A stretch of DNA of 64,000 nucleotides from Phyllobacterium sp. YR531 (GTDB lineage: Bacteria > Pseudomonadota > Alphaproteobacteria > Rhizobiales > Rhizobiaceae): NCBI RefSeq assembly GCF_000282595.1, contig NZ_AKIZ01000001.1, positions 82,773-146,772 of the forward strand, read 5' to 3'. This document shows positions 1 to 64,000 of the stretch, one piece after another. The translations under genes were made by a program, and so were the position numbers. The notes beneath the pieces are model-generated. The model worked only from the letters and a program-made list of their open reading frames with translations. It searched no databases and was not told the DNA's origin. Position 1 is the first letter of the stretch. Every line of letters begins with the position of its first letter.

Positions 1-2
1 GC

Positions 3-194
3 CTCATCCAGACAGACATCACCGGTGGCAAGCTCACGGATCAAATGCGCGCCGATATCATCAAGGGCATCCCTTTAAGCCGGCTGGGCGAAGCGACTGA
101 TGTCGCCAACATCTATCTGTTCCTCGCCTCGGACCTGTCGGCTTACGTCACGGGCGCCGTGATCGACGTCAACGGCGGTATGCTGATCCACTGA
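3..194 (+). CDS. Short-chain dehydrogenase/reductase, 3' end only
   Basis: The window opens inside this gene, and 63 C-terminal residues are visible up to the TGA. The visible part carries the SDR C-terminal signature: a short helix, the 'IPLSRLGEATDVANIYLFLASDLSAY' type region (seen here at about residues 24-49), then 'VTGAVIDVNGG', which lines the subunit interface and ends near the substrate pocket. The catalytic Tyr-x-x-x-Lys and the Rossmann nucleotide motif lie upstream of the window. It is followed by a transketolase pair and a TRAP transporter on the same strand, suggesting a polyol or sugar oxidation step. The substrate cannot be told from this fragment. Confidence 0.85.
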   Translation, partial: LIQTDITGGKLTDQMRADIIKGIPLSRLGEATDVANIYLFLASDLSAYVTGAVIDVNGGMLIH

Positions 195-234
195 GATCTG
201 TCGAGCAGCGACTCTAGGAGGAAAACATCCAACC

Positions 235-1074
235 ATGAATCAGATGGGTCACAACATCAGTCTGACGGAACGTGCTAGGCGCATCCGGCGTTATGCGCTG
301 CGCATGGGCGAGGTACAAGGCCAGGGCTATATCGCACAGGCTCTCGGCGTCGCCGACGTTCTCGCTGTTTCCTATTTCCACGCGACTAACTACCAGCCGA
401 ACGACCCGGAGTGGGAGGGACGCGACAGGTTTCTCCTTTCAATTGGGCACTATGCCATTGCTCTCTATGCCGCCCTGATCGAGGCCAAGATCCTTCCCGA
501 AGACGAGCTTGAAACCTACGGCACGGACGACAGCCGTCTACCAATGTCCGGCATGGCGGCCTACACACCTGGAATGGAGATCACAGGCGGTTCGCTCGGG
601 CATGGCCTGGGTATCGGCGTCGGCATGGCGCTCGCGCTAAAGCGGAAGAAGTCCTCTTCTTTCGTCTATAACCTATTCTCCGACGGCGAACTCAACGAGG
701 GCTCGACGTGGGAGGCGGCGATGTCCGCTGGGTCCTACAAGCTCGATAACCTCATCGGCATCGTCGATGTGAACCAGATGCAGGCCGACGGTCCGTCGAT
801 CGGCGTGCTCAACTTCGAGCCGCTCGGACCGAAATTCGAAGCCTTTGGCTGGTTTGTTCAACGAATAGACGGCAACGATATCGATGCACTGGTGAAGGCT
901 TTCGACGCGGCCCGCAACCATGACGAAGCCAAACCTCGCATCATCATCTGCGACACCAAAATGGCGAAGGGCGTCCCGTTCCTCGAAGCGCGCGATCGAA
1001 ATCATTTCCTGCGCGTTGAGTCGCATGAATGGTCGGAAGCCATCAGGGTCATCGATGAGGGAGTGGAAGAATGA
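235..1074 (+). CDS. Transketolase, N-terminal (thiamine-diphosphate) subunit
   Basis: This 279-residue protein is the N-terminal half of a split transketolase. It binds thiamine diphosphate and Mg and works with the product of the next gene to move two-carbon ketol units between sugars. Seen: GGSLGHG at residues 118-124 and a cofactor motif SDGELNEG at 149-156 followed by Asn180 (canonical enzymes have GDG rather than SDG). The start is supported by AGGAGG about 10 bases upstream. It overlaps the next gene by ATGA, so the subunits are translationally coupled. Split transketolases in catabolic operons often have specialised sugar or sugar-acid substrates; that role is inference. Confidence 0.93.
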   Translation: MNQMGHNISLTERARRIRRYALRMGEVQGQGYIAQALGVADVLAVSYFHATNYQPNDPEWEGRDRFLLSIGHYAIALYAALIEAKILPEDELETYGTDDSRLPMSGMAAYTPGMEITGGSLGHGLGIGVGMALALKRKKSSSFVYNLFSDGELNEGSTWEAAMSAGSYKLDNLIGIVDVNQMQADGPSIGVLNFEPLGPKFEAFGWFVQRIDGNDIDALVKAFDAARNHDEAKPRIIICDTKMAKGVPFLEARDRNHFLRVESHEWSEAIRVIDEGVEE

Positions 1075-2108
1075 AGCGTTCCAAGTACATCCGCCCGGCG
1101 CACCTTGAGAACGGCGCAGACAAGCCCCGCTTGACGACGTCTGCGATGATCGCCTCGATCGCCGGGCCTGACCAGCCGACTCGGCCTGCGCCATTCGGGA
1201 ATACGCTCGCTGCGCTGGCCCAGAAGGACGACAGGATCGTTGGGATGTCAGCCGATCTTGCAAAATATACTGACCTTCACGTCTTCCGAGCCGCGCATCC
1301 AGACCGTTTCTACCAGATGGGGATGGCGGAGCAGCTTTTGATGATGTCGGCCGCCGGCATGGCCCGTGAGGGGTTCCAGCCGTGGGTCACAACCTACGCG
1401 GTCTTTGCGTCGCGCAGAGCTTATGACTTCATCTGCCTCGCGATTGCCGAGGAGATGCTTGACGTGAAGATAGTCTGCGCACTTCCCGGACTTACGACCG
1501 GATACGGACCGAGCCATCAGGCGACCGAAGATCTTGCCATGTTCCGCGGGATGCCGAACCTGACGATCATCGATCCCTGCGACGCGAGCGAGATCGAACA
1601 GGCCGTTCCGGTGATCGCGGCACACAAGGGGCCTGTTTACATGCGGCTACTCCGCGGCAATGTACCGGTCGTTCTTGAGGAGTACGGCTACAAGTTCGAG
1701 CTCGGCAAGGCCAAGCTAGTTCGCGACGGCCGGGACACCTTGATCATTTCGTCAGGTCTCATGACCATGAGGGCGCTCGAAGCCGCCAAGCAGCTTGAAA
1801 AGGATGGGGTTGATGCTGCCGTGCTTCATGTGCCGACCATCAAGCCGCTCGATGAAGAAACGATCATCGCAGAATGCCGCAAGGGCGGCCGCTTGGTGGT
1901 CGTGGCGGAGAACCACACCGTGATTGGTGGTCTTGGAGAGGCGGTTGCCGGTGTGCTCATGCGTGCCGGAGTCGCACCGCCGGCATTCCGTCAGATCGGT
2001 CTGCCGGACGAATTCCTGGAAGCGGGAGCCCTACCAACACTTCACGACCAATACGGTCTTTCGACCATAAAAGTTACGGAAGCGATCAAGAACTGGCTCT
2101 CGACCTAG
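1071..2108 (+). CDS. Transketolase, C-terminal (pyrimidine-binding) subunit
   Basis: This 345-residue protein is the C-terminal half of the split transketolase. It has the pyrimidine-binding domain, whose conserved Glu is probably Glu87 in 'YQMGMAEQLLMM', and a C-terminal transketolase domain containing 'VVVAENHTVIGGLGEAVAGV'. The first 40 or so residues look extended and poorly structured compared with the family. Its ATG lies within the stop of the N-terminal subunit (ATGA), so the two are made in equal amounts. It probably forms an alpha2beta2 cytoplasmic enzyme. A short inverted repeat follows the stop and separates it from the TRAP genes. Confidence 0.93.
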   Translation: MKRSKYIRPAHLENGADKPRLTTSAMIASIAGPDQPTRPAPFGNTLAALAQKDDRIVGMSADLAKYTDLHVFRAAHPDRFYQMGMAEQLLMMSAAGMAREGFQPWVTTYAVFASRRAYDFICLAIAEEMLDVKIVCALPGLTTGYGPSHQATEDLAMFRGMPNLTIIDPCDASEIEQAVPVIAAHKGPVYMRLLRGNVPVVLEEYGYKFELGKAKLVRDGRDTLIISSGLMTMRALEAAKQLEKDGVDAAVLHVPTIKPLDEETIIAECRKGGRLVVVAENHTVIGGLGEAVAGVLMRAGVAPPAFRQIGLPDEFLEAGALPTLHDQYGLSTIKVTEAIKNWLST

Positions 2109-2119
2109 GAGAATCCCGA

Positions 2120-2137
2120 CCCGTTGAGGAGAACGGG
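2120..2137 (+). terminator. Small inverted repeat between transketolase and TRAP genes
   Basis: CCCGTT and AACGGG form a 6-bp stem with the loop GAGGAG. It lies 12 bases after the transketolase stop and is followed by a short T-rich stretch (GGGTTTTC). It could be a weak terminator or a processing site that sets the ratio between enzyme and binding protein. The stem is short, so confidence is low. Confidence 0.3.
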
Positions 2138-2172
2138 CAGGGTTTTCAATCAAGCTTACGATGGAGGATAAG

Positions 2173-3180
2173 ATGAGCTTGCAGATCAACAGACGATTTT
2201 TCCTGACGAGTGTCGGCGCCGTTCTAGCCGCGCCAGCAATCATGCTATCGCGCCGCTCGGCAAATGCGGCCACGACTACGCTGACTCTCGGGCATGGCGC
2301 TGCACCTGGGAACCCTAGAACCATCGCGGCGGACAGGTTCGCCGAGCTTGTCAGGCAAAAGACCGAGGGCCGCATCCAAATTAACGTCGCCGGGGCAGAG
2401 ACACTGGGCAGCGACTCTGCAATGTTGACCAGTCTGCGCACCGGCGCACTCGACTTTACCGCCAATAGCCAGGGAGCAACGTCGGCCATCCTTCCAGAAC
2501 TGAATGCGCTTGGCTTGCCATTCCTGTTCGAGAATACGGACAAGGCGATGGCCGTGCTGAACGGCCCGGTTGGTGCCGAACTCAACAAGCGATTCGAGGC
2601 GGTGGGCGTCGTGCCGCTGGACTGGTGGGACAACGGGATCCGCCACCTTACCAACTCCAGGCGAAGAGTCGCATCTCCTGCGGACTTGGCAGGTATGAAG
2701 ATCCGTACACCGGCCGACCCAATGACGATCGACATCTTCCAGGCACTTGGAGCGGGAACCGAACAGATCGCGTTCGGGGAACTTTACATCGCCCTCCAGC
2801 AAGGCGTGGTGGACGGTCAAGAGAACCCTCTTACCAATATTGAGAGTTCCAAACTCCACGAGGTCAACAAGTACATCAGTTTGACAGCACACAAGTGGGA
2901 GTCGACGCCTTTCCTTATGTCAAAGATCGCTCAAGCTCGGCTAGGCAGTGATCTCGAGGCTGTGATGGCGGCCGCGAAGGAGGCAGGGGACCTGCAGAGA
3001 AAGCTTTCGAACGAAACGACCTCAGAAGTCCTCGCGAACTTCAAGAAGAACTCAGCTGTCGAAGTCGTCGAAGTTGATCACGACGCGTTCGTCAAAGCGA
3101 CCGTCTCGGTCGCTGACAGCTGGAAAAAGAAACCGTTTGGCGATTTCGTTGCCCAAGTGGAAGCTGCAGCAAGGGGCTAA
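2173..3180 (+). CDS. TRAP transporter solute-binding protein, DctP family
   Basis: The 335-residue periplasmic receptor of a tripartite ATP-independent transporter captures an organic acid or related solute and delivers it to the DctQ-DctM membrane pair. The N-terminus 'NRRFFLTSVGAVLAAPAIML' is a signal peptide with twin Arg, so Tat export is possible. The body has the DctP signature region, including an Arg in 'GMKIRTPADP' that usually binds a substrate carboxylate. I place the start at 2173 because the in-frame ATG at 2161 overlaps the GGAGG ribosome site that serves the second ATG. The two permease genes follow at once. The ligand is unknown; the transketolase neighbours suggest a sugar acid. 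Confidence 0.92.
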   Translation: MSLQINRRFFLTSVGAVLAAPAIMLSRRSANAATTTLTLGHGAAPGNPRTIAADRFAELVRQKTEGRIQINVAGAETLGSDSAMLTSLRTGALDFTANSQGATSAILPELNALGLPFLFENTDKAMAVLNGPVGAELNKRFEAVGVVPLDWWDNGIRHLTNSRRRVASPADLAGMKIRTPADPMTIDIFQALGAGTEQIAFGELYIALQQGVVDGQENPLTNIESSKLHEVNKYISLTAHKWESTPFLMSKIAQARLGSDLEAVMAAAKEAGDLQRKLSNETTSEVLANFKKNSAVEVVEVDHDAFVKATVSVADSWKKKPFGDFVAQVEAAARG

Positions 3181-3207
3181 CGCCCTCTTTACCGGCCCGG
3201 AGGTCTC

Positions 3208-3738
3208 ATGAGTAGGTTTTATCAAGCCGTCGATATGGTCGCCGGTATCATCGTTACTTTTTCGCGTCTGGTCATCATCGTTAGCGGTATCGCTCTAACG
3301 GTGGTCACGACTACCAACGTGATCGTTCGCTATGTGTCTGCAGGCGGAGGTCTTTCTTTTGCGCAAGAGCTTCCGATGCTGATCTTCCCTTGGTTTATCA
3401 TCGCGGGGATCGTCATCGCGGCTCATGCCGGAGGCCACATGTCAGTCGAATGGCTGTATGACAAGCTCGAAGGTAGCGCGCGCATGACGGCATTGGTCGT
3501 GGCCAATGCGATTAGCGTCGGAGCGTTCCTGATACTCGCTTACCAAGCAACGGTCGTAGCCGAGATCGCTGGCGCGGAACACAGCCCTGTCCTGCACCTG
3601 CCCAACAGCATCGGGTACTACTCCCTTTCCATCGGCGCAATCCTTGTCTCCATAGTTACAATCGCAGCGACAGCACGCGTGCTTCGGCTGGGCTGGGATC
3701 ATCGCCTCGAAATCAAGCCAGAGGAGATCGCCCTATGA
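3208..3738 (+). CDS. TRAP transporter small permease, DctQ family
   Basis: This is a 176-residue inner-membrane protein with four hydrophobic segments (roughly residues 10-35, 50-72, 92-115 and 130-155), the usual DctQ layout. It joins DctM to form the sodium- or proton-coupled channel of the transporter. A GGAGG motif lies just upstream of the ATG. Its stop overlaps the dctM start by ATGA. It has no domain that indicates substrate. Confidence 0.92.
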   Translation: MSRFYQAVDMVAGIIVTFSRLVIIVSGIALTVVTTTNVIVRYVSAGGGLSFAQELPMLIFPWFIIAGIVIAAHAGGHMSVEWLYDKLEGSARMTALVVANAISVGAFLILAYQATVVAEIAGAEHSPVLHLPNSIGYYSLSIGAILVSIVTIAATARVLRLGWDHRLEIKPEEIAL

Positions 3739-4994
3739 CTCTCATCATGATCGTCTCTTTCTGTATTCTCATGGTGCTTGCTGTCCCTGTTGGCTACGGG
3801 CTAATAATCGCTGCCGGCCTCGGTGTGCTCTTCAATGGTTTCGTTCCACTGTCAGTTGTTGCCCAGCAGGTCTATGACCAGACGCAGTCCTTTCCCATGT
3901 TGGCGCTACCGTTTTTCATGCTTGCAGGCACGTTGATGCTAGGCGGTGAACTGGGCCGTCAGCTTCTGGAGCTCGCGTCCCGCGCCATGCAACGCTGGCG
4001 AGGCGGTCCGCTATCGACCACTGTTATCTCGTCGGTCGTGTTTGGAGGCGTTTCCGGGTCGGCAGTGGCAAACGCGAGTGCACTTGGCTCTGTTCTTATT
4101 CCCTGGCAAAAGAAACAAGGTCTTCCGCCTGCCCTTTGTGCGGCCAACAACGCGACGTCCGCGGTAATCGATGTGCTCATTCCTCCTTCGATCCCGATGA
4201 TCCTCTATGCGCTAATCAGCGGCGTCAGTGTCGGCGACCTGTTTGTTTCCGGTATCGTGCCTGGCCTGATCATGGCGGCAAGTTTTGTTTTCGTTTGCTG
4301 GTTCATAGCGGTTCGGCGAGGTTACGAGGCACAAGCTACGAACGTCCGCAAGCGAGAGCTTGCCAAGCTTGCCCTTCAGAGCTTCCCGGCGATCCTCCTG
4401 CCAATCCTGATCGTCATCTTGCTGCGCTTCGGCTTTGCTACGCCGACCGAAGTCTCGGTGCTTTCGGTTGTCTATTCGTTACTGCTGAGCCTCCTGTTTT
4501 ATCGCGATCTGACCTGGACGCGGTTCTGCGACAACATGGTTGAGGCCGGCGTCGCGACCGGCGTGGTCATGCTCGTAATCATGGGGAGCGCGGCAGTCGG
4601 CTGGGTTCTGACTTTCGACCAGGCTCCTCAGCACATGGCCGAATGGGTCTCAGTGCATATTACTAGTCCAATCGTTATCATTCTCATGATGAACATCATC
4701 ATGCTAATTGTCGGCATGCCTCTCGACATGCCTCCGGCGATCCTTCTTCTCGGTCCGATATTCGTACCGCTGGCGGATACCATTGGTCTTGATCGCGTAC
4801 AGCTCGGGCTAATGATGGTAATCAACTTGGGGATAGGGCTGTACACGCCGCCGATCGGGACGACTCTTTTCATTTCGTCGTCCATAGCTAAGGCCCCGCT
4901 GGGAGCGACGACCAAAGAGTTGTGGCCGTACTTCGGCATGGCAATGCTCCTACTGCTAGCGGTCAGCTTCTGGCCAGCTCTAACGATCTACTGA
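3735..4994 (+). CDS. TRAP transporter large permease, DctM family
   Basis: This 419-residue polytopic inner-membrane protein is the transport subunit of the TRAP system. It shows the family's glycine-rich loop after the second segment, 'FGGVSGSAVANASALGSVLI', and the repeat-related 'LYTPPIGTTLFISSSIA' near the C-terminus, with about 12 hydrophobic segments overall. Its length is normal for DctM. It begins within the dctQ stop. The gene ends 11 bases before the truncated sugar ABC ATPase, so the intact transport operon ends here. Confidence 0.94.
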   Translation: MTLIMIVSFCILMVLAVPVGYGLIIAAGLGVLFNGFVPLSVVAQQVYDQTQSFPMLALPFFMLAGTLMLGGELGRQLLELASRAMQRWRGGPLSTTVISSVVFGGVSGSAVANASALGSVLIPWQKKQGLPPALCAANNATSAVIDVLIPPSIPMILYALISGVSVGDLFVSGIVPGLIMAASFVFVCWFIAVRRGYEAQATNVRKRELAKLALQSFPAILLPILIVILLRFGFATPTEVSVLSVVYSLLLSLLFYRDLTWTRFCDNMVEAGVATGVVMLVIMGSAAVGWVLTFDQAPQHMAEWVSVHITSPIVIILMMNIIMLIVGMPLDMPPAILLLGPIFVPLADTIGLDRVQLGLMMVINLGIGLYTPPIGTTLFISSSIAKAPLGATTKELWPYFGMAMLLLLAVSFWPALTIY

Positions 4995-5005
4995 GACAGA
5001 AGCCG

Positions 5006-5152
5006 ATGGCCGAGACACCAGGTTTCGTTATCACCGTCCAACGTTTTACGAAATCCCACGGAGCCACATCGGTTCTCAAGCGCGTCGACTTCTCCGTAGC
5101 GCGTGGGGAAGTCCACGCGCTACTTGGAGAAAATGGGGCGCCCAAATCTTAG
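5006..5152 (+). pseudogene. Sugar ABC transporter ATPase, truncated inside Walker A
   Basis: Only 48 codons remain. They encode the usual start of a sugar ABC ATPase ('FSVARGEVHALLGENGA'), but the expected Walker A GENGAGKST reads GENGAPKS and is followed by a TAG stop. The rest of the roughly 500-residue protein is absent. It cannot bind ATP as written. The break marks the boundary between the sugar-uptake block and the foreign DNA to its right, so it is probably a recombination scar rather than point decay. Confidence 0.85.
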
Positions 5153-5476
5153 GAACGCCGCATAAGGCGGTCTGGGTATCCGGCGATCTCATGTATTGAC
5201 TGATGAAATGTATATGCACGACTGGAACTTTCGACAGGACACGACACGACACGACACGACACGGCGGGCGCGGTGGCATGCCTGGACGCTTGCTCGAATA
5301 ATGGCCGCACCGTCATGACTTCGCATTTTCCCCTTGTCGTCGGGTGGAACTATTTCACGACGCGCCTCATTATTCTGTTCGATGATTATCAACCGAGGCA
5401 ATCGCGCTCGGCATGCCTGACCCGGTTGCGATCAGGATGGCGCCGCTCTGCGTGATATCGCTTTAGGCCATCCGTG
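5153..5476. other. Stretch without a recognisable gene
   Basis: Apart from the five-base tandem repeat I see no supported gene here. The short open frames on both strands lack a family signature or a good ribosome site. It separates the truncated ABC ATPase from the 3' end of the minus-strand conflict-type operon, so it may also hold that operon's terminator, but no clear hairpin with a T run is visible. Confidence 0.6.
5238..5263. repeat. Five-base tandem repeat (ACGAC)n
   Basis: The unit ACGAC (read GACAC in another phase) is repeated about five times without interruption between the truncated ABC ATPase and the DCL gene. It is not inside a convincing reading frame. Such short repeats can expand or contract by replication slippage. 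Confidence 0.9.
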
Positions 5477-5803
5477 TTAGGTCGTACTCGCCTGCTTGTA
5501 ACAGGCATTGAAGGAGAACTTTTCTGCAGTGCCGTCTACGCGGATTACCCAAAAGCACCGCGTGCCGTAGTCCGCCGCTCGCACCTCGAATGATTGGATC
5601 CCAAAACCGATCTTAGTTGCCGCCTCAGGATGTCTTTGTAGCGCAGAGGTCATAAATTGCGAATCGGCAGCGTCAATTGTTTCGCCAATGCGGTACTTAT
5701 ACAAGATGCTTCGGAAGCGCTCCCGCGCCTCCACCTGAGTCGTGAATACTTCTCCATCAATTACGATATCCTGCCGCCGGGCCATCATACTCGCGTCTTC
5801 CAT
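5477..5803 (-). CDS. DCL/DUF3223 family protein, last gene of the ABC-3C-like operon
   Basis: A 108-residue protein resembling the DCL (DUF3223) family, best known from the plant 'defective chloroplasts and leaves' protein, whose biochemical role is unclear. The family features seen are 'ILYKYRIGETIDAADSQFMT', a 'RHPEAATKIGFGIQSFEV' core and the ending 'GTRCFWVIRVDGTAEKFSF'. I choose the ATG at 5803 because it overlaps the stop of the ATPase gene as TGATG; a longer in-frame start at 5878 would lie deep inside that gene. The overlap implies co-translation with the ATPase, so it is probably a component or modulator of the same system. That role is inference. Confidence 0.75.
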   Translation of the reverse strand: MEDASMMARRQDIVIDGEVFTTQVEARERFRSILYKYRIGETIDAADSQFMTSALQRHPEAATKIGFGIQSFEVRAADYGTRCFWVIRVDGTAEKFSFNACYKQASTT

Positions 5804-7716
5804 CAAAGAAAATTCAACGTCCCTTTTTCGAGGGTTGAAAACCGTCCGACAAATAGCTGCTCGGGAATCTCGCTCCAAGGCATAGCGGTGGCAAATATGA
5901 CCTGATGCTCAACCGGGGAGGCCGCAGAGGTTTCAATAACCTGTCGTTGGAAGTTGTGACTGCGTGCTTGCTCCATCCCTTTGTCCTCTGTGATGTCGAT
6001 CATCAGGAAACGCGGGTGGCGGAACTGGGGGTCTTTAAGTGCAGCCCCCAAAAACCCTACGAGAAATGCGGTTTTAAGCACGACACGTGAGCTTGCCGAA
6101 AAATACGTATGATCGTCCACGGTGATCGAGTTTTTCCCGAACGAGAAGTCGACAGTCTTGGGATCGACGAACGAGTCCTGACGCTTCAGATCACCCTTGA
6201 GTATCGTTATCGTCTCACGCTCGATCGCGGTTCTGGCAACGCGCAGCCTGTCTGTTTGGCTTCTTTTCAGTGACAGAATTCGGCTGTCCAGATCCTTGAT
6301 AGCAAGGTCAAGGCTCTCCCTTCTTGCAGATAGGTCACCGATTTTATTGGCGAGCTTGACCTGAGCTTCGACATCCTCGATCGACTTATCGATGTAGCCA
6401 AGCTGCCGATGTAACTCTCTAATATCTTCTCGTACCTTCGATGTTGGTCGCGCCGTAATCGCCGCAAGTTCTCGCGACTTGGCGGTCCACGCGGTCTTTA
6501 AACTGTCAACCTTCGAAGCCTGTGTTTTTAGCCGCTCGCCGCGAATACCCTGCAATCGCTCAGACTGTTTTATCTGAATCGAAAGCTCATTGATAATGCC
6601 GGTGACACGATCACGAGCTCTGTCAGGATCTATTGGCGTTTTGCAAAGATGGCAGGAGAAGGCATGCTCCTCTGCTTCAAGAACGTCGGCATAGCATGCG
6701 GGACATGTTGCGAAGTGCACGTCGGGAACGATTTCCGCTGCCAGTCTGGCATCCTTAAGTGCTTCAACTTTCCGCTTCAAGCTCTCGATGAAGGATTGCG
6801 AGTCTGAGATCTCGAACTCAATCCCGCTCAAAGCTTCCTGCGCCGCCGCAAGCTCCTGCTGCAGCTTTTGGACGGCATTATAGAGCTCTTTTTGCTGCGT
6901 CAGGGTCAACCTGTCGGAGGCAGCAGACGAATAGAAAAGCTCTTCCTTTTCGGCAATCGATTCAAGGACGCGCTCTCTATCAGCTAATAGTGACGCTCGT
7001 TTTTGGGAAATCCATCCGAGCCCCAGACTTTCTTCCCCGCCGACCACTCTGAAAATACTTCTGAGCTCGGCGGAGACCTCCTGGAGCTCTCTCTCCTTCA
7101 GTCTCCGCAACTGCTGCGACTCGTAGATCGCCGTATCAAAGGCACCGCAGAGAAGGTTTCCGACAGCTTCCCGGAGGTTCTCTGGATCGTAACCTTCAAA
7201 TCGGAAAAGACTGTCGGTCGGCGAGAGCTGGTCGGCGTATAGCAGTCGAAGAACCTGATGCATCGTAATGCTTGACGTGCCTTCAACCGCCACGTCTGGC
7301 ATGCCAAGGAGGCGGAACAGGGCTTGCGAGAAGCTCTCCTTGTTTTGCGACCTGGAATAAGAGTACCGAAGCCAGGATTCGATCGGAGCTTCGACAGCTG
7401 CCTCGTATCGCCCGCCGAATATTTCCATATCGGATTGGGATGCGGCGTCAATTTTGCGGCGTAAAACCGCGGGATTGCCGTTTAACTCCACCTCTAACCA
7501 AACGTGATCGCACAGGAGGGCGTGGCCACTCCAATCGAGTTTGCTGAGGTCACCACCAAGCCCAAAGAAAATGAAGTTGAGTATCGTCGACTTTCCCGAC
7601 GAATTGTCTCCGCGGACCACGTTGACGCCGACATGAAAGCGCTCATCGTAGGCGACGTGAACGCCGCGCTTCACGACCAGTCGGCGAACGATCAAGCAGG
7701 GGTCAAACCGGATCAT
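5803..7716 (-). CDS. Rad50/SMC-like ATPase with zinc ribbon, ABC-3C type
   Basis: This 637-residue ATPase has Walker A GDNSSGKST (residues 36-44), a long coiled-coil centre, and a Cys4 zinc ribbon at what should be the coil tip (C338-x2-C341-x13-C355-x2-C358). The C-terminal half has a signature-like 'SASSRVVLKTAF' and Walker B 'FLMID' ending at Asp574. The residue after that Asp is Ile, not the usual catalytic Glu; the next acidic residue is Glu577. ABC-3C ATPases are known to vary here. The start at 7716 overlaps the previous gene by 14 bases, and the stop overlaps the DCL gene. It is probably the motor or sensor of a conflict system, perhaps acting on DNA; it could alternatively be a stand-alone Rad50-like protein. 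Confidence 0.85.
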   Translation of the reverse strand: MIRFDPCLIVRRLVVKRGVHVAYDERFHVGVNVVRGDNSSGKSTILNFIFFGLGGDLSKLDWSGHALLCDHVWLEVELNGNPAVLRRKIDAASQSDMEIFGGRYEAAVEAPIESWLRYSYSRSQNKESFSQALFRLLGMPDVAVEGTSSITMHQVLRLLYADQLSPTDSLFRFEGYDPENLREAVGNLLCGAFDTAIYESQQLRRLKERELQEVSAELRSIFRVVGGEESLGLGWISQKRASLLADRERVLESIAEKEELFYSSAASDRLTLTQQKELYNAVQKLQQELAAAQEALSGIEFEISDSQSFIESLKRKVEALKDARLAAEIVPDVHFATCPACYADVLEAEEHAFSCHLCKTPIDPDRARDRVTGIINELSIQIKQSERLQGIRGERLKTQASKVDSLKTAWTAKSRELAAITARPTSKVREDIRELHRQLGYIDKSIEDVEAQVKLANKIGDLSARRESLDLAIKDLDSRILSLKRSQTDRLRVARTAIERETITILKGDLKRQDSFVDPKTVDFSFGKNSITVDDHTYFSASSRVVLKTAFLVGFLGAALKDPQFRHPRFLMIDITEDKGMEQARSHNFQRQVIETSAASPVEHQVIFATAMPWSEIPEQLFVGRFSTLEKGTLNFL

Positions 7717-8224
7717 AGCGATACTCCAGCAAGCCACTTCTTGCTTTCAGGCCGTCACGACCGTTAAGGGCGTACCGTTCATTGATTTCATACAATATGC
7801 CAATGATATCGGGCATCGTGTCATTGAGCTCCAGGCACCGCTTCTCAACTTCACCACCAAGGCGAGCGGGAACAAACAGAACTCGGTTTCGCGTCCACTC
7901 GTCCTCGGAGATGATTCCGACCCTTGCCAGGCTGGAAGCCGCGGCCTTTTGGAATGCAGCCATTCGCTCGAAGAGCGAATTATCGTCGGGCAATTCGCCG
8001 TATGGCTTCAATCTGGCATAACTTCTGCTTACAGCTCGCCAACGGGTGTCGTCCGCGAAGAGCTGAAGGTTTTGCAGGCGGAAGGGGTGGAGCAGGTAGA
8101 AGTCGAGAATGCGAAACTTGTCGTATGGAACGGCGCGTTCAAGCTTGCAGCCAAAGAATAGGCGCAGGAAGCGAAACACAGTATGATATGGATCGAACGC
8201 CTCGTTGTATGAGAGCTGTGTCAT
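7703..8224 (-). CDS. Middle component of ABC three-component-like system
   Basis: This 173-residue protein lies between the ATPase and the GRDK-motif protein, and both junctions overlap (ATGA upstream, 14 bases downstream). It is mostly alpha-helical by composition, with 'FRILDFYLLHPFRLQ' near residue 40, a pattern I associate with the winged-helix-like middle components of ABC-3C systems. These are thought to link the ATPase to the effector subunit. I choose 8224 over 8263 because the ATG at 8224 sits in the stop of the upstream gene. The assignment depends strongly on gene order; the sequence alone is weak evidence. Confidence 0.65.
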   Translation of the reverse strand: MTQLSYNEAFDPYHTVFRFLRLFFGCKLERAVPYDKFRILDFYLLHPFRLQNLQLFADDTRWRAVSRSYARLKPYGELPDDNSLFERMAAFQKAAASSLARVGIISEDEWTRNRVLFVPARLGGEVEKRCLELNDTMPDIIGILYEINERYALNGRDGLKARSGLLEYRYDPV

Positions 8225-8787
8225 GCGATCGCCCTCTGCGCGTGGTGCCATCGGATAAAGCACTGCTCAGCCAGCCAGTAGACCATGCCGAAAACCACAT
8301 TGTGGCTCACGATCATCAGTTCGCTGCTGCATTCTTCCACTATTGGGTTGACGATGCGGTCCATAATCATCGCATTCATCTGTGCCTCCGAAACTTTCGG
8401 AATTTCGGGATAGATTACATGCGAGAATTCGGTCTCCGCCTTCGCCAAAACGTGGACGAATATCATTTGTGCCGAGGAGTAGAGCGACCACTTCTCGAGC
8501 AACTTCACGAACATTTCTTTCTTTTCGATCGCATCATCATAATAATGATGCATATTGGCAGCAATGAGCTTGTTCTCAAGGCCTTCGACGCCGTCCTGAG
8601 CGCGGCGCAGGTGATATCGCGCCAACTCATCAATCGTTATTTTTGTCTCGTCGCTCGCGTCGTATTGCTCCTTCAGCCGAAGGAGCAATTTTTCGATCTT
8701 TCCCTTCGGCGACTCGACCTTGATGATCTTGTCACGACCGATAATATCGCCGTCAGCGCAGGCGTTCGTTTGGTTCACCGAGTTCAT
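8221..8787 (-). CDS. ABC-3C-like third component with GDIIGRDK motif
   Basis: A 188-residue protein that starts with a short flexible tail holding GDIIGRDK (residues 13-20), then a helical domain rich in charged residues (about 25-185). The tail motif recurs in the small membrane protein encoded just upstream. Such GD-x-x-GRD motifs occur in many bacterial conflict and signalling proteins as short linkers. The C-terminal helical domain fits the domain that tethers effectors in ABC-3C systems, but I see no nuclease, NADase or other known effector domain; the upstream membrane protein may play that part. It starts 8 bases after the upstream stop. Confidence 0.6.
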   Translation of the reverse strand: MNSVNQTNACADGDIIGRDKIIKVESPKGKIEKLLLRLKEQYDASDETKITIDELARYHLRRAQDGVEGLENKLIAANMHHYYDDAIEKKEMFVKLLEKWSLYSSAQMIFVHVLAKAETEFSHVIYPEIPKVSEAQMNAMIMDRIVNPIVEECSSELMIVSHNVVFGMVYWLAEQCFIRWHHAQRAIA

Positions 8788-8795
8788 AGGTTGGA

Positions 8796-8984
8796 TTACG
8801 AACCGTGCGTGGTCTTGTCGCGCCCTACAATGTCTCTTCCGGCTTTCGCGCGGCTTTGATCGACTGCATTTCCATTGGTTCCGGCGCGAAATGTCTTCGT
8901 TACTTGATAGGTAAGAAGGGCTCCGCCAACGCCTCCGGTCAGCAACCCAAGAACAAAATTTGAGACGTCGAATGTGAAGTTCAT
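8796..8984 (-). CDS. Small single-pass membrane protein with DIVGRDK motif
   Basis: A 62-residue protein, first in the operon. Residues 8-27 form one glycine-rich hydrophobic segment, and the tail ends with GRDIVGRDK (49-57), matching the GDIIGRDK of the next gene. A G-rich sequence (GGGGGTAGCT) precedes the ATG. The likely reading is a membrane-targeted effector or anchor that pairs with the second protein through the shared motif; this is inference from motif and gene order. It is easily missed by automated annotation because of its size. Confidence 0.65.
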   Translation of the reverse strand: MNFTFDVSNFVLGLLTGGVGGALLTYQVTKTFRAGTNGNAVDQSRAKAGRDIVGRDKTTHGS

Positions 8985-9157
8985 AGCTACCCCCGATTAG
9001 TAAAACCTACGCCCTGTTTGCCGTGATTTGTCAACAACGCGGATGGGATTTGCTCTGTTATTCTTCACGTTATAGGTAAAAACTGCGTATCGTCTCCTCA
9101 CACAGGAGGCTCGCATGTTTACCCGTACTAGGAGCGTTAGCATTTCATGGTGGCAAC

Positions 9158-9340
9158 CTAAGAGCGCGCGAACACCAATAGGGGTTCGATCTCGTGGTTG
9201 TCGGCCGCCCGGAGCACTATGACATAACGGGCACGGGTCTCGCCAGCATTGATCAGGTTTGCCCGACCCCAGCTAAAGGACGGCCGTCCGAGCTGCCGCG
9301 CGAGCAGGTCGCCGACCAGGCGAGAGAGCCGTCCGACGGC
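9158..9340 (-). pseudogene. 3' remnant of a Fic-type 'mobile mystery protein B'
   Basis: The minus strand ends with 'ETRARYVIVLRAADNHEIEP' followed by LLVFARS and TAG, which matches the C-terminus of Fic-domain proteins called mobile mystery protein B. The upstream part 'GRLSRLVGDLLARQLG' is where the Fic HxFxxGNGR core would end, but the core itself is missing; the frame runs into a cold-shock remnant on the opposite strand. It is therefore a broken 3' end of about 60 codons. The intact family is common in genomic islands next to a small Xre-type partner (protein A), absent here. Confidence 0.6.
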
Positions 9341-9478
9341 GCGGACGTGTTTGTGCATATCTCAGCGGTTGAGCGTGCTGGGTTGCGTAGCCTCAATGAT
9401 GGGCAGAAGATTAGTTACGAACTCGTACAGGACAAGAGGTCGGGCAAGACTTCCGCCGATCAGTTGAGTGTGCTCTAG
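9326..9478 (+). pseudogene. Cold-shock domain protein, 3' remnant
   Basis: The frame encodes 'DGADVFVHISAVERAGL', the second RNA-binding motif and following strand of CspA-type proteins, and continues with 'NDGQKISYELVQDKRSGKT' to a TAG. The first third of the protein (the usual start and the KGFGFI motif) is lacking; upstream sequence is antisense to the Fic remnant. The stop codon is the TA target site plus the first G of the neighbouring IS element, so the 3' end may also have been altered by the insertion. Confidence 0.65.
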
Positions 9479-10320
9479 GTCGTGTGGACTCTTGGGATTC
9501 CCAAGGCTGAGCAAATCAGATTCAAGACTGTCTTTTGGAGGCAGTCATGGGTGTTTTGGATCGTCTGATTTTGCGTGATGAGCAATGGGAGCGGATATCG
9601 CCGCATATCATTGGTGACGAGCGCACACGCGGTTCGTCCGGCCGCGACAACCGCATGTTCGTGGAAGCGGTACTTTGGATCGTGCGGACCGGCTCGCCTT
9701 GGCGCGATCTGCCTGAAGTGTTTGGTGAATGGAACAGTGTCTTCCGCCGTTTCAGCCGCTGGAGCAAAAAGGGCGTCTGGTGGCGCATGTTCGCGGCGAT
9801 GTCGGACGATCCGGATTTCGAATATCTGATCGTCGATTCCACCATCATCCGCGCCCATCAGCACGCCGCTGGCGCAAAAAAGGGGCTGAAGATCAGGCCC
9901 TTGGCCGCTCTCGAGGCGGCCTGAGCACCAAAATCCATATGGCTGTGCGTGGTCTCGGCTGCCCGGTCCGCTTCACACTTACCGCAGGCCAGAAGGGCGA
10001 TGCGCCGCAAGCCGATGCCCTGATCGAGGGCCTACCTGCCGACATCGTCATGGCCGATACCGCTTATGACAGCGATCGCCTGCGCAATGCCATCGCTGAT
10101 AAAGGGGCTGTGGCGGTGATCCCCAACAATCCCTCCCGCGCTCAAAAATACCCGCTGGACAAGAACCTCTATGCCCAACGTCACCTGATCGAATGCTGCT
10201 TCTCCAAACTCAAGCAGTTCAGAAGAGTCGCAACGCGCTTCGAGAAAACGGCGAGAAACTACCTCGCCGTCGTCACCATCGCAGCAACCGTCCTATGGAT
10301 CAGATAACATCCAGGCCACC
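9478..10320 (+). mobile_element. IS5 family element, IS427-like, about 843 bp
   Basis: The ends are imperfect inverted repeats: GGTCGTGTGGA on the left and TCCAGGCCACC on the right (8 of 11 positions pair). Both are flanked by TA, the target preferred by the IS427 group. Inside is a two-frame transposase joined through a run of six A. Length and organisation are normal, so the copy may be active. It sits between the cold-shock remnant and the ornithine cyclodeaminase-family gene, and supplies part of the stop codon for both flanking frames. Confidence 0.8.
9547..10307 (+). CDS. IS427-like transposase made by -1 frameshift
   Basis: The first frame (9547-9924, 125 codons) has the N-terminal DUF4096-like region 'RISPHIIGDERTRGSSGRD' and the first catalytic Asp in 'YLIVDSTIIRAHQHAAG'. 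The second frame ends at 10307 and has the other acidic residues in 'IVMADTAYDSDRL' and 'HLIECCFSKLKQFRR', giving the DDE triad. The frames are joined by -1 slippage at AAAAAAGGGG (9876-9885), as known for this IS group. I take ATG 9547 rather than the TTG at 9535 because GGAG lies just before it. Confidence 0.85.
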
Positions 10321-11315
10321 TAGAGAGAAATAGCTTGGCCCACACCCAGGCGTTTGGCCTCGCGGTAAGCGAGGTCGGCTGCCACCATATCTTCCATGGC
10401 GACGCCCATGGCCTTGTAGATTGTGATCTGCTGATCTGACGTCCGACCTGGTCGCTGTTTTAGCAACATCGCGCCAAGATCGGTGCCTGCCTCGGGATCA
10501 ATATTTGCAAGTTCGCAGCAACCCACGGGTGTTGGAGCGAACGAATCCCGCGTCTCAACAAAGAGGTTGCCGCGAGCCATCAAATCGATCGGAAGTTCGC
10601 CGCCGGGTGGCGCGACACCAACCGAGGACACGTGCGTTCCTGGTTGAACCCATTCTGCGGATATCACGGGGACATAGGAGTGCGTCGCGAGGCACACAAC
10701 ATCTGAAGAGCGTATCGCGGCCTCGAGGTTCTCGACGGCAGTGATACCTGAATGACGTGAAGCCAGCGCCTGCGCATCAGCAAAATCTTTAGAGAACACT
10801 CGAATTTCCTGGAAGTCGCGAACGAGTGGCAACAGGTGAAGGTGCTGGCTGGCTTGAACGCCAGCGCCCACGACGGTCGCGACCTTGGCATTGCGCCTGG
10901 CGAGTTCTCGCACTGAGAGGACGGCCGAACCAGACGTGCGTACGGCCGTGATGTAGGTGCCATCCATAATGCAAACAGGCATTCCTGTTTCTGGATCGAA
11001 GAGATGTATTGTTGCGAGGTGACTTGGGATACCCCGGGCGATATTGCCTTCGAACACGTTGACCAGTTTTACGGTCAAATGCATTCCCTTCATCCAGGCC
11101 GGCATCGCCAACGAATAGCCTGCATTTGGAATATCGAGTTGTGGCCGCGCTGGATTGACGACACGACCGTCGGAGAGCGCTTTGAACCCCTCCGCTAGCG
11201 CGTCGAGCAGCTTGCGCAGGTCGATACATGTTCTGACCTCCGCTTCGCTCAGCGAGAGAATCTTGATCTCACCCTTGGTGTGAATGCTCGAGGTAGGTTG
11301 TCTACTGCTGTCCAT
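10320..11315 (-). CDS. Ornithine cyclodeaminase/mu-crystallin family protein
   Basis: A 331-residue NAD(P)-dependent protein of the family that includes ornithine cyclodeaminase, alanine dehydrogenase and delta1-pyrroline-2-carboxylate reductase. A Rossmann motif 'VATVVGAGVQASQHLHLLPL' lies in the middle. Upstream is the substrate region 'YSLAMPAWMKGMHLTVKLVN', with the Lys expected in the active site. I start at 11315 (ATGGACAGC) since the track upstream lies in the divergent promoter. The final TAG is formed by the IS insertion site. A divergent Lrp regulator suggests an amino-acid or imino-acid substrate, such as proline derivatives; the exact activity is not decided by sequence. Confidence 0.88.
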   Translation of the reverse strand: MDSSRQPTSSIHTKGEIKILSLSEAEVRTCIDLRKLLDALAEGFKALSDGRVVNPARPQLDIPNAGYSLAMPAWMKGMHLTVKLVNVFEGNIARGIPSHLATIHLFDPETGMPVCIMDGTYITAVRTSGSAVLSVRELARRNAKVATVVGAGVQASQHLHLLPLVRDFQEIRVFSKDFADAQALASRHSGITAVENLEAAIRSSDVVCLATHSYVPVISAEWVQPGTHVSSVGVAPPGGELPIDLMARGNLFVETRDSFAPTPVGCCELANIDPEAGTDLGAMLLKQRPGRTSDQQITIYKAMGVAMEDMVAADLAYREAKRLGVGQAISL

Positions 11316-11453
11316 GATGTCGCTTGCCTCCGTTCTGGTTGGGGTTTCGTCACTTTCCAACCGTATTGCGGCAAACCGCGTGATGAAATATGATAATTTC
11401 AATTTCTTTGCGTGATTGTCGCGCATTCAAACCCAAGAAAGTGTGAATCCGAA

Positions 11454-11915
11454 ATGAACGATCTGGACCGTGTCGACCGCATGTTGCTCGGGCTATTGCA
11501 AGAAGATGGTCGCCGGACTGTTCTTGACCTCGCCCAACGCGTTGGATTGTCACCGACCGGCGCATCACAGCGCATCAAGCGCCTTTTCAATGAAGGTTTT
11601 ATCCGCGCCGTCCGGGCTGTGCTCGAGCCCTCAAAGATCGGACGCGGTACGCTCGTCTTTGTCCAGGTAAGGCTCGATCACACCGCGCCGCACGTCTTCG
11701 ACCGCTTTGCAGAGGCTGTTGCGAAGGCACCCGAAATCATCGAATGCCATATGGTGATTGGTGGTTTCGACTACCTGGTCAAAGCACGAATAGCTGACAT
11801 GGCGGCGTTTCAGGAATTCCTGCAGCGGGTCATTCTGCCGCTTCCTGGTGTCAGGGAAACGCACAGTTACGCATCAATCGGTGATGTGAAGCCTGACGCA
11901 TTGTTGCCGCTTTGA
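11454..11915 (+). CDS. Lrp/AsnC family transcription regulator
   Basis: A 153-residue regulator with an N-terminal winged helix ('DRMLLGLLQEDGRRTVLDLA' then 'RVGLSPTGASQRIKRL') and a C-terminal RAM ligand-binding domain ('GGFDYLVKARIADMAAFQEF'). I choose ATG 11454 because the family begins 'MNDLDRVDRMLL'. It is divergent from the ornithine cyclodeaminase-family gene and probably controls it in response to an amino acid through the 138-bp shared intergenic region. An IS3 remnant starts directly after its stop. Confidence 0.93.
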   Translation: MNDLDRVDRMLLGLLQEDGRRTVLDLAQRVGLSPTGASQRIKRLFNEGFIRAVRAVLEPSKIGRGTLVFVQVRLDHTAPHVFDRFAEAVAKAPEIIECHMVIGGFDYLVKARIADMAAFQEFLQRVILPLPGVRETHSYASIGDVKPDALLPL

Positions 11916-12065
11916 CACCTCCGATTTTCTGGACCGGTTGAGGCTGGAAATTCCAGTCTAGATGGAGTTTTCGGCATGAAAAAGTCGAAGTTCACGGAGG
12001 TGCAGATCGCTTTCATTCTGCGGCAAACCGGGGAGCGAACGCCGGTTCCCGTGGTCTGTCGGTAG
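11916..12065 (+). mobile_element. IS3 family (IS407 group-like) 5' remnant
   Basis: Immediately after the Lrp stop comes a sequence like the left end of IS407-group elements (ACACCTCCGATTTTCTGGAC), then an ATG at 11976 with 'MKKSKFTEVQIAFILRQ', the start of the OrfA helix-turn-helix. A TAG cuts the frame after 29 codons. OrfB and the right end are absent, so it is a dead fragment. Confidence 0.75.
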
Positions 12066-12513
12066 TCGCGCGTCGCCGCCATCGTCTTTTCGATCAGACA
12101 AGTGTCCACACCATCTAGAGCAATTTCCGATCAGGAAGATGTCACAATCCTACAGGAGAAGGGCGAATCTGTTTTGGTCGAGAAGGATGAGCAGTTCGTT
12201 AGCCCGAAGTTGGCGTTCGATTCAGATATCGCAGAACCACTGACTTCACACTTTCGTGCCCGAGGTTTGGGAACCGGCTTCGGGATCATTACGGCAGCGC
12301 TCTCTGGAATCGAGTATCGCTCGATATTCGCCGCTTCGGGAGCCTTCCAATGCTGGCCTCGATCCAAGTAAAAAATGACTCGATTTCTGATCAGGCACGA
12401 GCCAATTGCTATCTCATGGTCTCAACTGCGAACCGTCTGGTTATGAAACCGTAAGCCTGTGCAGCTCACGCCGAACTGTGGGCCAGGCTGCACAGGGCCT
12501 TTGCTTGCTAAGC
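12066..12513. other. Stretch without a recognisable gene
   Basis: No open frame here shows a family signature. An 89-codon frame (12102-12371, +) has no ribosome site or recognisable motif and I do not call it. Near the right end is a 10-bp inverted repeat that may end transcription of the lipase gene. Confidence 0.55.
12456..12496 (-). terminator. Candidate terminator of the lipase gene
   Basis: CCTGTGCAGC (12456-12465) pairs perfectly with GCTGCACAGG (12487-12496) across a 21-base loop, beginning 17 bases past the lipase stop on the minus strand. There is no clear T run after the stem, so it may slow or protect the transcript rather than end it. Confidence 0.4.
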
Positions 12514-13731
12514 TTATTTGATCCGTGGGCATGCCGATACGGCTTTGGCTCCTTCGAACCGTTGCACAAACCAGCCCGGCAATGCTGCTGCGGCGACCGG
12601 CACGATGTTTTCATGGCCGAGGCCCGCGCTCTCCCGATAGTCGACCGTGACTCCGTCAGCGCAGAGGTCGGCAGCTACCTTGCGCGTCTGCCCGACCGGC
12701 ACCGCATCGTCTTTGTCGCCTTGGAAGAAAACAAAAGGTACGTTCTTTGTCGGCAGGAACGCGTCATTCTCGTCAAGCAGCTTGCGCCACGGTGTGCCGG
12801 GCTTCAGGCCTTCCTGATTTGCGTAAAGCGTGGTTGGATTGCCGGTGGTCGCGGCCGCGAGATCCCAGCAGCCCGAGCTGAGATGCTCGAGCATTTCCAA
12901 CCCATCAATTGACAGGACATCGCGAAGTTTCAGGTCGACGCGTCCGACGTGCAGGCCGGCCATGCGCATGATGTAGTATCCGCCAGTTACCGTGGTAGTC
13001 AGGTCGTATTCAGTGAGATCCCAGTGCCGCGAGGCGGGCGCGATCTCCCCGACACCGATGAGATCAAGCTCGGGCGCATATTTTTCTTGCAAATGCGCCA
13101 ACCAAAGCGACGTTTGGCCGCCTTGAGACCAGCCATAAGTGGTGAATTTCGGTCCGACATTGGCACCGGGGAAACTCTGCGCGAATCGGGCTGCATCCAG
13201 GGAAGCCCGTGCTTGAGCTGAACCGTTGAGATAGACAGTTGCGCCGGGCGTTCCTAGCCCCTGATAGTCGCTGCCGACTACGACGAAGCCTTTTTTCAGC
13301 AATTCGTCCAATCCCGGAATACGGGGTCCGTACGCACTGACAAGACTGCGTCGGGACGGGGCGCAACTGTCCTGGCTGCCGGCAGTCTCGTGGTTCCACA
13401 ACACAAGCTGCCGTTGCCCACCGTCGGGCCTTGTTGGAATGTAGATTTCACCCGACGCATAAGTCAGGCTGCCGTCCACAGCTTCTGTGACATAAATGAC
13501 GTTCCAGCCTTTGGAATCCGACGGGGCGTCACTGCGTTCCTGCACCCAATAAATCTGACCGCGCCTCGCGTCTGCAGGAACTTTACTCGGAACGTCATCC
13601 CAAAAGATCGACCCTTGCGGTCCGTCTTTGATGTTCGGTCCCAAGCTTTGCCCCACGACTGTGCCGGACCCTGCCGTCAACCAGGAGAGCAGCACTGCTG
13701 ATATCAACGTCGTCTTAAGTATCCTTCTCAA
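12514..13731 (-). CDS. Secreted alpha/beta hydrolase, secretory lipase (LIP) family
   Basis: A 405-residue exported hydrolase. After a signal peptide ('LKTTLISAVLLSWLTAGSG') the enzyme shows the nucleophile elbow 'YGWSQGGQTS' (G-x-S-x-G), an acid in 'FFQGDKDDAVPVGQ' and the catalytic His in 'GLGHENIVP', in the order expected for secretory lipases that split triglycerides or other esters. I propose TTG at 13731 as the start because GGGAGGAAC lies 6 bases before it and the resulting N-terminus is a clean signal peptide; the upstream GTG at 13755 would add charged residues. The gene stands alone. Confidence 0.85.
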   Translation of the reverse strand: MRRILKTTLISAVLLSWLTAGSGTVVGQSLGPNIKDGPQGSIFWDDVPSKVPADARRGQIYWVQERSDAPSDSKGWNVIYVTEAVDGSLTYASGEIYIPTRPDGGQRQLVLWNHETAGSQDSCAPSRRSLVSAYGPRIPGLDELLKKGFVVVGSDYQGLGTPGATVYLNGSAQARASLDAARFAQSFPGANVGPKFTTYGWSQGGQTSLWLAHLQEKYAPELDLIGVGEIAPASRHWDLTEYDLTTTVTGGYYIMRMAGLHVGRVDLKLRDVLSIDGLEMLEHLSSGCWDLAAATTGNPTTLYANQEGLKPGTPWRKLLDENDAFLPTKNVPFVFFQGDKDDAVPVGQTRKVAADLCADGVTVDYRESAGLGHENIVPVAAAALPGWFVQRFEGAKAVSACPRIK

Positions 13732-14777
13732 TCGTTCCTCCCAAGAAAAATCCACTGACGTGCTGATAGCATCCTTAATCGTAGTAAGCTGATGGGATAT
13801 TCACAAATAATATGATTCGAGCAATGTATATGGATTAGGTTATGTTATGGGACATCCGGCTTTTGGCGAAATCGATTGTTTGGATTTGGACTGTGAAACC
13901 AAACACACTGGCAGCGTGTCTGATTTCGGCGAAGGCTAAATTGTTGAAACCGTTGAGCGCGGCGCGGGCTACAGCGGCGATGTCACTCAAACCTGCCGTT
14001 CCGCATCGCTGATCGAGGCCCTCGCTCAATACTCTTGCCATCATCCACCTCGTCAAAGTGGGTGTTGGATCACTCGCCAACGCCGCTGTCACATCACAAT
14101 CGATCATCGATCTCAAGACATGCTTGTCTTATGACTTTCTGTACCGGACGGCGAGGGTTGGATCGGAGAATTGCTGACCGTGTGACAGGTCAAGCTAGAG
14201 TTGGATCGCCTCTTCACCCTTGCGGCATTCTGGCGAGTGTTGTTTGCGGAATGCCTAACCCGCTGTTCTTGCGTGCGGTTCTCGCCTCCGCTCGCCCGTG
14301 CACTTCATCATCCTGGGACTTGTGGTGCTCAACCTTGTTTGTGGGCTTCCAGGCGCTTGGGACACTGTTATCCGTAGATTGAGATATTGTCGGCTGCTGC
14401 CAGGTTCTGGTGCCAACGTGTTCAAACGATGTGCCTATTGACCATTTTGTTCGGTCTAAGGGCTTCGATATCAGGGCCGCTTCTTTGACCGGCCGAAAGG
14501 TGTGGCGGTCGAGACAGGCCCGTCGAAAGCGAGCATATGTTTCCATCTCCTGGGTCATACCCACCCTTTCGCCTATCGGACATGGAAAAGGCAAAAGACC
14601 TGACAGGACGGGAAGAAACATTCGCGCAGAACGAAGCAGGATATCTCGCACGGACGAGACCCGCCTCCGGGCAACATCGTCATTTGGCGCGGTCTGTCCC
14701 GTCTCATTGACATCACGCTCGGCGCAGCCATTGAGGGCGGAACTTTTGGGTAATTGAAAGCCTCACCGAGGCTTACA
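13732..14777. other. About 1 kb without a supported gene
   Basis: Several frames of 90-145 codons are open here (for example minus 13835-14116 and minus 14214-14651), but none carries a motif I recognise, a good ribosome site or neighbour logic. The stretch may hold decayed genes. Its right part must include the 3' end region of the ferredoxin transcript. Confidence 0.5.
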
Positions 14778-15098
14778 TTAAGAATCTTCCGGCGCAATCA
14801 CCACTCGCAAACCGTCCAAGGTTTCGGTGATTTTGATCTGACAGGAGAGACGCGAGTAAACGCCACGATGCTGAGAGGTTTCCAAAAGAGCCTCTTCGTC
14901 GTCGTTGATGTCGCCAAGCTCACCGATCCAAGCTTTGTCAACATGGACGTGGCATGTCGCGCACGACATGGAACCGCCGCAAATTGCAAGCAGTTCGTCC
15001 AACCCAGCGTCACGGATATTTTCCATCACGGACATTCCCACGCGTGCATCGATCAAGTGCTCCTTGCCGGATCGATCAACAACAATTATTTTTGGCAT
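14778..15098 (-). CDS. [2Fe-2S] ferredoxin, adrenodoxin/putidaredoxin type
   Basis: A 106-residue ferredoxin with cluster ligands Cys40, Cys46, Cys49 and Cys86 (C-x5-C-x2-C-x36-C), the spacing of vertebrate-type ferredoxins that feed bacterial P450s. An acidic patch (about 62-73, 'GDINDDEEALLE') probably docks partners. The start at 15098 has GGAGC just upstream and gives the normal family N-terminus. It lies downstream of a P450 on the same strand, with a strong hairpin between them, and is presumably the electron donor of that P450, reduced by the reductase at 19250. Confidence 0.93.
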   Translation of the reverse strand: MPKIIVVDRSGKEHLIDARVGMSVMENIRDAGLDELLAICGGSMSCATCHVHVDKAWIGELGDINDDEEALLETSQHRGVYSRLSCQIKITETLDGLRVVIAPEDS

Positions 15099-15266
15099 CT
15101 CAGCTCCATTCTGCGCTCCCGAAGAACGGTACGATGCTGAGCGGTCGATACGCATCAGCGTCTCCCGTAAATCACAACGGCTACTCCTTGGTCGGACGAG
15201 ACATCTAGTGAGTTTCACAAGGCACTAATCACTGCTTGCAAACACGGTCACCGCGTAGCGCCTACC

Positions 15267-15295
15267 TACACCAGCACCTGACCGGTGCTGGTGTA
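15267..15295 (-). promoter_or_regulatory. Perfect 12-bp stem-loop between P450 and ferredoxin genes
   Basis: TACACCAGCACC and GGTGCTGGTGTA pair perfectly around a 5-base loop. It begins 31 bases after the P450 stop and ends about 170 bases before the ferredoxin start. There is no T run on either side, so it is more likely an mRNA stabiliser or partial terminator that sets the P450-to-ferredoxin ratio; a protein-binding palindrome is also possible. Confidence 0.55.
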
Positions 15296-15326
15296 CGGAC
15301 ACGCTCCAAAGCGTGCGCTGTCAGGA

Positions 15327-16595
15327 TTAGATGACGGTATTAACTCTGTTTTCGCCCATGTAGCCACCGAACTGGGCGACATCTGCAGACGGCCTTACGC
15401 GTACGTGCATTTTGACGACTCGATGCGCCACGGTTCGATGCTTTTCCTCCACGTCGAGGATTTCCCACGTTTCAACACGCTTGATCAACTCCTGTAGGAG
15501 TACCTGCATTTCCAGCTTCGCGAGGTGCATACCTGGACATACGTGACGGGCAAAGCCGAAGCCGACGTGATCGGCATTCGAACGTCCGATGTCGAACTTT
15601 TCCGGATCAGGATAATGGCGCTCATCACGATTCGCACTGACAAAGTTCAATCCGATGAACGTACCCTTCGGTATATCGATTTCTGCGATTTTCGCATCAC
15701 GGTCTGCCCGTCGAAAAGCGTACCCACCCAGGGGGCCTTGGCGAAACAGGCGCACAACCTCGTTGACAGTTCCATTCACAAGTGACGGATTCTCGCGGAG
15801 ACGATTCCACTGCTCTGGATTAACGGCGAAGAGACGAACCATTTCAGTGATATGGTTGATGGTATTGTCCAGGGAGCCATAAACCAGAACCGACATCAAC
15901 CCGGGAAAGAAAGCCGGTCCCAGATCGCTTCCGGTTTTTGTCCCTTGTTCAACGTGAGCTGACCAAGAGTGCGGACAAACCCGATTGCGGAGGCCCGGAT
16001 CTAAAAGATAATCAAGGGACTCCCTGAATATGCGATTGACCTCGGGATCCATCGGGTCGTCAAAAAGATCGAAAAGATTGCGTTGCCACGGCAGCAGTTT
16101 CGCTGCTTCATCCGGTGGGACGCCAATCCGCGGAAGTACGGCTGCGAGACCGAACGCCTCGGCCAGTTCAGTCATGACCTCGAACGTGCCCCGCTCACAC
16201 AGTTTCTCGACGATACCTGCTGCGAGTTGCTCAAACTCGGGACGGAAATCCTTGAGTTGCGGAACGGTCAGCGGTCGCGCAACCACCTCTCGCACTTTCT
16301 GATGGGTCTCTCCGTCATTTCCGGTTGGAGCACCCCGAAATATGTCACGGAGTGTCTCGATCGGAGTTCCTTTGTATATCTCGTCTTCAGCGTCGAAGCC
16401 GAAAGCCGAGTCCTTGTTGAGAAAGGTATCGGTCTCCACGAACGTCTTGCGAACGTCCTCATAGCGACCGACCACCCAGGATCCATCGGCCAAACGAACA
16501 ACAGGTCCAGCATCCCTGATCGCCTTGCGCATTGCCATCGGATCATCGATCGCTCTTTGTGACCTCGGATCCCAATCGATTTGCGGTGCTTCCAC
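15327..16595 (-). CDS. Cytochrome P450 (class I bacterial)
   Basis: A 422-residue soluble P450. Heme-binding loop FGFARHVCPG at 346-355 puts the thiolate ligand at Cys353; the ExxR pair is E279-V-V-R282; the I-helix oxygen-activation site reads GSLDNT (240-245). I start at GTG 16595 because GGGAGG is 7 bases upstream and the protein then begins 'EAPQIDWDPRSQ', as in related enzymes; the ATG at 16610 would overlap that ribosome site. It should take electrons from the ferredoxin downstream. The aromatic-catabolism neighbourhood suggests hydroxylation or O-demethylation of an aromatic compound; the substrate is not decided. Confidence 0.92.
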   Translation of the reverse strand: MEAPQIDWDPRSQRAIDDPMAMRKAIRDAGPVVRLADGSWVVGRYEDVRKTFVETDTFLNKDSAFGFDAEDEIYKGTPIETLRDIFRGAPTGNDGETHQKVREVVARPLTVPQLKDFRPEFEQLAAGIVEKLCERGTFEVMTELAEAFGLAAVLPRIGVPPDEAAKLLPWQRNLFDLFDDPMDPEVNRIFRESLDYLLDPGLRNRVCPHSWSAHVEQGTKTGSDLGPAFFPGLMSVLVYGSLDNTINHITEMVRLFAVNPEQWNRLRENPSLVNGTVNEVVRLFRQGPLGGYAFRRADRDAKIAEIDIPKGTFIGLNFVSANRDERHYPDPEKFDIGRSNADHVGFGFARHVCPGMHLAKLEMQVLLQELIKRVETWEILDVEEKHRTVAHRVVKMHVRVRPSADVAQFGGYMGENRVNTVI

Positions 16596-17686
16596 AGTCA
16601 ATCCTCCCATTTTGGATTTCGGAATTCTGCCAAAGTTCAAGCTGACATCGATCCGCGTACCTTGATCGGCTGTCCTCCTACATGCGCGGGTGGAATATCG
16701 CGCAACACACTCGAATTCCAATTAGTATCTGGAGTCGAGTGGGAATGTCAAGAGATTCATTCGCACTCGGAGAAGGGTGGCCCTCTCATCGCTGCGCCTG
16801 GCGCCACCGAGAAGCCTGTATGGCGTCGGTTCTGTTTTGGAAAATAGGGCTCAACCTCTGATCGAAAGCGCTTCCAAGTCACACCTGACTCGTCGCGAGA
16901 GAATGACTGTCACAGACACAGCGCTGCCATCGTACGAGGGGTCGCCATCACGCCCTGCGTTGAACCAAAGTCCATCCTCGATCCCTGGAACCAAATGCAA
17001 AGTTTGATTTCAGCGTCGTGGTCAAATCGAAGTTTGGGCTTTACGGCGACGACGGAACAGGAACGCCACAGCGGCCAGTTGACATTCCAATTGGTTTTTG
17101 AATACTGTTAAGAATTGCTACGGGAGGGGTGAGAGGAGTCATCTTCCGCTGGGACGACCTGCAGGCGGTTTTCGCGCTTGATAGCTGCACTTTTTTGAAA
17201 AATGGGTGGCAAGGGAGAGTCTGCGTGATCGGGACTTCTTTCACGTATTCGGGTTCTGGTGACGGTTATCAGTGTGGAGGGAAAATAGTTGAATGCTGTC
17301 GATGTTGCTGGAAAGCGAATGCGATGGGCGGGGCGCAGCGCCGACAGAAATTCTGGGAGCCGATTGGCTTGGTGAAACCAGAAGTGCTGTACTCAACCAC
17401 AGACTTTGTCGCATCTTTTCAGATAATGCCGTCCTCCGACGCGATCTCGGGCTCATACGAAGCTGTCCTGCTGGGACAGTTCTGCCGAACCTCACACCAC
17501 CGTTACGCTCTGCTTGCAAGCTCGCGCTCCTCTTTATCGAAAACAACTCGGAAGGTGACAGCTCGAAACGCTGCGGAAAAGCTGATCCGCATACATAAGC
17601 TGCATGCTCAAGATCTCTTATCGAAGAGGACAAAATAACGATACCTGCTTGAAACCTGGAATATCTGAGGGAGGAGAGATTTCATC
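16596..17686. other. About 1.1 kb without a supported gene
   Basis: The interval lies between the minus-strand P450 and the plus-strand outer-membrane protein, so it should contain both promoters. Open frames up to 169 codons exist (for example + 17129-17638) but have no recognisable domain and no convincing start site. A decayed regulatory gene is possible; I cannot show one. Confidence 0.5.
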
Positions 17687-18679
17687 ATGAGAAAAGCGAA
17701 AACGCTTCAGACATGGATTACCGTAGTCTTCACATTCGTCTGCGTCATATTTATAGGACCGGAGCCGTCAACCGTACTGGCTGCAGAGTCGTTTATATTG
17801 ATACAGCCACCCGGGGGCACGGATCTCGGTCAGGCAATATTGCCTCCGCCGGGTCTTTACGGTGGAGTTACAATGATCCCATATAGTCGGAATGACCATT
17901 TTTATGATGCCAACGGGCATGTTCTTCCTCCAGAACAAGATATAATTCTCGACAGCCCGATAATCGCGGCCGGACTTCTCTACGTTTATCCGTTTGAGGT
18001 GTTTGGAGGAAGTATAGCGTCGTCGTTTGTGCTTGTAGCCACCGACTTGGACTATAACCTCCCTGGAGATATTGATGGCAATGTGACAGGGTTGGCTGAT
18101 GCGTACGCGGATGTTTTCTACTGGACGAAAAACGTCGGCTTGGCCGGGGTCACTGCGGGTGATCTGCCATTGTCCTACGGATTGAATATTGGAATTGGTC
18201 TTGGGCTCCGCATTCCAACAGGAGACTACGACAAGTCGGCGACAGCCAACCTGGGGAGCAATGTCTGGACGCCTATTCCCAACATAGCCGTGACGTATGT
18301 GACGGGCCCAGACATGTCCCTCGGCGACAGCACGGAGCTAAGTGCCAGAATATTCTATGGGGTTCCATTCGAAAACCCAGATACCGGATACAAAACCGGG
18401 CAGATATTCAATATGGATTACTCAGCTGTACAACGATTTGGTAGCCTCCGTGTTGGAGTGGCTGGCTCGTATCAGATGCAAACGACGGGTGATACTCCCC
18501 CATCTGATGGCTCTATCCCAGATCGGGGCAAGACGTCTTTTGCGTCGATAGGTCCAGTCGTCGATTATACTTTTGTTGAGCAAGGAATTAACATAAAAGG
18601 GAAGCTCCAATTTACTTTTTCTCCTAAGAATACGGTAGACTCGACCGTCGTCATCCTTTCCATCAGTAAGAAGTTCTAG
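17687..18679 (+). CDS. SphA-like / phenol-degradation family outer-membrane protein
   Basis: A 330-residue exported protein with a signal peptide (residues 1-32, ending before 'AESFILIQPP') and alternating beta-strand pattern to a terminal Phe, the mark of outer-membrane barrels. The body ('GVTMIPYSRNDHFYDANGHV', and later 'GLGLRIPTGDYDKSATANLG') resembles the family named after the meta-pathway of phenol degradation, thought to form channels for aromatic or hydrophobic substrates. GGGAGGAGAG precedes the ATG. It lies among P450 and ring-degradation genes, so uptake of their substrate is likely, though unproven. Confidence 0.82.
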   Translation: MRKAKTLQTWITVVFTFVCVIFIGPEPSTVLAAESFILIQPPGGTDLGQAILPPPGLYGGVTMIPYSRNDHFYDANGHVLPPEQDIILDSPIIAAGLLYVYPFEVFGGSIASSFVLVATDLDYNLPGDIDGNVTGLADAYADVFYWTKNVGLAGVTAGDLPLSYGLNIGIGLGLRIPTGDYDKSATANLGSNVWTPIPNIAVTYVTGPDMSLGDSTELSARIFYGVPFENPDTGYKTGQIFNMDYSAVQRFGSLRVGVAGSYQMQTTGDTPPSDGSIPDRGKTSFASIGPVVDYTFVEQGINIKGKLQFTFSPKNTVDSTVVILSISKKF

Positions 18680-18891
18680 TCTCCCGAATCTCGATAGCGG
18701 CTCGCTTTAAGTATGATCAAGAGAACACTTTCTTTGCGAGACGCTAAGACGTCACTTGGCAGAAATACCACAATAGCGGACGCTACAAGCTAGCTAGAGC
18801 GCTCGTGCGATTTATGCGATCACGCCGGGTCGCAAGAGTAGCCAGCAGTTTTTGACTTCGATCCGTCCCAGAAAATCCTGGAACCAAATAC

Positions 18892-19209
18892 CTACTCGTC
18901 TGGTGCGACAACAATCCGCATACCATCCATTGGTGGTTGAAACACAACCTGACAAGAGAGGCGAGAATTCGGCTTTAAATAGTCAGAAGCCTCGAGAAGA
19001 TCCTCTTCATCCTGGGATTTCGAGGAGAGTTCTGCGCCGCCTGGAAGGTTTTCAATGTAGATATGACACGTTGCGCAGGAGAGCGAGCCTCCGCAGATTG
19101 CCAGAAGTTCCTCTATACCTGCGCTGCGGATGTTCTCCATAAGCGACAGGCCGACATGTGCTTCAACAGAGTGCAAGTCGCCATCCCGTGTCTTGACTGT
19201 GAATTGCAT
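18892..19209 (-). CDS. [2Fe-2S] ferredoxin, adrenodoxin/putidaredoxin type
   Basis: A 105-residue ferredoxin with Cys39, Cys45, Cys48 and Cys86 as ligands. It is similar over its whole length to the ferredoxin at 14778 ('SLMENIRSAGIEELLAICGG' against 'SVMENIRDAGLDELLAICGG'). It is the last gene of the operon that begins with the second P450, 40 bases after the ferredoxin reductase, so P450, reductase and ferredoxin of one electron chain are co-transcribed. The ATG at 19209 gives the normal N-terminus. The similarity suggests both ferredoxins can use the single reductase. Confidence 0.93.
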   Translation of the reverse strand: MQFTVKTRDGDLHSVEAHVGLSLMENIRSAGIEELLAICGGSLSCATCHIYIENLPGGAELSSKSQDEEDLLEASDYLKPNSRLSCQVVFQPPMDGMRIVVAPDE

Positions 19210-19249
19210 AGTGTTGGTCTCCTCCTCTGCGATTTCGTCGCTACTCTTT

Positions 19250-20485
19250 TCAGGCGGCGATAGCGATGTCCTTGAGCGGTATCCGGTCGTCGGCCAAAAG
19301 CGCAGGATCGACATGCGCATGGGCTTCAACCAGTTTGCGGCCTTGCACGTAGTCTCGCGTCGCGTTGATGCAATCGAGCGCGATCACCGCGCCGTCCTTC
19401 AGATAGACGAGCGAGAACTCCCGGTCCACGAGGTTACCGCGAAGCACTGTCTGATCATAGCCGAGACTGAGGCCAATCGTCTGAAGCCGTAAGTCGTATT
19501 GGTTCGACCAGAACCAGGGCACGAGCCGCAGGGGCTGGGGCTTCCCGCAGACAGCCTTCGCCGCCGTTTGCGCTTGCTCGTTGGCGTTCTGAACGGATTC
19601 GATGCGAATGCCTGGCCCGTCGCGCATTATCGTGCAGTCACCAATGCAGTAAACATCGGGCAGCGTCGTTCGGCAGAAGTCGTCAACCAGAATGCCAGTC
19701 TCGCCCCTCGTCGCTTCCGCACCTGCTGCAAGCAGGGGGCCGATGGCTGGCATGATCCCAATTCCGACAATGACTTGATCGGCTGCGATCGCTGTCCCAT
19801 TCTGCAGACGCACGCCGCTCACTGCTCCATCGCGTGCTGTAAGCTCCGAAATGCCTGTACCGAGCAGAATCTCCACCCCGTGAGTACGATGCTCCGCTTC
19901 GTAAAAGCGGGACACTGGCTCGGCGGCGACGCGGGCAAGAACCCGATCCTGCGCTTCCAGGAGCGTGACCTCCTTGCCTAGTTCGCGCAATACAGCAGCG
20001 GCCTCCAGTCCGATATAACCGCCACCGATGACAGCAATGTGCTGGCTCGTTGGCAAAGCGGAAAGAAGGCGATCGCAATCGCCCTTGTTACGGATGGTGT
20101 GGACCCCAGAAAGGTTATGGCCGGGGCATGAAAGCGGGCGGGGTTCACCACCGGCCGCCCAGATCAGGACGCCGTAGCCGATCGCGGTATCATTGTCGCA
20201 GACTACCACCTTCGCGCTGCTATCGAGGGCTATTACACGCCTGCCGAGCCGCAACACCACCTCGCGTTCGTTCCAGAGCTCTGGTGGGCGCAGTTGCAGG
20301 CGATCAAAGCTCTTCTTGCCGGCAAGATACTCCTTCGAGAGAGCGGGACGATCATAGGGAATCACGGGTTCATCCCCAATCAGACCGATGCTGCCCGCAA
20401 ATCCAGCCTGCCGCAGCGCGATCGCTGCCTGTGCCCCCCCGTGTCCACCGCCAACGATCATGCAATCGAAACGCTCCATCATCAA
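19250..20485 (-). CDS. FAD-dependent ferredoxin reductase
   Basis: A 411-residue NAD(P)H:ferredoxin reductase of the putidaredoxin reductase type. FAD motif 'IVGGGHGGAQAAIALRQAGF' near residue 10, NAD motif 'VIGGGYIGLEAAAVLRELGK' near 152, and the second FAD motif 'VYCIGDC' near 275 are all present. It passes electrons to the ferredoxin encoded next, and probably to the one at 14778, as it is the only such reductase in the window. AGGGAAGG lies upstream of the first of two adjacent ATGs; either could be the start. Confidence 0.94.
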   Translation of the reverse strand: MMMERFDCMIVGGGHGGAQAAIALRQAGFAGSIGLIGDEPVIPYDRPALSKEYLAGKKSFDRLQLRPPELWNEREVVLRLGRRVIALDSSAKVVVCDNDTAIGYGVLIWAAGGEPRPLSCPGHNLSGVHTIRNKGDCDRLLSALPTSQHIAVIGGGYIGLEAAAVLRELGKEVTLLEAQDRVLARVAAEPVSRFYEAEHRTHGVEILLGTGISELTARDGAVSGVRLQNGTAIAADQVIVGIGIMPAIGPLLAAGAEATRGETGILVDDFCRTTLPDVYCIGDCTIMRDGPGIRIESVQNANEQAQTAAKAVCGKPQPLRLVPWFWSNQYDLRLQTIGLSLGYDQTVLRGNLVDREFSLVYLKDGAVIALDCINATRDYVQGRKLVEAHAHVDPALLADDRIPLKDIAIAA

Positions 20486-20495
20486 TTGCCTTCCC

Positions 20496-21053
20496 TTACG
20501 CTGCCTTGGCGCCGATGAGTACGAAGCACATGGTCGCGGCGTGGTCGCCCTTGTTGCGCCAAGCGTGCCGTGTCCCGCATTGGATCACAACGTCGCCAGT
20601 CCGTAGATGCCTCGTTGCACCATCGTCCAACTCGAGCCATATCTCGCCATCAAGGACGATATCGTAGTCGACAGTGTCGGTCTGGTGCATCCCCGGCGCG
20701 TCCGGTTCGAAGCGCTCGGCAAGGCCCGGAATAAACTCACGCTGCTCCCGATCAGCCGCCAGGGGATCGAAATCCGGGTGCAAGAAGGACGAGTCGGGTG
20801 GGAACGTGACGATCATCAGTCGGGTCTCGCCCGCCGCGGGAGGAACGCGCAGTCGTAGCGGCGCGCTTTCACCTTCTCCCTGCGGCAATGCTGGGGAGGC
20901 CGCAGTCGCGTAGACCACTGACGTCATCATACCCGGAATTGATGCATAGTGATGGGCATTGGCCACGGGGCCATCACTTACGAAGGCGGATTTTCCGTCC
21001 TTGACGCCAGTAACGATCCTGCGGGGCACTTTCGAGCTATCGAACTTACTCAT
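20496..21053 (-). CDS. Cupin-domain protein
   Basis: A 185-residue protein with a C-terminal cupin fold (about residues 120-178). Metal-binding positions can be seen in '[20 protein letters not shown]' (His and the first cupin motif) and in '[13 protein letters not shown]' (second motif). The N-terminal half is less conserved. Such proteins can be isomerases, dioxygenases or ligand sensors; here it lies between the LigK-like aldolase, whose end it overlaps by 8 bases, and the ferredoxin reductase, so a step in aromatic-acid breakdown is likely. I cannot assign the reaction. Confidence 0.8.
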
Positions 21054-21717
21054 AGATCAATCCTTTCTCCTTCAGACGCGTACGCATGTCATTGATATCT
21101 AGGCTGAGCTTGCCGTCCGTGTAGAGCCGCCGCTTCTCCTCCTCCATCGCCGCGCGGCGATGTGCCTTTTCGAGGACGTTGGCGGCCAAGGCTCGCGACA
21201 CCACGCAGACGCCGTCGTCGTCCGCCACGATCACATCGCCGGGCGTAACAAGCACGCCGGCGCAGACGATCGGCACCTGGACACTGGCGAGTGTTTCCTT
21301 CACGGTTCCCTGCGCGCTGATGGTCTTGCTCCAGACGGGAAAACCCATCCGCCGCAGATCTGCAACGTCGCGCACGCCGGCGTCGATCACCAGTCCCCGG
21401 ATCCCGCGGGCGAAGGCCGACGTAGCAAGAAGATCGCCGAAATAACCGTCGTCGCAGGGAGAGGTGGGCGTGACCACAAGGATATCGCCCGGCTTTGCCT
21501 GCTCCAAAGCCACGTGGATCATCCAGTTGTCTCCGGGCGCAACCTCGCAGGTGAGAGCAGTGCCCGATATGCTCGCGCCCGACTGGATCGGCCGCAGGCG
21601 CGGGTTCAAGAGCCCGGTGCGGTCCTGCGCCTCGTGCGCGGTTGCGACGCCGAGGGCTGCGAAGCCGTCGGAAATCGCCGGGTCCGTTCGCGCAACCGTC
21701 GTTACTACTTTCGCCAT
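21046..21717 (-). CDS. ligK: RraA-family 4-carboxy-4-hydroxy-2-oxoadipate aldolase (LigK-like)
   Basis: A 223-residue protein of the RraA-like aldolase family. The family splits 4-carboxy-4-hydroxy-2-oxoadipate into pyruvate and oxaloacetate, the last step of protocatechuate 4,5-cleavage and gallate pathways, and also decarboxylates oxaloacetate. Seen: '[19 protein letters not shown]' (Arg-Asp active-site pair) and '[15 protein letters not shown]' (metal and dimer region). AAGGAG precedes the ATG. The LigJ-like hydratase, the preceding step, is two genes upstream, which supports this function over other RraA proteins. The ring-cleavage enzyme itself is not in the window. Confidence 0.82.
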
Positions 21718-21765
21718 GTCATGCTCCTTGGTGGCGGGTGTGTATCCTGGACGGCAGACCCAGCG

Positions 21766-22677
21766 TTAGCCTGCCGCGATGAAGCCAGGATCGAAAACGC
21801 CAGCAGCTTTCGCACGCTGGTTGGGTGAGATGAGCCCTGCGCGGGTCATAACGTCGATGGAGGTGGCGAGCGCGGTGGGCGCTACGGTGAGCTTCTTCGG
21901 CCACATGCCCATGCCACGCGTATAGGCGAGCCCCCTGGCTGCTAGATGCGGGTCGTCGGGCGTCGTGATGCGCTGGTAGATCGGCAGGGTGACGGCATCG
22001 TTCGTCGGATCATTGACGAAGTCATGCGCTTCTGCCAGTGCGGCAAGCAGTCTTTCGACCGTCTTGTGATTTTGCGACACCCAAGCTGCATTTCCTATGA
22101 TCGCCGCAAAGACGATCTCGGGGATGATGTCGTTGACTTCGCCGATTAGGCGGAAGCCTTCGCGCTCCGCGAGAAAATTCCACGGCGCGGGCTGCGGGGC
22201 GCAGTCGATCTCGCCTTTCTGTAGTGCTATCCACCGCATGGTGTGGACGCCGGTTAGCACGAATTCATAGTCGCCGGGATAGGTTAGGCCATCGCGATGC
22301 AGCATCATCCGCGTGTAGATCGCCGTACCCTCGGTGAGGGAGGAGGTCCCGATCCGCTTTCCGCGCAGATCCTTGATACCGTCGATGTCGGAGCGCACGA
22401 CCAGCGACATGGGCAGGCGAACCGAATTGGCCGCGAGGATTCTGAGATCGCCTCCGGCGATATAGTCCAGAATTGCCCCCTCGGGCGGGGTGATGGCGAG
22501 ATCGGCGGTGCCGTCGCGCACCGCAGCCGTCGCCTTGTCTACCGAACCAAGGCGCAAATATTCGATCTTCAGCCCATTCGTTTTGAAGAAGCCCTGGTCT
22601 TCCGCGACGAAGACCGGAAGCCAGTTGAAGCCCTGCGCGCCGCCGGCGAAGCGTAGTGGCGTCAGTTCAGTCATCAT
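21766..22677 (-). CDS. NMT1/THI5-like, substrate-binding-protein-fold protein without signal peptide
   Basis: A 303-residue protein with the fold of ABC sulfonate/nitrate/taurine-type binding proteins: 'PVFVAEDQGFFKTNGLKIEY' at the start, 'GTADLAITPPEGAILDYIAG' and 'DIDGIKDLRGKRIGTSSLT'. It has no signal peptide, and no permease or ATPase gene lies near, so it may be cytoplasmic. Some cytoplasmic members of this fold are enzymes, such as 4,5-dihydroxyphthalate decarboxylase and THI5. Within an aromatic-acid operon between ligJ- and ligK-like genes, a catalytic role is plausible. The start at 22677 has AAGGAG at proper spacing. Confidence 0.75.
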   Translation of the reverse strand: MMTELTPLRFAGGAQGFNWLPVFVAEDQGFFKTNGLKIEYLRLGSVDKATAAVRDGTADLAITPPEGAILDYIAGGDLRILAANSVRLPMSLVVRSDIDGIKDLRGKRIGTSSLTEGTAIYTRMMLHRDGLTYPGDYEFVLTGVHTMRWIALQKGEIDCAPQPAPWNFLAEREGFRLIGEVNDIIPEIVFAAIIGNAAWVSQNHKTVERLLAALAEAHDFVNDPTNDAVTLPIYQRITTPDDPHLAARGLAYTRGMGMWPKKLTVAPTALATSIDVMTRAGLISPNQRAKAAGVFDPGFIAAG

Positions 22678-22707
22678 TGTTCTCACTCCTTTTCCGATCG
22701 GTCCTCT

Positions 22708-23733
22708 TCAGCGCCCCTGGGCCCTCAACAGCGCATCGAGTCGAGGGTAAACTCTCCGTACGTTACCCTCGAAGACGGCGTGCTGAGTCTCTTCATCAAG
22801 GCTGAGGGCGTCGATATAACGTTTGGTATCATCGAAGCCGTGTCCGGTTTCCGAGTCCGTCGCACGAACCGCCCCGAGAAGCTCGGAGCCGAAGAGAATG
22901 TTCTTCGCGTCAACTATTTCGAACAGCAGATCGATTCCCGCTTGGTGGTAAACGCAGGTGTCGAAGTAGAGATTCTGCATCAAGTGCTCGGGTAGCGGCG
23001 GCTTGCCCAACATGACAGACAGCCCCCGGTATCGGCCCCAATGGTATGGGGCCGCACCTCCGCCATGCGGAATGATCAGTCGGAGCGCCGGATGCCGCTC
23101 GAAGAGATCGCCTTCGATCAACTGCATGAAGACGGCGGTATCCGCCGCGATGTAGTGCGCGCCAGTGGTGTGCAGGCAGCGCTCGCAGGAGCCGGAGACA
23201 TGGATCATGGCTGGCACCTCGAGCCGTATCATAGCCTGCCAGAGCGGATCCCACCAGGGATCGTAGACCGGCGGCGCCGACCAGTGGCCGCCGGAGGGAT
23301 CTGGATTGAGGTTGCACCCGACAAAGCCACGGGCGATGCAGCGTTCCAGTTCCTTGATGGCGGGTCCGACGTCGCCGTCCACCGTCTGCGGCAACTGGCA
23401 CACGCCAGCGAAGTTCCTGGGAAACAGGTCGCAGATGTGCGCGATCATGTCGTTGGAAAGCCGCGCCCATTCGATAGCTATATCCTGTCCCGGGACGTGA
23501 TGACCCATGCCGGAAGCGCGGGGAGACAAGATCGTCAAATCCGATCCCCTTTCTCGCTGAAGACGAAGCTGGTTGTTCACGATGATGTCAATCAGCTCAC
23601 TATCGGCTATCCCAGCATAGGCCGGCCGCTCCCGCGACTGCCCTTCAGCGAACGCGACCTGCGCCTTACGAAAAGCATGAAAGCCGGGCGGTTCGGTCGT
23701 GAAGTGGCCATGGCAATCTATGACGAGACCCAT
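22708..23733 (-). CDS. ligJ: 4-oxalomesaconate hydratase (LigJ-like amidohydrolase)
   Basis: A 341-residue member of the amidohydrolase superfamily close to LigJ, which hydrates 4-oxalomesaconate to 4-carboxy-4-hydroxy-2-oxoadipate in protocatechuate 4,5-cleavage. Seen: the metal motif H8-G-H10 in 'VIDCHGH', 'NLNPDPSGGHWSAPPV', 'HTTGAHYIAADTAVFMQ', 'IPHGGGAAPYHWGR' and the ending 'GNVRRVYPRLDALL', each matching what I recall of LigJ. I start at 23733 because the ATG overlaps the stop of the P450 upstream (TGATG). Together with the LigK-like aldolase it forms the lower end of the pathway. Confidence 0.9.
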   Translation of the reverse strand: MGLVIDCHGHFTTEPPGFHAFRKAQVAFAEGQSRERPAYAGIADSELIDIIVNNQLRLQRERGSDLTILSPRASGMGHHVPGQDIAIEWARLSNDMIAHICDLFPRNFAGVCQLPQTVDGDVGPAIKELERCIARGFVGCNLNPDPSGGHWSAPPVYDPWWDPLWQAMIRLEVPAMIHVSGSCERCLHTTGAHYIAADTAVFMQLIEGDLFERHPALRLIIPHGGGAAPYHWGRYRGLSVMLGKPPLPEHLMQNLYFDTCVYHQAGIDLLFEIVDAKNILFGSELLGAVRATDSETGHGFDDTKRYIDALSLDEETQHAVFEGNVRRVYPRLDALLRAQGR

Positions 23734-24917
23734 CACACATCCCACTTCGCCGGCAAGTCGGAGACGCCGCGGAATCGCCAGCCCTTGGCCTGCATCTCGC
23801 GGTTGTCGTCAAGCCGAAGGTTCGGCAGTTGATGAAATACCTCCTCTAGGGCGATCTCTCCCATTGCACGCGATAGGAAGTGCCCGGAACAGAAATGAGG
23901 GCGGAATCCGAAGGAGACATGCGGCCGTTTCTTGCGAAACATATCGAAGCGATCGGCGTCCTCGAAACGGGTTTCGTCACGATTGGCCGATCCCATGACA
24001 ATGGCGACGGATGCGCCGGCCGGGATTTTCGTATCGGCGATTGTGAAGTCCTCAGCGGCCACTCTTGGTGTTACGCCGATGGGAGCGATCCAGCGCAGGC
24101 CTTCGTCGAAGGCGCGAAGCGCATGATTCTTCGGATCAGCCGCCACAACCTTAGTCTGCTCGGGATCCAGCAGTAGGCCGGCACAGGCATTGGCGGCGGC
24201 GTGTCCTGGCTCTTGGAGGCCTCCCAGGATAATAACCTTCATCGTCGGCATGATTTCGGAAAGGCTGCGCACCTTTCCGTCCGGCATTCCGCCACTCACG
24301 ACATGGCTCATCAACGTATGATCCGGCTTGGAGACGACACGCTCATACAGCGCACCCATCTGGGCGTCTATGTCGGCCAGCGCCTGATCGAGCCGATCCC
24401 ACACAGCTTGGTCGCTGGAGACGTTTTGTAGACCGGCGGCCATGGCATGGAACCATTCGACCAACATTTCGTTTGGTGTATGGGTAAGTCCGATCACGTC
24501 CCCGATGCAGCGCACCGAAATCGGCTCGAAGAGATCCGCAGTGAGGTTCGCCGCTCCGCGCTGCTTCAGCCCCGCGAGGTAGCGATGCACGACCGGGCGT
24601 GTCAGCTTATCGACATAGCTACGGACTGCCTCCTGTGTTAGGTTCTGATCGATGCCCTCCCGCAGACTCTTGTGCTCTTCGCCCGACATCGTCAGCACGT
24701 TTGGCATACCCATGACGCGAGCCTCGGGTCGATCAGGACTACCCGACGGGCCAAAAATCCGGTCGTTCGAACCGACAGTGCGACAATCCTCGTAACGGGT
24801 CACGAAATACTCTTTCGTGCCCTCGAAGAAGGCAACAGGCTCTTCTTTGCGCAGCCGCGCGTAGACGGGATAGGGATCCCGGTATAGGTTCTCGCTCGTT
24901 AGTTCAGTGGCCGACAT
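23733..24917 (-). CDS. Cytochrome P450, first gene of the ligJ-ligK operon
   Basis: A 394-residue soluble P450. Heme loop FGFRPHFCSG (336-345) with Cys343; ExxR as E272-G-L-R275. The I-helix reads GGLQEPGHAA from 232, so the usual acid-Thr pair is replaced by Glu-Pro, which implies a changed proton relay. GGGAGG precedes the ATG. It is co-transcribed with ligJ, ligK, ferredoxin reductase and ferredoxin, so it probably opens the pathway by hydroxylating or O-demethylating an aromatic substrate. Its sequence differs clearly from the P450 at 15327. Confidence 0.93.
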   Translation of the reverse strand: MSATELTSENLYRDPYPVYARLRKEEPVAFFEGTKEYFVTRYEDCRTVGSNDRIFGPSGSPDRPEARVMGMPNVLTMSGEEHKSLREGIDQNLTQEAVRSYVDKLTRPVVHRYLAGLKQRGAANLTADLFEPISVRCIGDVIGLTHTPNEMLVEWFHAMAAGLQNVSSDQAVWDRLDQALADIDAQMGALYERVVSKPDHTLMSHVVSGGMPDGKVRSLSEIMPTMKVIILGGLQEPGHAAANACAGLLLDPEQTKVVAADPKNHALRAFDEGLRWIAPIGVTPRVAAEDFTIADTKIPAGASVAIVMGSANRDETRFEDADRFDMFRKKRPHVSFGFRPHFCSGHFLSRAMGEIALEEVFHQLPNLRLDDNREMQAKGWRFRGVSDLPAKWDV

Positions 24918-25143
24918 GTTTTTCCTCCCTTTCGCAAGGCAACGTCCGCCCGGAAAGGCGGTAGAATCTATATTAGGCGGATGTTCCTCCCATCACGCCG
25001 TTCGGATGTCAGGTCTGCATTGCCTCGAACCTCTTGACATACTCATTCGTCTTTAGATACTGAATGGTATTCGTGGCGATACCCCTTGTCAACACGGCAG
25101 GACGGCCTGCGAATAAGGTAAGGATAGCCAGAGGAGGAATATC
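24918..25143. promoter_or_regulatory. Divergent promoter region, P450 operon and ligM
   Basis: This 226-bp interval lies between two divergent catabolic genes and must contain both promoters. I see strong ribosome sites at each edge but no operator that I can name. The TetR-type regulator at 26830 is a candidate to bind here. Confidence 0.5.
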
Positions 25144-26523
25144 ATGGCTGCAGGTGAAGGAGCTCCGAAGAGCCTCGAAGCATTGATCGACGAAGCGGGC
25201 GGAGCGGTGAAGCTGCTGCGCGGGTCCAACCTTGGGCCCTATGTCTTCCCGGGCATCCCGCCGGAATTCAGCAACTGGCGCGACGAAGTGCAAGCCTGGA
25301 AGGACAGCGTCGCACTGCTGGAGTTGTCCTACCATATGACTGAATTACACCTGCGTGGCCGCGACGTGATCCCTTTCTTGGGGCAATTTGCCGTGAACAA
25401 GCTTGATCCGTTTCAGGTCAAGCGTGCTAAGCAAATCGTGCTTGCAGGTCACGATGGCAATTTCATTGCCGACGCTATCCTTTTTCGTGAGGAGGAGGAA
25501 TTTTTTCGCATCGTCGGAGCGCCTTTCGCCAGCGACTGGCTGCTCTACAACGCGCAAAATTCGCCGCTCTCCATCACAGTGGAGAAGAACGACAACTGGT
25601 CTGTTCGCCAGACCCCTCGCGACGTTTTCCGACTCCAGGTGCAGGGTCCGGAGGCTTTACCACTCATGCAAGAAGTTACGGGCAATACTTTGCCGGATAT
25701 CAAGTTCTTCTTCGTTGGCGAGCTCCAAATTGCCGGCAAAACAGTCCGGGCGCTTCGTCACGGAATGGCCGGGACACCAGGATTCGAGTTGTACGGACCG
25801 TGGGACGACCAGCAGACCGTGCGCGAAACGCTCGAAAAGGTGGGTGAGAAATATGGAATGCGGAAGGTCGGCGCGCTCGCCTATTCCGCTACTGCCCAGG
25901 AATCAGGCTGGATGCCGATGCCGATGCCGGCCATCTATCATGGCTCTGAGATGAAACCGTATCGCGAATGGCTCAACAACTACTTTCTCGAAACCATCGG
26001 TTCGCTCGGCGGAAGCTTCATCTCCGATCGGATCGAAGACTACTATGTCGATCCGATTGAGCTGGGGTATGGCAGTTTGGTGGACTGGAACCGCGACTTC
26101 CTTGGCAGGGCCGCTCTTAAGGAGAAGGCTGCGAACCAGAAACGTACGAAGGTTACCCTGGTGTGGAATGACGACGACGTTGCCGCGACGATCAAGGCTT
26201 CGCTCTTCGACAACCAGAAACCTGACCGCTTCATGGCTCTTCCCAACCCGATGTATGCGACATTCCAGGCCGATGCTGTTTTCAAGGGCGCTAATGCTGC
26301 CGGCGTTTCGCAATGGCTGGCCTATTCGGCGAATGCGCAACACGTGATCTCGCTCGCGGTCGTCAATGTCGAGGACGCGACCCCCGGTACAGAACTCACC
26401 CTTCTGTGGGGCGAACCGAATAGTCGGCGGCGAACGGTGGACCGCCACGACGTCCGTGAGATTCGGGTCACCGTCGCGCCGGCACCGTATTTCGACAAGG
26501 TTATCAAGATCGGTCACCAATAA
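25144..26523 (+). CDS. ligM: LigM/DesA-like tetrahydrofolate-dependent aromatic O-demethylase
   Basis: A 459-residue protein of the aminomethyltransferase (GcvT) family, close in length and layout to LigM and DesA, which move the methyl group of vanillate, 3-O-methylgallate or syringate to tetrahydrofolate. Seen: an N-terminal 'GPYVFPGIPPEFSNWRDEV', the folate-domain region 'TPRDVFRLQVQGPEALPLM', 'GMAGTPGFELYGPWDD' and the C-terminal barrel domain from about 380. GAGGAGGAA precedes the ATG. PurU and MetF homologues downstream recycle the methyl group. Which methoxy-aromatic it uses is not decided by sequence; a distinct GcvT-like demethylase is the alternative. Confidence 0.85.
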   Translation: MAAGEGAPKSLEALIDEAGGAVKLLRGSNLGPYVFPGIPPEFSNWRDEVQAWKDSVALLELSYHMTELHLRGRDVIPFLGQFAVNKLDPFQVKRAKQIVLAGHDGNFIADAILFREEEEFFRIVGAPFASDWLLYNAQNSPLSITVEKNDNWSVRQTPRDVFRLQVQGPEALPLMQEVTGNTLPDIKFFFVGELQIAGKTVRALRHGMAGTPGFELYGPWDDQQTVRETLEKVGEKYGMRKVGALAYSATAQESGWMPMPMPAIYHGSEMKPYREWLNNYFLETIGSLGGSFISDRIEDYYVDPIELGYGSLVDWNRDFLGRAALKEKAANQKRTKVTLVWNDDDVAATIKASLFDNQKPDRFMALPNPMYATFQADAVFKGANAAGVSQWLAYSANAQHVISLAVVNVEDATPGTELTLLWGEPNSRRRTVDRHDVREIRVTVAPAPYFDKVIKIGHQ

Positions 26524-26540
26524 ACGCCGAATTGGAATAT

Positions 26541-26565
26541 CGCCGCGCCTATCTGTAGCGCGGCG
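26541..26565 (+). terminator. Stem-loop after ligM
   Basis: CGCCGCGC and GCGCGGCG form a perfect 8-bp GC stem with a 9-base loop, 18 bases after the ligM stop. Only a weak T stretch follows (CTTCC), but position and stability suit a terminator. Confidence 0.55.
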
Positions 26566-26829
26566 CTTCCGACACAGGCTCTGATCGAACGCTTTCGTGT
26601 AAAGTTGAGTGCGCGTTGAAGCTTCTACTTTGCAATACTTTGACAGATTTTCAGCGGAGAGGGGCCGCAGTGCGGACAACGGATTGACGGAGGTTGTCGG
26701 AGTGCGCCTAGGATTGCCTACCGGACGACAGGAAGGCTTGGCTGTGGCGGAGGGCTGGGCTTCTTTTCCCTCCTGCCGCTTGTTTGAGGCGGCTATCCCG
26801 CACGGACGAAAGACCCGCCATTTATAAGT
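26566..26829. other. Intergenic stretch, nothing recognised
   Basis: Between the ligM hairpin and the 3' end of the TetR gene. A 72-codon + frame is open but has no motif or ribosome site. Confidence 0.5.
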
Positions 26830-27477
26830 TCATGACCTAGTAAGAGAACGATCGCGAACTGCGGCGACTTCGGAGAGGGACGTTCGGTCTGCACTGTGGT
26901 TCTCGTACATTTCCCTCAGCACCTGTCTGACCATTTGGCCAGCTGAACGCTCCTTGAGAAAGCTTGAGATGCCGCCGTAGGTGAGTTCGAATACCGTTCC
27001 ACCGAGGAGAAAGGGATCTACCGATTTCTTACAATCTGGAAACAGCTTTTCGATCAGGATGTTGCCGAGGCCCCTCCATTGTTCGGCAAAGACATCCAGG
27101 TGTCGCTTGGTCAGTGATCCGTCGCGGCGCGCCCTGCGAAGCAATTCCATTGCAAGAATGCCCCAGCGCTGCTCGCTGGCCCGATCGCTAGACCATTCGG
27201 CGAGAGTATCGATCACATCATACGGATCATCATGCTTGCTCAAGAGCTTGCCTAATTCAACGACGTCGCCCCCGGCGTTGCCTTCCAGCAACTGCATGAC
27301 TATTTCTTCCTTGCTGGAAAAGTTCGAATAAAATGCGCCCTTGGAGAAACCAGCCTCTTCAGCAATTCGCTCCACAGTTGCCCCATCGTAGCCATCCCGC
27401 GCTACGACCTCGTATGCGGACGCCATAAGTTTCTCACGGGTCAGAGCCTGGCTCTGCTCTCGCGTCAATCGCGCCAT
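26830..27477 (-). CDS. TetR family transcription regulator
   Basis: A 215-residue repressor-type regulator. Residues 10-60 form the TetR DNA-binding domain ('VARDGYDGATVERIAEEAGF' followed by 'SKGAFYSNFSSKEEIV'); the rest is a helical ligand domain of normal size. CTAGGAGAAAG precedes the ATG. A perfect palindrome lies 18-31 bases upstream of the start, which suggests autorepression. Its ligand is probably an aromatic substrate or intermediate of the nearby pathway, and the DoxX and dehydrogenase genes or the divergent ligM-P450 region are likely targets. Target and ligand are inference. Confidence 0.93.
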   Translation of the reverse strand: MARLTREQSQALTREKLMASAYEVVARDGYDGATVERIAEEAGFSKGAFYSNFSSKEEIVMQLLEGNAGGDVVELGKLLSKHDDPYDVIDTLAEWSSDRASEQRWGILAMELLRRARRDGSLTKRHLDVFAEQWRGLGNILIEKLFPDCKKSVDPFLLGGTVFELTYGGISSFLKERSAGQMVRQVLREMYENHSADRTSLSEVAAVRDRSLTRS

Positions 27478-27494
27478 TCACTTTCTCCTAGTTG

Positions 27495-27508
27495 CGTATT
27501 CGAATACG
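27495..27508. promoter_or_regulatory. Palindromic operator candidate for the TetR regulator
   Basis: CGTATTCGAATACG is a perfect 14-bp palindrome 18 bases before the TetR start. Ten bases further upstream the half-site recurs as GCGAATACGC. A palindrome plus extra half-site in the promoter of a TetR gene is typical of an autoregulatory operator. Confidence 0.7.
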
Positions 27509-27532
27509 AAGAAGTACGCGAATACGCCTGGA

Positions 27533-27892
27533 TTATGCAAGTAGCAGGATGAGGCAGATTGTCGCCCAGAAAATCGGGAACTCCGGGCCCATCTTCTGCC
27601 AGCGCCAATGGAAGCCGTTAATTCTGGCAATCGCATAGGAGGCGCCCAACAGGACGATGAGCGCCAAGGTCTCAGAAACTTTGGGAAAAATGTTGAACAC
27701 CATGCCAGCACAAGCCAGTACCTCCATGGCGATCGTCCCCCCCACGAAAAACCGCCCAGGCCGAAAGCCTGCCGCTTCGAAAGTGGCCGCGGCCTTGACG
27801 TAGTTTGTGGCCTTGCCGACGATATGGGGAACAAACCAGATGCCGCACAATACCCGCATGACATCCGTGATCTCCCAGTAGCCAAGTATCAT
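27533..27892 (-). CDS. DoxX-like small membrane protein
   Basis: A 119-residue protein with four hydrophobic segments (about 10-28, 45-65, 72-90 and 100-118), like DoxX/DoxD-family proteins. The start at 27892 is supported by an excellent AGGAGGT. The family is poorly understood; some members join thiosulfate:quinone or stress-related membrane complexes. It is divergent from the zinc dehydrogenase gene and upstream of the TetR gene on the same strand. No function in the pathway can be assigned. Confidence 0.65.
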   Translation of the reverse strand: MILGYWEITDVMRVLCGIWFVPHIVGKATNYVKAAATFEAAGFRPGRFFVGGTIAMEVLACAGMVFNIFPKVSETLALIVLLGASYAIARINGFHWRWQKMGPEFPIFWATICLILLLA

Positions 27893-28035
27893 TTTGTACC
27901 TCCTGACCCCGTAATGAGAGACCGCGAAATCTTCTGGCTTGTCATTTGGGATACCATTTAGTATTTGTAGACCATTGAGGATGTCAAGTGGCTCGGGCTG
28001 GACTAGCCGCCGCAACTGTCAATCAAGGAGGAAGC

Positions 28036-29145
28036 ATGGTGGAGTTGATGCGCGCAGCGCGGCTACATGAGGTTGGCGCGAAAATGGTCATCGAGAATGT
28101 CGAACGGCCTGTTGCCAAGGGGACCGATGTCGTCGTCGCCGTCAAGGGCTGCGGCATGGTCCCCAATCTCGCGAACGTTCTCGCCAACTGGGAAACTTGG
28201 TATCCGCACATGCCCCTGCCGCCACGACCGGCGATCTTCGGGCTGGACCCGGTCGGCGTCGTTCATGAGATCGGCCGGCAGGTCATGAACATCAAACGGG
28301 GCGACCGGGTATACGTCAACCCGGGCCGTTCCTGTGGCGCGTGCCATGCCTGCAACTCAGGCACTCCCCAGAAGTGTGAGTACTGGACGCTGAACGGATA
28401 CTTTGGCTACAACCCGAACAGCTTGGAAATCTTCAAACGCTATCCATATGGCGGATTCTGCGAATACATGCTCGCTCCACAAAGCGCGCTCGTCAGAATA
28501 CCGGATAATCTCCAGTTTCAGCAGGCGGCTCGGTTGGGCTATCTCGGAACGTCCTACGCGGCGATCAAGAAGATGGGACCTCTCGCCGGGAAATCCCTGA
28601 TCGTGCATGGCGCAACTGGCACGCTCGGGGTGGGAGTGACACTTGTCGCGCTTGCGCTTGGTATCTCCCGCATCTTTGCGGTGGCGCGCGGCAGGCCCCT
28701 TCTCGACCGCCTCAGGCTGCTTGCACCAAACCGAGTCGAGATATTTTCGAACCGCGATGCCAGCACAAAGGACTGGGTGAAGTCGCTTACTGGCGGGCGC
28801 GGCGCTGATCTGATGGTCGATACGCTCGGAGCGGTCGCTTCGCTCGACGCCTTCAAAGATGCAATGTACGGCGTCCGGCGGGGAGGGCGTATCATCAACA
28901 TTGGCGGTACCGCGGGTGAGCTGCCGGTTGACGTTAAATGGTGGATGGACGAGCAGATGGAACTGGTTGGATCGGTCTGGTTTACCACGGCCGAGGGGCA
29001 GGAACTCGCTGACATGATACAACAGGGCGTTGTCGACATATCATCGCTTCAGCCTAAGACTTGGCCGCTCGACGAAATCAATGAGGCGATTTCCAGCGTT
29101 GCCAGCGGTGATGGCGGCTTTACGAGCTACCTTGTTGAAATCTGA
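28036..29145 (+). CDS. Zinc-dependent alcohol dehydrogenase (MDR family)
   Basis: A 369-residue medium-chain dehydrogenase. A structural-zinc loop 'CGACHACNSGTPQKC' (C-x2-C-x2-C-x7-C) and the Rossmann region 'LIVHGATGTLGVGVTLVALA' are present. The catalytic-zinc Cys is probably in 'KGCGMVPN', though the usual GHE motif is altered to 'GLDPVGVV', so activity may differ from classical alcohol dehydrogenases. I start at 28036 because AAGGAGGAAGC directly precedes that ATG. It may oxidise an aryl alcohol or aldehyde within the aromatic module. Confidence 0.88.
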   Translation: MVELMRAARLHEVGAKMVIENVERPVAKGTDVVVAVKGCGMVPNLANVLANWETWYPHMPLPPRPAIFGLDPVGVVHEIGRQVMNIKRGDRVYVNPGRSCGACHACNSGTPQKCEYWTLNGYFGYNPNSLEIFKRYPYGGFCEYMLAPQSALVRIPDNLQFQQAARLGYLGTSYAAIKKMGPLAGKSLIVHGATGTLGVGVTLVALALGISRIFAVARGRPLLDRLRLLAPNRVEIFSNRDASTKDWVKSLTGGRGADLMVDTLGAVASLDAFKDAMYGVRRGGRIINIGGTAGELPVDVKWWMDEQMELVGSVWFTTAEGQELADMIQQGVVDISSLQPKTWPLDEINEAISSVASGDGGFTSYLVEI

Positions 29146-29266
29146 AGCGACGAATTGGTTGCAGTAGTTTGATGATACTTGCGGGTGCGCTAACCTTTGC
29201 CTGTTTGGGTTTTCAGTGTTCCGCTTAGTTGTGTGATGACTGTTTTGACGCCAGGGGCAGCTCTGC

Positions 29267-29566
29267 ATGACCGCATTCATTCTCGATGGTAGAACATTTG
29301 TTGCTCAAATGCGGGCGGCGGCAGACGTGGTCGTACACTTGAAAGCTGAGCACGGAGTCATTCCGGGCTTAGCGGTGGTGCTCGCCGGTGAAGACCCAGC
29401 AAGTCATATCTATGTTCGGAATAAAGGCAAACAAACCGTAGCAGTAGGAATAGAATGTTTCGAGACCAAGCTGCCCTACAATATAACAGAGGCTTAGCTC
29501 CCTTCGGTTGTCGCCCGGTTGAATGCCATGCCACATGTGCATGGAATTTTGCTGCAGCACTCCTGA
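29267..29566 (+). pseudogene. folD: folD (methylene-THF dehydrogenase/cyclohydrolase), broken 5' part
   Basis: The first 76 codons read as the start of FolD, including 'GLAVVLAGEDPASHIYVRNK' with the active-site Lys region, then meet a stop at 29495. In another frame the next FolD strand is still visible ('VVARLNAMPHVHGILLQ', ending at 29566). The NADP-binding domain, about two thirds of the 290-residue enzyme, is missing. A frameshift and a truncation have thus disabled it. It sits in the right place for the folate C1 route, so a chromosomal folD probably fills in. Confidence 0.85.
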
Positions 29567-30038
29567 TTCAGGCGGCAACTTCGATACCGGTAGACGCTTG
29601 CACAGCTATGGGGGCCTGATCTCGCCAGAGTAGGGCGTCGCGCGGCATTCTAGCGATGGTTGCATCATGGTCAATGCGATCCTGCTGATGGCCGGTTAAA
29701 GGGCACGGCCTAACGCGCTCAACTTGCCGCTTATGGTTTGGGTGCCTCCGGCGGGCGGAACGTCCGGTAAGACTGTTGACGCGCTTCAAATCACAATATA
29801 CTGATTGGTATCTAAATACTTTGCAGAATTTAGATTTGTTGGGCAACCGTCAAGGACGAACTATCTTGTTCTTAGGAGGAGGAAATGGCTGGCATTGGTT
29901 GTTGCCTTTAACAAGTCGTGGTTTTCGAAGTCGCAACTTACATCGCCGCCATGAAACGGTCTAACGACAGGAAGATTGGCACACAGTCTGACAAGATGGA
30001 CCGGCCAAGCTATTGCAGGCGTCCATGCGGGAGGGGTC
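29567..30038. other. Stretch with a decayed frame, no intact gene
   Basis: No intact gene. A very strong ribosome site (AGGAGGAGG, 29874-29882) precedes an ATG at 29885 that opens a frame of only eight codons. A second frame after it ('FEVATYIAAMKRSNDRKIG', near 29921) may be the continuation of a frame-shifted gene that I do not recognise. purU follows. Confidence 0.5.
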
Positions 30039-30887
30039 ATGCAGCGGTATATCCTGAATCTGAAATGCAGGAACCAGCCAGGTATCGTCGCCAAGGTTTC
30101 AGGAGCGTTATTCGAACAGGGGGGAGATATTTCGGAGGCGCATCAGTTCGATGATCCTCTATCCAACAATTTCTATATGCGAGTGACGTTCAAGTCACCT
30201 AACCGCCAGGAAGCAATTGAGGGACGACTGAATAAGGTCGATGTTGGCCCAGGTTTGAACTGGTCACTATATCTGGCAGACGCGCGTCCGCGAATTCTGA
30301 TCATGGTTTCAAAGTTCGATCACTGCCTCGTCGATTTAGTCTACCGATCTCGCATTGGCGACCTCGATGCAGAGATCGTGGCTGTAGCCGGCAATCATCC
30401 CTCCAACGAACTTCGCTTTGAGCCACGGCCGAACATGCCTTACATCCATTTACCTGTGACCACCAAGACGAAGCAGACGCAGGAGAAAAAGCTTCTGGAA
30501 TTGGTCAAGAGCACTGGAGCAGAACTCATAGTGCTCGCCCGTTACATGCAGATCCTCTCACAAGAGTTGACGGATGCACTCTCAGGCCGCTGTATCAACA
30601 TTCATCACTCCTTCCTTCCGGGCTTCAAGGGAGCCAAACCTTATCATCAGGCGTATGAGCGCGGAGTGAAGATGATTGGCGCAACCGCGCACTACGTGAC
30701 ATCCGACCTAGATGAAGGGCCGATAATCGCCCAGGACGTCGAGACCATTAGTCACGCCGACACGCCGGATGATCTCGTTGCGAAGGGACGTGATATCGAG
30801 CGGCGCGTACTTGCTCGCGCGGTCCAACTCCATCTGGAGCGGCGCATTCTGCTAGACGGGACCAAAACCATCGTCTTCCAAAAATGA
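30039..30887 (+). CDS. purU: Formyltetrahydrofolate deformylase
   Basis: A 282-residue PurU homologue that hydrolyses 10-formyl-tetrahydrofolate to formate and tetrahydrofolate. An N-terminal ACT-like domain ('NLKCRNQPGIVAKVSGALFE') precedes the formyltransferase domain with 'CINIHHSFLPGFKGAKPYHQ' (the Asn-His catalytic pair) and 'GATAHYVTSDLDEGPII' (the catalytic Asp). GGGAGGGG precedes ATG 30039. Its stop overlaps the next gene as ATGA. Beside ligM this is best read as release of the aromatic methyl group as formate and return of free tetrahydrofolate. Confidence 0.94.
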   Translation: MQRYILNLKCRNQPGIVAKVSGALFEQGGDISEAHQFDDPLSNNFYMRVTFKSPNRQEAIEGRLNKVDVGPGLNWSLYLADARPRILIMVSKFDHCLVDLVYRSRIGDLDAEIVAVAGNHPSNELRFEPRPNMPYIHLPVTTKTKQTQEKKLLELVKSTGAELIVLARYMQILSQELTDALSGRCINIHHSFLPGFKGAKPYHQAYERGVKMIGATAHYVTSDLDEGPIIAQDVETISHADTPDDLVAKGRDIERRVLARAVQLHLERRILLDGTKTIVFQK

Positions 30888-31831
30888 TCAGGCCGCTAGG
30901 AAAGGTTCTGAGTATGCTGAATTTTCTGTCGGGATCGAAGACTCTGACTCTTAAGCACGGCGATGTCGTCACCGCGCGTATTGGCGCGCTCCTGCGCGAC
31001 GCTTCGGTCGAGATAATGCCGCGCACGGCATCCAAAATAGAGGATTTCCATGAGCTGTTCCCGAAAGGCACACGTATCTATATTGCCCACATTGCCGGCA
31101 CGCCTATAGGTGATATGGTGGCAACGGCACGCAGACTGCGCGAAGCGGGCTTTGCGGTGATGCCGCATTTCCCCGCCCGATCTATCCGCGACCGGGCCGA
31201 ACTGCGCGAATGGATCGACCGTTATCAGGCTGAAGCCGGTGTCGATCAAGGCCTCATCCTCGCTGGTGATGCTAGCACGCCTCTGGGGACTTTCGATTCG
31301 TCCATGCAACTTCTCGATACTGGATTGTTTGAGGAGACCGGCTTCCGTTATCTTCACGTCGCTGGTCACCCGGAGGGAAATCGGAGTATCGATCCGGACA
31401 AGGATAGTCGCAATGCCGATGCCGCTCTTTTCTGGAAACAGGAGTATGCTCGCCACAGCCGGGCAGAGATGGCCATCGTTACTCAGTTTTGCTTTTCGAT
31501 GCCGCCGGTGCTCGGCTGGATCAAGCATTTGCGGACTATTGGAATATCCTTGCCAATTCATCTAGGTGTTGCAGGCCCGACAAAGTTGCAGACGCTCATA
31601 AAGTATGCCGTTACGTCGGGCGTTGGACCATCGCTGTCGGTGTTGCAGCGCAGAGCCACAGACCTGGGTCAACTAGTCAAGCCTTACGAGCCGACACAAC
31701 TGTTTCAAGCACTCCTTGAGGATTCAGCGGACATTGATCGCGCGCTGCTTCCTGATGCAATTCATATGTTTCCATTTGGGGGAATCAAAGCATCTGCCGA
31801 TTATCTGATGCAATACCAACAGGTCGGTTAA
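30884..31831 (+). CDS. metF: Methylenetetrahydrofolate reductase-like protein
   Basis: A 315-residue TIM-barrel protein of the MetF type. It shows 'VSVEIMPRTAS'-like first strand, 'YIAHIAGTPIGDMVATARRL', 'GLILAGDASTPLGTF' and 'MAIVTQFCFSMPPVLGWIKH', each matching MTHFR secondary elements. The consensus start of barrel strand 1 (SFEFFPPKT) is changed to 'SVEIMPRTAS', so it belongs to the divergent branch found in O-demethylation clusters, which probably oxidises 5-methyl- to methylene-tetrahydrofolate. The ATG overlaps the purU stop; ATG 30914 with AGGAAAGG upstream is an alternative start. Confidence 0.85.
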   Translation: MIRPLGKVLSMLNFLSGSKTLTLKHGDVVTARIGALLRDASVEIMPRTASKIEDFHELFPKGTRIYIAHIAGTPIGDMVATARRLREAGFAVMPHFPARSIRDRAELREWIDRYQAEAGVDQGLILAGDASTPLGTFDSSMQLLDTGLFEETGFRYLHVAGHPEGNRSIDPDKDSRNADAALFWKQEYARHSRAEMAIVTQFCFSMPPVLGWIKHLRTIGISLPIHLGVAGPTKLQTLIKYAVTSGVGPSLSVLQRRATDLGQLVKPYEPTQLFQALLEDSADIDRALLPDAIHMFPFGGIKASADYLMQYQQVG

Positions 31832-31866
31832 GACACTAATAACGACTCTCCGGAAACATTTAGCGC

Positions 31867-32514
31867 ATGAAAACTGGGATACATCCATCTGTCGATTCAG
31901 GGTTCAAGGCGATCAACGCCGCCGTTTCTGGCGGCACGCTCGTCTGCAACTGCACGAGCAATCCCGTGAAGGTCCGCTTCGGGGGGTGACGTCACCACAA
32001 CCACGTTTGCGGCGCTTGCAGCTGCGCGAACGAACGATGTTTGCCTTCACCAAGAGCATCGCTATAGATGGCTGGCATATCGGATATCTGACGGCTCCGG
32101 CGAACATCATCGAAGGCCTGCTGAAAATCACTGCCAACGACGTGACCCACGTCAACACCTCATCCAGGAACGTGCCTATGCGGCGGTAACCGGGCCTGAG
32201 GAAATTCTGCATCACCTAGTAGATGAGGACCGCATCAAAACGCGATATCGTCGTGAGCCGCCTCAATCAAATGCCGGCGTCGCCTGTGACTGGCCGCAGG
32301 CACGATCTACGCCTTCCCGAACAAAACCTTGCTTGGTATTTCTGTGCAAACGCTTGCTGAAGCGATCCTGGAAAAGGCTGACGTCGTGGTTGAAGCCGGT
32401 AGCTTTTACGGCAGTGCCGGGGAATGTCATCTTCGAGTCTGTTTCGGCTCCCAGTCGACCGAGCGGATTACGGAGGCTATGAACTGTCTCCAAAATTTCT
32501 TCGGCACCTTCTAG
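31867..32514 (+). pseudogene. Class I/II PLP aminotransferase, multiply frameshifted
   Basis: Three separate frames give consecutive parts of one aminotransferase. The first has 'AVSGGTLVCNCTSNP' (like GTLVCNCPSNPTG). The second has 'FTKSIAIDGWHIGYLTAPAN' with the PLP-binding Lys and 'THVNTSSRN'. The third has 'ILEKADVVVEAGSFYGSAGE' and 'HLRVCFGSQSTERITEAMNC', the C-terminus. The N-terminal quarter is missing. At least two frameshifts separate the parts, so it is not functional. Confidence 0.85.
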
Positions 32515-32558
32515 ACCGCTTCCCGCAAGTGGAAGCTCCGGATGATGACGAGTGTCGA

Positions 32559-33320
32559 TTACATTTGGGCCGACATTCCACCATCGACGGTAACCGTCGC
32601 GCCATTGACAAAACTTGCGGCGGGCGAAGCAAGGAAAAGCGCTGCTGGGGCAAGTTCTTCGGGCCGCCCCCACCGTTTCAATGGAATACGCATGTGGACG
32701 AAATCTTGAACCTTTGGATCATCCGCAAGAAGCTGGTTAGGTTCGGTTGCAAACCAGCCGGGCGCAATAGAATTGACGGTGAGGTTTTCTGCACCGAATT
32801 CGACGGCAAGGGACCGAGTAAGAGCCGACAACCCACCTTTTGCAGCAGTGTAAGCGGGATCGGGAGCTCGGGCTATTGACGCCGCGATCGATGTGACAAA
32901 TATCAATCGTCCGGACTGCGAGCGTTGAAGTAAGGGTAGGGCGGCGCGCGCCAGACGATAGGCAGCCGCCAGATTCACATCGACAATGGCTGAAAAATCA
33001 GCAGGGCTCATATCCAAAGTACCGCGTCGGTCGCGTACACCAGCCGCATGAACGAGTATATCCAACCCGCCAAGGAGCTCGCTGGATTTGAACGCCAGTG
33101 CCTCCGCCTCGTCTATCAGGTCCGCCGCCAAGACCCGCAGCATCAACCCTCGGTCTTGCTGCTCTGTCTGTATTTCATTTAGAGCTTCGGCGTTCCGACC
33201 ACTGATGACAACGTTGGCTCCCGCAAACGAGAACGCTTTCGCGATCTCCAACCCCAGGCCCCGGCTGCCACCCGTGACAAGCACGCGCTTTCCAGTGAAG
33301 TCAAAGAGTTCTTTGTTCAT
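32559..33320 (-). CDS. SDR-family oxidoreductase
   Basis: A 253-residue short-chain dehydrogenase. Nucleotide motif TGGSRGLG near residue 16, catalytic Ser in 'IFVTSIAASIARA', then Tyr-x-x-x-Lys in 'PAYTAAKGGLSALTRSLAVE' and 'VNSIAPGWFATEPN'. The ending 'ASFVNGATVTVDGG' is normal. It resembles gluconate 5-dehydrogenase-like members but the substrate is open. It faces the aminotransferase pseudogene, and lies just left of the siderophore locus without an obvious link. Confidence 0.92.
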   Translation of the reverse strand: MNKELFDFTGKRVLVTGGSRGLGLEIAKAFSFAGANVVISGRNAEALNEIQTEQQDRGLMLRVLAADLIDEAEALAFKSSELLGGLDILVHAAGVRDRRGTLDMSPADFSAIVDVNLAAAYRLARAALPLLQRSQSGRLIFVTSIAASIARAPDPAYTAAKGGLSALTRSLAVEFGAENLTVNSIAPGWFATEPNQLLADDPKVQDFVHMRIPLKRWGRPEELAPAALFLASPAASFVNGATVTVDGGMSAQM

Positions 33321-34116
33321 CGGTTACTTCCTCATTGTCGGCTTTGACGCACGCTTTTTCGCTCATCAACCACCAAGCTGTCCATATTTGAAACAATATC
33401 AAAGCTTATGTGCTCACAAGGGATCGAATGTTTTGACAAGTGTGCCATCGGCCGGCTCGGCGGTCCAGCCCTCAGGGTGGCGACAGTTCGAACACGCAGG
33501 GGAAACACTTCTTTCTCGGTCAAGTCTTTATGGCGGGGCTCTGGGAGCGCATGCAGGAAGTTGAATGCTGCTATTTCCGGCACCTCTGACCGGAAAGTCG
33601 CCAATCGCATCCGTTCAGAACGCTACTCTGCCGATCTCGCCTTTTGCAGATCTTCAAGCGTTTGACGGCAAATCGCAGGGAGTGTGGAGTTGGCGGCAAA
33701 TGTACCGGCATGGCACCACAGGTGCTGCGCTCCTGCAACATTTCCTTGTGACATAGGCTGACGGAAAATCGGTGGCAGCCAGACAGCACGGGCGGTGATT
33801 TTCATAGTTGGCTGGGCTAAGCCCACATTCACTGTCGATAAGTCCTTAACCCAAAAACAAGGTCATTTCCAAGGTAATCTGTATAACATCAAAAATATAT
33901 TAATATTACTATAATATATACCTACCAGCATCAGAGCAATATTCTGATTATCATATATAACTTTGAATTATATTGAATATACACTAATTCAAAATGCAAT
34001 TCAACTAAATATGATAATTTTACTCCTGTTTTATTTTTCTTATCGGGTGCATAAGTTCTGTGCGCTATAACTGCGTGTTTTTCTGAATTTAACACTACAC
34101 CGATCAGGAGTTCGGC
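33321..34116. other. About 800 bp without a recognised gene; AT-rich right half
   Basis: 33321-33840 has several open frames, none with a known motif. From about 33840 to 34060 the base composition changes to strongly AT-rich, unlike the flanks. This part must contain the promoter of the siderophore operon and shows repeated TTGAAT/ATTCAA elements. No typical 19-bp Fur box or Irr box stands out to the eye. Confidence 0.6.
33964..33993 (+). promoter_or_regulatory. Dyad TTGAATTA...TAATTCAA upstream of sbnA
   Basis: TTGAATTA (33964-33971) and TAATTCAA (33986-33993) form perfect 8-bp arms around 14 bases, about 125 bases before sbnA. Further copies of the hexamer occur nearby (ATTGAAT at 33973, AATTCAA at 34000). 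It is a candidate operator for an iron-responsive regulator such as RirA or Irr, or for a locus-specific one. Confidence 0.4.
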
Positions 34117-35130
34117 ATGAAGCCAAGTCTTTCTGAATTCATTGGAAATACACCGTTGGTAGAGATAGAGTTACCATTCTCAAAAAACCGGTTTCGTATT
34201 TTCTCTAAGCTTGAAATGTTCAATCCAGGCGGAAGTATAAAAGACCGCCCGGCGCTATATATGATCCAGCAAGCTATAAGGGCGGGGCGGATAAAGGCGA
34301 ATACCCATCTTGTCGAGAGTTCTTCCGGTAACCTCGCGATCGCCATGGCGATGATCGCACAGCAAATGAAGCTCAGATTTACTGCCGTCATCGACCCAAA
34401 CATCACGAAGACAAACCGGGCCCTGATCGAGGCTTACGGCGCGTCCGTCGATCTTGTGGAAGAGAGGGATGAGGAAGGCGGATTCCTTCATACACGTATC
34501 AGGCGCGTGAATGCGCTGCTGCGCGAAATTCCGAACGCGGTATGGCTGAACCAGTACGCCAATCCGGACAATCCCGCCGCGCACTACCGTGGCGCTGGAG
34601 AAGAGATCGTTCGAGACATGACCGTCGAGCCGACACATGCCTTTATCAGCGTCAGCACGTGCGGCACCATTATGGGGTTGGCACGCCGATTAAAGGAAAC
34701 CTGGCCTAACATCCGGATTATAGCAGTCGATATTGCGGGCTCCGTCATTTTCGGTCCTTCTGCTGATCGAAGACGGATTCCGGGAATTGGTGCGAGCCGC
34801 GTTCCTGAACAACTCGACAGACGTGAGATCGACGAGGTCATTATCGTGAACGATTTCGAGTCCGTCGAAGGTTGCCGCCTTCTCGTTCAGGAAGAAGGTC
34901 TGCTCACGGGTGGTTCTTCGGGCTCGGTTATTGCTGCCATCCGGAAAGTCGCTCCGCAACTACCCGACAATTCAGTCATAATTACCGTCCTTCCAGACCG
35001 GGGCGAGCGTTATCTTGATAGTGTTTATAATTCGGAATGGCTGCCGGAGGTGGAGCGTGTCCATCGCCCGCTAGCCACATCCCATGTCTTGGTCGATCAA
35101 GACTCTTCCTATCTGCGAAACGCCTCCTGA
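34117..35130 (+). CDS. sbnA: SbnA-like 2,3-diaminopropionate biosynthesis enzyme (PLP)
   Basis: A 337-residue PLP enzyme of the cysteine synthase fold. In S. aureus SbnA joins O-phospho-L-serine and glutamate to N-(1-amino-1-carboxy-2-ethyl)-glutamate, the first step to L-2,3-diaminopropionate. Seen: PLP Lys in 'FNPGGSIKDRPALYMIQQA', 'SSGNLAIAMAMIAQ' and 'TGGSSGSVIAAI'. AGGAG precedes the ATG. It is first in a nine-gene operon colinear with sbnA-I. The SbnB homologue follows 38 bases later. General cysteine synthases are the alternative, but context excludes this in practice. Confidence 0.93.
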   Translation: MKPSLSEFIGNTPLVEIELPFSKNRFRIFSKLEMFNPGGSIKDRPALYMIQQAIRAGRIKANTHLVESSSGNLAIAMAMIAQQMKLRFTAVIDPNITKTNRALIEAYGASVDLVEERDEEGGFLHTRIRRVNALLREIPNAVWLNQYANPDNPAAHYRGAGEEIVRDMTVEPTHAFISVSTCGTIMGLARRLKETWPNIRIIAVDIAGSVIFGPSADRRRIPGIGASRVPEQLDRREIDEVIIVNDFESVEGCRLLVQEEGLLTGGSSGSVIAAIRKVAPQLPDNSVIITVLPDRGERYLDSVYNSEWLPEVERVHRPLATSHVLVDQDSSYLRNAS

Positions 35131-35168
35131 CCATCAGGAAGCATTATATAACCTGGAGGAAACACAAG

Positions 35169-36212
35169 ATGAATATGATTGAAACCGCCCGGCAACGGGT
35201 GAATGCCCCCGCACGCCTGCGCTTCCTGTCGCGTCAAGACATTGTTGCCCTTGGCGGTGATCGTTCACAAATCTATATGGACGCGGTCGAAGAGGGTTTC
35301 CGGCTCCATGCCCGGGGTGACTATGCCCAACCTCTCAAGCCATATCTCCGCAATCCGAATTCCGGCCACATTGCTGATCGCATCATTGCCATGCCTGCGT
35401 GGATCGGCGGTGATGATCCCATCTCGGGTTTGAAATGGATCGGCTCCAAGCATGATAATCCGTCACTGCGATTCATCGATCGGGCAAGTGCTGTCATCGT
35501 GTTGAACGACAACGAGACCAATTTTCCCATCGCACTGCTGGAAGCGGCGCGTATAAGTTCGCTTCGTACTGCCGCAGTGACGGGGGTGGCAGCGCGGCAT
35601 CTGGCACGTCCAAATTTCACCGACGTTGCCGTGATCGGTTGCGGCCCCATCGGGCGAACGCAAGTTCAGATGTTTTGCGAGCAGTTTCCCTCTGTCGAAC
35701 GGATTCACATCTTCGACCGGCAACCCGCGGCGATGACAGCAGTGACCGACTGGTTAGGTGATACATTCCCTTCTGTTCAGCCGGTTGTTCATGATAATGC
35801 CCGCGCCGCTATCGGCGCGGCAGATGTGGTCGTCACCGCAACTGTCACGGATCAGCCCTACCTCAAGTTTGATTGGCTGCGGCCCGGAACCTTTCTTTCC
35901 AACATATCCATTATGGACATCGAGAAGGAGGTCTTTCTCAAGGTCAACAAGGTCGTGGTCGACGACTGGGATCAGTGCAATCGCGAGAAGAAAATCATCA
36001 ACCAACTGGTTGAGGAAGGATCGTTCTCCCGCGAGAAATTGCATGCGGAGATCGGGGAGATCGTGACCGGCATCAAAGCGGGCAGGGAGAACAATCAAGA
36101 AATCATCATGCTTAATCCCATGGGAATGGCGATCGACGACATCGTATGTGCTCGAGCCATCCTGCGGCGGGCTGAAGAAGCCAATGCAGGCATATTGGTG
36201 GATTTGTTCTGA
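35169..36212 (+). CDS. sbnB: SbnB-like 2,3-diaminopropionate-forming dehydrogenase
   Basis: A 347-residue member of the ornithine cyclodeaminase family. SbnB oxidatively splits the SbnA product into 2-oxoglutarate and L-2,3-diaminopropionate using NAD. Seen: 'FTDVAVIGCGPIGRTQVQMF' as Rossmann motif and 'ISGLKWIGSKHDNPSLRFID' in the substrate site. GGAGGAAAC precedes ATG 35169; the open frame runs further upstream inside sbnA. The stop overlaps the sbnC start (TGATG). Both products are building blocks used by the synthetases downstream. Confidence 0.93.
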   Translation: MNMIETARQRVNAPARLRFLSRQDIVALGGDRSQIYMDAVEEGFRLHARGDYAQPLKPYLRNPNSGHIADRIIAMPAWIGGDDPISGLKWIGSKHDNPSLRFIDRASAVIVLNDNETNFPIALLEAARISSLRTAAVTGVAARHLARPNFTDVAVIGCGPIGRTQVQMFCEQFPSVERIHIFDRQPAAMTAVTDWLGDTFPSVQPVVHDNARAAIGAADVVVTATVTDQPYLKFDWLRPGTFLSNISIMDIEKEVFLKVNKVVVDDWDQCNREKKIINQLVEEGSFSREKLHAEIGEIVTGIKAGRENNQEIIMLNPMGMAIDDIVCARAILRRAEEANAGILVDLF

Positions 36213-37975
36213 TGAATTATGTAGCCAGTATCCACCCGGGCAAAGAGGATCGCGACAGGGTTCTCGACGACCTCCTCGATCTACTATGGACGGAGGACAT
36301 TGCAGGTCTGCAGACGCGCACTCTCTGCGCAGGGCAAGACGATCGTGCCACGATAACTCTCGGGAAAACAGAGGTAGTCATCTACCTAGAGGCCGATCGA
36401 TGGCGTGGAGGTTCTCGTCCAGTCCGGATTGAGTATGCCGGGACCGGAAAGGGCCTCGATCCTTCTGAGTTGCTCTGGGTCGTACTCAATACTCTGCCTG
36501 AACTCGATCTGCAGGTTTTAGACAGGACCATGCGGCAGCTCAACGAAAGCGCACGGAACGAAGAACTTGTACGAGCTTTGGGCGCGCTCCTTGCAAATAC
36601 TGCGAGACAGGAAGGAGCATTGGAGAATGCGCTCCTTTGGGAGCGCATGGCGGCATGGCAGGATCGACCCTTCCATCCCTTGTCCCATTCGCGCGGAACC
36701 TGGGAAACCGCTGAAATTGAACAATATGGCGCAGAATTCGGCCGGTTTTTTCCATTGCGCTGGTGTGCGGTAGAGCGCACGTCCATCTTGGCGTCACCAC
36801 ATGCGAAGAAAGGTGGTCCCGCTGCAAAGATCCTGAACGATGTTCAGTCCGACGTGCTTCAGCAAGAGGTGAAGCGGCGCGGAATCGGCGCAACACACCA
36901 GGCCATCCCGCTGCATCCCTGGCAGGCAGACCATGTCCTTGTTCGGGAGTACTCCGAGGAACTCGCAGGCGGGCAGATTATTATGCTCGATTTCAGGGGC
37001 CCCTTGGTTGCAGCGACGTCGTCGCTTAGAACTGTTGTGGTTCCATCCAATCCTGCACGCCACATCAAGCTTCCACTGGATGTGGAGACCTTGGGCGTCC
37101 GCCGTCTGCTGAGCGCGCAATCTCTGCACAACGGTTTGAAAGGGGCAGATCTGCTGTCTGCAGCGCTTGCAAGACGACCGGATCTCAGCCGGGTTGCCCG
37201 TCTCGCCGACGAGACCCAATTCTGGACTTTCTCCGAGCCGTCGGGAGATATTCTTGCACCTAGGACGGCATTTCTTGGCTGCGTGATCCGCGATTTGCCT
37301 CTCAATGATGGGGCAAACGTCATGCCTCTCGCGGCCCTGGCGGTAGCGCCTGCCGACGGAATACCTTCTGCTATGGCGGCTGCGCTGAAGGCCAACCCTG
37401 GGTCGACGATCGAAGATTTTCTGACCACGCTCTTTGATCTTCTTGCTGGGTTCGCTGTTGAGGCGTTCGCCTGCGGCTTCATCCCGGAAATGCATGGACA
37501 GAATGTGCTCGTTGAAATTTCTGGCGGGCTACCGACAGGTATAATCCTGCGCGATCACGATACCGTGCGGTGCGTGCCAGCAGTTCTCACGGACAATGGG
37601 CTCAAAACACCGGAATACATCATAAAGGATCCACGCCGCGCGACGATGTTGCTGTCGCAGCCCGAGGATCTCTTCGCCTATGGCCAGACCCTGCTCTTTG
37701 ATGTCGCGCTGCGCGCTATATGCGTTGAACTGGATCGGGCCGGAGCAATTGGCCTGTCCACCTCACGTCGCCTCTTACGATCGTCCGTTGAACACCATGT
37801 CGGGCAAATTGACATGCCATCCAAGCTACGCGCCCGGTTGAAATCCGCTTTACTCGAGCAGCCAGAATGGCCGTTCAAGCAAATCCTGACACCACTGCTG
37901 CAGACGGCAGAACTTGGCTTGGGGATGCCAAGCCGCCTCGGTCTGGCGGGTAACCCGCTTCGCTATTCCGAGTAA
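36212..37975 (+). CDS. sbnC: IucA/IucC-family siderophore synthetase, SbnC-like
   Basis: A 587-residue NRPS-independent siderophore synthetase. The family activates a carboxylate as adenylate and joins it to an amine. Seen: 'FHPLSHSRGTWETAEIEQYG' (family entry motif), 'PLHPWQADHVLV', 'TSSLRTVVVPSN' and the C-terminal 'EMHGQNVLVEI'. By position it equals SbnC, which adds 2-oxoglutarate in the last step (type B). It overlaps sbnB. SbnC identity is from gene order and length (587 against about 584); substrate preference cannot be read from sequence alone. Confidence 0.92.
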   Translation: MNYVASIHPGKEDRDRVLDDLLDLLWTEDIAGLQTRTLCAGQDDRATITLGKTEVVIYLEADRWRGGSRPVRIEYAGTGKGLDPSELLWVVLNTLPELDLQVLDRTMRQLNESARNEELVRALGALLANTARQEGALENALLWERMAAWQDRPFHPLSHSRGTWETAEIEQYGAEFGRFFPLRWCAVERTSILASPHAKKGGPAAKILNDVQSDVLQQEVKRRGIGATHQAIPLHPWQADHVLVREYSEELAGGQIIMLDFRGPLVAATSSLRTVVVPSNPARHIKLPLDVETLGVRRLLSAQSLHNGLKGADLLSAALARRPDLSRVARLADETQFWTFSEPSGDILAPRTAFLGCVIRDLPLNDGANVMPLAALAVAPADGIPSAMAAALKANPGSTIEDFLTTLFDLLAGFAVEAFACGFIPEMHGQNVLVEISGGLPTGIILRDHDTVRCVPAVLTDNGLKTPEYIIKDPRRATMLLSQPEDLFAYGQTLLFDVALRAICVELDRAGAIGLSTSRRLLRSSVEHHVGQIDMPSKLRARLKSALLEQPEWPFKQILTPLLQTAELGLGMPSRLGLAGNPLRYSE

Positions 37976-37981
37976 GCCAAG

Positions 37982-39151
37982 ATGGTAACCAGGCTCAAAC
38001 AAGCACCCTGGTGGCTGCTGCTGTCGGTACAATTCATGACAGTCGCGACGCCCCTTGCCATGTTGCCTTTCCTTTCGCTCCATGTGCAGCGCCTGTCCGG
38101 CGTGGGCGGAAAGGATGTTGCAATCTGGACTGCATTAATCGCGGCTGCACCAGCGATCGGTGCGGTCTTGTCAACGCCAATCTGGGCCCGCTCCGCAGCC
38201 ACCTATCCGCTCGGGCGCCTTCTGAGTTTGTCATGCTTGGTGAACGCGGTCAGCGCTGTTCTACAGGCGCATGCAAGTTCGGTCGAAATATTCGCGCTCG
38301 GCAGGAGCTTACAAGGGCTAACGGGAATCGGTATCCTCCTCCTGCTAGGCGTGGACAATAGCCCAACAAGCGCCGGAAAAGGCTACTTCGGTCTACAGCA
38401 GGCGCTGGCAGCAGGCTGCATCACAGGGCCTCTGCTTGGCGGCCTTGCTTTTGACCATGACGCATTCCCTGCGCTTCTTACCGGATGTGCGTTGAGTCTG
38501 GCCGTCTTGAGCGTTTTCTGCGGATTTATCGTCCGCGCCGCAAATCCTGTCACGGCCAAGGGCCAGAATACGGGTTTCTTCATACAACTCCCGTCGAGCG
38601 GAACGCGCATACTTATTCTGTCAGCCATGTTGGCAACAGCAGGTGCATTTGGATTTATGCCGTTTTTTGCAAGCTGGGCAATGGAGCGGGGCGGAGCAGT
38701 CTTCACGGCAAGCCTTGTCGGTTTCATTCATGCCGGAAGCTGGGCGGCGGCAATCGTAGTTCTGCCGCTATGGGGAAAAGGGATAGATTCGGGGCGTGAG
38801 ATTGCCGCCGTGAAACTCTCCGTAGCGGGATCCGTTGCCGCCCTCCTGTTGCTGCTGACAGGGTCTACCGTGGTCTGGATTTCACTATGGCGGATGGCCC
38901 ACGGTGCGCTCAATTCGGGTCTTTCCCCATCATTGTTCGCGCGGTTGGGACGGTCGAAACATCGCATCGTTGATCTTGCAGCAGGACGCATGGCCGTCAC
39001 ACTCGGCCAGATAATCGGACCAGCCATCTGTGGGCTTGCCGTATCTGCGGCAGGCAATGACGGAGCGCTGTTTGCGGCCGCACTTCTCACCCTTCTCGGC
39101 GCAACCCTTCTTTATCTGCAACCGGAGGCTCAATTTCATGATGGCGAATAA
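37982..39151 (+). CDS. sbnD: MFS exporter, SbnD-like siderophore efflux
   Basis: A 389-residue inner-membrane protein with about 12 hydrophobic segments, a major facilitator. It lies between the first and second synthetase genes, as sbnD does in S. aureus, where it is the presumed exporter of staphyloferrin B. The cytoplasmic loop 2-3 motif is poorly conserved. Its end overlaps the next gene by 14 bases. In a Gram-negative cell a further path through the outer membrane would be needed; none is encoded here. Confidence 0.88.
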   Translation: MVTRLKQAPWWLLLSVQFMTVATPLAMLPFLSLHVQRLSGVGGKDVAIWTALIAAAPAIGAVLSTPIWARSAATYPLGRLLSLSCLVNAVSAVLQAHASSVEIFALGRSLQGLTGIGILLLLGVDNSPTSAGKGYFGLQQALAAGCITGPLLGGLAFDHDAFPALLTGCALSLAVLSVFCGFIVRAANPVTAKGQNTGFFIQLPSSGTRILILSAMLATAGAFGFMPFFASWAMERGGAVFTASLVGFIHAGSWAAAIVVLPLWGKGIDSGREIAAVKLSVAGSVAALLLLLTGSTVVWISLWRMAHGALNSGLSPSLFARLGRSKHRIVDLAAGRMAVTLGQIIGPAICGLAVSAAGNDGALFAAALLTLLGATLLYLQPEAQFHDGE

Positions 39152-40856
39152 CGTGACGATCAGGCTTGCGATGCGTCTTGAGCTGGATCGATTTCTCAAC
39201 ACATGGCTGCGTGAATTTCAGCCTGCGGTTTCTCATTCACTTCGTCCAGATCGTGACATCGAGATACCGGTCGGCGATCTGACGATCGTCGCGAAGTGCA
39301 GTCGATATTCCCCCAGTGGCTTTCATCGCTTCGATGAGCGCCTTGTTGTGCGAGATCGCGATGGTTCCGGCCCAGTAAAGGATGTCTCCGCTCTGGCCAC
39401 TCTTCTCCTTACAAGACAAGCAGATATCTCGAGCGAACAGATCGCCGATGTTCTGCACAGGCTTCGCCAGTCCTCAGCGGCGAGCGCCGAACATGCAATA
39501 TTTCAAGCAGCTGGAAAGCCGGGCATCTCCGCTATTGAGCTGGAACAATCCCTATGGTTCGGGCATCCGTTCCACCCTCTGGCGAAAAGCGTCGGCGGGT
39601 TTGGCGAAGACGATACCAGCGATTATGCACCAGAACGCGCTGCGCGTTTCCAGCTGCGTTGGCTTCTCGTGCATCGCCGCCATGTCGCCGAGTATCAGCG
39701 AAATCGCCAACGTCTGGCCGAGTTGGATCTCCTCCTTCTGGCGGCCTCAGGTCTCTCACAGCGTGATTTGGGGGATTACATTCTCTTTCCATGCCATCCG
39801 TGGCAGGCGAGATTTCTGGAAGCGGATCCGGATATCGCAAGCCACATACGAACGGGAGAGATGAGACTCATTGGAACACACGGGGACGTTGCCGTACCGA
39901 CGTCATCGGTTCGCACGGTCTGGTTTCCGGAGCGCAAACTGTTCGTCAAACTTCCGATCGAGGCGACGATTACAAATTTCCCCCGTGTCAACACGAACGA
40001 GCAGATCGCACGCAGCATAGCAGGCGCGCATGCGGTTGCGATCGCGCGGACGGCCATAGTGAATGCCGGTCTGACAGTACTCGATGAGCCAGCGGGGCGA
40101 ATCGTGCGAATCCAGAAGGACGATGGCGTCAGTCGATATCATCCTGAGACCGGATATCTGCTCAGGGATGCAGATTTTGGGGCAGGGTCCCTGCCGCAGG
40201 TTGTTGCGGGACTGCTTGAAACAAACCCACTCTCGGGCAAAGCGAACCTTGCAGCCGTTTGTGGGTACCGTCTTAAAGAACAGGACGGTGAGGAGCGCTG
40301 GCTGGAAGCCTACATCCGTGTTGCACTCCTGCCTTTGCTCCGTCTCTTCAGCACGACCGGCATAGCTCTCGAGGCGCACGCCCAAAATAGTCTTGTTCGG
40401 TTCGTCGATGGTTGGCCGCAACGCCTTTATGTTCGAGATCTTGAAGGCATCGCTGTTGATCGCGACGTCTTTGAACGATGCTTCAACGTTGAAGCAGCGG
40501 TTTTGGATCAGGCTTTGTTCTATGACCGGGAGACCGCCTGGAAGCGCCTTCTCTACTACGTCGTGGTCAATCATTTTTCGCATGTCGTTGCGACCGTTGC
40601 GGATGTCTCCGGCAGCGATGAAGCAGATCTCTGGATAAAGGCGAGAAGTGGGTTGGAGCGTTTTTCGGAGGTTGCGGCTGTGCAGGACCTTCTCGCAGCA
40701 AACACGCTGCCGGCAAAGGCAAACTTGCGAAGCTGCCTTGGCGGACATGCCGATATGCCGAGCTATGTCCAGATCCCCAATCCGTTTCATGCCGCGAGAA
40801 TGCCGGCGGGACTGCACGCCGAGTCTATAGAGTATACTGAGGCAAGGATGATATGA
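39138..40856 (+). CDS. sbnE: IucA/IucC-family siderophore synthetase, SbnE-like
   Basis: A 572-residue NIS synthetase. Seen: 'LWFGHPFHPLAKSVGGF', 'LFPCHPWQARFLEA', 'TSSVRTVWFPERKLFVK' and 'GIALEAHAQNSLVRF'. By gene order it equals SbnE, a type A enzyme that condenses citrate with the first diaminopropionate. I start at 39138 (tandem ATG) where the family N-terminus begins; the frame extends upstream only inside sbnD. The stop overlaps sbnF (ATATGATGA). Length is close to the 578 residues of the S. aureus protein. Confidence 0.92.
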   Translation: MMANNVTIRLAMRLELDRFLNTWLREFQPAVSHSLRPDRDIEIPVGDLTIVAKCSRYSPSGFHRFDERLVVRDRDGSGPVKDVSALATLLLTRQADISSEQIADVLHRLRQSSAASAEHAIFQAAGKPGISAIELEQSLWFGHPFHPLAKSVGGFGEDDTSDYAPERAARFQLRWLLVHRRHVAEYQRNRQRLAELDLLLLAASGLSQRDLGDYILFPCHPWQARFLEADPDIASHIRTGEMRLIGTHGDVAVPTSSVRTVWFPERKLFVKLPIEATITNFPRVNTNEQIARSIAGAHAVAIARTAIVNAGLTVLDEPAGRIVRIQKDDGVSRYHPETGYLLRDADFGAGSLPQVVAGLLETNPLSGKANLAAVCGYRLKEQDGEERWLEAYIRVALLPLLRLFSTTGIALEAHAQNSLVRFVDGWPQRLYVRDLEGIAVDRDVFERCFNVEAAVLDQALFYDRETAWKRLLYYVVVNHFSHVVATVADVSGSDEADLWIKARSGLERFSEVAAVQDLLAANTLPAKANLRSCLGGHADMPSYVQIPNPFHAARMPAGLHAESIEYTEARMI

Positions 40857-42655
40857 TGACTAACGAGTTGGAGTCACAACTTACAGTAGCAAGTCAGGAT
40901 AAAGGGACAACCCCCGCGGTAGTTGCCGCAGGTCGCCGCGTGGTGTCGCAGACGCTCGGTGCGTTTCTCACCGAACGGCTGTTGCGTGAAGGTGCAGTTT
41001 TTGCCCACCCCTCGGCCGGGCGATGGGGGGAGGTTTCAATCCAGGCCGCCGATCGATCGGTCATCTACCACGCATGCGTCAAAAGAACCGTTGCATATGA
41101 TCGCTGGCTTGTGGACGAAGGGAGTGTCTGGAGGCTGCACGGACTGGACAGTTCCCGCTGTGATGATCCGTTATGCTTGCTGGACGATTTACTTCCTCTC
41201 ATCGTCGGTGACAGCATCACTCATGACCGGTTCAGAGAAGAAATCCGCCAGACTTTCCTCAATCACACCGAGGCGCTGGCTGACGGCGGCGCGCGCGGTT
41301 GCTCACTTGCCAACCTGGGCTATGACGCTGCGGAGGCCTTCTTAACGGATGGTCATCGCTATCATCCAAGCTTCAAATCCCGGATAGGCTTCACGCCAAA
41401 AGACAACAAAAATTATGGGCCGGAGTTCGCCAGCGTCATCAAACCGATCTGGCTTGCAGTTCACAGGGATCTGGCGAGAAGCTCGTCGATAGAGGTTCCG
41501 AATGAGCAGGACCGCTCATTGCTGTTACGGGCCGAGACGCCTCCGTTGAAGAATGACTATCACATTCTTCCTGTTCACCCATGGCAGTGGGAAAGGGAAG
41601 TAGAGTCTGCGGTCCAGCGCGAACGTGAAGCCGGAAGGATCATTCTTCTGCGCGAATCCAGCCACTGCTATCTCGCACAGCAATCCATACGGACTCTTGC
41701 CGACCAGACTTCTTCAGGTGCGCCGTCGCTCAAGCTTTCTCTCTCCATCAGGAATACCTCGACGGCTCGGACACTCGCCCCTCACACGGTACTTAATGCT
41801 CCGATCGTCAGTGCCTGGCTTCACAACATCGCGGTCAAAGATAGCTATCTGAGCGAATCGGGCACGATCTTTCTGCTCGAACGCATGGGCACGACGGTTG
41901 CCCTGCCTTCCGAGCACGATCCCGACGGGCGCTTTCAGGGCAGTATGGGCGCGATCTGGCGTGATCCATTGCATCGCTACCTTTGGCCGGCTGATGAGCA
42001 GGCGTCTCCATTCTCGATGCTGACACATCTCGACGCGGGCGGGTACCCTTCTATCAGGAATTGGCTCGACACTTTTGGGGTGGAAAGCTGGACGCGTGCG
42101 CTGTTGACTGTTTCCGCAATACCAGTCGTGCACCTGTTGACTGCTTATGGAATTGCTCTCGAAAGTCACCAACAGAATATGGTGCTCATCCACCGGAATG
42201 GTTGGCCACTGCGGGTCGCTTTGAAAGATTTTCACGATGGGGTGCGCTTCGTCCCGAAGTTACTCCGGACGCCTGCGCCACGCCTGGTCGCAACGCCTGC
42301 CGACCACGCCCGGGTCAACCCGAACTCCTACGTGGAGGCACGTGACCCGGAAGATGTTCGTGATTTTATGTTCGACGCTCTCTTCGGAGTCAATTTGGCC
42401 GAACTGGCTTTCTTTCTGGAGAAGCATTTTGCATTTGACGAGCGAGCCTTCTGGAGTCTGGTCGCCGAAATTATAGAGACCCACCACAAAAGCTACGACA
42501 TTGGGAGAAAGGGAGTAGCCGAGTTCGGATTGCTCAGCCCCGATGTCGTTGTGGAGGATCTTGCACGACGTCGACTGGAAAATGGCCCCGTGCCCGGCCG
42601 CCGTGCTCCAAATCCGCTGGTCCACGCATCTGCATCCCGGGGCCAGCAGCCATGA
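40853..42655 (+). CDS. sbnF: IucA/IucC-family siderophore synthetase, SbnF-like
   Basis: A 600-residue NIS synthetase with 'DGHRYHPSFKSRIGFTPKDN' (the fullest form of the entry motif among the three), 'LPVHPWQWEREV', 'QQSIRTLADQTS' and 'GIALESHQQNMVLIHRNGWP'. By order it equals SbnF, a type C enzyme that adds the second diaminopropionate after decarboxylation by SbnH. It overlaps both neighbours. The three synthetases are clearly diverged from one another, so this is not a recent duplication. Confidence 0.92.
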   Translation: MMTNELESQLTVASQDKGTTPAVVAAGRRVVSQTLGAFLTERLLREGAVFAHPSAGRWGEVSIQAADRSVIYHACVKRTVAYDRWLVDEGSVWRLHGLDSSRCDDPLCLLDDLLPLIVGDSITHDRFREEIRQTFLNHTEALADGGARGCSLANLGYDAAEAFLTDGHRYHPSFKSRIGFTPKDNKNYGPEFASVIKPIWLAVHRDLARSSSIEVPNEQDRSLLLRAETPPLKNDYHILPVHPWQWEREVESAVQREREAGRIILLRESSHCYLAQQSIRTLADQTSSGAPSLKLSLSIRNTSTARTLAPHTVLNAPIVSAWLHNIAVKDSYLSESGTIFLLERMGTTVALPSEHDPDGRFQGSMGAIWRDPLHRYLWPADEQASPFSMLTHLDAGGYPSIRNWLDTFGVESWTRALLTVSAIPVVHLLTAYGIALESHQQNMVLIHRNGWPLRVALKDFHDGVRFVPKLLRTPAPRLVATPADHARVNPNSYVEARDPEDVRDFMFDALFGVNLAELAFFLEKHFAFDERAFWSLVAEIIETHHKSYDIGRKGVAEFGLLSPDVVVEDLARRRLENGPVPGRRAPNPLVHASASRGQQP

Positions 42656-43458
42656 ACGCCCGCACGAGACTAAATGGTTTGCTCAAACAGCGGAAACCCG
42701 CCGGGGGATTATTTCTATCGATCCCCGCCCCAACCATTATCGACATTGCCGCCGTCGCGGGGTTTGACTTCGTTCTGATCGACCTGGAGCACACCCTTAT
42801 TGATGGCCAGGATCTCGAATTTCTGCTGGCCGCCGCTGACAGGTGCGGCATCAGTGCCTTGGTGCGCGTCCCGAGTTCGAGTTCGGACCGCATCCTTCAA
42901 GTGCTGGATGCCGGGGCTGCGGGGATCGTCGTTCCGCGGTGTTCAAGTGTAGAGGATGCCAGGCAGGCTGTAGCGCGGGCGCGCTATGCCCCTTTGGGCT
43001 TGCGTGGATTAAATGCCGGCCGCCTTGGCAGGTTTGGTGACTGCGATCTGGTGGAGCTTGTAGCGACCTTGAACAGCGAGACATTGGTCATCGCAATGGT
43101 CGAGGATCAGGCTGGACTGGAGGTGGTTCATGAAATTACTGAGGTTGAGGGTATCGACGGTATCCTTCTGGGAGCTGCCGACTATTCGCAATCCATTGGC
43201 CTGCCGTGGCAGACGACTGCCCTTCCTGTCATCGATGCTGAAGGATCGGTGGCAGCGGCAGCAAGGTCTGCGGAGAAATATCTCTTCGCCATTCCGCGCC
43301 GCAATGAAGACATTGAGCGCCAGCTCGATCAGGGAGCGTTGGGAATTATCGCTGCCAATGATCGCGGAATACTGCGGCAGGCACTGACGCAGGCGAATGG
43401 AAACTGGCGCAATATTCAGGCTCTGCAATCAAAACCTTCTCCGGAGGATTCGAAGTGA
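42652..43458 (+). CDS. sbnG: HpcH/HpaI-family citrate synthase, SbnG-like
   Basis: A 268-residue TIM-barrel protein of the class II aldolase (HpcH/HpaI) family. In S. aureus SbnG makes citrate from oxaloacetate and acetyl-CoA for staphyloferrin B, apart from the TCA enzyme. Seen: 'AGFDFVLIDLEHTLIDGQDL' (catalytic His and Glu region), 'VRVPSSSSDRILQVLDAGA' and the metal ligands in 'IAMVEDQAGLEVVHEI' and 'GILLGAADYSQSIGL'. Overlaps sbnF as ATGA and sbnH as GTGA. An aldolase with another substrate is possible by sequence; the operon favours citrate. Confidence 0.9.
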   Translation: MNARTRLNGLLKQRKPAGGLFLSIPAPTIIDIAAVAGFDFVLIDLEHTLIDGQDLEFLLAAADRCGISALVRVPSSSSDRILQVLDAGAAGIVVPRCSSVEDARQAVARARYAPLGLRGLNAGRLGRFGDCDLVELVATLNSETLVIAMVEDQAGLEVVHEITEVEGIDGILLGAADYSQSIGLPWQTTALPVIDAEGSVAAAARSAEKYLFAIPRRNEDIERQLDQGALGIIAANDRGILRQALTQANGNWRNIQALQSKPSPEDSK

Positions 43459-44678
43459 CCATATTCAGCCCATCGCTTTCCCATATTGAGTCGCTGGTCA
43501 AGCCAGGCATTCCCGTTTGTGCCTATATCCACGATCTCGACGCTCTTGCATCCCATGCCATCGAACTCGTTTCACATCTCCCGCCGCGAAGCGAGTTTTT
43601 CTATGCGATCAAAGCCAACAGTGATCCGGCGGTTCTTAGCGCCCTTGCGCCCATTGTCGCCGGTTTCGAAGTGGCGTCGGCCGGCGAAATCCGAAAGGTA
43701 CGGCAAGCCGTCGGACCAAACGCCCGCATTATCATGGGCGGTCCGGCACGGACTGAAACGGATTTCCTGGCTGCCATCGACCATGGTGTCGAACGCGTCC
43801 ACATCGAGAGTCTTCATTTGCTGCATATGGCTGATATTGTCGCCAAGCGTACCGGCAAGAGACTGCCGGTCTTGCTACGAATCAATATGGCAGGACCGGT
43901 TCCCGGCGCCACGATAACCATGGGGGGGCAGCCCACCCAGTTTGGCATTGATGAGGCGCATGTCGATGAAGCGCTCAAGCTCGTCAAAGAATGCGACTAT
44001 CTGCGCTTTGATGGTTTCCACCTCCACACTATTTCCAACAATCTCGATGCAGAAGCTCATTCTGTGTTCTGCGAGGCCGCGCTTCGCCGCGCGCAGGACT
44101 GGGCCGCGCGAAACGGCCTTGTGCCGAAAGTCGTCAATCTTGGCGGGGGCTGGGGCGTCGATTATTCCGATCTCAATAGACGTTTCGACGTGCGGCTTTT
44201 CTGCGAAAGGCTCGCCGGCAGCATTCAGGCGGAAGGCCCGCTTCTTCAGTTCGAATGCGGGCGGATCGTGGTCGCGTATTGTGCCGTCTATGCCACTGAA
44301 ATCATCGATCTCAAGACAACTCATGGCGAGACTTTTGCGCTGCTTCGGGGAGGCTCACATCACTTCAGACTTCCTTCTGCATGGCAGCACCGCCATCCGC
44401 ACAAAATCTTGGCAAGGACAAACTGGCCCTGGCCCTGGCAACGGCCGCGCATCGGCGCGCAGCTCGTTACCGTCACCGGAGAACTATGCACGCCGAAGGA
44501 TGTCCTTCTGCGAAAGGAGCAGGTTCAGGGTCTGGCGGTTGGCGATATCATCTGCTTCCTTGCTGCGGGTGCCTATGGCTGGGATATCTCCCACCACGAC
44601 TTTTTGAGCAATGCTCATCCTGAACGTATCTTTTTGAACGAACATGCTTCCAACGCGACAGAAAGGCTTTCGGCATGA
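43455..44678 (+). CDS. sbnH: PLP-dependent decarboxylase, SbnH-like
   Basis: A 407-residue fold-III PLP decarboxylase of the ornithine/diaminopimelate decarboxylase family. SbnH decarboxylates citryl-diaminopropionate to the ethylenediamine unit. Seen: PLP Lys in 'FFYAIKANSDPAVLSAL', 'DGFHLHTISNNLDAEAHSVF' and 'FECGRIVVAYCAVYATEI', where family members usually have EPGR. The start is GTG inside the sbnG stop. The C-terminal Cys expected from the neighbouring subunit is probably in 'GELCTPKDVLL'. Confidence 0.92.
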   Translation: MTIFSPSLSHIESLVKPGIPVCAYIHDLDALASHAIELVSHLPPRSEFFYAIKANSDPAVLSALAPIVAGFEVASAGEIRKVRQAVGPNARIIMGGPARTETDFLAAIDHGVERVHIESLHLLHMADIVAKRTGKRLPVLLRINMAGPVPGATITMGGQPTQFGIDEAHVDEALKLVKECDYLRFDGFHLHTISNNLDAEAHSVFCEAALRRAQDWAARNGLVPKVVNLGGGWGVDYSDLNRRFDVRLFCERLAGSIQAEGPLLQFECGRIVVAYCAVYATEIIDLKTTHGETFALLRGGSHHFRLPSAWQHRHPHKILARTNWPWPWQRPRIGAQLVTVTGELCTPKDVLLRKEQVQGLAVGDIICFLAAGAYGWDISHHDFLSNAHPERIFLNEHASNATERLSA

Positions 44679-45085
44679 TTTCTTGCGAATTGCGGCTCGT
44701 ACCGCCCTCGTCCTTGGTTCCCCATGAAGAAATCATTCCTGATCGCGTAAACGAGCTGACTGATCTTCTGATCCGGTGGCAAAGTTGGACAAGTCCAATT
44801 TGCATCGAACGGCACAGCCGCTGCATCATGGATGGACATCACCGCCACGCTGCGGCGCTGCGGTTAGGCCTGACACGCGTGCCAGTCGCCGAGTTTGACT
44901 ATGAGGAGGTGCTGCTCGGGAGCTGGAGGCCTGGACAGTTGTTCAAGCCTGAGGAAATCATTGACTGTGCCCGGCGCGGTGCACTACTCCCCCATAAATC
45001 GACACGCCACGTCTTTCCTCCCGTGCGCGTGGCACCGGTTCCGCTTCATCAGCTTGTCATGCCCGGCGCAGAATTAACAATATGA
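44675..45085 (+). CDS. sbnI: SbnI-like ParB/Srx-fold protein, short form
   Basis: A 136-residue protein with the ParB/sulfiredoxin-like fold. In S. aureus SbnI is a 254-residue free L-serine kinase that supplies O-phosphoserine to SbnA, and also a heme-sensitive DNA-binding regulator. Seen: 'LVPHEEIIPDRVNELTDLL', with Glu18/Glu19 near the catalytic Glu, and the phosphate-binding 'CIMDGHHRHAAALRLGLTRV'. The C-terminal half is missing compared with the S. aureus protein, and the end is not damaged, so this is a kinase-core-only version. It overlaps sbnH (ATGA) and runs 29 bases into the 3' end of the convergent permease gene. Confidence 0.85.
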   Translation: MISCELRLVPPSSLVPHEEIIPDRVNELTDLLIRWQSWTSPICIERHSRCIMDGHHRHAAALRLGLTRVPVAEFDYEEVLLGSWRPGQLFKPEEIIDCARRGALLPHKSTRHVFPPVRVAPVPLHQLVMPGAELTI

Positions 45086-47081
45086 AAGGTGCCCCAATGA
45101 TCGCGGTCATCAACCCGACCGGGATTTCGATGGGCGCAAAAAGAGTTCGGCCGAGGCCATCAGCAATCACCATCAAAGCGGCGCCGATGATCATGCTGGC
45201 GGCAAGAAGATCGCGCTGTCGCCCGGGATTGAGAAGTCTCGCGGCATGTGGCGCCATCAAGCCCACGAAGGATACAGGACCGAAGACGGCAGCGACCAGG
45301 CTTGCACACAATGCGCCGATCAACAGATGCGCCCATTCTATCATGCGGACATTGAGGCCGAGGCTCGATGCCTTCGATCGACCAAAGCCCAACATATCTG
45401 TAACGGAAAGCAGGAGATATGCAGCTGGGATAATACCAAAGAGGGCACCAGTAAGAATAATCAGATCGGTCGCGTTTACGCCGTAGGTTGATCCGGCCAG
45501 CCATGTCGCAGCCTGACTGGCCTGAAATCCACCGCCGATCACCAACGTCGTTGCGGCCGAGGCAGCGAACGCCGCCAGGCCAAGACCGATCAGCGCCATA
45601 GCAGATGGCGCAAGATTCGACCGCAGCCCAAGATTCGCAACGAGGAGGGCAGCTCCGAGTCCGCCGGCGATTGCTGCCGCTTGCACGCCCAGGAAGCCAT
45701 ACTCCGGAAAAAGAAGAAGCGCGACAACGGCGAACAGGCCAGATGTCTGGGTCACTCCGACGAGTTCGGGACTGGCCAGAGGATTGCGGATCACGCCCTG
45801 GAGGAGGAGGCCTGATAAAGCCAGAAGTGCGCCGCCCAACGCCGATCCAGTGACCCGCAGAGCACGCAATTCCAGGATGTTGTGGAGATCTGCGGCGGCG
45901 GATCCGGTCAGAAATGCCCCAACACTCCCAAAGTCAATAAAATCATTGCCGCTCATGATCCCTGCTAGACAGGCAGTGGCGAGCAGAACGAAAAGAAAAA
46001 TGACCCGAGAAGCTTTCGGTAACGCGTGGTGCATCCGGTACCTGTCTGCGAATTCCGTGACGGCACGGCTTTCCCCCGCATGACGCCAGGCAAGCAGGAC
46101 GAGGACCGGGGCACCCACAAGCGCGACCGGCACGCCAACCGGCAATTCAACGGTGCTTGCCGATAGGCGCAGCACCAAAAGATCGGCGCCAACCGTCAAT
46201 GCGATGCCGGCAATGATGGCAGAAGGAAGAAGCACAATATGGCGCGACACCCCCGCCATTCGCAGCAGATTGGGCGCCACCAGGCCGACAAAGACCACCG
46301 GTCCGGCGAGGGTGACGGCCAATGCGGACAGCCAAACGCCGAGAACAAGCGCTGCGCCCCGCACCAGGAACAGGTTTTGACCCAGCATCCGCGCTGTATC
46401 GTCACCAAGTGCCAGAATGTCGAGCTGCCTTGCAAGAATAAGCATCAATAGAATCGCCGGAAGGAACCCGATAAGAGCACCGATCGACGCGCGCCAATCG
46501 GCCTGGACCAGACTACCGCCACCCCAAAGGTGGAGGCTCGCCCCGGTTGACTCGTCAAGCAGTGCCAGCGCTGCAGCCGCCGCCCCCGCCATCAACGAAA
46601 CCGCCATGCCCGACAAAGCGATCCTGACCGGACCGGCGCCGCTTCCCCTTGAAACCATCCAGGTGATGCATCCCGCCGTCAATCCGCCCATGGTCGCAGC
46701 CATGGTGTGGGGCACAATGAGGGCAAAGGCTGGCACCACGGTGACGAGGGCAACGAATAGTTGTGCGCCCGCTGTCACCCCCAGGATTCCCGGCGACGCC
46801 AGAGGATTGCGCGTCGCGGCCTGAAAGAGAGTGCCCGCGGCGGCAAGGCAGGCACCCGTCACGATTGCTGCCAATGTTCTCGGCAGGCGAAGATAATGAA
46901 GCAGCGCTCCGGCAGGGTCATCCACAGGTGCGGCCAAAATGCTGCCAATAATCGTGGAAAAGGGAGCACCGATGCCGAAAGCCGCGTGCCAGTATACAAG
47001 GCACAGCGTGCCAAATGCACTAATGGCGACAATCAACACGCGGCCAACGAGCCAAGTCTCTCCCCGCAAGGAAACCGTCAT
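45057..47081 (-). CDS. Fused FecCD-type iron-siderophore permease (FhuB-like)
   Basis: A 674-residue inner-membrane protein made of two FecCD permease halves (about 1-340 and 345-674), as in FhuB. Each half has the family motif: 'RNPLASPGILGVTAGAQLFV' in the first and 'RNPLASPELVGVTQTSGLFA' in the second, with 'GPVVFVGLVAPNLLRM' and 'GPVSFVGLMAPHAARLL' contacting the ATPase. Roughly 20 hydrophobic segments. One chain therefore replaces the usual dimer. Its ATG lies in the stop of the binding-protein gene. It ends in a convergent overlap with the SbnI-like gene. Confidence 0.95.
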   Translation of the reverse strand: MTVSLRGETWLVGRVLIVAISAFGTLCLVYWHAAFGIGAPFSTIIGSILAAPVDDPAGALLHYLRLPRTLAAIVTGACLAAAGTLFQAATRNPLASPGILGVTAGAQLFVALVTVVPAFALIVPHTMAATMGGLTAGCITWMVSRGSGAGPVRIALSGMAVSLMAGAAAAALALLDESTGASLHLWGGGSLVQADWRASIGALIGFLPAILLMLILARQLDILALGDDTARMLGQNLFLVRGAALVLGVWLSALAVTLAGPVVFVGLVAPNLLRMAGVSRHIVLLPSAIIAGIALTVGADLLVLRLSASTVELPVGVPVALVGAPVLVLLAWRHAGESRAVTEFADRYRMHHALPKASRVIFLFVLLATACLAGIMSGNDFIDFGSVGAFLTGSAAADLHNILELRALRVTGSALGGALLALSGLLLQGVIRNPLASPELVGVTQTSGLFAVVALLLFPEYGFLGVQAAAIAGGLGAALLVANLGLRSNLAPSAMALIGLGLAAFAASAATTLVIGGGFQASQAATWLAGSTYGVNATDLIILTGALFGIIPAAYLLLSVTDMLGFGRSKASSLGLNVRMIEWAHLLIGALCASLVAAVFGPVSFVGLMAPHAARLLNPGRQRDLLAASMIIGAALMVIADGLGRTLFAPIEIPVGLMTAIIGAPFILLILRRA

Positions 47082-47995
47082 GATGGCAAGAGGGTTTCAG
47101 CAACCTTCCCAGCGAAGGCTTGGGCGGCCGGTACACCACCAAAAGGCCAGACGACATCGGTCAGAGCATGGAATTTGTGCGAACGCACGAATGGCAGGCT
47201 TTGCCATAGCGGATTTTTGGCAAGTCTGGTGTAGCTGTTGTCTGATCCAACTGCGACGCCAAGGAACGTAACGTCGCCAAGGACAAGCAGGCGCTCCGGA
47301 CCGACCGTTGTGAACCCGAAGCCCTCGGATCGACCAGTCCAGGCATTGACGAGACCGAGCCGGTCGAGAAGCTGGACCGGCAATGAGTTTGAGGAGAAAA
47401 GCCGCACATTGTTCACTCCGGAAGGGAACTGGGCAAAAACGATGCGCCGTGCTGACACCTGTCCGGATGCCAGTTTCTTTGATTGTTTTGCTAGAAAGTC
47501 ATCGAGACCAACGGTAGCAGTTCTCGCCGCATCGGCGCGACCAATCTTTTCCCCCAATTCACGGAGTTCATCAAGCATCAGAGCCAATTGATCGACATTG
47601 TCGCTGCCAGTTTGAGTGTATTTATAGAGAACTGTGTCCGCAATGCCGGAGAGCTGGGGCAGAATGCGCTCGTGACGGAAATTGACGCCCAAAATGAGGT
47701 CTGGCCTGGCCGCAATGATCGCCTCCATAGAGGGTTCCTGTCTGCGGCCCAAGTCCACCGTTCCCGATGCCTCCAGTTCTTTCCGGTCGACCGAAGACTG
47801 CCTCGCATATTCGCCCAGATCGGCAATGCCGACAGGTGTCACTCCGAGCGAGCGGGCGTGATCAGCATAACGCCATTCCAGCGCTACAATGCGTGGAGAC
47901 GGTACAGCTGCCTGGGAGATCCGCGACATCAATGTATAGGCACAGGTCGCGGCGCAGAGGCTGCCAAGAAATTTGCGGCGGTCGAGGTGGTTCAT
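47078..47995 (-). CDS. Iron-siderophore substrate-binding protein (FhuD-like), Tat signal
   Basis: A 305-residue periplasmic binding protein. The N-terminus 'LDRRKFLGSLCAATCAYTLM' is a classic twin-arginine signal, which suggests that it folds before export, as FhuD homologues often do. The body has the class III binding-protein layout: 'PRIVALEWRYADHARSLGV' at the start and a long central helix about residue 170. I start at 47995 because its ATG overlaps the ATPase stop (ATGA). It should receive the ferric siderophore from the TonB receptor and pass it to the fused permease. Confidence 0.93.
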   Translation of the reverse strand: MNHLDRRKFLGSLCAATCAYTLMSRISQAAVPSPRIVALEWRYADHARSLGVTPVGIADLGEYARQSSVDRKELEASGTVDLGRRQEPSMEAIIAARPDLILGVNFRHERILPQLSGIADTVLYKYTQTGSDNVDQLALMLDELRELGEKIGRADAARTATVGLDDFLAKQSKKLASGQVSARRIVFAQFPSGVNNVRLFSSNSLPVQLLDRLGLVNAWTGRSEGFGFTTVGPERLLVLGDVTFLGVAVGSDNSYTRLAKNPLWQSLPFVRSHKFHALTDVVWPFGGVPAAQAFAGKVAETLLPS

Positions 47996-48849
47996 AGCTG
48001 AGCCTGACCGCGGTTGACCTTGGGACGCCGTGACGGCAGGAGAACCGGTCCACCGTCGTCGGGGTGGGTCATCCGCAATACGTCGACACCAAAAACGTCT
48101 TGAATGAGGTCCGGTGTCAGTACGCTTGCCGGTGATCCGTTTGCAACGCAACGCCCTTTGGAGAGAACGATAACGTCGTCACTATAGAGTGCGGCCTCAT
48201 TCAGATCATGGAGAACCCAGCAAACCGTCACGCCACGCTCGTCATGCAATCTGCGAACGAGTTCAAGAATTTGAATCTGATAACGCAGATCCAGATACGT
48301 CGTTGGTTCATCGAGCATCAGGATTTGCGTCTCCTGCGCGAGAGCCATTGCGATCAAGGCTCTCTGACGTTCACCGCCCGAAAGAGCGCCCACGGGACGG
48401 CCGGACAGGTCCGCAAGATCCGTAGCGTCCATTGCCTCTTCGATGATCTCCCGGTCTCGCGCGGTCTCAGTCCGCCAGGTGGACCGGTGAGGATGTCGCC
48501 CGCACCCTACGAGCTCCCGCACGGAAAGCGCTGGCGGCGTCTGCATATCTTGCGGCAGAAACGCCAGCCGACGCGCGAATTCACGGCGCTTGAAAGTAAC
48601 AATATCCTGCCCGGAGAGTAACACCCGACCCGTGGCCGGTTTCTCCAGCCGGACCAGAAGTCTCATGAGAGAACTTTTCCCAGAGCCATTGGGACCCACC
48701 AGCGCAGTAATCCGGCCTTCTCGAACACGGCAGGAAATTGCATCCAGAATCCTTCGGCCTCCAGCAACGAAGGACAGGTTCTCCCCAATCATCGCTGCTT
48801 CATGATTAACCTCGGTCGTCTGCCTGTTCAGGCCTGAAACAGTTACCAT
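47992..48849 (-). CDS. Iron-siderophore ABC ATPase (FhuC-like)
   Basis: A 285-residue ABC ATPase. Walker A GPNGSGKSS (residues 52-60), signature 'GALSGGERQRALIAMALAQE' and Walker B 'ILMLDEPTTYLDL' are all canonical; 'CWVLHDLNEAAL' holds the switch His. The C-terminal extension after residue 250 is short and Arg-rich. It overlaps the receptor gene upstream (ATGGTAA) and the binding-protein gene downstream, so receptor, ATPase, binding protein and permease are translated as one coupled unit. Confidence 0.95.
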   Translation of the reverse strand: MVTVSGLNRQTTEVNHEAAMIGENLSFVAGGRRILDAISCRVREGRITALVGPNGSGKSSLMRLLVRLEKPATGRVLLSGQDIVTFKRREFARRLAFLPQDMQTPPALSVRELVGCGRHPHRSTWRTETARDREIIEEAMDATDLADLSGRPVGALSGGERQRALIAMALAQETQILMLDEPTTYLDLRYQIQILELVRRLHDERGVTVCWVLHDLNEAALYSDDVIVLSKGRCVANGSPASVLTPDLIQDVFGVDVLRMTHPDDGGPVLLPSRRPKVNRGQAQL

Positions 48850-50990
48850 TCGGCCTCGTAAGCAACCTTAAAGGTCGTTCCTGGTGATTTGATGTGGCTT
48901 GTATTATTGGAATTTCTCAACAGTTGAGCATAGACATTGTAATAGTCAGCATTGAAAATATTATCGACCCCGACACTGAGTTTGCCCCGGTCCAGCTTGA
49001 AATCGCTGGAAAGATTGAACACTGCAAAATCGTCGACCTCTCTACCGCCGAACGCTACCCCGTCCTCGAATGCATCGTCGCGGGAACCGCTATAGATTCC
49101 CTCCAGGCGCAATGTCCACCATTCCTTGGGAATGTACTCGACAAAACCCGTCACCTTAACCGGGGGAATACGGAACCCGTCCAGCGCGATTTTCTGACCC
49201 GTCGCGGCTGTTCGGTCTCCGGTCGTATAGGTGAAAGTTCCTCCGGCGGACCATTGCTCATTGAAGCGGTAACTGGCGGCCAGCTCAACACCCTTGATCT
49301 CTTCAGGGTCACGATCCTGAACAAGAATAAAGTCTTCGGTCCGCAGGGCGCCAAGTTCGGACTTGCTCAGGAAGACAGCCGCACTCCCCGTGAAATCGCC
49401 TGCCGACGCACGAATGCCAACTTCATAATTGTCGTAACTCAGTGGCTGGATATCGCTGCCGCTGAGATTGAACCCGCGCGGGGCCTGACGGAGCTGGATA
49501 CCTATGTCCGACAAGTCATAAGACTGGGAAAAATCAGCAAAGAGACTCACCCCATCGACAAACTCGTAGTTCATGCCAATGTTGTAGAGCGCGCTGGAAA
49601 AGTCCAGTTTGCCTCCCTCGATAGGATCTCCGATGATCGTCGTGAACGGGTCTGCGGAAAGCTGGGCCCATTGCTGCCGAACACCGCCGCGAATGGTAAT
49701 GCGGTCTGTCGGCTTTACTTCAAGCTGGGCAAATACCGAGTATTGGTCGAGGTCGAAGGGTGGCGTCCAGATAGTCGTACCAGTTCGCGTGAAATTCGTT
49801 CCATTGCTGTTGTCGAAGTCCGTTCCATCGAAAATATCCGCGGGGCCGACCGAGCTCTCCAACTGAGCATCCATTCCCCACATGAGACTGACGGGGATCT
49901 CCTCACTAAGCGGAATCGGAGTATTGAAGACGACGCTTCCGCCATAGATGTCGCTCTCGAAATACGATTGGATAATGGCAGCACGGTTACGGATGTTGCG
50001 GGCGTCGGCAGGGTAAAATCTTGACTCCGCACGACGCGCAAAGACTTGAGCGTCCAAAGTCCCGCCGAGAATGTCTTCGTGCCTGTAGTCAAGCGTGCCC
50101 TGGATGTTGAGCAATTCGCCCTGCTTATCGAGCGACAACCCGTCAATTGCACGGGCGGGCACCGTACCGGGCGGCGAGCCCGTGACACTGACATCGGCCG
50201 CATAGTCACTGTCTTGCTTGATTTTCTTGAAGATTATCGAAGCACCGATACTCTGATCATCAAAATGGTGACGCACACGACCAAACAGACTACCGGACAA
50301 CGTATCGAAAAGATCGCCTTGGCTCGGTTCCGGAGCGATGCGATTGCCACTGGCATCGAAGAGACCCCGATTGATATCGCCGGAAGCGGAGAAGGCATAG
50401 TCCGTATCCCCGAAGCGTCCTTGAGCGGACTGTGAGATTCGGGCGCTCGTTCCGTTGCGTCCAAAGTTGGTCAGGCTGTTGCCGGCCTCGATGCGAGTTT
50501 TAAAACGAGGTTCTCCGCCACCTTGCAGTGTTGTGATATAGATGATGCCCCCAGTCGCTCCATTGCCGTAGAGCGCAGAGCCACCATGGACCACTTCAAT
50601 TTTCTCGATGGCGGCAATGTCGACGTTGAATAGGTCACGTGATGTATCGCGGTTGAGCTTTTGAGGCACGCCATCGATAACGACAAGCGCGCTTCGACCA
50701 CGAAGTCCTTGGCCGAAAGTAGTGAATGCGCCAGTTGAAAGAGCAAGACCGGGAACGGCTTTGCCAAGCAAATCGGGTAAGTTGCGGGAGGTGCTTTGGA
50801 GTTTTTCTATTTCTTCACGATCCAGGGTTGTTACATTCCGTGTCAAACTTTCCGGACGCGACCCCAGACGATTGGCCTCAATGGTAATCGGGTCCAGTAC
50901 AATAGTCTCCCCACTCTCCTGGGCGAACGCGGATTGATTCAATGCCAGGACCGAAACGGAGATCACCAGCCAAAAATTCTTTTGTCGCAA
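48843..50990 (-). CDS. TonB-dependent siderophore receptor
   Basis: A 715-residue outer-membrane receptor. Signal peptide 'NFWLVISVSVLALNQSAFA', TonB-box-like 'ETIVLDPITIEANR' after it, plug domain with 'GVPQKLNRDTSRDLFNVDI' and 'ALYGNGATGGIIYITT', then a beta barrel ending in 'TFKVAYEAEW', whose terminal Trp suits barrel assembly. The start appears to be TTG at 50990; no better ATG gives a signal peptide. The product of the convergent sbn operon is the natural ligand. Expression is presumably iron-repressed along with the operon; I see no certain box. Confidence 0.94.
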   Translation of the reverse strand: MRQKNFWLVISVSVLALNQSAFAQESGETIVLDPITIEANRLGSRPESLTRNVTTLDREEIEKLQSTSRNLPDLLGKAVPGLALSTGAFTTFGQGLRGRSALVVIDGVPQKLNRDTSRDLFNVDIAAIEKIEVVHGGSALYGNGATGGIIYITTLQGGGEPRFKTRIEAGNSLTNFGRNGTSARISQSAQGRFGDTDYAFSASGDINRGLFDASGNRIAPEPSQGDLFDTLSGSLFGRVRHHFDDQSIGASIIFKKIKQDSDYAADVSVTGSPPGTVPARAIDGLSLDKQGELLNIQGTLDYRHEDILGGTLDAQVFARRAESRFYPADARNIRNRAAIIQSYFESDIYGGSVVFNTPIPLSEEIPVSLMWGMDAQLESSVGPADIFDGTDFDNSNGTNFTRTGTTIWTPPFDLDQYSVFAQLEVKPTDRITIRGGVRQQWAQLSADPFTTIIGDPIEGGKLDFSSALYNIGMNYEFVDGVSLFADFSQSYDLSDIGIQLRQAPRGFNLSGSDIQPLSYDNYEVGIRASAGDFTGSAAVFLSKSELGALRTEDFILVQDRDPEEIKGVELAASYRFNEQWSAGGTFTYTTGDRTAATGQKIALDGFRIPPVKVTGFVEYIPKEWWTLRLEGIYSGSRDDAFEDGVAFGGREVDDFAVFNLSSDFKLDRGKLSVGVDNIFNADYYNVYAQLLRNSNNTSHIKSPGTTFKVAYEAEW

Positions 50991-51020
50991 GGATAGGTCC
51001 CCTCTTCTTGCAATGGAAAT

Positions 51021-51644
51021 CTAGGAGCGCCACGCGCTCAAAAGCTCACGCACGTCGGGTCTTGCCCGTTCGGCGGGGCGCTTGACGGGTGTGCCCAGCG
51101 GAAATAATCCGATTACTTTTTCGTCTGGGGCGAGGCTCAGGATCTGGGCAGGTGCCTCAGAATAACATGGCCAACCGGTGAGCCATATTGAGCCATATCC
51201 AGTGGAATGGGCCGCATGCAGAAAATTCATTGCAACCGCGCCGGCACAAAGAAGCTGATCAAGTTCCGGAAAGTTTGCAGCCCGATTGGGGCGCCATATC
51301 AAAAACACGATCACCGGTGGTCCAATCAACCAGGTGCGTAGCCGGGAAGCCATTGCTGACCTTGCGGCTTCGTCATTCTCTTCGGCCTCATGCGCCTGAA
51401 GTAATTCACTCAAGAGATCATCAGCCTGATGATCTCTAACGAGAATAAAGCGCCAGGGAACGAGCACTCCGTGATCCGGCACCCGGGATGCAATGGTCAA
51501 AATATCCATCAGGTCCCGATCGGTTGGGGCGGGCGTTCGTAACAGGGCCGGAGGCACTGATCGGCGGCTCATCAACCCCAGTACAGATTGATCCACCGGA
51601 TTAATTCTAACGTGGGTTGCTGGTTCATTAGTCGTGTGAGCCAT
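51021..51644 (-). CDS. Nitroreductase/BluB-like flavoprotein, first gene of the uptake operon
   Basis: A 207-residue FMN-dependent protein of the nitroreductase family. Seen: an FMN-binding start 'LMSRRSVPPALLRTPAPTDR', 'RVPDHGVLVPWRFILVRD' and the C-terminal 'KVIGLFPLGTPVKRPAERAR'. It lacks the longer BluB-type features. It lies 30 bases before the TonB receptor gene on the same strand, behind a good promoter, so it is co-expressed with ferric-siderophore uptake. A role in reductive iron release is possible but unproven. I start at 51644 because AGGAT precedes the ATG; TTG 51698 coincides with the -35 box. Confidence 0.88.
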   Translation of the reverse strand: MAHTTNEPATHVRINPVDQSVLGLMSRRSVPPALLRTPAPTDRDLMDILTIASRVPDHGVLVPWRFILVRDHQADDLLSELLQAHEAEENDEAARSAMASRLRTWLIGPPVIVFLIWRPNRAANFPELDQLLCAGAVAMNFLHAAHSTGYGSIWLTGWPCYSEAPAQILSLAPDEKVIGLFPLGTPVKRPAERARPDVRELLSAWRS

Positions 51645-51669
51645 GGATCCTGTGCCTTGAGTGCGCCGC

Positions 51670-51698
51670 ATAAATGCCACATTAATTTTGCGTGTCAA
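51670..51698 (-). promoter_or_regulatory. Sigma70-type promoter candidate of the siderophore-uptake operon
   Basis: Reading the minus strand, TTGACA (51698-51693) is followed after exactly 17 bases by ATTTAT (51675-51670). The -35 is perfect and the spacing ideal; the -10 is weak, which would allow tight control. It is 26 bases before the ATG I prefer for the nitroreductase gene. The surrounding DNA is AT-rich. Confidence 0.5.
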
Positions 51699-51770
51699 TA
51701 AATATGAGTAAAAATGTATAGATTAGTGGCTGTAACAATTAAGTGACTGTGATGCGGCTCATTGCGGGAG

Positions 51771-51926
51771 GCGAACATTATCGATTGTCAGTTCGGCGGC
51801 GCAGACCTTCGTAATGCGGACCTGGGCGGGGTAAAGCTGAGTGATGCCAATCGCTTCAAGGGCGCCATTATTTCCTACAAACGGGCAGCCGACTTGCTCG
51901 CTCAACTCGGATTGATAGTGACTTAG
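51771..51926 (+). pseudogene. Pentapeptide-repeat protein, 3' remnant
   Basis: A frame of 51 codons ends with TAG and encodes 'DCQFGGADLRNADLGGVKLS' followed by 'DANRFKGAIISYKRAADLLA', the A(D/N)LxX pattern of pentapeptide repeats and a typical C-terminal cap. There is no start codon with ribosome site, and the many further repeats expected upstream are absent, so only the 3' end remains. Confidence 0.7.
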
Positions 51927-52245
51927 GTTGCTCTAACTGATTCGCGAGTCACGCTCTCCGAAGCAATAGACGGCATGATGACGTGCGAATGATGCTGAAC
52001 ATAAATCGGCGTGTCTTCCAGTGAAGAACGTGCGGCTAACAGCAGCCCGCCCGAAGCAATCCAATTCCGCTCTTCTGTGATGGCTTTCCTGGCCCAACTC
52101 CGGATCTTCCACGATCAACCCACAAGGGGTCCGCTAGCAAGCTGCGGCCGCTTGCGGCTTCGCCTTCGCGGTGATCGCGCCCGGAGCCGGATACGGACGG
52201 AGCCATCGAGCGGGAATTGGCCTGCTCCGAAGATGGAGCCTTCAA
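51927..52245. other. Stretch without a recognised gene at the edge of the plasmid block
   Basis: Nothing convincing. A long minus-strand frame (52036-52467) is the shadow of the small gene at 52246. This is the junction between the siderophore locus and the maintenance block. Confidence 0.5.
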
Positions 52246-52428
52246 ATGTCGCAAGATCTTTCCCTCGCCCAAAACCACGCCTTCCAGCTCGCCTGCACTC
52301 TCATGGTCCCGGTCACGCTGTTTGCAGTTGACGGTCATTTCGGCGTGTTGCCGAGCGACGAGCTCGACGACGCCGACGTCGATGTCATCCACGAGTTCGA
52401 TCCCCACGAAATCAGACCGGCTCGTTGA
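52246..52428 (+). CDS. Small acidic hypothetical protein of the plasmid/ICE block
   Basis: A 60-residue acidic protein starting 'MSQDLSLAQNHAFQLACTLM' and ending 'IHEFDPHEIRPAR'. I do not know its family. It looks real because it has a compact hydrophobic core, an acidic tail ('SDELDDADVDVIHEFDP'), a GGAG ribosome site, and similar gene order in rhizobial plasmid regions as far as I recall. The function is unknown. Confidence 0.5.
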   Translation: MSQDLSLAQNHAFQLACTLMVPVTLFAVDGHFGVLPSDELDDADVDVIHEFDPHEIRPAR

Positions 52429-52647
52429 GCCGGGCTGTGGCCCTGTGGGGGAGGCTGCCACTTGCAAGCAGGCGGCGGCAAGGGAGGCTTCGCCGCGCTG
52501 GCTGGTGCTGTGGCACTGAATGATTCCTCAGTTGCCAGCTGCGCCCTTGCCCTCTTTGCTCTTCGCGGCTGCCCTTTGGGATGCCGCAGGTATGCGGACG
52601 GAAAACTCGAATGGAAAGGACCGGCGGAAAAGCCGGAAAGAGGAAAA

Positions 52648-53613
52648 ATGGACAAGAACGAAATTGAAGAGTTGCGCGGCCGCGTGCAATGCGCGGCGGT
52701 GTTGGAACAGGCCGGATTTGCCGTCGACCTCAAGGAGAGTACGAGGCGGGCGGTTAAATATCGCCGTGGTGGCGAAATCATCATCATGATTCATGATGGC
52801 CAAGGCTGGTTCGACCCGCTCTCCCAGGCGAAAGGTGACGTATTCTCGCTGGTCGAGCATCTGGATGGTGTCGGGTTCGCGCAGGCGAAGATGCTGGTCA
52901 CGCGGTTATTGAGCTACAAGCCGTGTGAGCCGGTGTGGAAGAGGCATGCCCGGGAGCGCGAGCCGGATATGGGCGTTGCCGAACGCTGGAGCGCTCGCCG
53001 CAAGCCGTGGCCGGATTCGATGACATGGCTCTATCTGCGTGATGAGCGCAATCTTCCGGAACGCGTAATCCGCGCTGCCATCCGCCATGATCTGCTGCGG
53101 GAGGGTCCCCGCGGTAGCATGTGGGCCGGTCACAGGAACGGGGAGGGGGTCGTGACCGGCTGGGAGGAACGCGGTCCAGAATGGCGCGGCTTCTCGACCG
53201 GCGGCGCGAAGTTGCTGTTCCGGTTCGGCCCCTGCGATGCGCTCCGCCTTTGCATTACCGAGGCCGCGATCGATGCCATGAGCCTTGCCGCGCTGGAGAG
53301 CACGCGACGCGATAGCCTCTATGTCAGCACCGGCGGAGGATGGGCTCCCGCCACCGATGCGGCCATCCGGCTGCTGGCGGCGCGGGAAGGACTGTTGCTG
53401 GTGGCCGCCACGGACAACAACACCCAGGGTGATACCTATGCAGATCGCCTCAAAGCGCTCGCCGGCGAGGCTAGCTGCGGCTTCGAACGTCTCCGGCCGC
53501 AGGAGGACGACTGGAACGCCGAGCTCAAGGCAAGGGTGAAGAACCAGGGAAAGAAGGAAAAGAGGGAAGAAGAAGCCTGGCTGCCGCATGCCCGCCAGCC
53601 GGGTCAAGGGTGA
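52648..53613 (+). CDS. DUF3991/TOPRIM domain protein
   Basis: A 321-residue protein with an N-terminal zinc-free CHC2-like segment (about 1-75, 'LEQAGFAVDLKESTRRAVKY' and 'GWFDPLSQAKGDVFSLVEHL'), a DUF3991-like middle ('MTWLYLRDERNLPERVIRAA') and a C-terminal TOPRIM fold: 'RLCITEAAIDAMSLAALE' holds the conserved Glu, and 'LLVAATDNNTQGDTYADRL' the Asp-x-Asp-like pair (here Asp-Asn-Asn). Such proteins are thought to act as plasmid primase-like or DNA-processing factors. I start at ATG 52648, with AGAGGAAAA before it. Confidence 0.82.
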   Translation: MDKNEIEELRGRVQCAAVLEQAGFAVDLKESTRRAVKYRRGGEIIIMIHDGQGWFDPLSQAKGDVFSLVEHLDGVGFAQAKMLVTRLLSYKPCEPVWKRHAREREPDMGVAERWSARRKPWPDSMTWLYLRDERNLPERVIRAAIRHDLLREGPRGSMWAGHRNGEGVVTGWEERGPEWRGFSTGGAKLLFRFGPCDALRLCITEAAIDAMSLAALESTRRDSLYVSTGGGWAPATDAAIRLLAAREGLLLVAATDNNTQGDTYADRLKALAGEASCGFERLRPQEDDWNAELKARVKNQGKKEKREEEAWLPHARQPGQG

Positions 53614-53755
53614 AGCTGCGCCCGGCTGCGCCGGCCCTTGACCCGGCTGTGCGGAGAGGCGGCCGGAGAGGAGGGGTCAGGAAGGGCTGAAGAGGATGGC
53701 GACATCGAGAGGATGAGCCGCGCTCCGGCCCGATGGCGTGACAAGGAGCACACCC

Positions 53756-54358
53756 ATGACCCTCTCTTCAATCCGCAAGGTCTATCAGGGCATCGCCGAG
53801 CGCCGGCAGATGTTCCGCATGTTCGACCGCCATACCCAGCGTCCCAACCGTTTCGAGGCCGCAGCAGGCGGTCTCTATCGGGGTGAATGGTTCGAGATTT
53901 CAGAGGCCGAGCACGATTGCATGTTCGAGATCTTGCCCCCGCTCTGGACGCGTAGCGAGATGTTTGCCATGCGAGAGTTTCTCACTGGCAGCATCACCAG
54001 CATCTTCTTCACGCTGAAGATTGACGTCCGCATGCGGTATTTCCACGGCTATTGCGACCTGTCCGACAAGGGCTCGCCTGGGCGGATGCGCGATGCGATC
54101 GTGGAACGCGAAACCCGTCCGGTTCGGACGATGACCCGCGAGGAGCGTCTCGAGCACATCTGGTCGAGCACCCATGACGAATATCGCGGCTATGCCGGCG
54201 AGCGCTGGCCGGAACGCGACCGCGGCAAGCGCACAGTGATGTTTTATGCCGGCCTCCAGGGCACCACGCTGAAGCTGCTGGACGCCCTCACGGATGCGGA
54301 GATCGCGGCGAAGCTGCCCATACATCTGCGCTATCTCCCCGAAGCAATCGCGGCGTGA
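53756..54358 (+). CDS. DUF1419-like protein
   Basis: A 200-residue protein I match to the DUF1419 family of rhizobial plasmids from its pattern 'IRKVYQGIAERRQMFRMFDR', 'GEWFEISEAEHDCMFEILPP' and 'HGYCDLSDKGSPGRMRDAIV'. The function is unknown. AAGGAG lies 8 bases before ATG 53756. It sits between the TOPRIM gene and a DUF3085-like gene, an order common in conjugative plasmids and integrative elements of Rhizobiales. Confidence 0.72.
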   Translation: MTLSSIRKVYQGIAERRQMFRMFDRHTQRPNRFEAAAGGLYRGEWFEISEAEHDCMFEILPPLWTRSEMFAMREFLTGSITSIFFTLKIDVRMRYFHGYCDLSDKGSPGRMRDAIVERETRPVRTMTREERLEHIWSSTHDEYRGYAGERWPERDRGKRTVMFYAGLQGTTLKLLDALTDAEIAAKLPIHLRYLPEAIAA

Positions 54359-54370
54359 GGGAGGCGTAAG

Positions 54371-54775
54371 ATGATGTTAACCTTCACCATCACCACCGTC
54401 CGCGAGGTCATCGCTCGCGGGATTGTCGATGCGAAAGCAAATGGCGGGTTCCGCGATCCTTACTTCGGACTATCCGCCGCCGATAACCGGAAGCCCGGTC
54501 TCTGGATCGTCGGAGACCACGGCGTCTACCTCTGCTCCAACGGTGAGCTCGCCAAGGGAGCGACGCCGCTCGTCGCCTATGCGGAGGAATGCGACCCCCA
54601 CAGGAACGACGACTGGTTCGAGGTCAAACGTTGGACCTTTGGCGGCGACGACGGCGTGGATTTCCTCGACGCCGAAGGGCTTGAAGCCCTGATTGCAGCC
54701 AGTCCCGGCTGCACGCATCTGCGCATCGCGTTCCTGCAGGACACGGTGCAGCTCTGCGTGATCGAGCGACGCTAG
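54371..54775 (+). CDS. DUF3085-like protein
   Basis: A 134-residue protein with the DUF3085 pattern as I know it: 'REVIARGIVDAKANGGFRDP', 'KPGLWIVGDHGVYLCSNGEL' and 'CDPHRNDDWFEVKRWTFGGD'. Its role is unknown; it accompanies the TOPRIM and helicase genes. GGGAGGCGTAAG precedes the tandem ATG. It begins 12 bases after the previous stop. Confidence 0.72.
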   Translation: MMLTFTITTVREVIARGIVDAKANGGFRDPYFGLSAADNRKPGLWIVGDHGVYLCSNGELAKGATPLVAYAEECDPHRNDDWFEVKRWTFGGDDGVDFLDAEGLEALIAASPGCTHLRIAFLQDTVQLCVIERR

Positions 54776-54901
54776 CGATCCGTCGGCGAATGCCGACCGT
54801 CTTCCGTCCAACGTCCCAATCCCCAACATTCCGCGCATGTCCGGCCTGCCGGAGCCTTCCAGCGGGACGGCGACGTGCGCCCTCACTCAGGAGAAACAGC
54901 T

Positions 54902-57900
54902 ATGTCGCATGACGACCCCTACACCATCGACCTTTTCGGCAACACCGCACTCTCATCTGGTCTTGGCCTTGGGGTCATCACCTTCGGCAGCAATTTTGAG
55001 CCTGGTAACGACGACGATCCCGACCCGGACCCTTCGACGCCGGCGCCCGCGATGCCGTCATCGACTGCCTGCCGCGCCCGTGGCTTGAACTTCCATCTCG
55101 CCGATGCCCGTGGCCTGGCGCGCGGCTGGAAAGAGCGGGCGCGCGACAATATAATTGCGATCCTGCTCTCGGGCGAGATAGAGGCGGAAGAACGTCCGGC
55201 CACGCGCGAAGAGCAGGAGAAGCTGATCCGGTTCGCTGGTTTCGGCGCATCCGACCTTGCCAATGGTGTCTTTCGCCGTCCGGGCGCAGTCGATTTCCGC
55301 AAGGGTTGGGACGAGATCGGCGCGGCGCTCGAGGATGCCGTCGGCGAGAGCGACTACGCCTCGCTTGCCCGTTGCACCCAATATGCCCACTTCACGCCGG
55401 AGTTCATCATTCGCGCGATGTGGTCAGGCCTTCAGCGCCTGGGGTGGCGAGGGGGCAGAGTCCTGGAGCCTGGTATCGGAACGGGCCTGTTCCCGGCGAT
55501 GATGCCGGGGACGCTGCGCGCCGCGTCCCATGTCACCGGCATCGAACTCGATTCCGTCACCGCACGCATCGCCCGGTTGTTGCAGCCCCGTGACCGTATC
55601 GTCACCGGTGACTTTGCCCGCACGGAACTGCCGGCGAGCTTTGACCTCGCCATTGGCAATCCGCCCTTCTCAGATCGCACGGTTCGTTCTGACCGGGCCT
55701 ATCGTTCGCTGGCCTTGCGCCTTCATGACTATTTCATCGCCCGCTCGATCGATCTGTTGAAGCCGGGGGCGTTCGCCGCCTTCGTCACCAGCTCCGGCAC
55801 ACTGGACAAGGCGGATTCTTCGGCGCGGAAGCATATTGGGAAAACGGCAGACCTGATCGCGGCCATCCGCCTGCCCGAAGGCAGCTTCCGCTCCGACGCT
55901 GGCACGGACGTCGTGGTGGACATCGTCTTTTTTCGGAAGAGGAAGATCGGGGAACCGGAAGGCGAACTGTCCTGGCTCGACACCGAGGAAGTCCGGCATG
56001 CGATCGACGATGAAGGCGCGATCCGCGTCAATCGCTGGTTCGCGCAGCACCCGGATTTTGTGCTTGGCACGCATGCGCTCACCTCCGGCCCATTTGGCGA
56101 GACCTACACATGCCTTCCCAGTGAGGGTGAGGACCTCGCCGCCGCTCTATCAGTTGCCATCAATCTCCTTCCGGAAGACCAATATGAGGGTGAACCCACG
56201 GAGATCGATTTCGACCTGGAGAAAGCGGATGATCAGAGCGTCGTCGATCTACCCTTCGACCGGCATGTACGGGAAGGCAGCTTCTTCTTCGACAACGCCC
56301 GCGGCCTCATGCAGGTGATCGACGGCGAACCGGTCGCTGTGAAGTTGCGCAAGGGCCGCGGCGCTGACGGTATCCCCGAGAAGCATGTCCGGATCATCAG
56401 GAAGCTGCTCCCGGTCCGCGACGCCTTGCGCGAGGTGCTGAAGGCACAGGAACTTGACAGGCCGTGGAAGAACCTACAGGTGAAGCTCCGCATCGCCTGG
56501 TCCAGCTTCGTGCGGGACTTCGGTCCGATCAACCATACGACAGTCTCGATAGCCGAGGATGCGGAGACCGGCGCGCCGCGCGAAAGCCATCGACGGCCGA
56601 ACCTCCAGCCCTTCCTTGACGATCCCGATTGCTGGCTGGTGGCTTCCATCGAAGACTACGACCTCGAAAACGATACTGCCAGGCCTGGTCCGATCTTCAC
56701 CGAACGGGTAATATCGCCGCCTGCACCCCCGACAATCACAAGTGCCGCCGATGCTCTCGCTGTCGTGCTCAACGAACGCGGTCGTGTCGATCTCGACCAC
56801 ATCGCCGAGCTTCTGCATCAGGATCCCGAAGATATCGTCGCAGAGCTCGGCAGTGCCATCTTCCGCGACCCCGCCGAAGGCTCCTGGCAGATGGCGGACG
56901 CCTATCTCTCCGGCCATGTCCGCGACAAGCTGAAGGTCGCGGAAGCCGCCGCCGCGCTCGATCCCGTCTATAGGCGCAATGTTCAGGCACTGGTCGAAGT
57001 CCAGCCCGCCGATCTCCGACCCTCCGACATCACCGCCCGGCTTGGCGCACCGTGGATTCCGGCGGTGGACGTCGTCGCCTTCGTCAAAGAGACGATGAAC
57101 GCCGACATCAGAATCCACCATATGCCAGAACTGGCGTCATGGACCGTCGAGGCACGCCAGCTTGGCTATCTCGCGGTCGGTACGTCCGAGTGGGGCACGG
57201 ACCGAAGGCATGCTGGCGAGCTTCTCGCCGATGCGCTCAACAGCCGCGTGCCGCAGATCTTCGATACGATCAAGGAGGGCGATAGCGAAAAGCGCGTGCT
57301 CAATGTCGTCGATACCGAGGCCGCCAAGGAGAAGCTGCAGAAGATCAAGACCGCCTTCCAGACCTGGATTTGGTCCGAACCCGACCGGACCGACCGGCTG
57401 GCGCGGGTCTACAATGATCGTTTCAACAACATCGCCCCGCGAAAGTTCAACGGGGACCATCTGCAACTTCCGGGCGCCTCTGGCGCCTTTACTTTATATG
57501 GCCACCAGAAGCGCGGCATCTGGCGCATCATATCGTCGGGCTCGACCTACCTTGCTCATGCCGTCGGCGCCGGAAAGACGATGACCATGGCTGCCGCGAT
57601 CATGGAGCAACGCCGGCTTGGCCTGATCGCCATGGCGATGCAGGTCGTTCCGGGCCATTGCCTGGCGCAGGCCGCACGTGAGTTTTTGGCGCTCTATCCG
57701 AATGCCCGCATCCTTGTCGCCGACGAGACGAATTTTACGAAAGACAAGCGGGCAAGGTTCCTGTCGCGTGCCGCCACGGCGACTTGGGACGCGATCATCA
57801 TCACCCATTCGGCTTTCAAATTCATCGGCGTGCCGTCCACGTTTGAACAACAGATGATCCATGACGAGCTGGAACTGTACGAGACCCTGCTGACCAAGGT

Positions 57901-59983
57901 CGAAAGCGACGACCGTGTGTCGCGCAAGCGCGTCGAGCGGTTGAAGGAGGGCCTGCAAGAACGGCTCGAAGCACTCTCCACCCGCAAGGACGATCTCCTC
58001 ACCATCGCCGAGATCGGTGTCGACCAGATCATTGTCGACGAAGCGCAGGAGTTCCGGAAGCTCTCATTTGCGACGAACATGTCGACACTGAAGGGCGTCG
58101 ATCCGAACGGGTCGCAGCGGGCCTGGGACCTCTATGTAAAATCCCGCTTCATCGAGACGAAAAACCCCGGCCGCTCGCTCGTGCTGGCGTCGGGTACGCC
58201 AATCACCAACACGCTCGGCGAGATGTTCACGGTGCAGAGGCTCATGGATCATGCGGCCCTGATGGAGCGCGGCTTGCACGAGTTCGACGCCTGGGCGTCG
58301 ACCTTCGGCGACACGACGACCGAACTCGAGCTCCAGCCATCGGGCAAATACAAGCCGGTGTCGCGCTTCGCCAGCTTCGTCAACGTCCCCGAGCTGATTG
58401 CGATGTTCCGCTCTTTCGCGGATGTCGTGATGCCGGACGACCTGCGGCAGTATGTGAAGGTGCCGGCGATCTCCACGGGCAGGCGCAAGATCATCACCTC
58501 GAAGCCCACCCCGGCCTTCAAGCGCTACCAGTTGGTGCTCGATGCCCGCATCGAGGCGATCGAGGAGCGCGACCGGCCGCCGGAGCCGGGCGACGACATC
58601 CTGCTCTCCGTCATCACTGACGGCCGCCATGCGGCGATCGATCTTCGCCTGGTCGATGCCGACAATGACAACGAGGCGGACAACAAGCTCAACAAACTGA
58701 TCTCGAATGCTTTGCGCATCTGGAACGAGACCGCGGGTAACACCTATGTTCGCCATGACGGCAAATCGTTCGAGCGGCCCGGTGCCGCGCAGATGATCTT
58801 CAGCGATCTCGGCACGATCAGTGTCGAGAAGACCAGGGGATTCTCGGCCTATCGCTGGATCCGCGACGAGCTGATCCGCATGGGCGTACCGGCAAGCGAA
58901 ATCGCTTTCATGCAGGACTACAAGAAGACCGAGGCCAAGCAGAGGCTGTTCAGCGACGTCCGCGTCGGCAAGGTGCGCTTTCTGATCGGCAGTTCAGAAA
59001 CCATGGGTACCGGCGTCAATGCCCAGCTGCGGTTGAAGGCGCTGCATCACCTCGACGTGCCGTGGCTGCCCTCGCAGATCGAGCAGCGCGAGGGTCGCAT
59101 CGTGCGGCAAGGCAATCAGCATGATGTCGTCGATGTCTTCGCCTACGCCACCGAAGGCAGCCTTGATGCCACGATGTGGCAGAACAACGAGCGCAAGGCC
59201 CGCTTCATCACGGCAGCACTTTCTGGGGATACATCCATTCGCCGGCTCGAAGATATGAGCGAGGGCCAAGCCAGCCAGTTCGCCATGGCGAAGGCCATCG
59301 CGTCCGGCGACCAGCGTCTGATGCAGAAGGCTGGGCTTGAAGTGGATATCGCCCGGTTGGAGCGTTTGCGCGCAGCTCATCTCGATGACCAGCATGCGGT
59401 GCGTCGCCAGATTCGTGATGCCGAGCGCGAGATCGAGCTTTGCGTGCGGCGGATCGTGGAGGTCGGACAGGACATAGAACGGCTCGTCCCGACCGCAGGC
59501 GACGCTTTCGCCATGACCGTTGCGGACAAGACCTACACCGAACGCAAGGAGGCGGGCCGTGCGTTGATGAAGGAAATCCTGACCATGGTACAGTTCCAGA
59601 GGCAAGGCGAGACCGTCATCGCCTCGATCGGCGGCTTCGACCTCGAATTTGCCGGCGAGCGCTTTGGCAAGGACGGCTACCGCTATTCCACCATGCTCCT
59701 GCGCAGCGCTGCCGCCGAAATCGAGCTTCCCATGACGGTGACGCCGCTCGGCGCCGTTTCCCGCCTTGAACATGCACTCGACGATTTCGAGGGCGAGCAG
59801 GAGCGCCATCATCAGCGCCTCGCCGATGCGCGCCGCAGGCTCGCCTCCTATCAGTCGCGGGGCGAGGGCGACTTCGCCTTTGCCGGAGAACTGATCGACA
59901 AGCGCCGACAGTTTGCCGAGGTGGAGAAAGCCCTTGCGGCGGATGTTGAAGGCACCGGTGACATTAAGGTGAACGTTACATGA
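54902..59983 (+). CDS. Giant N6-adenine methylase-helicase fusion (1693 aa)
   Basis: The N-terminal third is a methyltransferase: 'GGRVLEPGIGTGLFPAMMPG' (AdoMet site) and catalytic NPPF at 253-256. The C-terminal half is an SF2 helicase: 'AHAVGAGKTMTMAAAIMEQ' with Walker Lys892, DEAQ box at 1046-1049, 'IGSSETMGTGVNAQLRLKAL' and motif VI 'QREGRIVRQGN' from Gln1395. A coiled-coil-rich tail follows. The frame is open throughout. Proteins of this type occur on large plasmids and phages; they may protect incoming plasmid DNA by methylation, or act as anti-restriction or transfer factors. AGGAGA precedes ATG 54902. Confidence 0.9.
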   Translation: MSHDDPYTIDLFGNTALSSGLGLGVITFGSNFEPGNDDDPDPDPSTPAPAMPSSTACRARGLNFHLADARGLARGWKERARDNIIAILLSGEIEAEERPATREEQEKLIRFAGFGASDLANGVFRRPGAVDFRKGWDEIGAALEDAVGESDYASLARCTQYAHFTPEFIIRAMWSGLQRLGWRGGRVLEPGIGTGLFPAMMPGTLRAASHVTGIELDSVTARIARLLQPRDRIVTGDFARTELPASFDLAIGNPPFSDRTVRSDRAYRSLALRLHDYFIARSIDLLKPGAFAAFVTSSGTLDKADSSARKHIGKTADLIAAIRLPEGSFRSDAGTDVVVDIVFFRKRKIGEPEGELSWLDTEEVRHAIDDEGAIRVNRWFAQHPDFVLGTHALTSGPFGETYTCLPSEGEDLAAALSVAINLLPEDQYEGEPTEIDFDLEKADDQSVVDLPFDRHVREGSFFFDNARGLMQVIDGEPVAVKLRKGRGADGIPEKHVRIIRKLLPVRDALREVLKAQELDRPWKNLQVKLRIAWSSFVRDFGPINHTTVSIAEDAETGAPRESHRRPNLQPFLDDPDCWLVASIEDYDLENDTARPGPIFTERVISPPAPPTITSAADALAVVLNERGRVDLDHIAELLHQDPEDIVAELGSAIFRDPAEGSWQMADAYLSGHVRDKLKVAEAAAALDPVYRRNVQALVEVQPADLRPSDITARLGAPWIPAVDVVAFVKETMNADIRIHHMPELASWTVEARQLGYLAVGTSEWGTDRRHAGELLADALNSRVPQIFDTIKEGDSEKRVLNVVDTEAAKEKLQKIKTAFQTWIWSEPDRTDRLARVYNDRFNNIAPRKFNGDHLQLPGASGAFTLYGHQKRGIWRIISSGSTYLAHAVGAGKTMTMAAAIMEQRRLGLIAMAMQVVPGHCLAQAAREFLALYPNARILVADETNFTKDKRARFLSRAATATWDAIIITHSAFKFIGVPSTFEQQMIHDELELYETLLTKVESDDRVSRKRVERLKEGLQERLEALSTRKDDLLTIAEIGVDQIIVDEAQEFRKLSFATNMSTLKGVDPNGSQRAWDLYVKSRFIETKNPGRSLVLASGTPITNTLGEMFTVQRLMDHAALMERGLHEFDAWASTFGDTTTELELQPSGKYKPVSRFASFVNVPELIAMFRSFADVVMPDDLRQYVKVPAISTGRRKIITSKPTPAFKRYQLVLDARIEAIEERDRPPEPGDDILLSVITDGRHAAIDLRLVDADNDNEADNKLNKLISNALRIWNETAGNTYVRHDGKSFERPGAAQMIFSDLGTISVEKTRGFSAYRWIRDELIRMGVPASEIAFMQDYKKTEAKQRLFSDVRVGKVRFLIGSSETMGTGVNAQLRLKALHHLDVPWLPSQIEQREGRIVRQGNQHDVVDVFAYATEGSLDATMWQNNERKARFITAALSGDTSIRRLEDMSEGQASQFAMAKAIASGDQRLMQKAGLEVDIARLERLRAAHLDDQHAVRRQIRDAEREIELCVRRIVEVGQDIERLVPTAGDAFAMTVADKTYTERKEAGRALMKEILTMVQFQRQGETVIASIGGFDLEFAGERFGKDGYRYSTMLLRSAAAEIELPMTVTPLGAVSRLEHALDDFEGEQERHHQRLADARRRLASYQSRGEGDFAFAGELIDKRRQFAEVEKALAADVEGTGDIKVNVT

Positions 59984-60063
59984 TAGAATTGGCTGGCCAG
60001 CCGTGCCATCAGGTGCGACCGGCCATTCCTGTGTCGTCCATCATGGTCGATTTCCAGCCGACG

Positions 60064-60588
60064 CTACCGCGACAACCGGCTCTCGTCATCGATCAACGTC
60101 AGGCGGCAGGGCGCAGCATCACTCCATTTCCACAGAACAAGATTGAGATCGTCAAAAGTTGCACCGGGTGCAAAACTCTTGATCAGCAATCCCTGATAGC
60201 CCGCGGTGGTGAGCCTCCGAGCGAAGGTTTGTGTTTTTGCTTCCCCGGTCTCTCTCATCTGATCGCGCCAGGTCGCATCAGCGAGCGTCGCGGCATCGAT
60301 CCCCTCTGCCCTTAGGGCCTCGTCATCCCGGCCGTCAAAAATACGCTCGATATTTACATCATAGGAGACGATCGTCGTCGGTTGCAGGCTGCCGATCTGA
60401 TTGGCCTCCCGCAACGCCGTCATGATCGATAGGGACGTATAGAGTGCCGGCGTCCCCTTCCGATTGAAGCGGCCACCGCAAAGCTCTGCGCCGCGACCCG
60501 ACATCGGCTCGCGCGCATGGATCGGGTTCAGCGCCCGGTAGAGGGTTCCTGGAGATGCATCGCCCGAATTACGCGTAAACGCCGGCAT
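60064..60588 (-). CDS. RES-domain toxin
   Basis: A 174-residue RES-family toxin, known to deplete cellular NAD. The three conserved residues (Arg, Glu, Ser) can be matched to Arg in 'LYRALNPIHAREPMSG', the second to 'GGRFNRKGTPALYTSLS' with 'ALREANQIG', and Ser in 'LLIKSFAPGATFDDLN'. Its start overlaps the antitoxin end by 20 bases, so toxin is translated after the antitoxin. The pair is encoded on the strand opposite to its neighbours, typical of an independent addiction module. Confidence 0.88.
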   Translation of the reverse strand: MPAFTRNSGDASPGTLYRALNPIHAREPMSGRGAELCGGRFNRKGTPALYTSLSIMTALREANQIGSLQPTTIVSYDVNIERIFDGRDDEALRAEGIDAATLADATWRDQMRETGEAKTQTFARRLTTAGYQGLLIKSFAPGATFDDLNLVLWKWSDAAPCRLTLIDDESRLSR

Positions 60589-60919
60589 CGACCGCGTCGA
60601 TATAGTCGAGTACATCATCGGCACGTCCGTCTCGAACCAGTTGCATTGCCGTCTGGCCGGAAAAACCCGGCAGCGGCTCGGAACGATACCAGGCATAGGC
60701 CATCAGCGCCGATCCGAAACGGGGCTCGACCTTATTGACGACTTCCGTCATCTCGCGCAGCCGCTTTTGCGTCTTGTCCGATCGAATACGGTCCTTGCGC
60801 TGGATCGCATCCTTTCCGAGCCCGGCCGTGCGAGCGATCTCTTCACTGGTCGTGCGCAACGCTTTTGCGATTTTGCGTGGCGAGAAAAGTCCGCCGTCTG
60901 CATATTGGGCAAGTCCCAT
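60569..60919 (-). CDS. Xre/MbcA/ParS-type antitoxin (DUF2384)
   Basis: A 116-residue antitoxin with an N-terminal helix-turn-helix-like region ('SPRKIAKALRTTSEEIARTA') and the C-terminal DUF2384 toxin-binding domain ending 'QLVRDGRADDVLDYIDAVDA'. AAGGAG precedes ATG 60919 (an ATG at 60943 is less likely). The perfect dyad 31-48 bases upstream is a candidate binding site for autorepression. It should neutralise the RES toxin encoded next. Confidence 0.9.
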   Translation of the reverse strand: MGLAQYADGGLFSPRKIAKALRTTSEEIARTAGLGKDAIQRKDRIRSDKTQKRLREMTEVVNKVEPRFGSALMAYAWYRSEPLPGFSGQTAMQLVRDGRADDVLDYIDAVDAGVYA

Positions 60920-60949
60920 GTCACTGCCGCTCCTTGATGCCAATAATTA

Positions 60950-60967
60950 TGACGCAATATAGCGTCA
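60950..60967. promoter_or_regulatory. Palindromic operator candidate of the RES-Xre module
   Basis: TGACGC and GCGTCA form a perfect 6-bp dyad around AATATA, 31 bases upstream of the antitoxin start. Its AT-rich centre gives TATATT on the minus strand and could be part of a -10 element, so a bound antitoxin would block transcription. Confidence 0.6.
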
Positions 60968-61252
60968 GAAAATGCGTAAATAAATCCGAATCTAGAGGGA
61001 GAAGGAGAAGGAAGAGAAAATCTGCTCGCAGTTCGGGCGGACCGCTGACGCTGGCGCTCAACCGCGCCACTCGCGATCCCGGCCGTTCGCTCCGCGCAGG
61101 GCTGTAAGCCCCGCTTGATCGGCCCGGCAGGGATGCTCGGCCGCAATTGCACCGGCCCGTCCGCTCCGCGGGCCAGTGTGTGTCTTCGAGAAGAAGATGA
61201 GGAAGGACGCAGCGATAGGCGGCGTCCGGTAACCCCTTGAAGGAGCATCCCC
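60968..61252. other. Intergenic region before the parB-like gene
   Basis: No gene recognised. It must hold the promoter of the parB-like gene and, at its left edge, that of the antitoxin. The 3' part is GC-rich and free of obvious repeats; I see no parS-like 16-bp palindrome. Confidence 0.5.
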
Positions 61253-62992
61253 ATGGAACTGAAGTTTGTCGATCCGCGCGCACTGAAGAAAAACCCCGAC
61301 AAGGCGCGGCGCTCGAAGTCCAGCCCGCAGGCGGACGCGTTGCTCTTGGCAACGATCCGCGCCGTCGGCATCGTGCAGCCGCCCGTCGTGACTCCGGCAA
61401 CGGAGGGCGGCAATGGATATATTATCGATGCCGGTCATCGGCGGGTGAAACAGGCGATCGCCGCCGGCCTGGAAGAAATCGCTGTCTTGCTCATCGACCG
61501 CGCCGAGGATGGCGGGGTGATGCGCTCGCTGGCCGAGACGCTGGCACATGAGCAGCTCAATCCCGTCGATCAGTGGCGGGCGATCGAACGTTTGGTCGCG
61601 CTCGGCTGGACCGAGGAAGCAATCGCTGTCGCTCTGGCTCTGCCTGTGCGTCAGATTAGGAAGCTGCGCCTGCTCGCAAATGTCCTGCCAGCCATGCTCG
61701 ACCAGATGGCCAGGGGCGACATGCCCAATGAGAGCCAGCTGCGCACGGTCGCCTCCGCCTCGCTGGAAGAACAAAAGGAAGTCTGGAAGAAGCACAAGCC
61801 CTCCAAGGCCGATCCCCAGGTTTCGTGGTGGAGCGTGGCGCAGGGCCTGCAGAAGACCCGAATGTATGCCCGTGACGCGAGCTTCGGAGACGATCTGGCG
61901 CAGGCCTATGGCATTGCGTGGGTCGAGGACCTGTTCGCGCCAGCAGATGAAGACAGCCGCTATACGACGAATGTGGAAGCTTTTCTGGGCGCACAGCAGG
62001 AATGGATGGCGAACCACTTGCCGAAGCGTGGCGTAATCGTCGAGGCAGGGCAGTGGGGCGAACCGAAGCTGCCGCCCAAGGCCGAACGCATCTATGGCAA
62101 GCCGGGCAAGTCCGATCAGACTGCCATGTATCTCGACCGCGACGGAAAGGTACAGTCCGTTGCCTATCGCATGCCCGAGGCGAAGAAGGCGAAGGGCAAG
62201 CAGGGCCAGCAGCCAGTGGTCGAGGGTGACGATACTGCGGTCACGGTGAACACGCGGCCGGATGTCACCCGCAAGGGCATGGAGATGATCGGCGACCTGC
62301 GCACAGATGCGCTGCACGAGGCGCTGTCGCGAGCACCGATCGAGGACGACACGCTGATGGCGTTGTTGGTCCTCGCGTTCGCCGGACAGAACGTGACAGT
62401 GGCGTCCGGCACACGCGACATCTCGTACTACGGAGCGGCCAGCCTTGGCGAACATGCGGCTTGCTTGTTCGACCAGGACGGCAAGCTCGAAGTCGACATG
62501 GACACGCTTCGAGTCTCTGTGCGTTCGCTCCTGATCGACGTCCTGTCATGCAGGGAAAACCGTTCGGACAGTGGCGTTGTCTCCCGTGTGGCTGGCGATG
62601 TGATCGGCGCGGATAGCTTTCTGCCCAACATGGGCACAGAGGATTTCCTCTCGTGCCTGTCGCGACCGGCATTGGAAGCGTCGTGTACGGATACATCGGT
62701 CCTGCCCCGGCAGAAGGTCAAGGACACCCGTGCGGCCTTGGTCGAGCACTTCAAGGAGGGCCGCTTCGTTCATTCGTTGGCGCTGTTCACCCCCGACCCG
62801 GCAAAGCTTGGCTCGTGGCTGAAGAAGAACGAGCGCGTCGAGCAGCCCGAAGACGACGGCACGCAGGAGGATCAGGAAGAGCTCGATGGCGATGCGATCG
62901 TCGAGCCCGCACACGATTACGTTGATGAAGATCCGGCTGCGCAGGACGAAGACCTCACCGACGAGCATGCCTACAAAGTGGCTGCCGAGTAG
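61253..62992 (+). CDS. ParB/RepB/Spo0J-family nuclease-like protein
   Basis: A 579-residue protein with an N-terminal ParB domain: 'IIDAGHRRVKQAIAAGLEEI' (the CTP/phosphate motif GxxRxxA type) and 'ETLAHEQLNPVDQWRAIERL' next to an HTH ('GWTEEAIAVALALPVRQIRK'). The long C-terminal part (about 200-579) is not ParB-like and ends in a very acidic tail. Chromosomal-type ParB is about 300 residues, so this is the large rhizobial plasmid form of unknown job. No parA is present, so a role other than partition is likely. AAGGAGC precedes the ATG. Confidence 0.85.
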   Translation: MELKFVDPRALKKNPDKARRSKSSPQADALLLATIRAVGIVQPPVVTPATEGGNGYIIDAGHRRVKQAIAAGLEEIAVLLIDRAEDGGVMRSLAETLAHEQLNPVDQWRAIERLVALGWTEEAIAVALALPVRQIRKLRLLANVLPAMLDQMARGDMPNESQLRTVASASLEEQKEVWKKHKPSKADPQVSWWSVAQGLQKTRMYARDASFGDDLAQAYGIAWVEDLFAPADEDSRYTTNVEAFLGAQQEWMANHLPKRGVIVEAGQWGEPKLPPKAERIYGKPGKSDQTAMYLDRDGKVQSVAYRMPEAKKAKGKQGQQPVVEGDDTAVTVNTRPDVTRKGMEMIGDLRTDALHEALSRAPIEDDTLMALLVLAFAGQNVTVASGTRDISYYGAASLGEHAACLFDQDGKLEVDMDTLRVSVRSLLIDVLSCRENRSDSGVVSRVAGDVIGADSFLPNMGTEDFLSCLSRPALEASCTDTSVLPRQKVKDTRAALVEHFKEGRFVHSLALFTPDPAKLGSWLKKNERVEQPEDDGTQEDQEELDGDAIVEPAHDYVDEDPAAQDEDLTDEHAYKVAAE

Positions 62993-63024
62993 GCAACCCC
63001 TCTTTTCCTCTGAATGATCATTCT

Positions 63025-63047
63025 GCCGCCGGCACATCACCGGCGGC
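63025..63047 (+). terminator. Terminator-like hairpin after the parB-like gene
   Basis: GCCGCCGG and CCGGCGGC form a perfect 8-bp GC stem with a 7-base loop, 33 bases after the stop, followed by GGTTCTGTTT. It suits a Rho-independent terminator with an imperfect T run. Confidence 0.65.
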
Positions 63048-63082
63048 GGTTCTGTTTCCACCATGACACCACGGAGAAAACC

Positions 63083-63559
63083 ATGTCCGCTCAATTGATC
63101 TATGACCTTGTCCCACTCGCTTCCATCGTGACTTATTCTGACGGATCTCCACGCCCGCCGGAGCGGCACGTCAAGAAGCTCGCCGCTTGGGAAAATCGCA
63201 ACAGCTGCGGCCGCTTGATCCGCAAGCGGGACGAAGTCCGCGTCGGCAACACGACGCTGGCTGCCTCGATTACGCTGCACAAGGGCGACTATGGCAGCCA
63301 GGGGACCATTGTCCTGCGCGTCCATCAGACCTTTTCCGTTAACAGCGACCTGACGTTCGCGGTCAAGGAGCGGCCCGCTATCGGCGAGATCCTCGTGCTC
63401 GATCGCGTCGGCGACGGCGCCGAGCTTGTTCATCTTGCCACCAACCGCGCGGCCGCTGAGGAATGGCTCACGTGCCACGGCTATCCGAACGCCGTGCTGC
63501 AGGAAATCACGGCTGACGCGGTAGGGGCGGACATTGTAGAAGGGAGGACGGCGGCATGA
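63083..63559 (+). CDS. Hypothetical protein of the plasmid/ICE block
   Basis: A 158-residue protein I do not recognise. Seen: a central beta-rich part ('TTLAASITLHKGDYGSQGTI') and an acidic C-terminal half. Start 63083 follows GGAGAAAACC. Its stop overlaps the next small gene (ATGA), so the two are coupled. No function is offered. Confidence 0.65.
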   Translation: MSAQLIYDLVPLASIVTYSDGSPRPPERHVKKLAAWENRNSCGRLIRKRDEVRVGNTTLAASITLHKGDYGSQGTIVLRVHQTFSVNSDLTFAVKERPAIGEILVLDRVGDGAELVHLATNRAAAEEWLTCHGYPNAVLQEITADAVGADIVEGRTAA

Positions 63560-63977
63560 GTACGCTCACCCCTGATAACCATGCCATCGCCACCCCCCCC
63601 CAAAGATATGGCGGGCCGTCCAGCTTTTCTGCCTGGCGTGTGAGGGCGGCGTGATGTTAGCTCAAGATCGCCCCGCACAGCTCTTCCGCATGGAGGAAGC
63701 TCGCCGGCAAACGCAGCGCCAGCTTGACATGATAAATAGGCACATCACTCGGCGCATGACGGCGTTGGTACCGCAGCTTGGCCAAAAGCAGTGCGGATAT
63801 CGACGTGGAAAGGCCCCTGATCCCGGCGCATTCCTCGAACGGTATCGCGCTAACCTCGCTGCCGTTACCGCCGAGCGCCAGCCGGAGATCGACGCCTTGT
63901 CGCGTAAACTGGCGCGGCAGGAAAGCGCCATCGCGATATTGTGGGAGCGGCTTCAATCGGAGACGCTCTGTGGGTGA
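63556..63977 (+). pseudogene. Small hypothetical protein, apparently frameshifted at a nine-C run
   Basis: From ATG 63556 the frame reads 32 codons and ends at 63654 (TGA). If the run of nine C (63593-63601) had one more C, or two fewer, the frame would continue as 'PKIWRAVQLFCLACEGGV' directly into the open frame 63651-63977 (with 'RMEEARRQTQRQLDMINRHI'), giving one protein of about 140 residues. The joined product looks more natural than the two pieces. It may be a real mutation, a sequencing error in a homopolymer, or a slippage switch. The family is unknown. Confidence 0.55.
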
Positions 63978-64000
63978 TCGGAGGAAGTGGCGGCCGCCAG

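Follow-up and report, generated by a model that had tools for sequence, protein, structure and literature searches.

An ABC-3C (Lamassu-superfamily) operon in which the CTD9 docking protein shares a matched tag with a separate predicted membrane peptide, the likely effector

Organization of the operon

The window (the whole stretch of 64,000 nucleotides from Phyllobacterium sp. YR531 that was analysed) contains an operon of five open reading frames, all on the minus strand, at 5477-8984. The genes and a possible promoter are as follows.

8796..8984, minus strand: gene 1, single-pass membrane peptide of 62 aa, likely effector (codon-position differences; relatives)
8221..8787, minus strand: gene 2, CTD9 docking protein with a GRDK motif, 188 aa (PF20285, E = 2.8e-34)
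7703..8224, minus strand: gene 3, MC5 middle component (LmuC-like), 173 aa (PF20291, E = 2.1e-45; fold comparison)
5803..7716, minus strand: gene 4, LmuB-like Rad50/SMC-type ATPase, 637 aa (PADLOC LmuB, E = 1.9e-45)
5477..5803, minus strand: gene 5, DCL/DUF3223 accessory, 108 aa (PF11523, E = 6.3e-21; PADLOC HamC, E = 3e-35; PDB 2K0M, E = 7.3e-27)
8985..9044, minus strand: possible promoter in the 60 bases before gene 1; TTGACA is conserved in three near relatives (sequence comparison)

The initial annotation had described a minus-strand operon of five genes, and each junction that it claimed was confirmed: an 8-bp gap between genes 1 and 2 (8788-8795), an ATGA overlap between genes 2 and 3 (8221-8224), a 14-bp overlap between genes 3 and 4 (7703-7716), and a TGATG between genes 4 and 5, in which one base is common to both (5803). 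The annotation of a plasmid of Agrobacterium sp. 13-2099-1-2 shows these five genes in the same order. A consensus scan detected no promoter-like site in 8985..9044, the number of sites in a promoter and terminator scan was not above that in shuffles, and no tRNA was found within the window.

The earlier assignment of the locus to the ABC-3C systems was borne out by the Pfam matches to CTD9 (docking domain) and MC5 (middle component), both above the family cut-off, by the PADLOC LmuB match, and by fold comparisons. Profile searches placed the ATPase with LmuB and not in an unrelated repair family; this protein also matched Pfam AAA_23 (E = 4.5e-6), retains the Walker A lysine and the four cysteines of a zinc hook, and showed no significant match to PDB sequences. 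The residue after the Walker B aspartate is T, I, N, S or G in all 42 relatives. The motifs of the ATPase and the docking domain are located as follows.

7585..7611, minus strand: Walker A of gene 4, GDNSSGKST (Lys in 42/42 relatives)
6643..6705, minus strand: zinc hook of gene 4, CPAC...CHLC (four Cys in 42/42 relatives)
5983..6006, minus strand: Walker B of gene 4, LMIDITED (Asp not followed directly by Glu)
8248..8583, minus strand: CTD9 domain of gene 2, residues 69-180

In fold comparisons, the best alignment of the CTD9 model was to the docking domain at the LmuA C-terminus, and LmuC was among the tied best matches of MC5, with Foldseek returning no significant E-value for either; the CTD9 profile found no significant match among PDB sequences. 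CTD9 is the sole recognised domain of the gene 2 protein, and no enzyme or effector domain was found N-terminal to it, where about residues 1-30 have low pLDDT and are unstructured in the model. The single chain of strict Lamassu systems, in which LmuA carries its effector domain ahead of the docking domain, was thus not found, and the operon was filed as an ABC-3C variant rather than as classical Lamassu because only CTD9 is recognised and the first ~30 residues are unstructured. Altogether, the operon is, as judged from its sequence, an ABC-3C (Lamassu-superfamily) system, built from CTD9, MC5 and a zinc-hook ATPase of LmuB-like type, and it is likely an anti-phage alarm.

The membrane peptide and the CTD9 protein carry matched tags

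Gene 1 was compared with three near relatives, and the differences at codon positions 1/2/3 were 4/1/17, 5/1/18 and 3/2/14; because they pile up at position 3, the gene was judged to be coding. The peptide matched no Pfam family, and a search at E <= 0.01 recovered 10 relatives in addition to the peptide itself. Its predicted helix has a more positive C-terminal side, and a motif at the end of the peptide recurs, in diverged form, at the N-terminus of the CTD9 protein.

8910..8966, minus strand: helix predicted to span the membrane, gene 1 residues 7-25, rich in glycine (hydropathy, charge)
8814..8870, minus strand: C-terminal tag of gene 1, NAVDQSRAKAGRDIVGRDK, residues 39-57 (local alignment with the CTD9 tail)
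8728..8784, minus strand: N-terminal tag of gene 2, NSVNQTNACADGDIIGRDK, residues 2-20, unfolded in the model (alignment; low pLDDT)

The local alignment of the gene 1 tag with the gene 2 tail scored 55, and none of 5000 shuffles was as good; a chance origin was ruled out for this pair, as it was for the set of loci. A recent tandem duplication of the tag is unlikely, as the two copies agree at 33 of 57 bases and, for the 11 residues that they share, use identical codons at 4. A search of 398 genomes with a DNA pattern for GGDIVGRDK matched nothing and also missed the copy in genome G1026, so this search is uninformative about other systems.

The distribution of the tags was assessed in 55 loci with a CTD9 match, of which nine with a broken or cut CTD9 were excluded (L018, L022, L030, L034, L040, L045, L047, L070 and L071; the record behind L030 and L070 is the same). 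Merging of eight near-duplicates among the other 46 gave 38 loci; G864, below the family cut-off, and the plasmid hit H9 were not used in this count, and L033 and L072 were omitted from the tag profile and residue count. The tag and the peptide gene were both present in 32 of these 38 non-redundant intact loci and both absent from the other 6. The arrangement of BASS-type pairs, a motif matched in cis between the C-terminus of the (here likely) effector and the receptor-side N-terminus in adjacent genes, was found in 32/38 loci. Furthermore, the peptide tag and the CTD9 tag co-diverge between distant operons (0 of 20,000 permutations); against the nearest relatives, this co-divergence is weak. 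The matched tag, overlooked in the initial annotation, is the better argument for the peptide as effector.

DCL is a recurrent accessory beside the ATPase gene

Of 44 assessable loci, 13 have a DCL gene directly 3' of the ATPase gene (5 of 33 when non-redundant loci are counted; 12 of 43 without L040, taken as a provirus copy of L014), so its occurrence beside such ATPases extends beyond this genome. The proposal of DCL as an extra member of the operon stood in that the gene recurs next to ABC-3C ATPases; that it is peculiar to this operon type did not stand, since some Hachiman operons, and some with other ATPases, likewise end with a DCL relative. DUF3223/DCL in Hachiman is HamC, and the solved DUF3223 structure 2K0M is discussed as HamC, in the passages of PMC8565338 drawn on here. 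2K0M shares 76-80% identity with three DCL proteins from CTD9 operons; its identity to the six DCL proteins labelled Hachiman in this analysis does not exceed 52%. A CTD9 protein (P0097) is also encoded by Rhodospirillum rubrum.

A reading with DCL as effector or main novelty and an incidental membrane peptide is very improbable. In its favour, DCL genes touch or overlap the neighbouring ATPase gene and are found repeatedly in several defence operons, but DCL is present in 13/44 assessable loci, with 4 presence/absence changes on the ATPase tree, versus 32/38 for the peptide. A novel core role was ruled out, given this patchy distribution and a family already known from Hachiman. DCL is a recurrent accessory that is missing from most relatives seen; it probably assists the sensor by handling nucleic acids, and its presence next to ABC-3C as well as Hachiman genes suggests an accessory common to the two.

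Proposed mechanism and alternatives

The reading preferred here, with a probability of roughly 40%, is that CTD9 has no recognised fused effector and that the separate predicted membrane peptide is the likely effector, switched on when released or clustered CTD9 tags nucleate tag-tag assembly. By inference from Lamassu, the LmuB-like ATPase and MC5 would sense foreign DNA and keep CTD9 at rest. Sensing would release or multimerise CTD9, as with LmuA in the solved tetramers; the clustered disordered tails might then act as a template for the peptide's matching tail, in an assembly that is prion-like or multivalent in another way, and the clustered helices could breach or depolarise the membrane, such that the infected cell dies or stops growing. 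More tentatively, an SMC-type DNA sensor may kill the infected cell by prion-like templating of the tail of a single-pass membrane peptide, seeded by the docking subunit, which would be a signalling amyloid outside NLR systems, with the diverged tags insulating distant operons.

When the tag motif was compared with four published amyloid-signalling peptides (one of them BASS3), similarity was no better than with shuffles, and a RHIM/BASS3 resemblance seen by eye was not upheld. This unlikeness would suit plain docking or membrane recruitment, in which the peptide would hold the ABC-3C complex at the membrane, the entry site of phage DNA, and harm would come from another component or from DNA binding itself, and matched tags with a single-pass helix fit an anchor equally well. 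The anchor is nevertheless doubtful, as no other effector domain was found in the five proteins, and 2 of the 6 loci without tail and peptide carry a hydrolase-like domain fused to CTD9 instead, as if tail and peptide otherwise took the place of the effector.

Short single-pass membrane toxins exist, and the adjacent genes, the 8-bp gap and the matched tags would also agree with a toxin-antitoxin pair, in which a constitutively toxic peptide is silenced by the CTD9 tail and freed by phage attack or loss of the complex; PDB titles, moreover, include a sequestration state of Lamassu. This is improbable, however, because the CTD9 tail occupies the place of the LmuA effector domain, four CTD9 operons lack both tail and peptide, and released LmuA is the acting part in Lamassu (PMC10586767).

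With the peptide as an effector triggered by CTD9 tags, a likely effector is named for CTD9 systems without an enzyme domain, and the tagged operons suggest a route by which a Lamassu-type sensor could swap effectors without gene fusion. An amyloid-signalling review asks, in the part considered here, whether NLR-independent pathways have signalling amyloids (PMC7889193); the tagged CTD9 operons offer a two-gene test of this question in Alpha- and Gammaproteobacteria.

Comparison with known systems

Hachiman type II (HamA-HamB-HamC) shares a DUF3223 accessory gene (PMC8565338), which stands last in the Hachiman operons examined in this analysis, and this DCL accessory is the sole common part: no HamA (DUF1837) or HamB helicase was found for the five proteins among the PADLOC matches listed (25 of 39 for the ATPase). 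In NLR-linked amyloid pairs (BASS/Bell-domain; HET-S/NWD2), as described in portions of PMC7889193 and PMC12261475, a motif of ~20 residues likewise stands at the effector C-terminus and the receptor-side N-terminus in adjacent genes; the sensor here, in contrast, is an SMC-like ABC-3C complex, and no NLR domain was reported in the five proteins. The effector seems to be split off and reconnected via matched tags, which is also the layout of these pairs. The ABC-3C/Lamassu systems (LmuA-LmuC-LmuB, DdmABC) have in common with this operon the CTD9, MC5 and LmuB-like families, the gene order, the zinc hook, the Walker B aspartate without a glutamate directly after it, and a CTD9 that aligns with the LmuA docking domain. 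They differ in that the CTD protein here has no recognised enzyme domain, the effector is likely a separate membrane peptide linked by a matched tag, and DCL is added. Taken together, the ABC-3C/Lamassu core is known, and the separate putative membrane effector joined to it by a matched tag appears to be a new variant.

Operon structure and genomic surroundings

The initial annotation had described a five-gene operon resembling an ABC three-component system on the minus strand (5477-8984), with overlaps at three of its junctions and an 8-bp gap at the fourth, and this operon is present as described. It encodes a 62-aa membrane peptide, a 188-aa CTD9 docking protein, an MC5 protein, an LmuB-like ATPase, and a DCL/DUF3223 protein (hereafter DCL). 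The operon products matched CTD9, MC5, and DUF3223 in Pfam and the LmuB and HamC models in PADLOC; the 62-aa peptide had no match among Pfam or PADLOC families, and no NCBIfam family scored above the cut-off. The following features surround the operon:

5009-5152, plus strand: start of an ABC transporter ATPase, 47 aa, stopping early (weak ABC_tran match, positions 1-25 of 137)
about 5231-5262: short tract of GTGTC units lying 3' of DCL
9157-9335: about 180 bases resembling DNA that carries the annotation 'mobile mystery protein B' on some Rhizobium, Ensifer, and Xanthobacter plasmids
9535-10307, plus strand: transposase of the IS4/5 family, split over two overlapping frames (Pfam DUF4096 followed by DDE)

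The transposase lies closely upstream of the operon on the opposite strand, and the stretch at 9157-9335 is perhaps a gene fragment. The ABC ATPase piece, flanked by a TRAP transporter operon on one side and the defence operon on the other, looks like a remnant.

A shared tag on the membrane peptide and the CTD9 protein

The C-terminus of the peptide and the N-terminus of CTD9 share a 19-residue stretch with 11 identical residues, and 0 of 5000 shuffles scored as well. CTD9 loci were collected from genome contigs (29), IMG/VR (6), plasmids (8 of 9 matches), and Pfam-led searches, in which CTD9 was found in 4/385, 7/394, and 6/398 genomes (five of the last six over the cut-off). Removal of nine broken or cut loci left 46, and merging near-duplicates left 38. 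In 32 of these 38, a gene for a membrane peptide lies upstream, and the tail of this peptide matches that of CTD9 (score of at least 35, barely reached by locus L033); the collection is biased, because nearly all CTD9s in the query alignment were tagged. When only the Pfam-led searches are counted, tail and peptide occurred in 6 of the 12 above-cut-off genomes (G000, G361, G562, G667, G979, G1026), and the others held a hydrolase-like fusion (G369, G697), neither element (G154, G430, G499), or a truncated locus (G703).

Six of the 38 loci have neither tail nor peptide. Two of these (L048, L074) carry what reads from its sequence as an alpha/beta-hydrolase-like domain fused to CTD9, and the L048 fusion matched DUF626_VIII and, weakly, LmuA in PADLOC. 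The other four (L039, L066, L069, L076) have a short CTD9 and no recognised effector. L039, L069, and L076 nest beside L046, which has both tail and peptide, on the ATPase tree (L066 is not on the tree); it is therefore probable that the short-CTD9 loci beside L046 lost tail and peptide jointly.

Peptide tails scored higher on average against the tail of their own CTD9 than against the CTD9 tails of other operons (59.9 versus 46.4; 0/20,000 permutations), and also in ten loci with less than 50% CTD9 identity (60.1 versus 35.3; 0/20,000). The advantage of the own pair over the single nearest relative was weak (17 positive, 13 negative, 2 zero; Wilcoxon p 0.024), and the own CTD9 was the best-scoring partner for only 7 of 32 peptides. 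Where a peptide residue departed from both consensuses, the cis partner had the same residue in 41 of 175 cases, compared to 8.9% under shuffled pairing (0/5000; 30 loci). Diverged pairs (peptide / CTD9) include STVHGSVRAGNDTN / SNIQGGVRVGDDTN in L072, VGGDQAGRD / VQGDQAGRD in L046, and VGGDQIVGDKY / VSGDQVIGGKY in L038. Common descent contributes to the matching, yet two separate genes stay matched as the motif changes. Since different codons are used at 7 of the 11 shared residues in the window, the similarity is most simply read as selection on the protein match. The CTD9 tail is predicted to be unfolded in the CTD9 model.

At 2495-2788, L072 encodes a 97-aa peptide with seemingly two membrane helices; the tag of this peptide has diverged strongly, and the CTD9 of the locus shows the same variant.

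DCL is a sporadic member of the operon

Of the 44 loci that could be assessed, 13 have a DCL gene immediately 3' of the ATPase gene and on its strand; this count takes in near relatives of the window. Among the 38 non-redundant loci it is present in 5, or in 5 of the 33 with enough sequence to show it. Hosts of DCL-bearing CTD9 operons include Rhizobiaceae, Phyllobacteriaceae, Paracoccaceae, and Lysobacteraceae. DCL presence requires four changes on the ATPase tree, at least three forced by well-supported branches; on the DCL tree the CTD9-linked DCLs fall in two places, a split not forced by supported branches.

DUF3223 was found in 5 of 385 genomes of the class, the window's among them; two have Hachiman operons (L062, L064), L063 looks like a broken Hachiman judging from its ORFs, and L065 was given no class. 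Among 36 plasmid records with DCL, 11 were inspected: two held CTD9 operons, three annotated DUF1837-helicase-DCL operons, and three operons whose ATPase is a different AAA or SMC-like protein; three were given no class. On two Bradyrhizobium plasmids (L081, 3298-6720; L084, 3318-6378) a small ORF is followed by a gene for an SMC-like AAA ATPase and then by DCL; the PADLOC matches of the L081 ATPase are only moderate, so this arrangement may be another DCL-linked defence operon. In Rhizobium setariae (L030, 4502-4762), a CTD9 fragment continues into DCL-looking residues, as if the central part of a DCL-containing operon had been deleted.

The Rhodospirillum rubrum DUF3223 structure (PDB 2K0M) is 76-80% identical to the DCLs of three CTD9 operons (L018, L022, L042) and at most 52% identical to six DCLs labelled Hachiman; by this resemblance, the protein may belong to an ABC-3C operon. 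A study of a Tetrahymena La protein reported that its DUF3223 is required for tRNA-mediated suppression, and a role as RNA chaperone was suggested there (PMC9705548); DCL is therefore read here as a likely nucleic-acid-handling accessory.

The peptide as candidate effector and comparison with known systems

Judged by charge, the predicted peptide helix would cross the membrane and leave the tail inside in 32 of 32 loci, and a small-xxx-small-xxx-small pattern occurs in 28 of 32 (41% of shuffles). We propose that sensing would free or cluster CTD9, that clustered CTD9 tags would recruit and assemble peptide tails, and that the assembled peptide would then damage the membrane.

Within the set of papers searched, none dealt with amyloid signalling together with Lamassu or with GRDK together with STAND. 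The tag-peptide arrangement was not found in the portions of the ABC-3C or amyloid-signal/phage/abortive-infection literature that were searched; the founding ABC-3C and BASS-defining papers lay outside this search and may mention it. The motif scored no better against four published amyloid peptides than against their shuffles. The tag pair has the same layout as NLR-linked amyloid signalling, as presented in PMC7889193 and PMC12261475.

According to PMC10586767, the likely effector of Lamassu is the N-terminal part of LmuA; PDB titles refer to LmuA as a tetramer and to a state of nuclease sequestration. Here, in contrast, the LmuA effector position is occupied only by the tag in the CTD9 protein, and the sole candidate effector is a separate peptide in which a predicted membrane helix precedes a tag of this kind.
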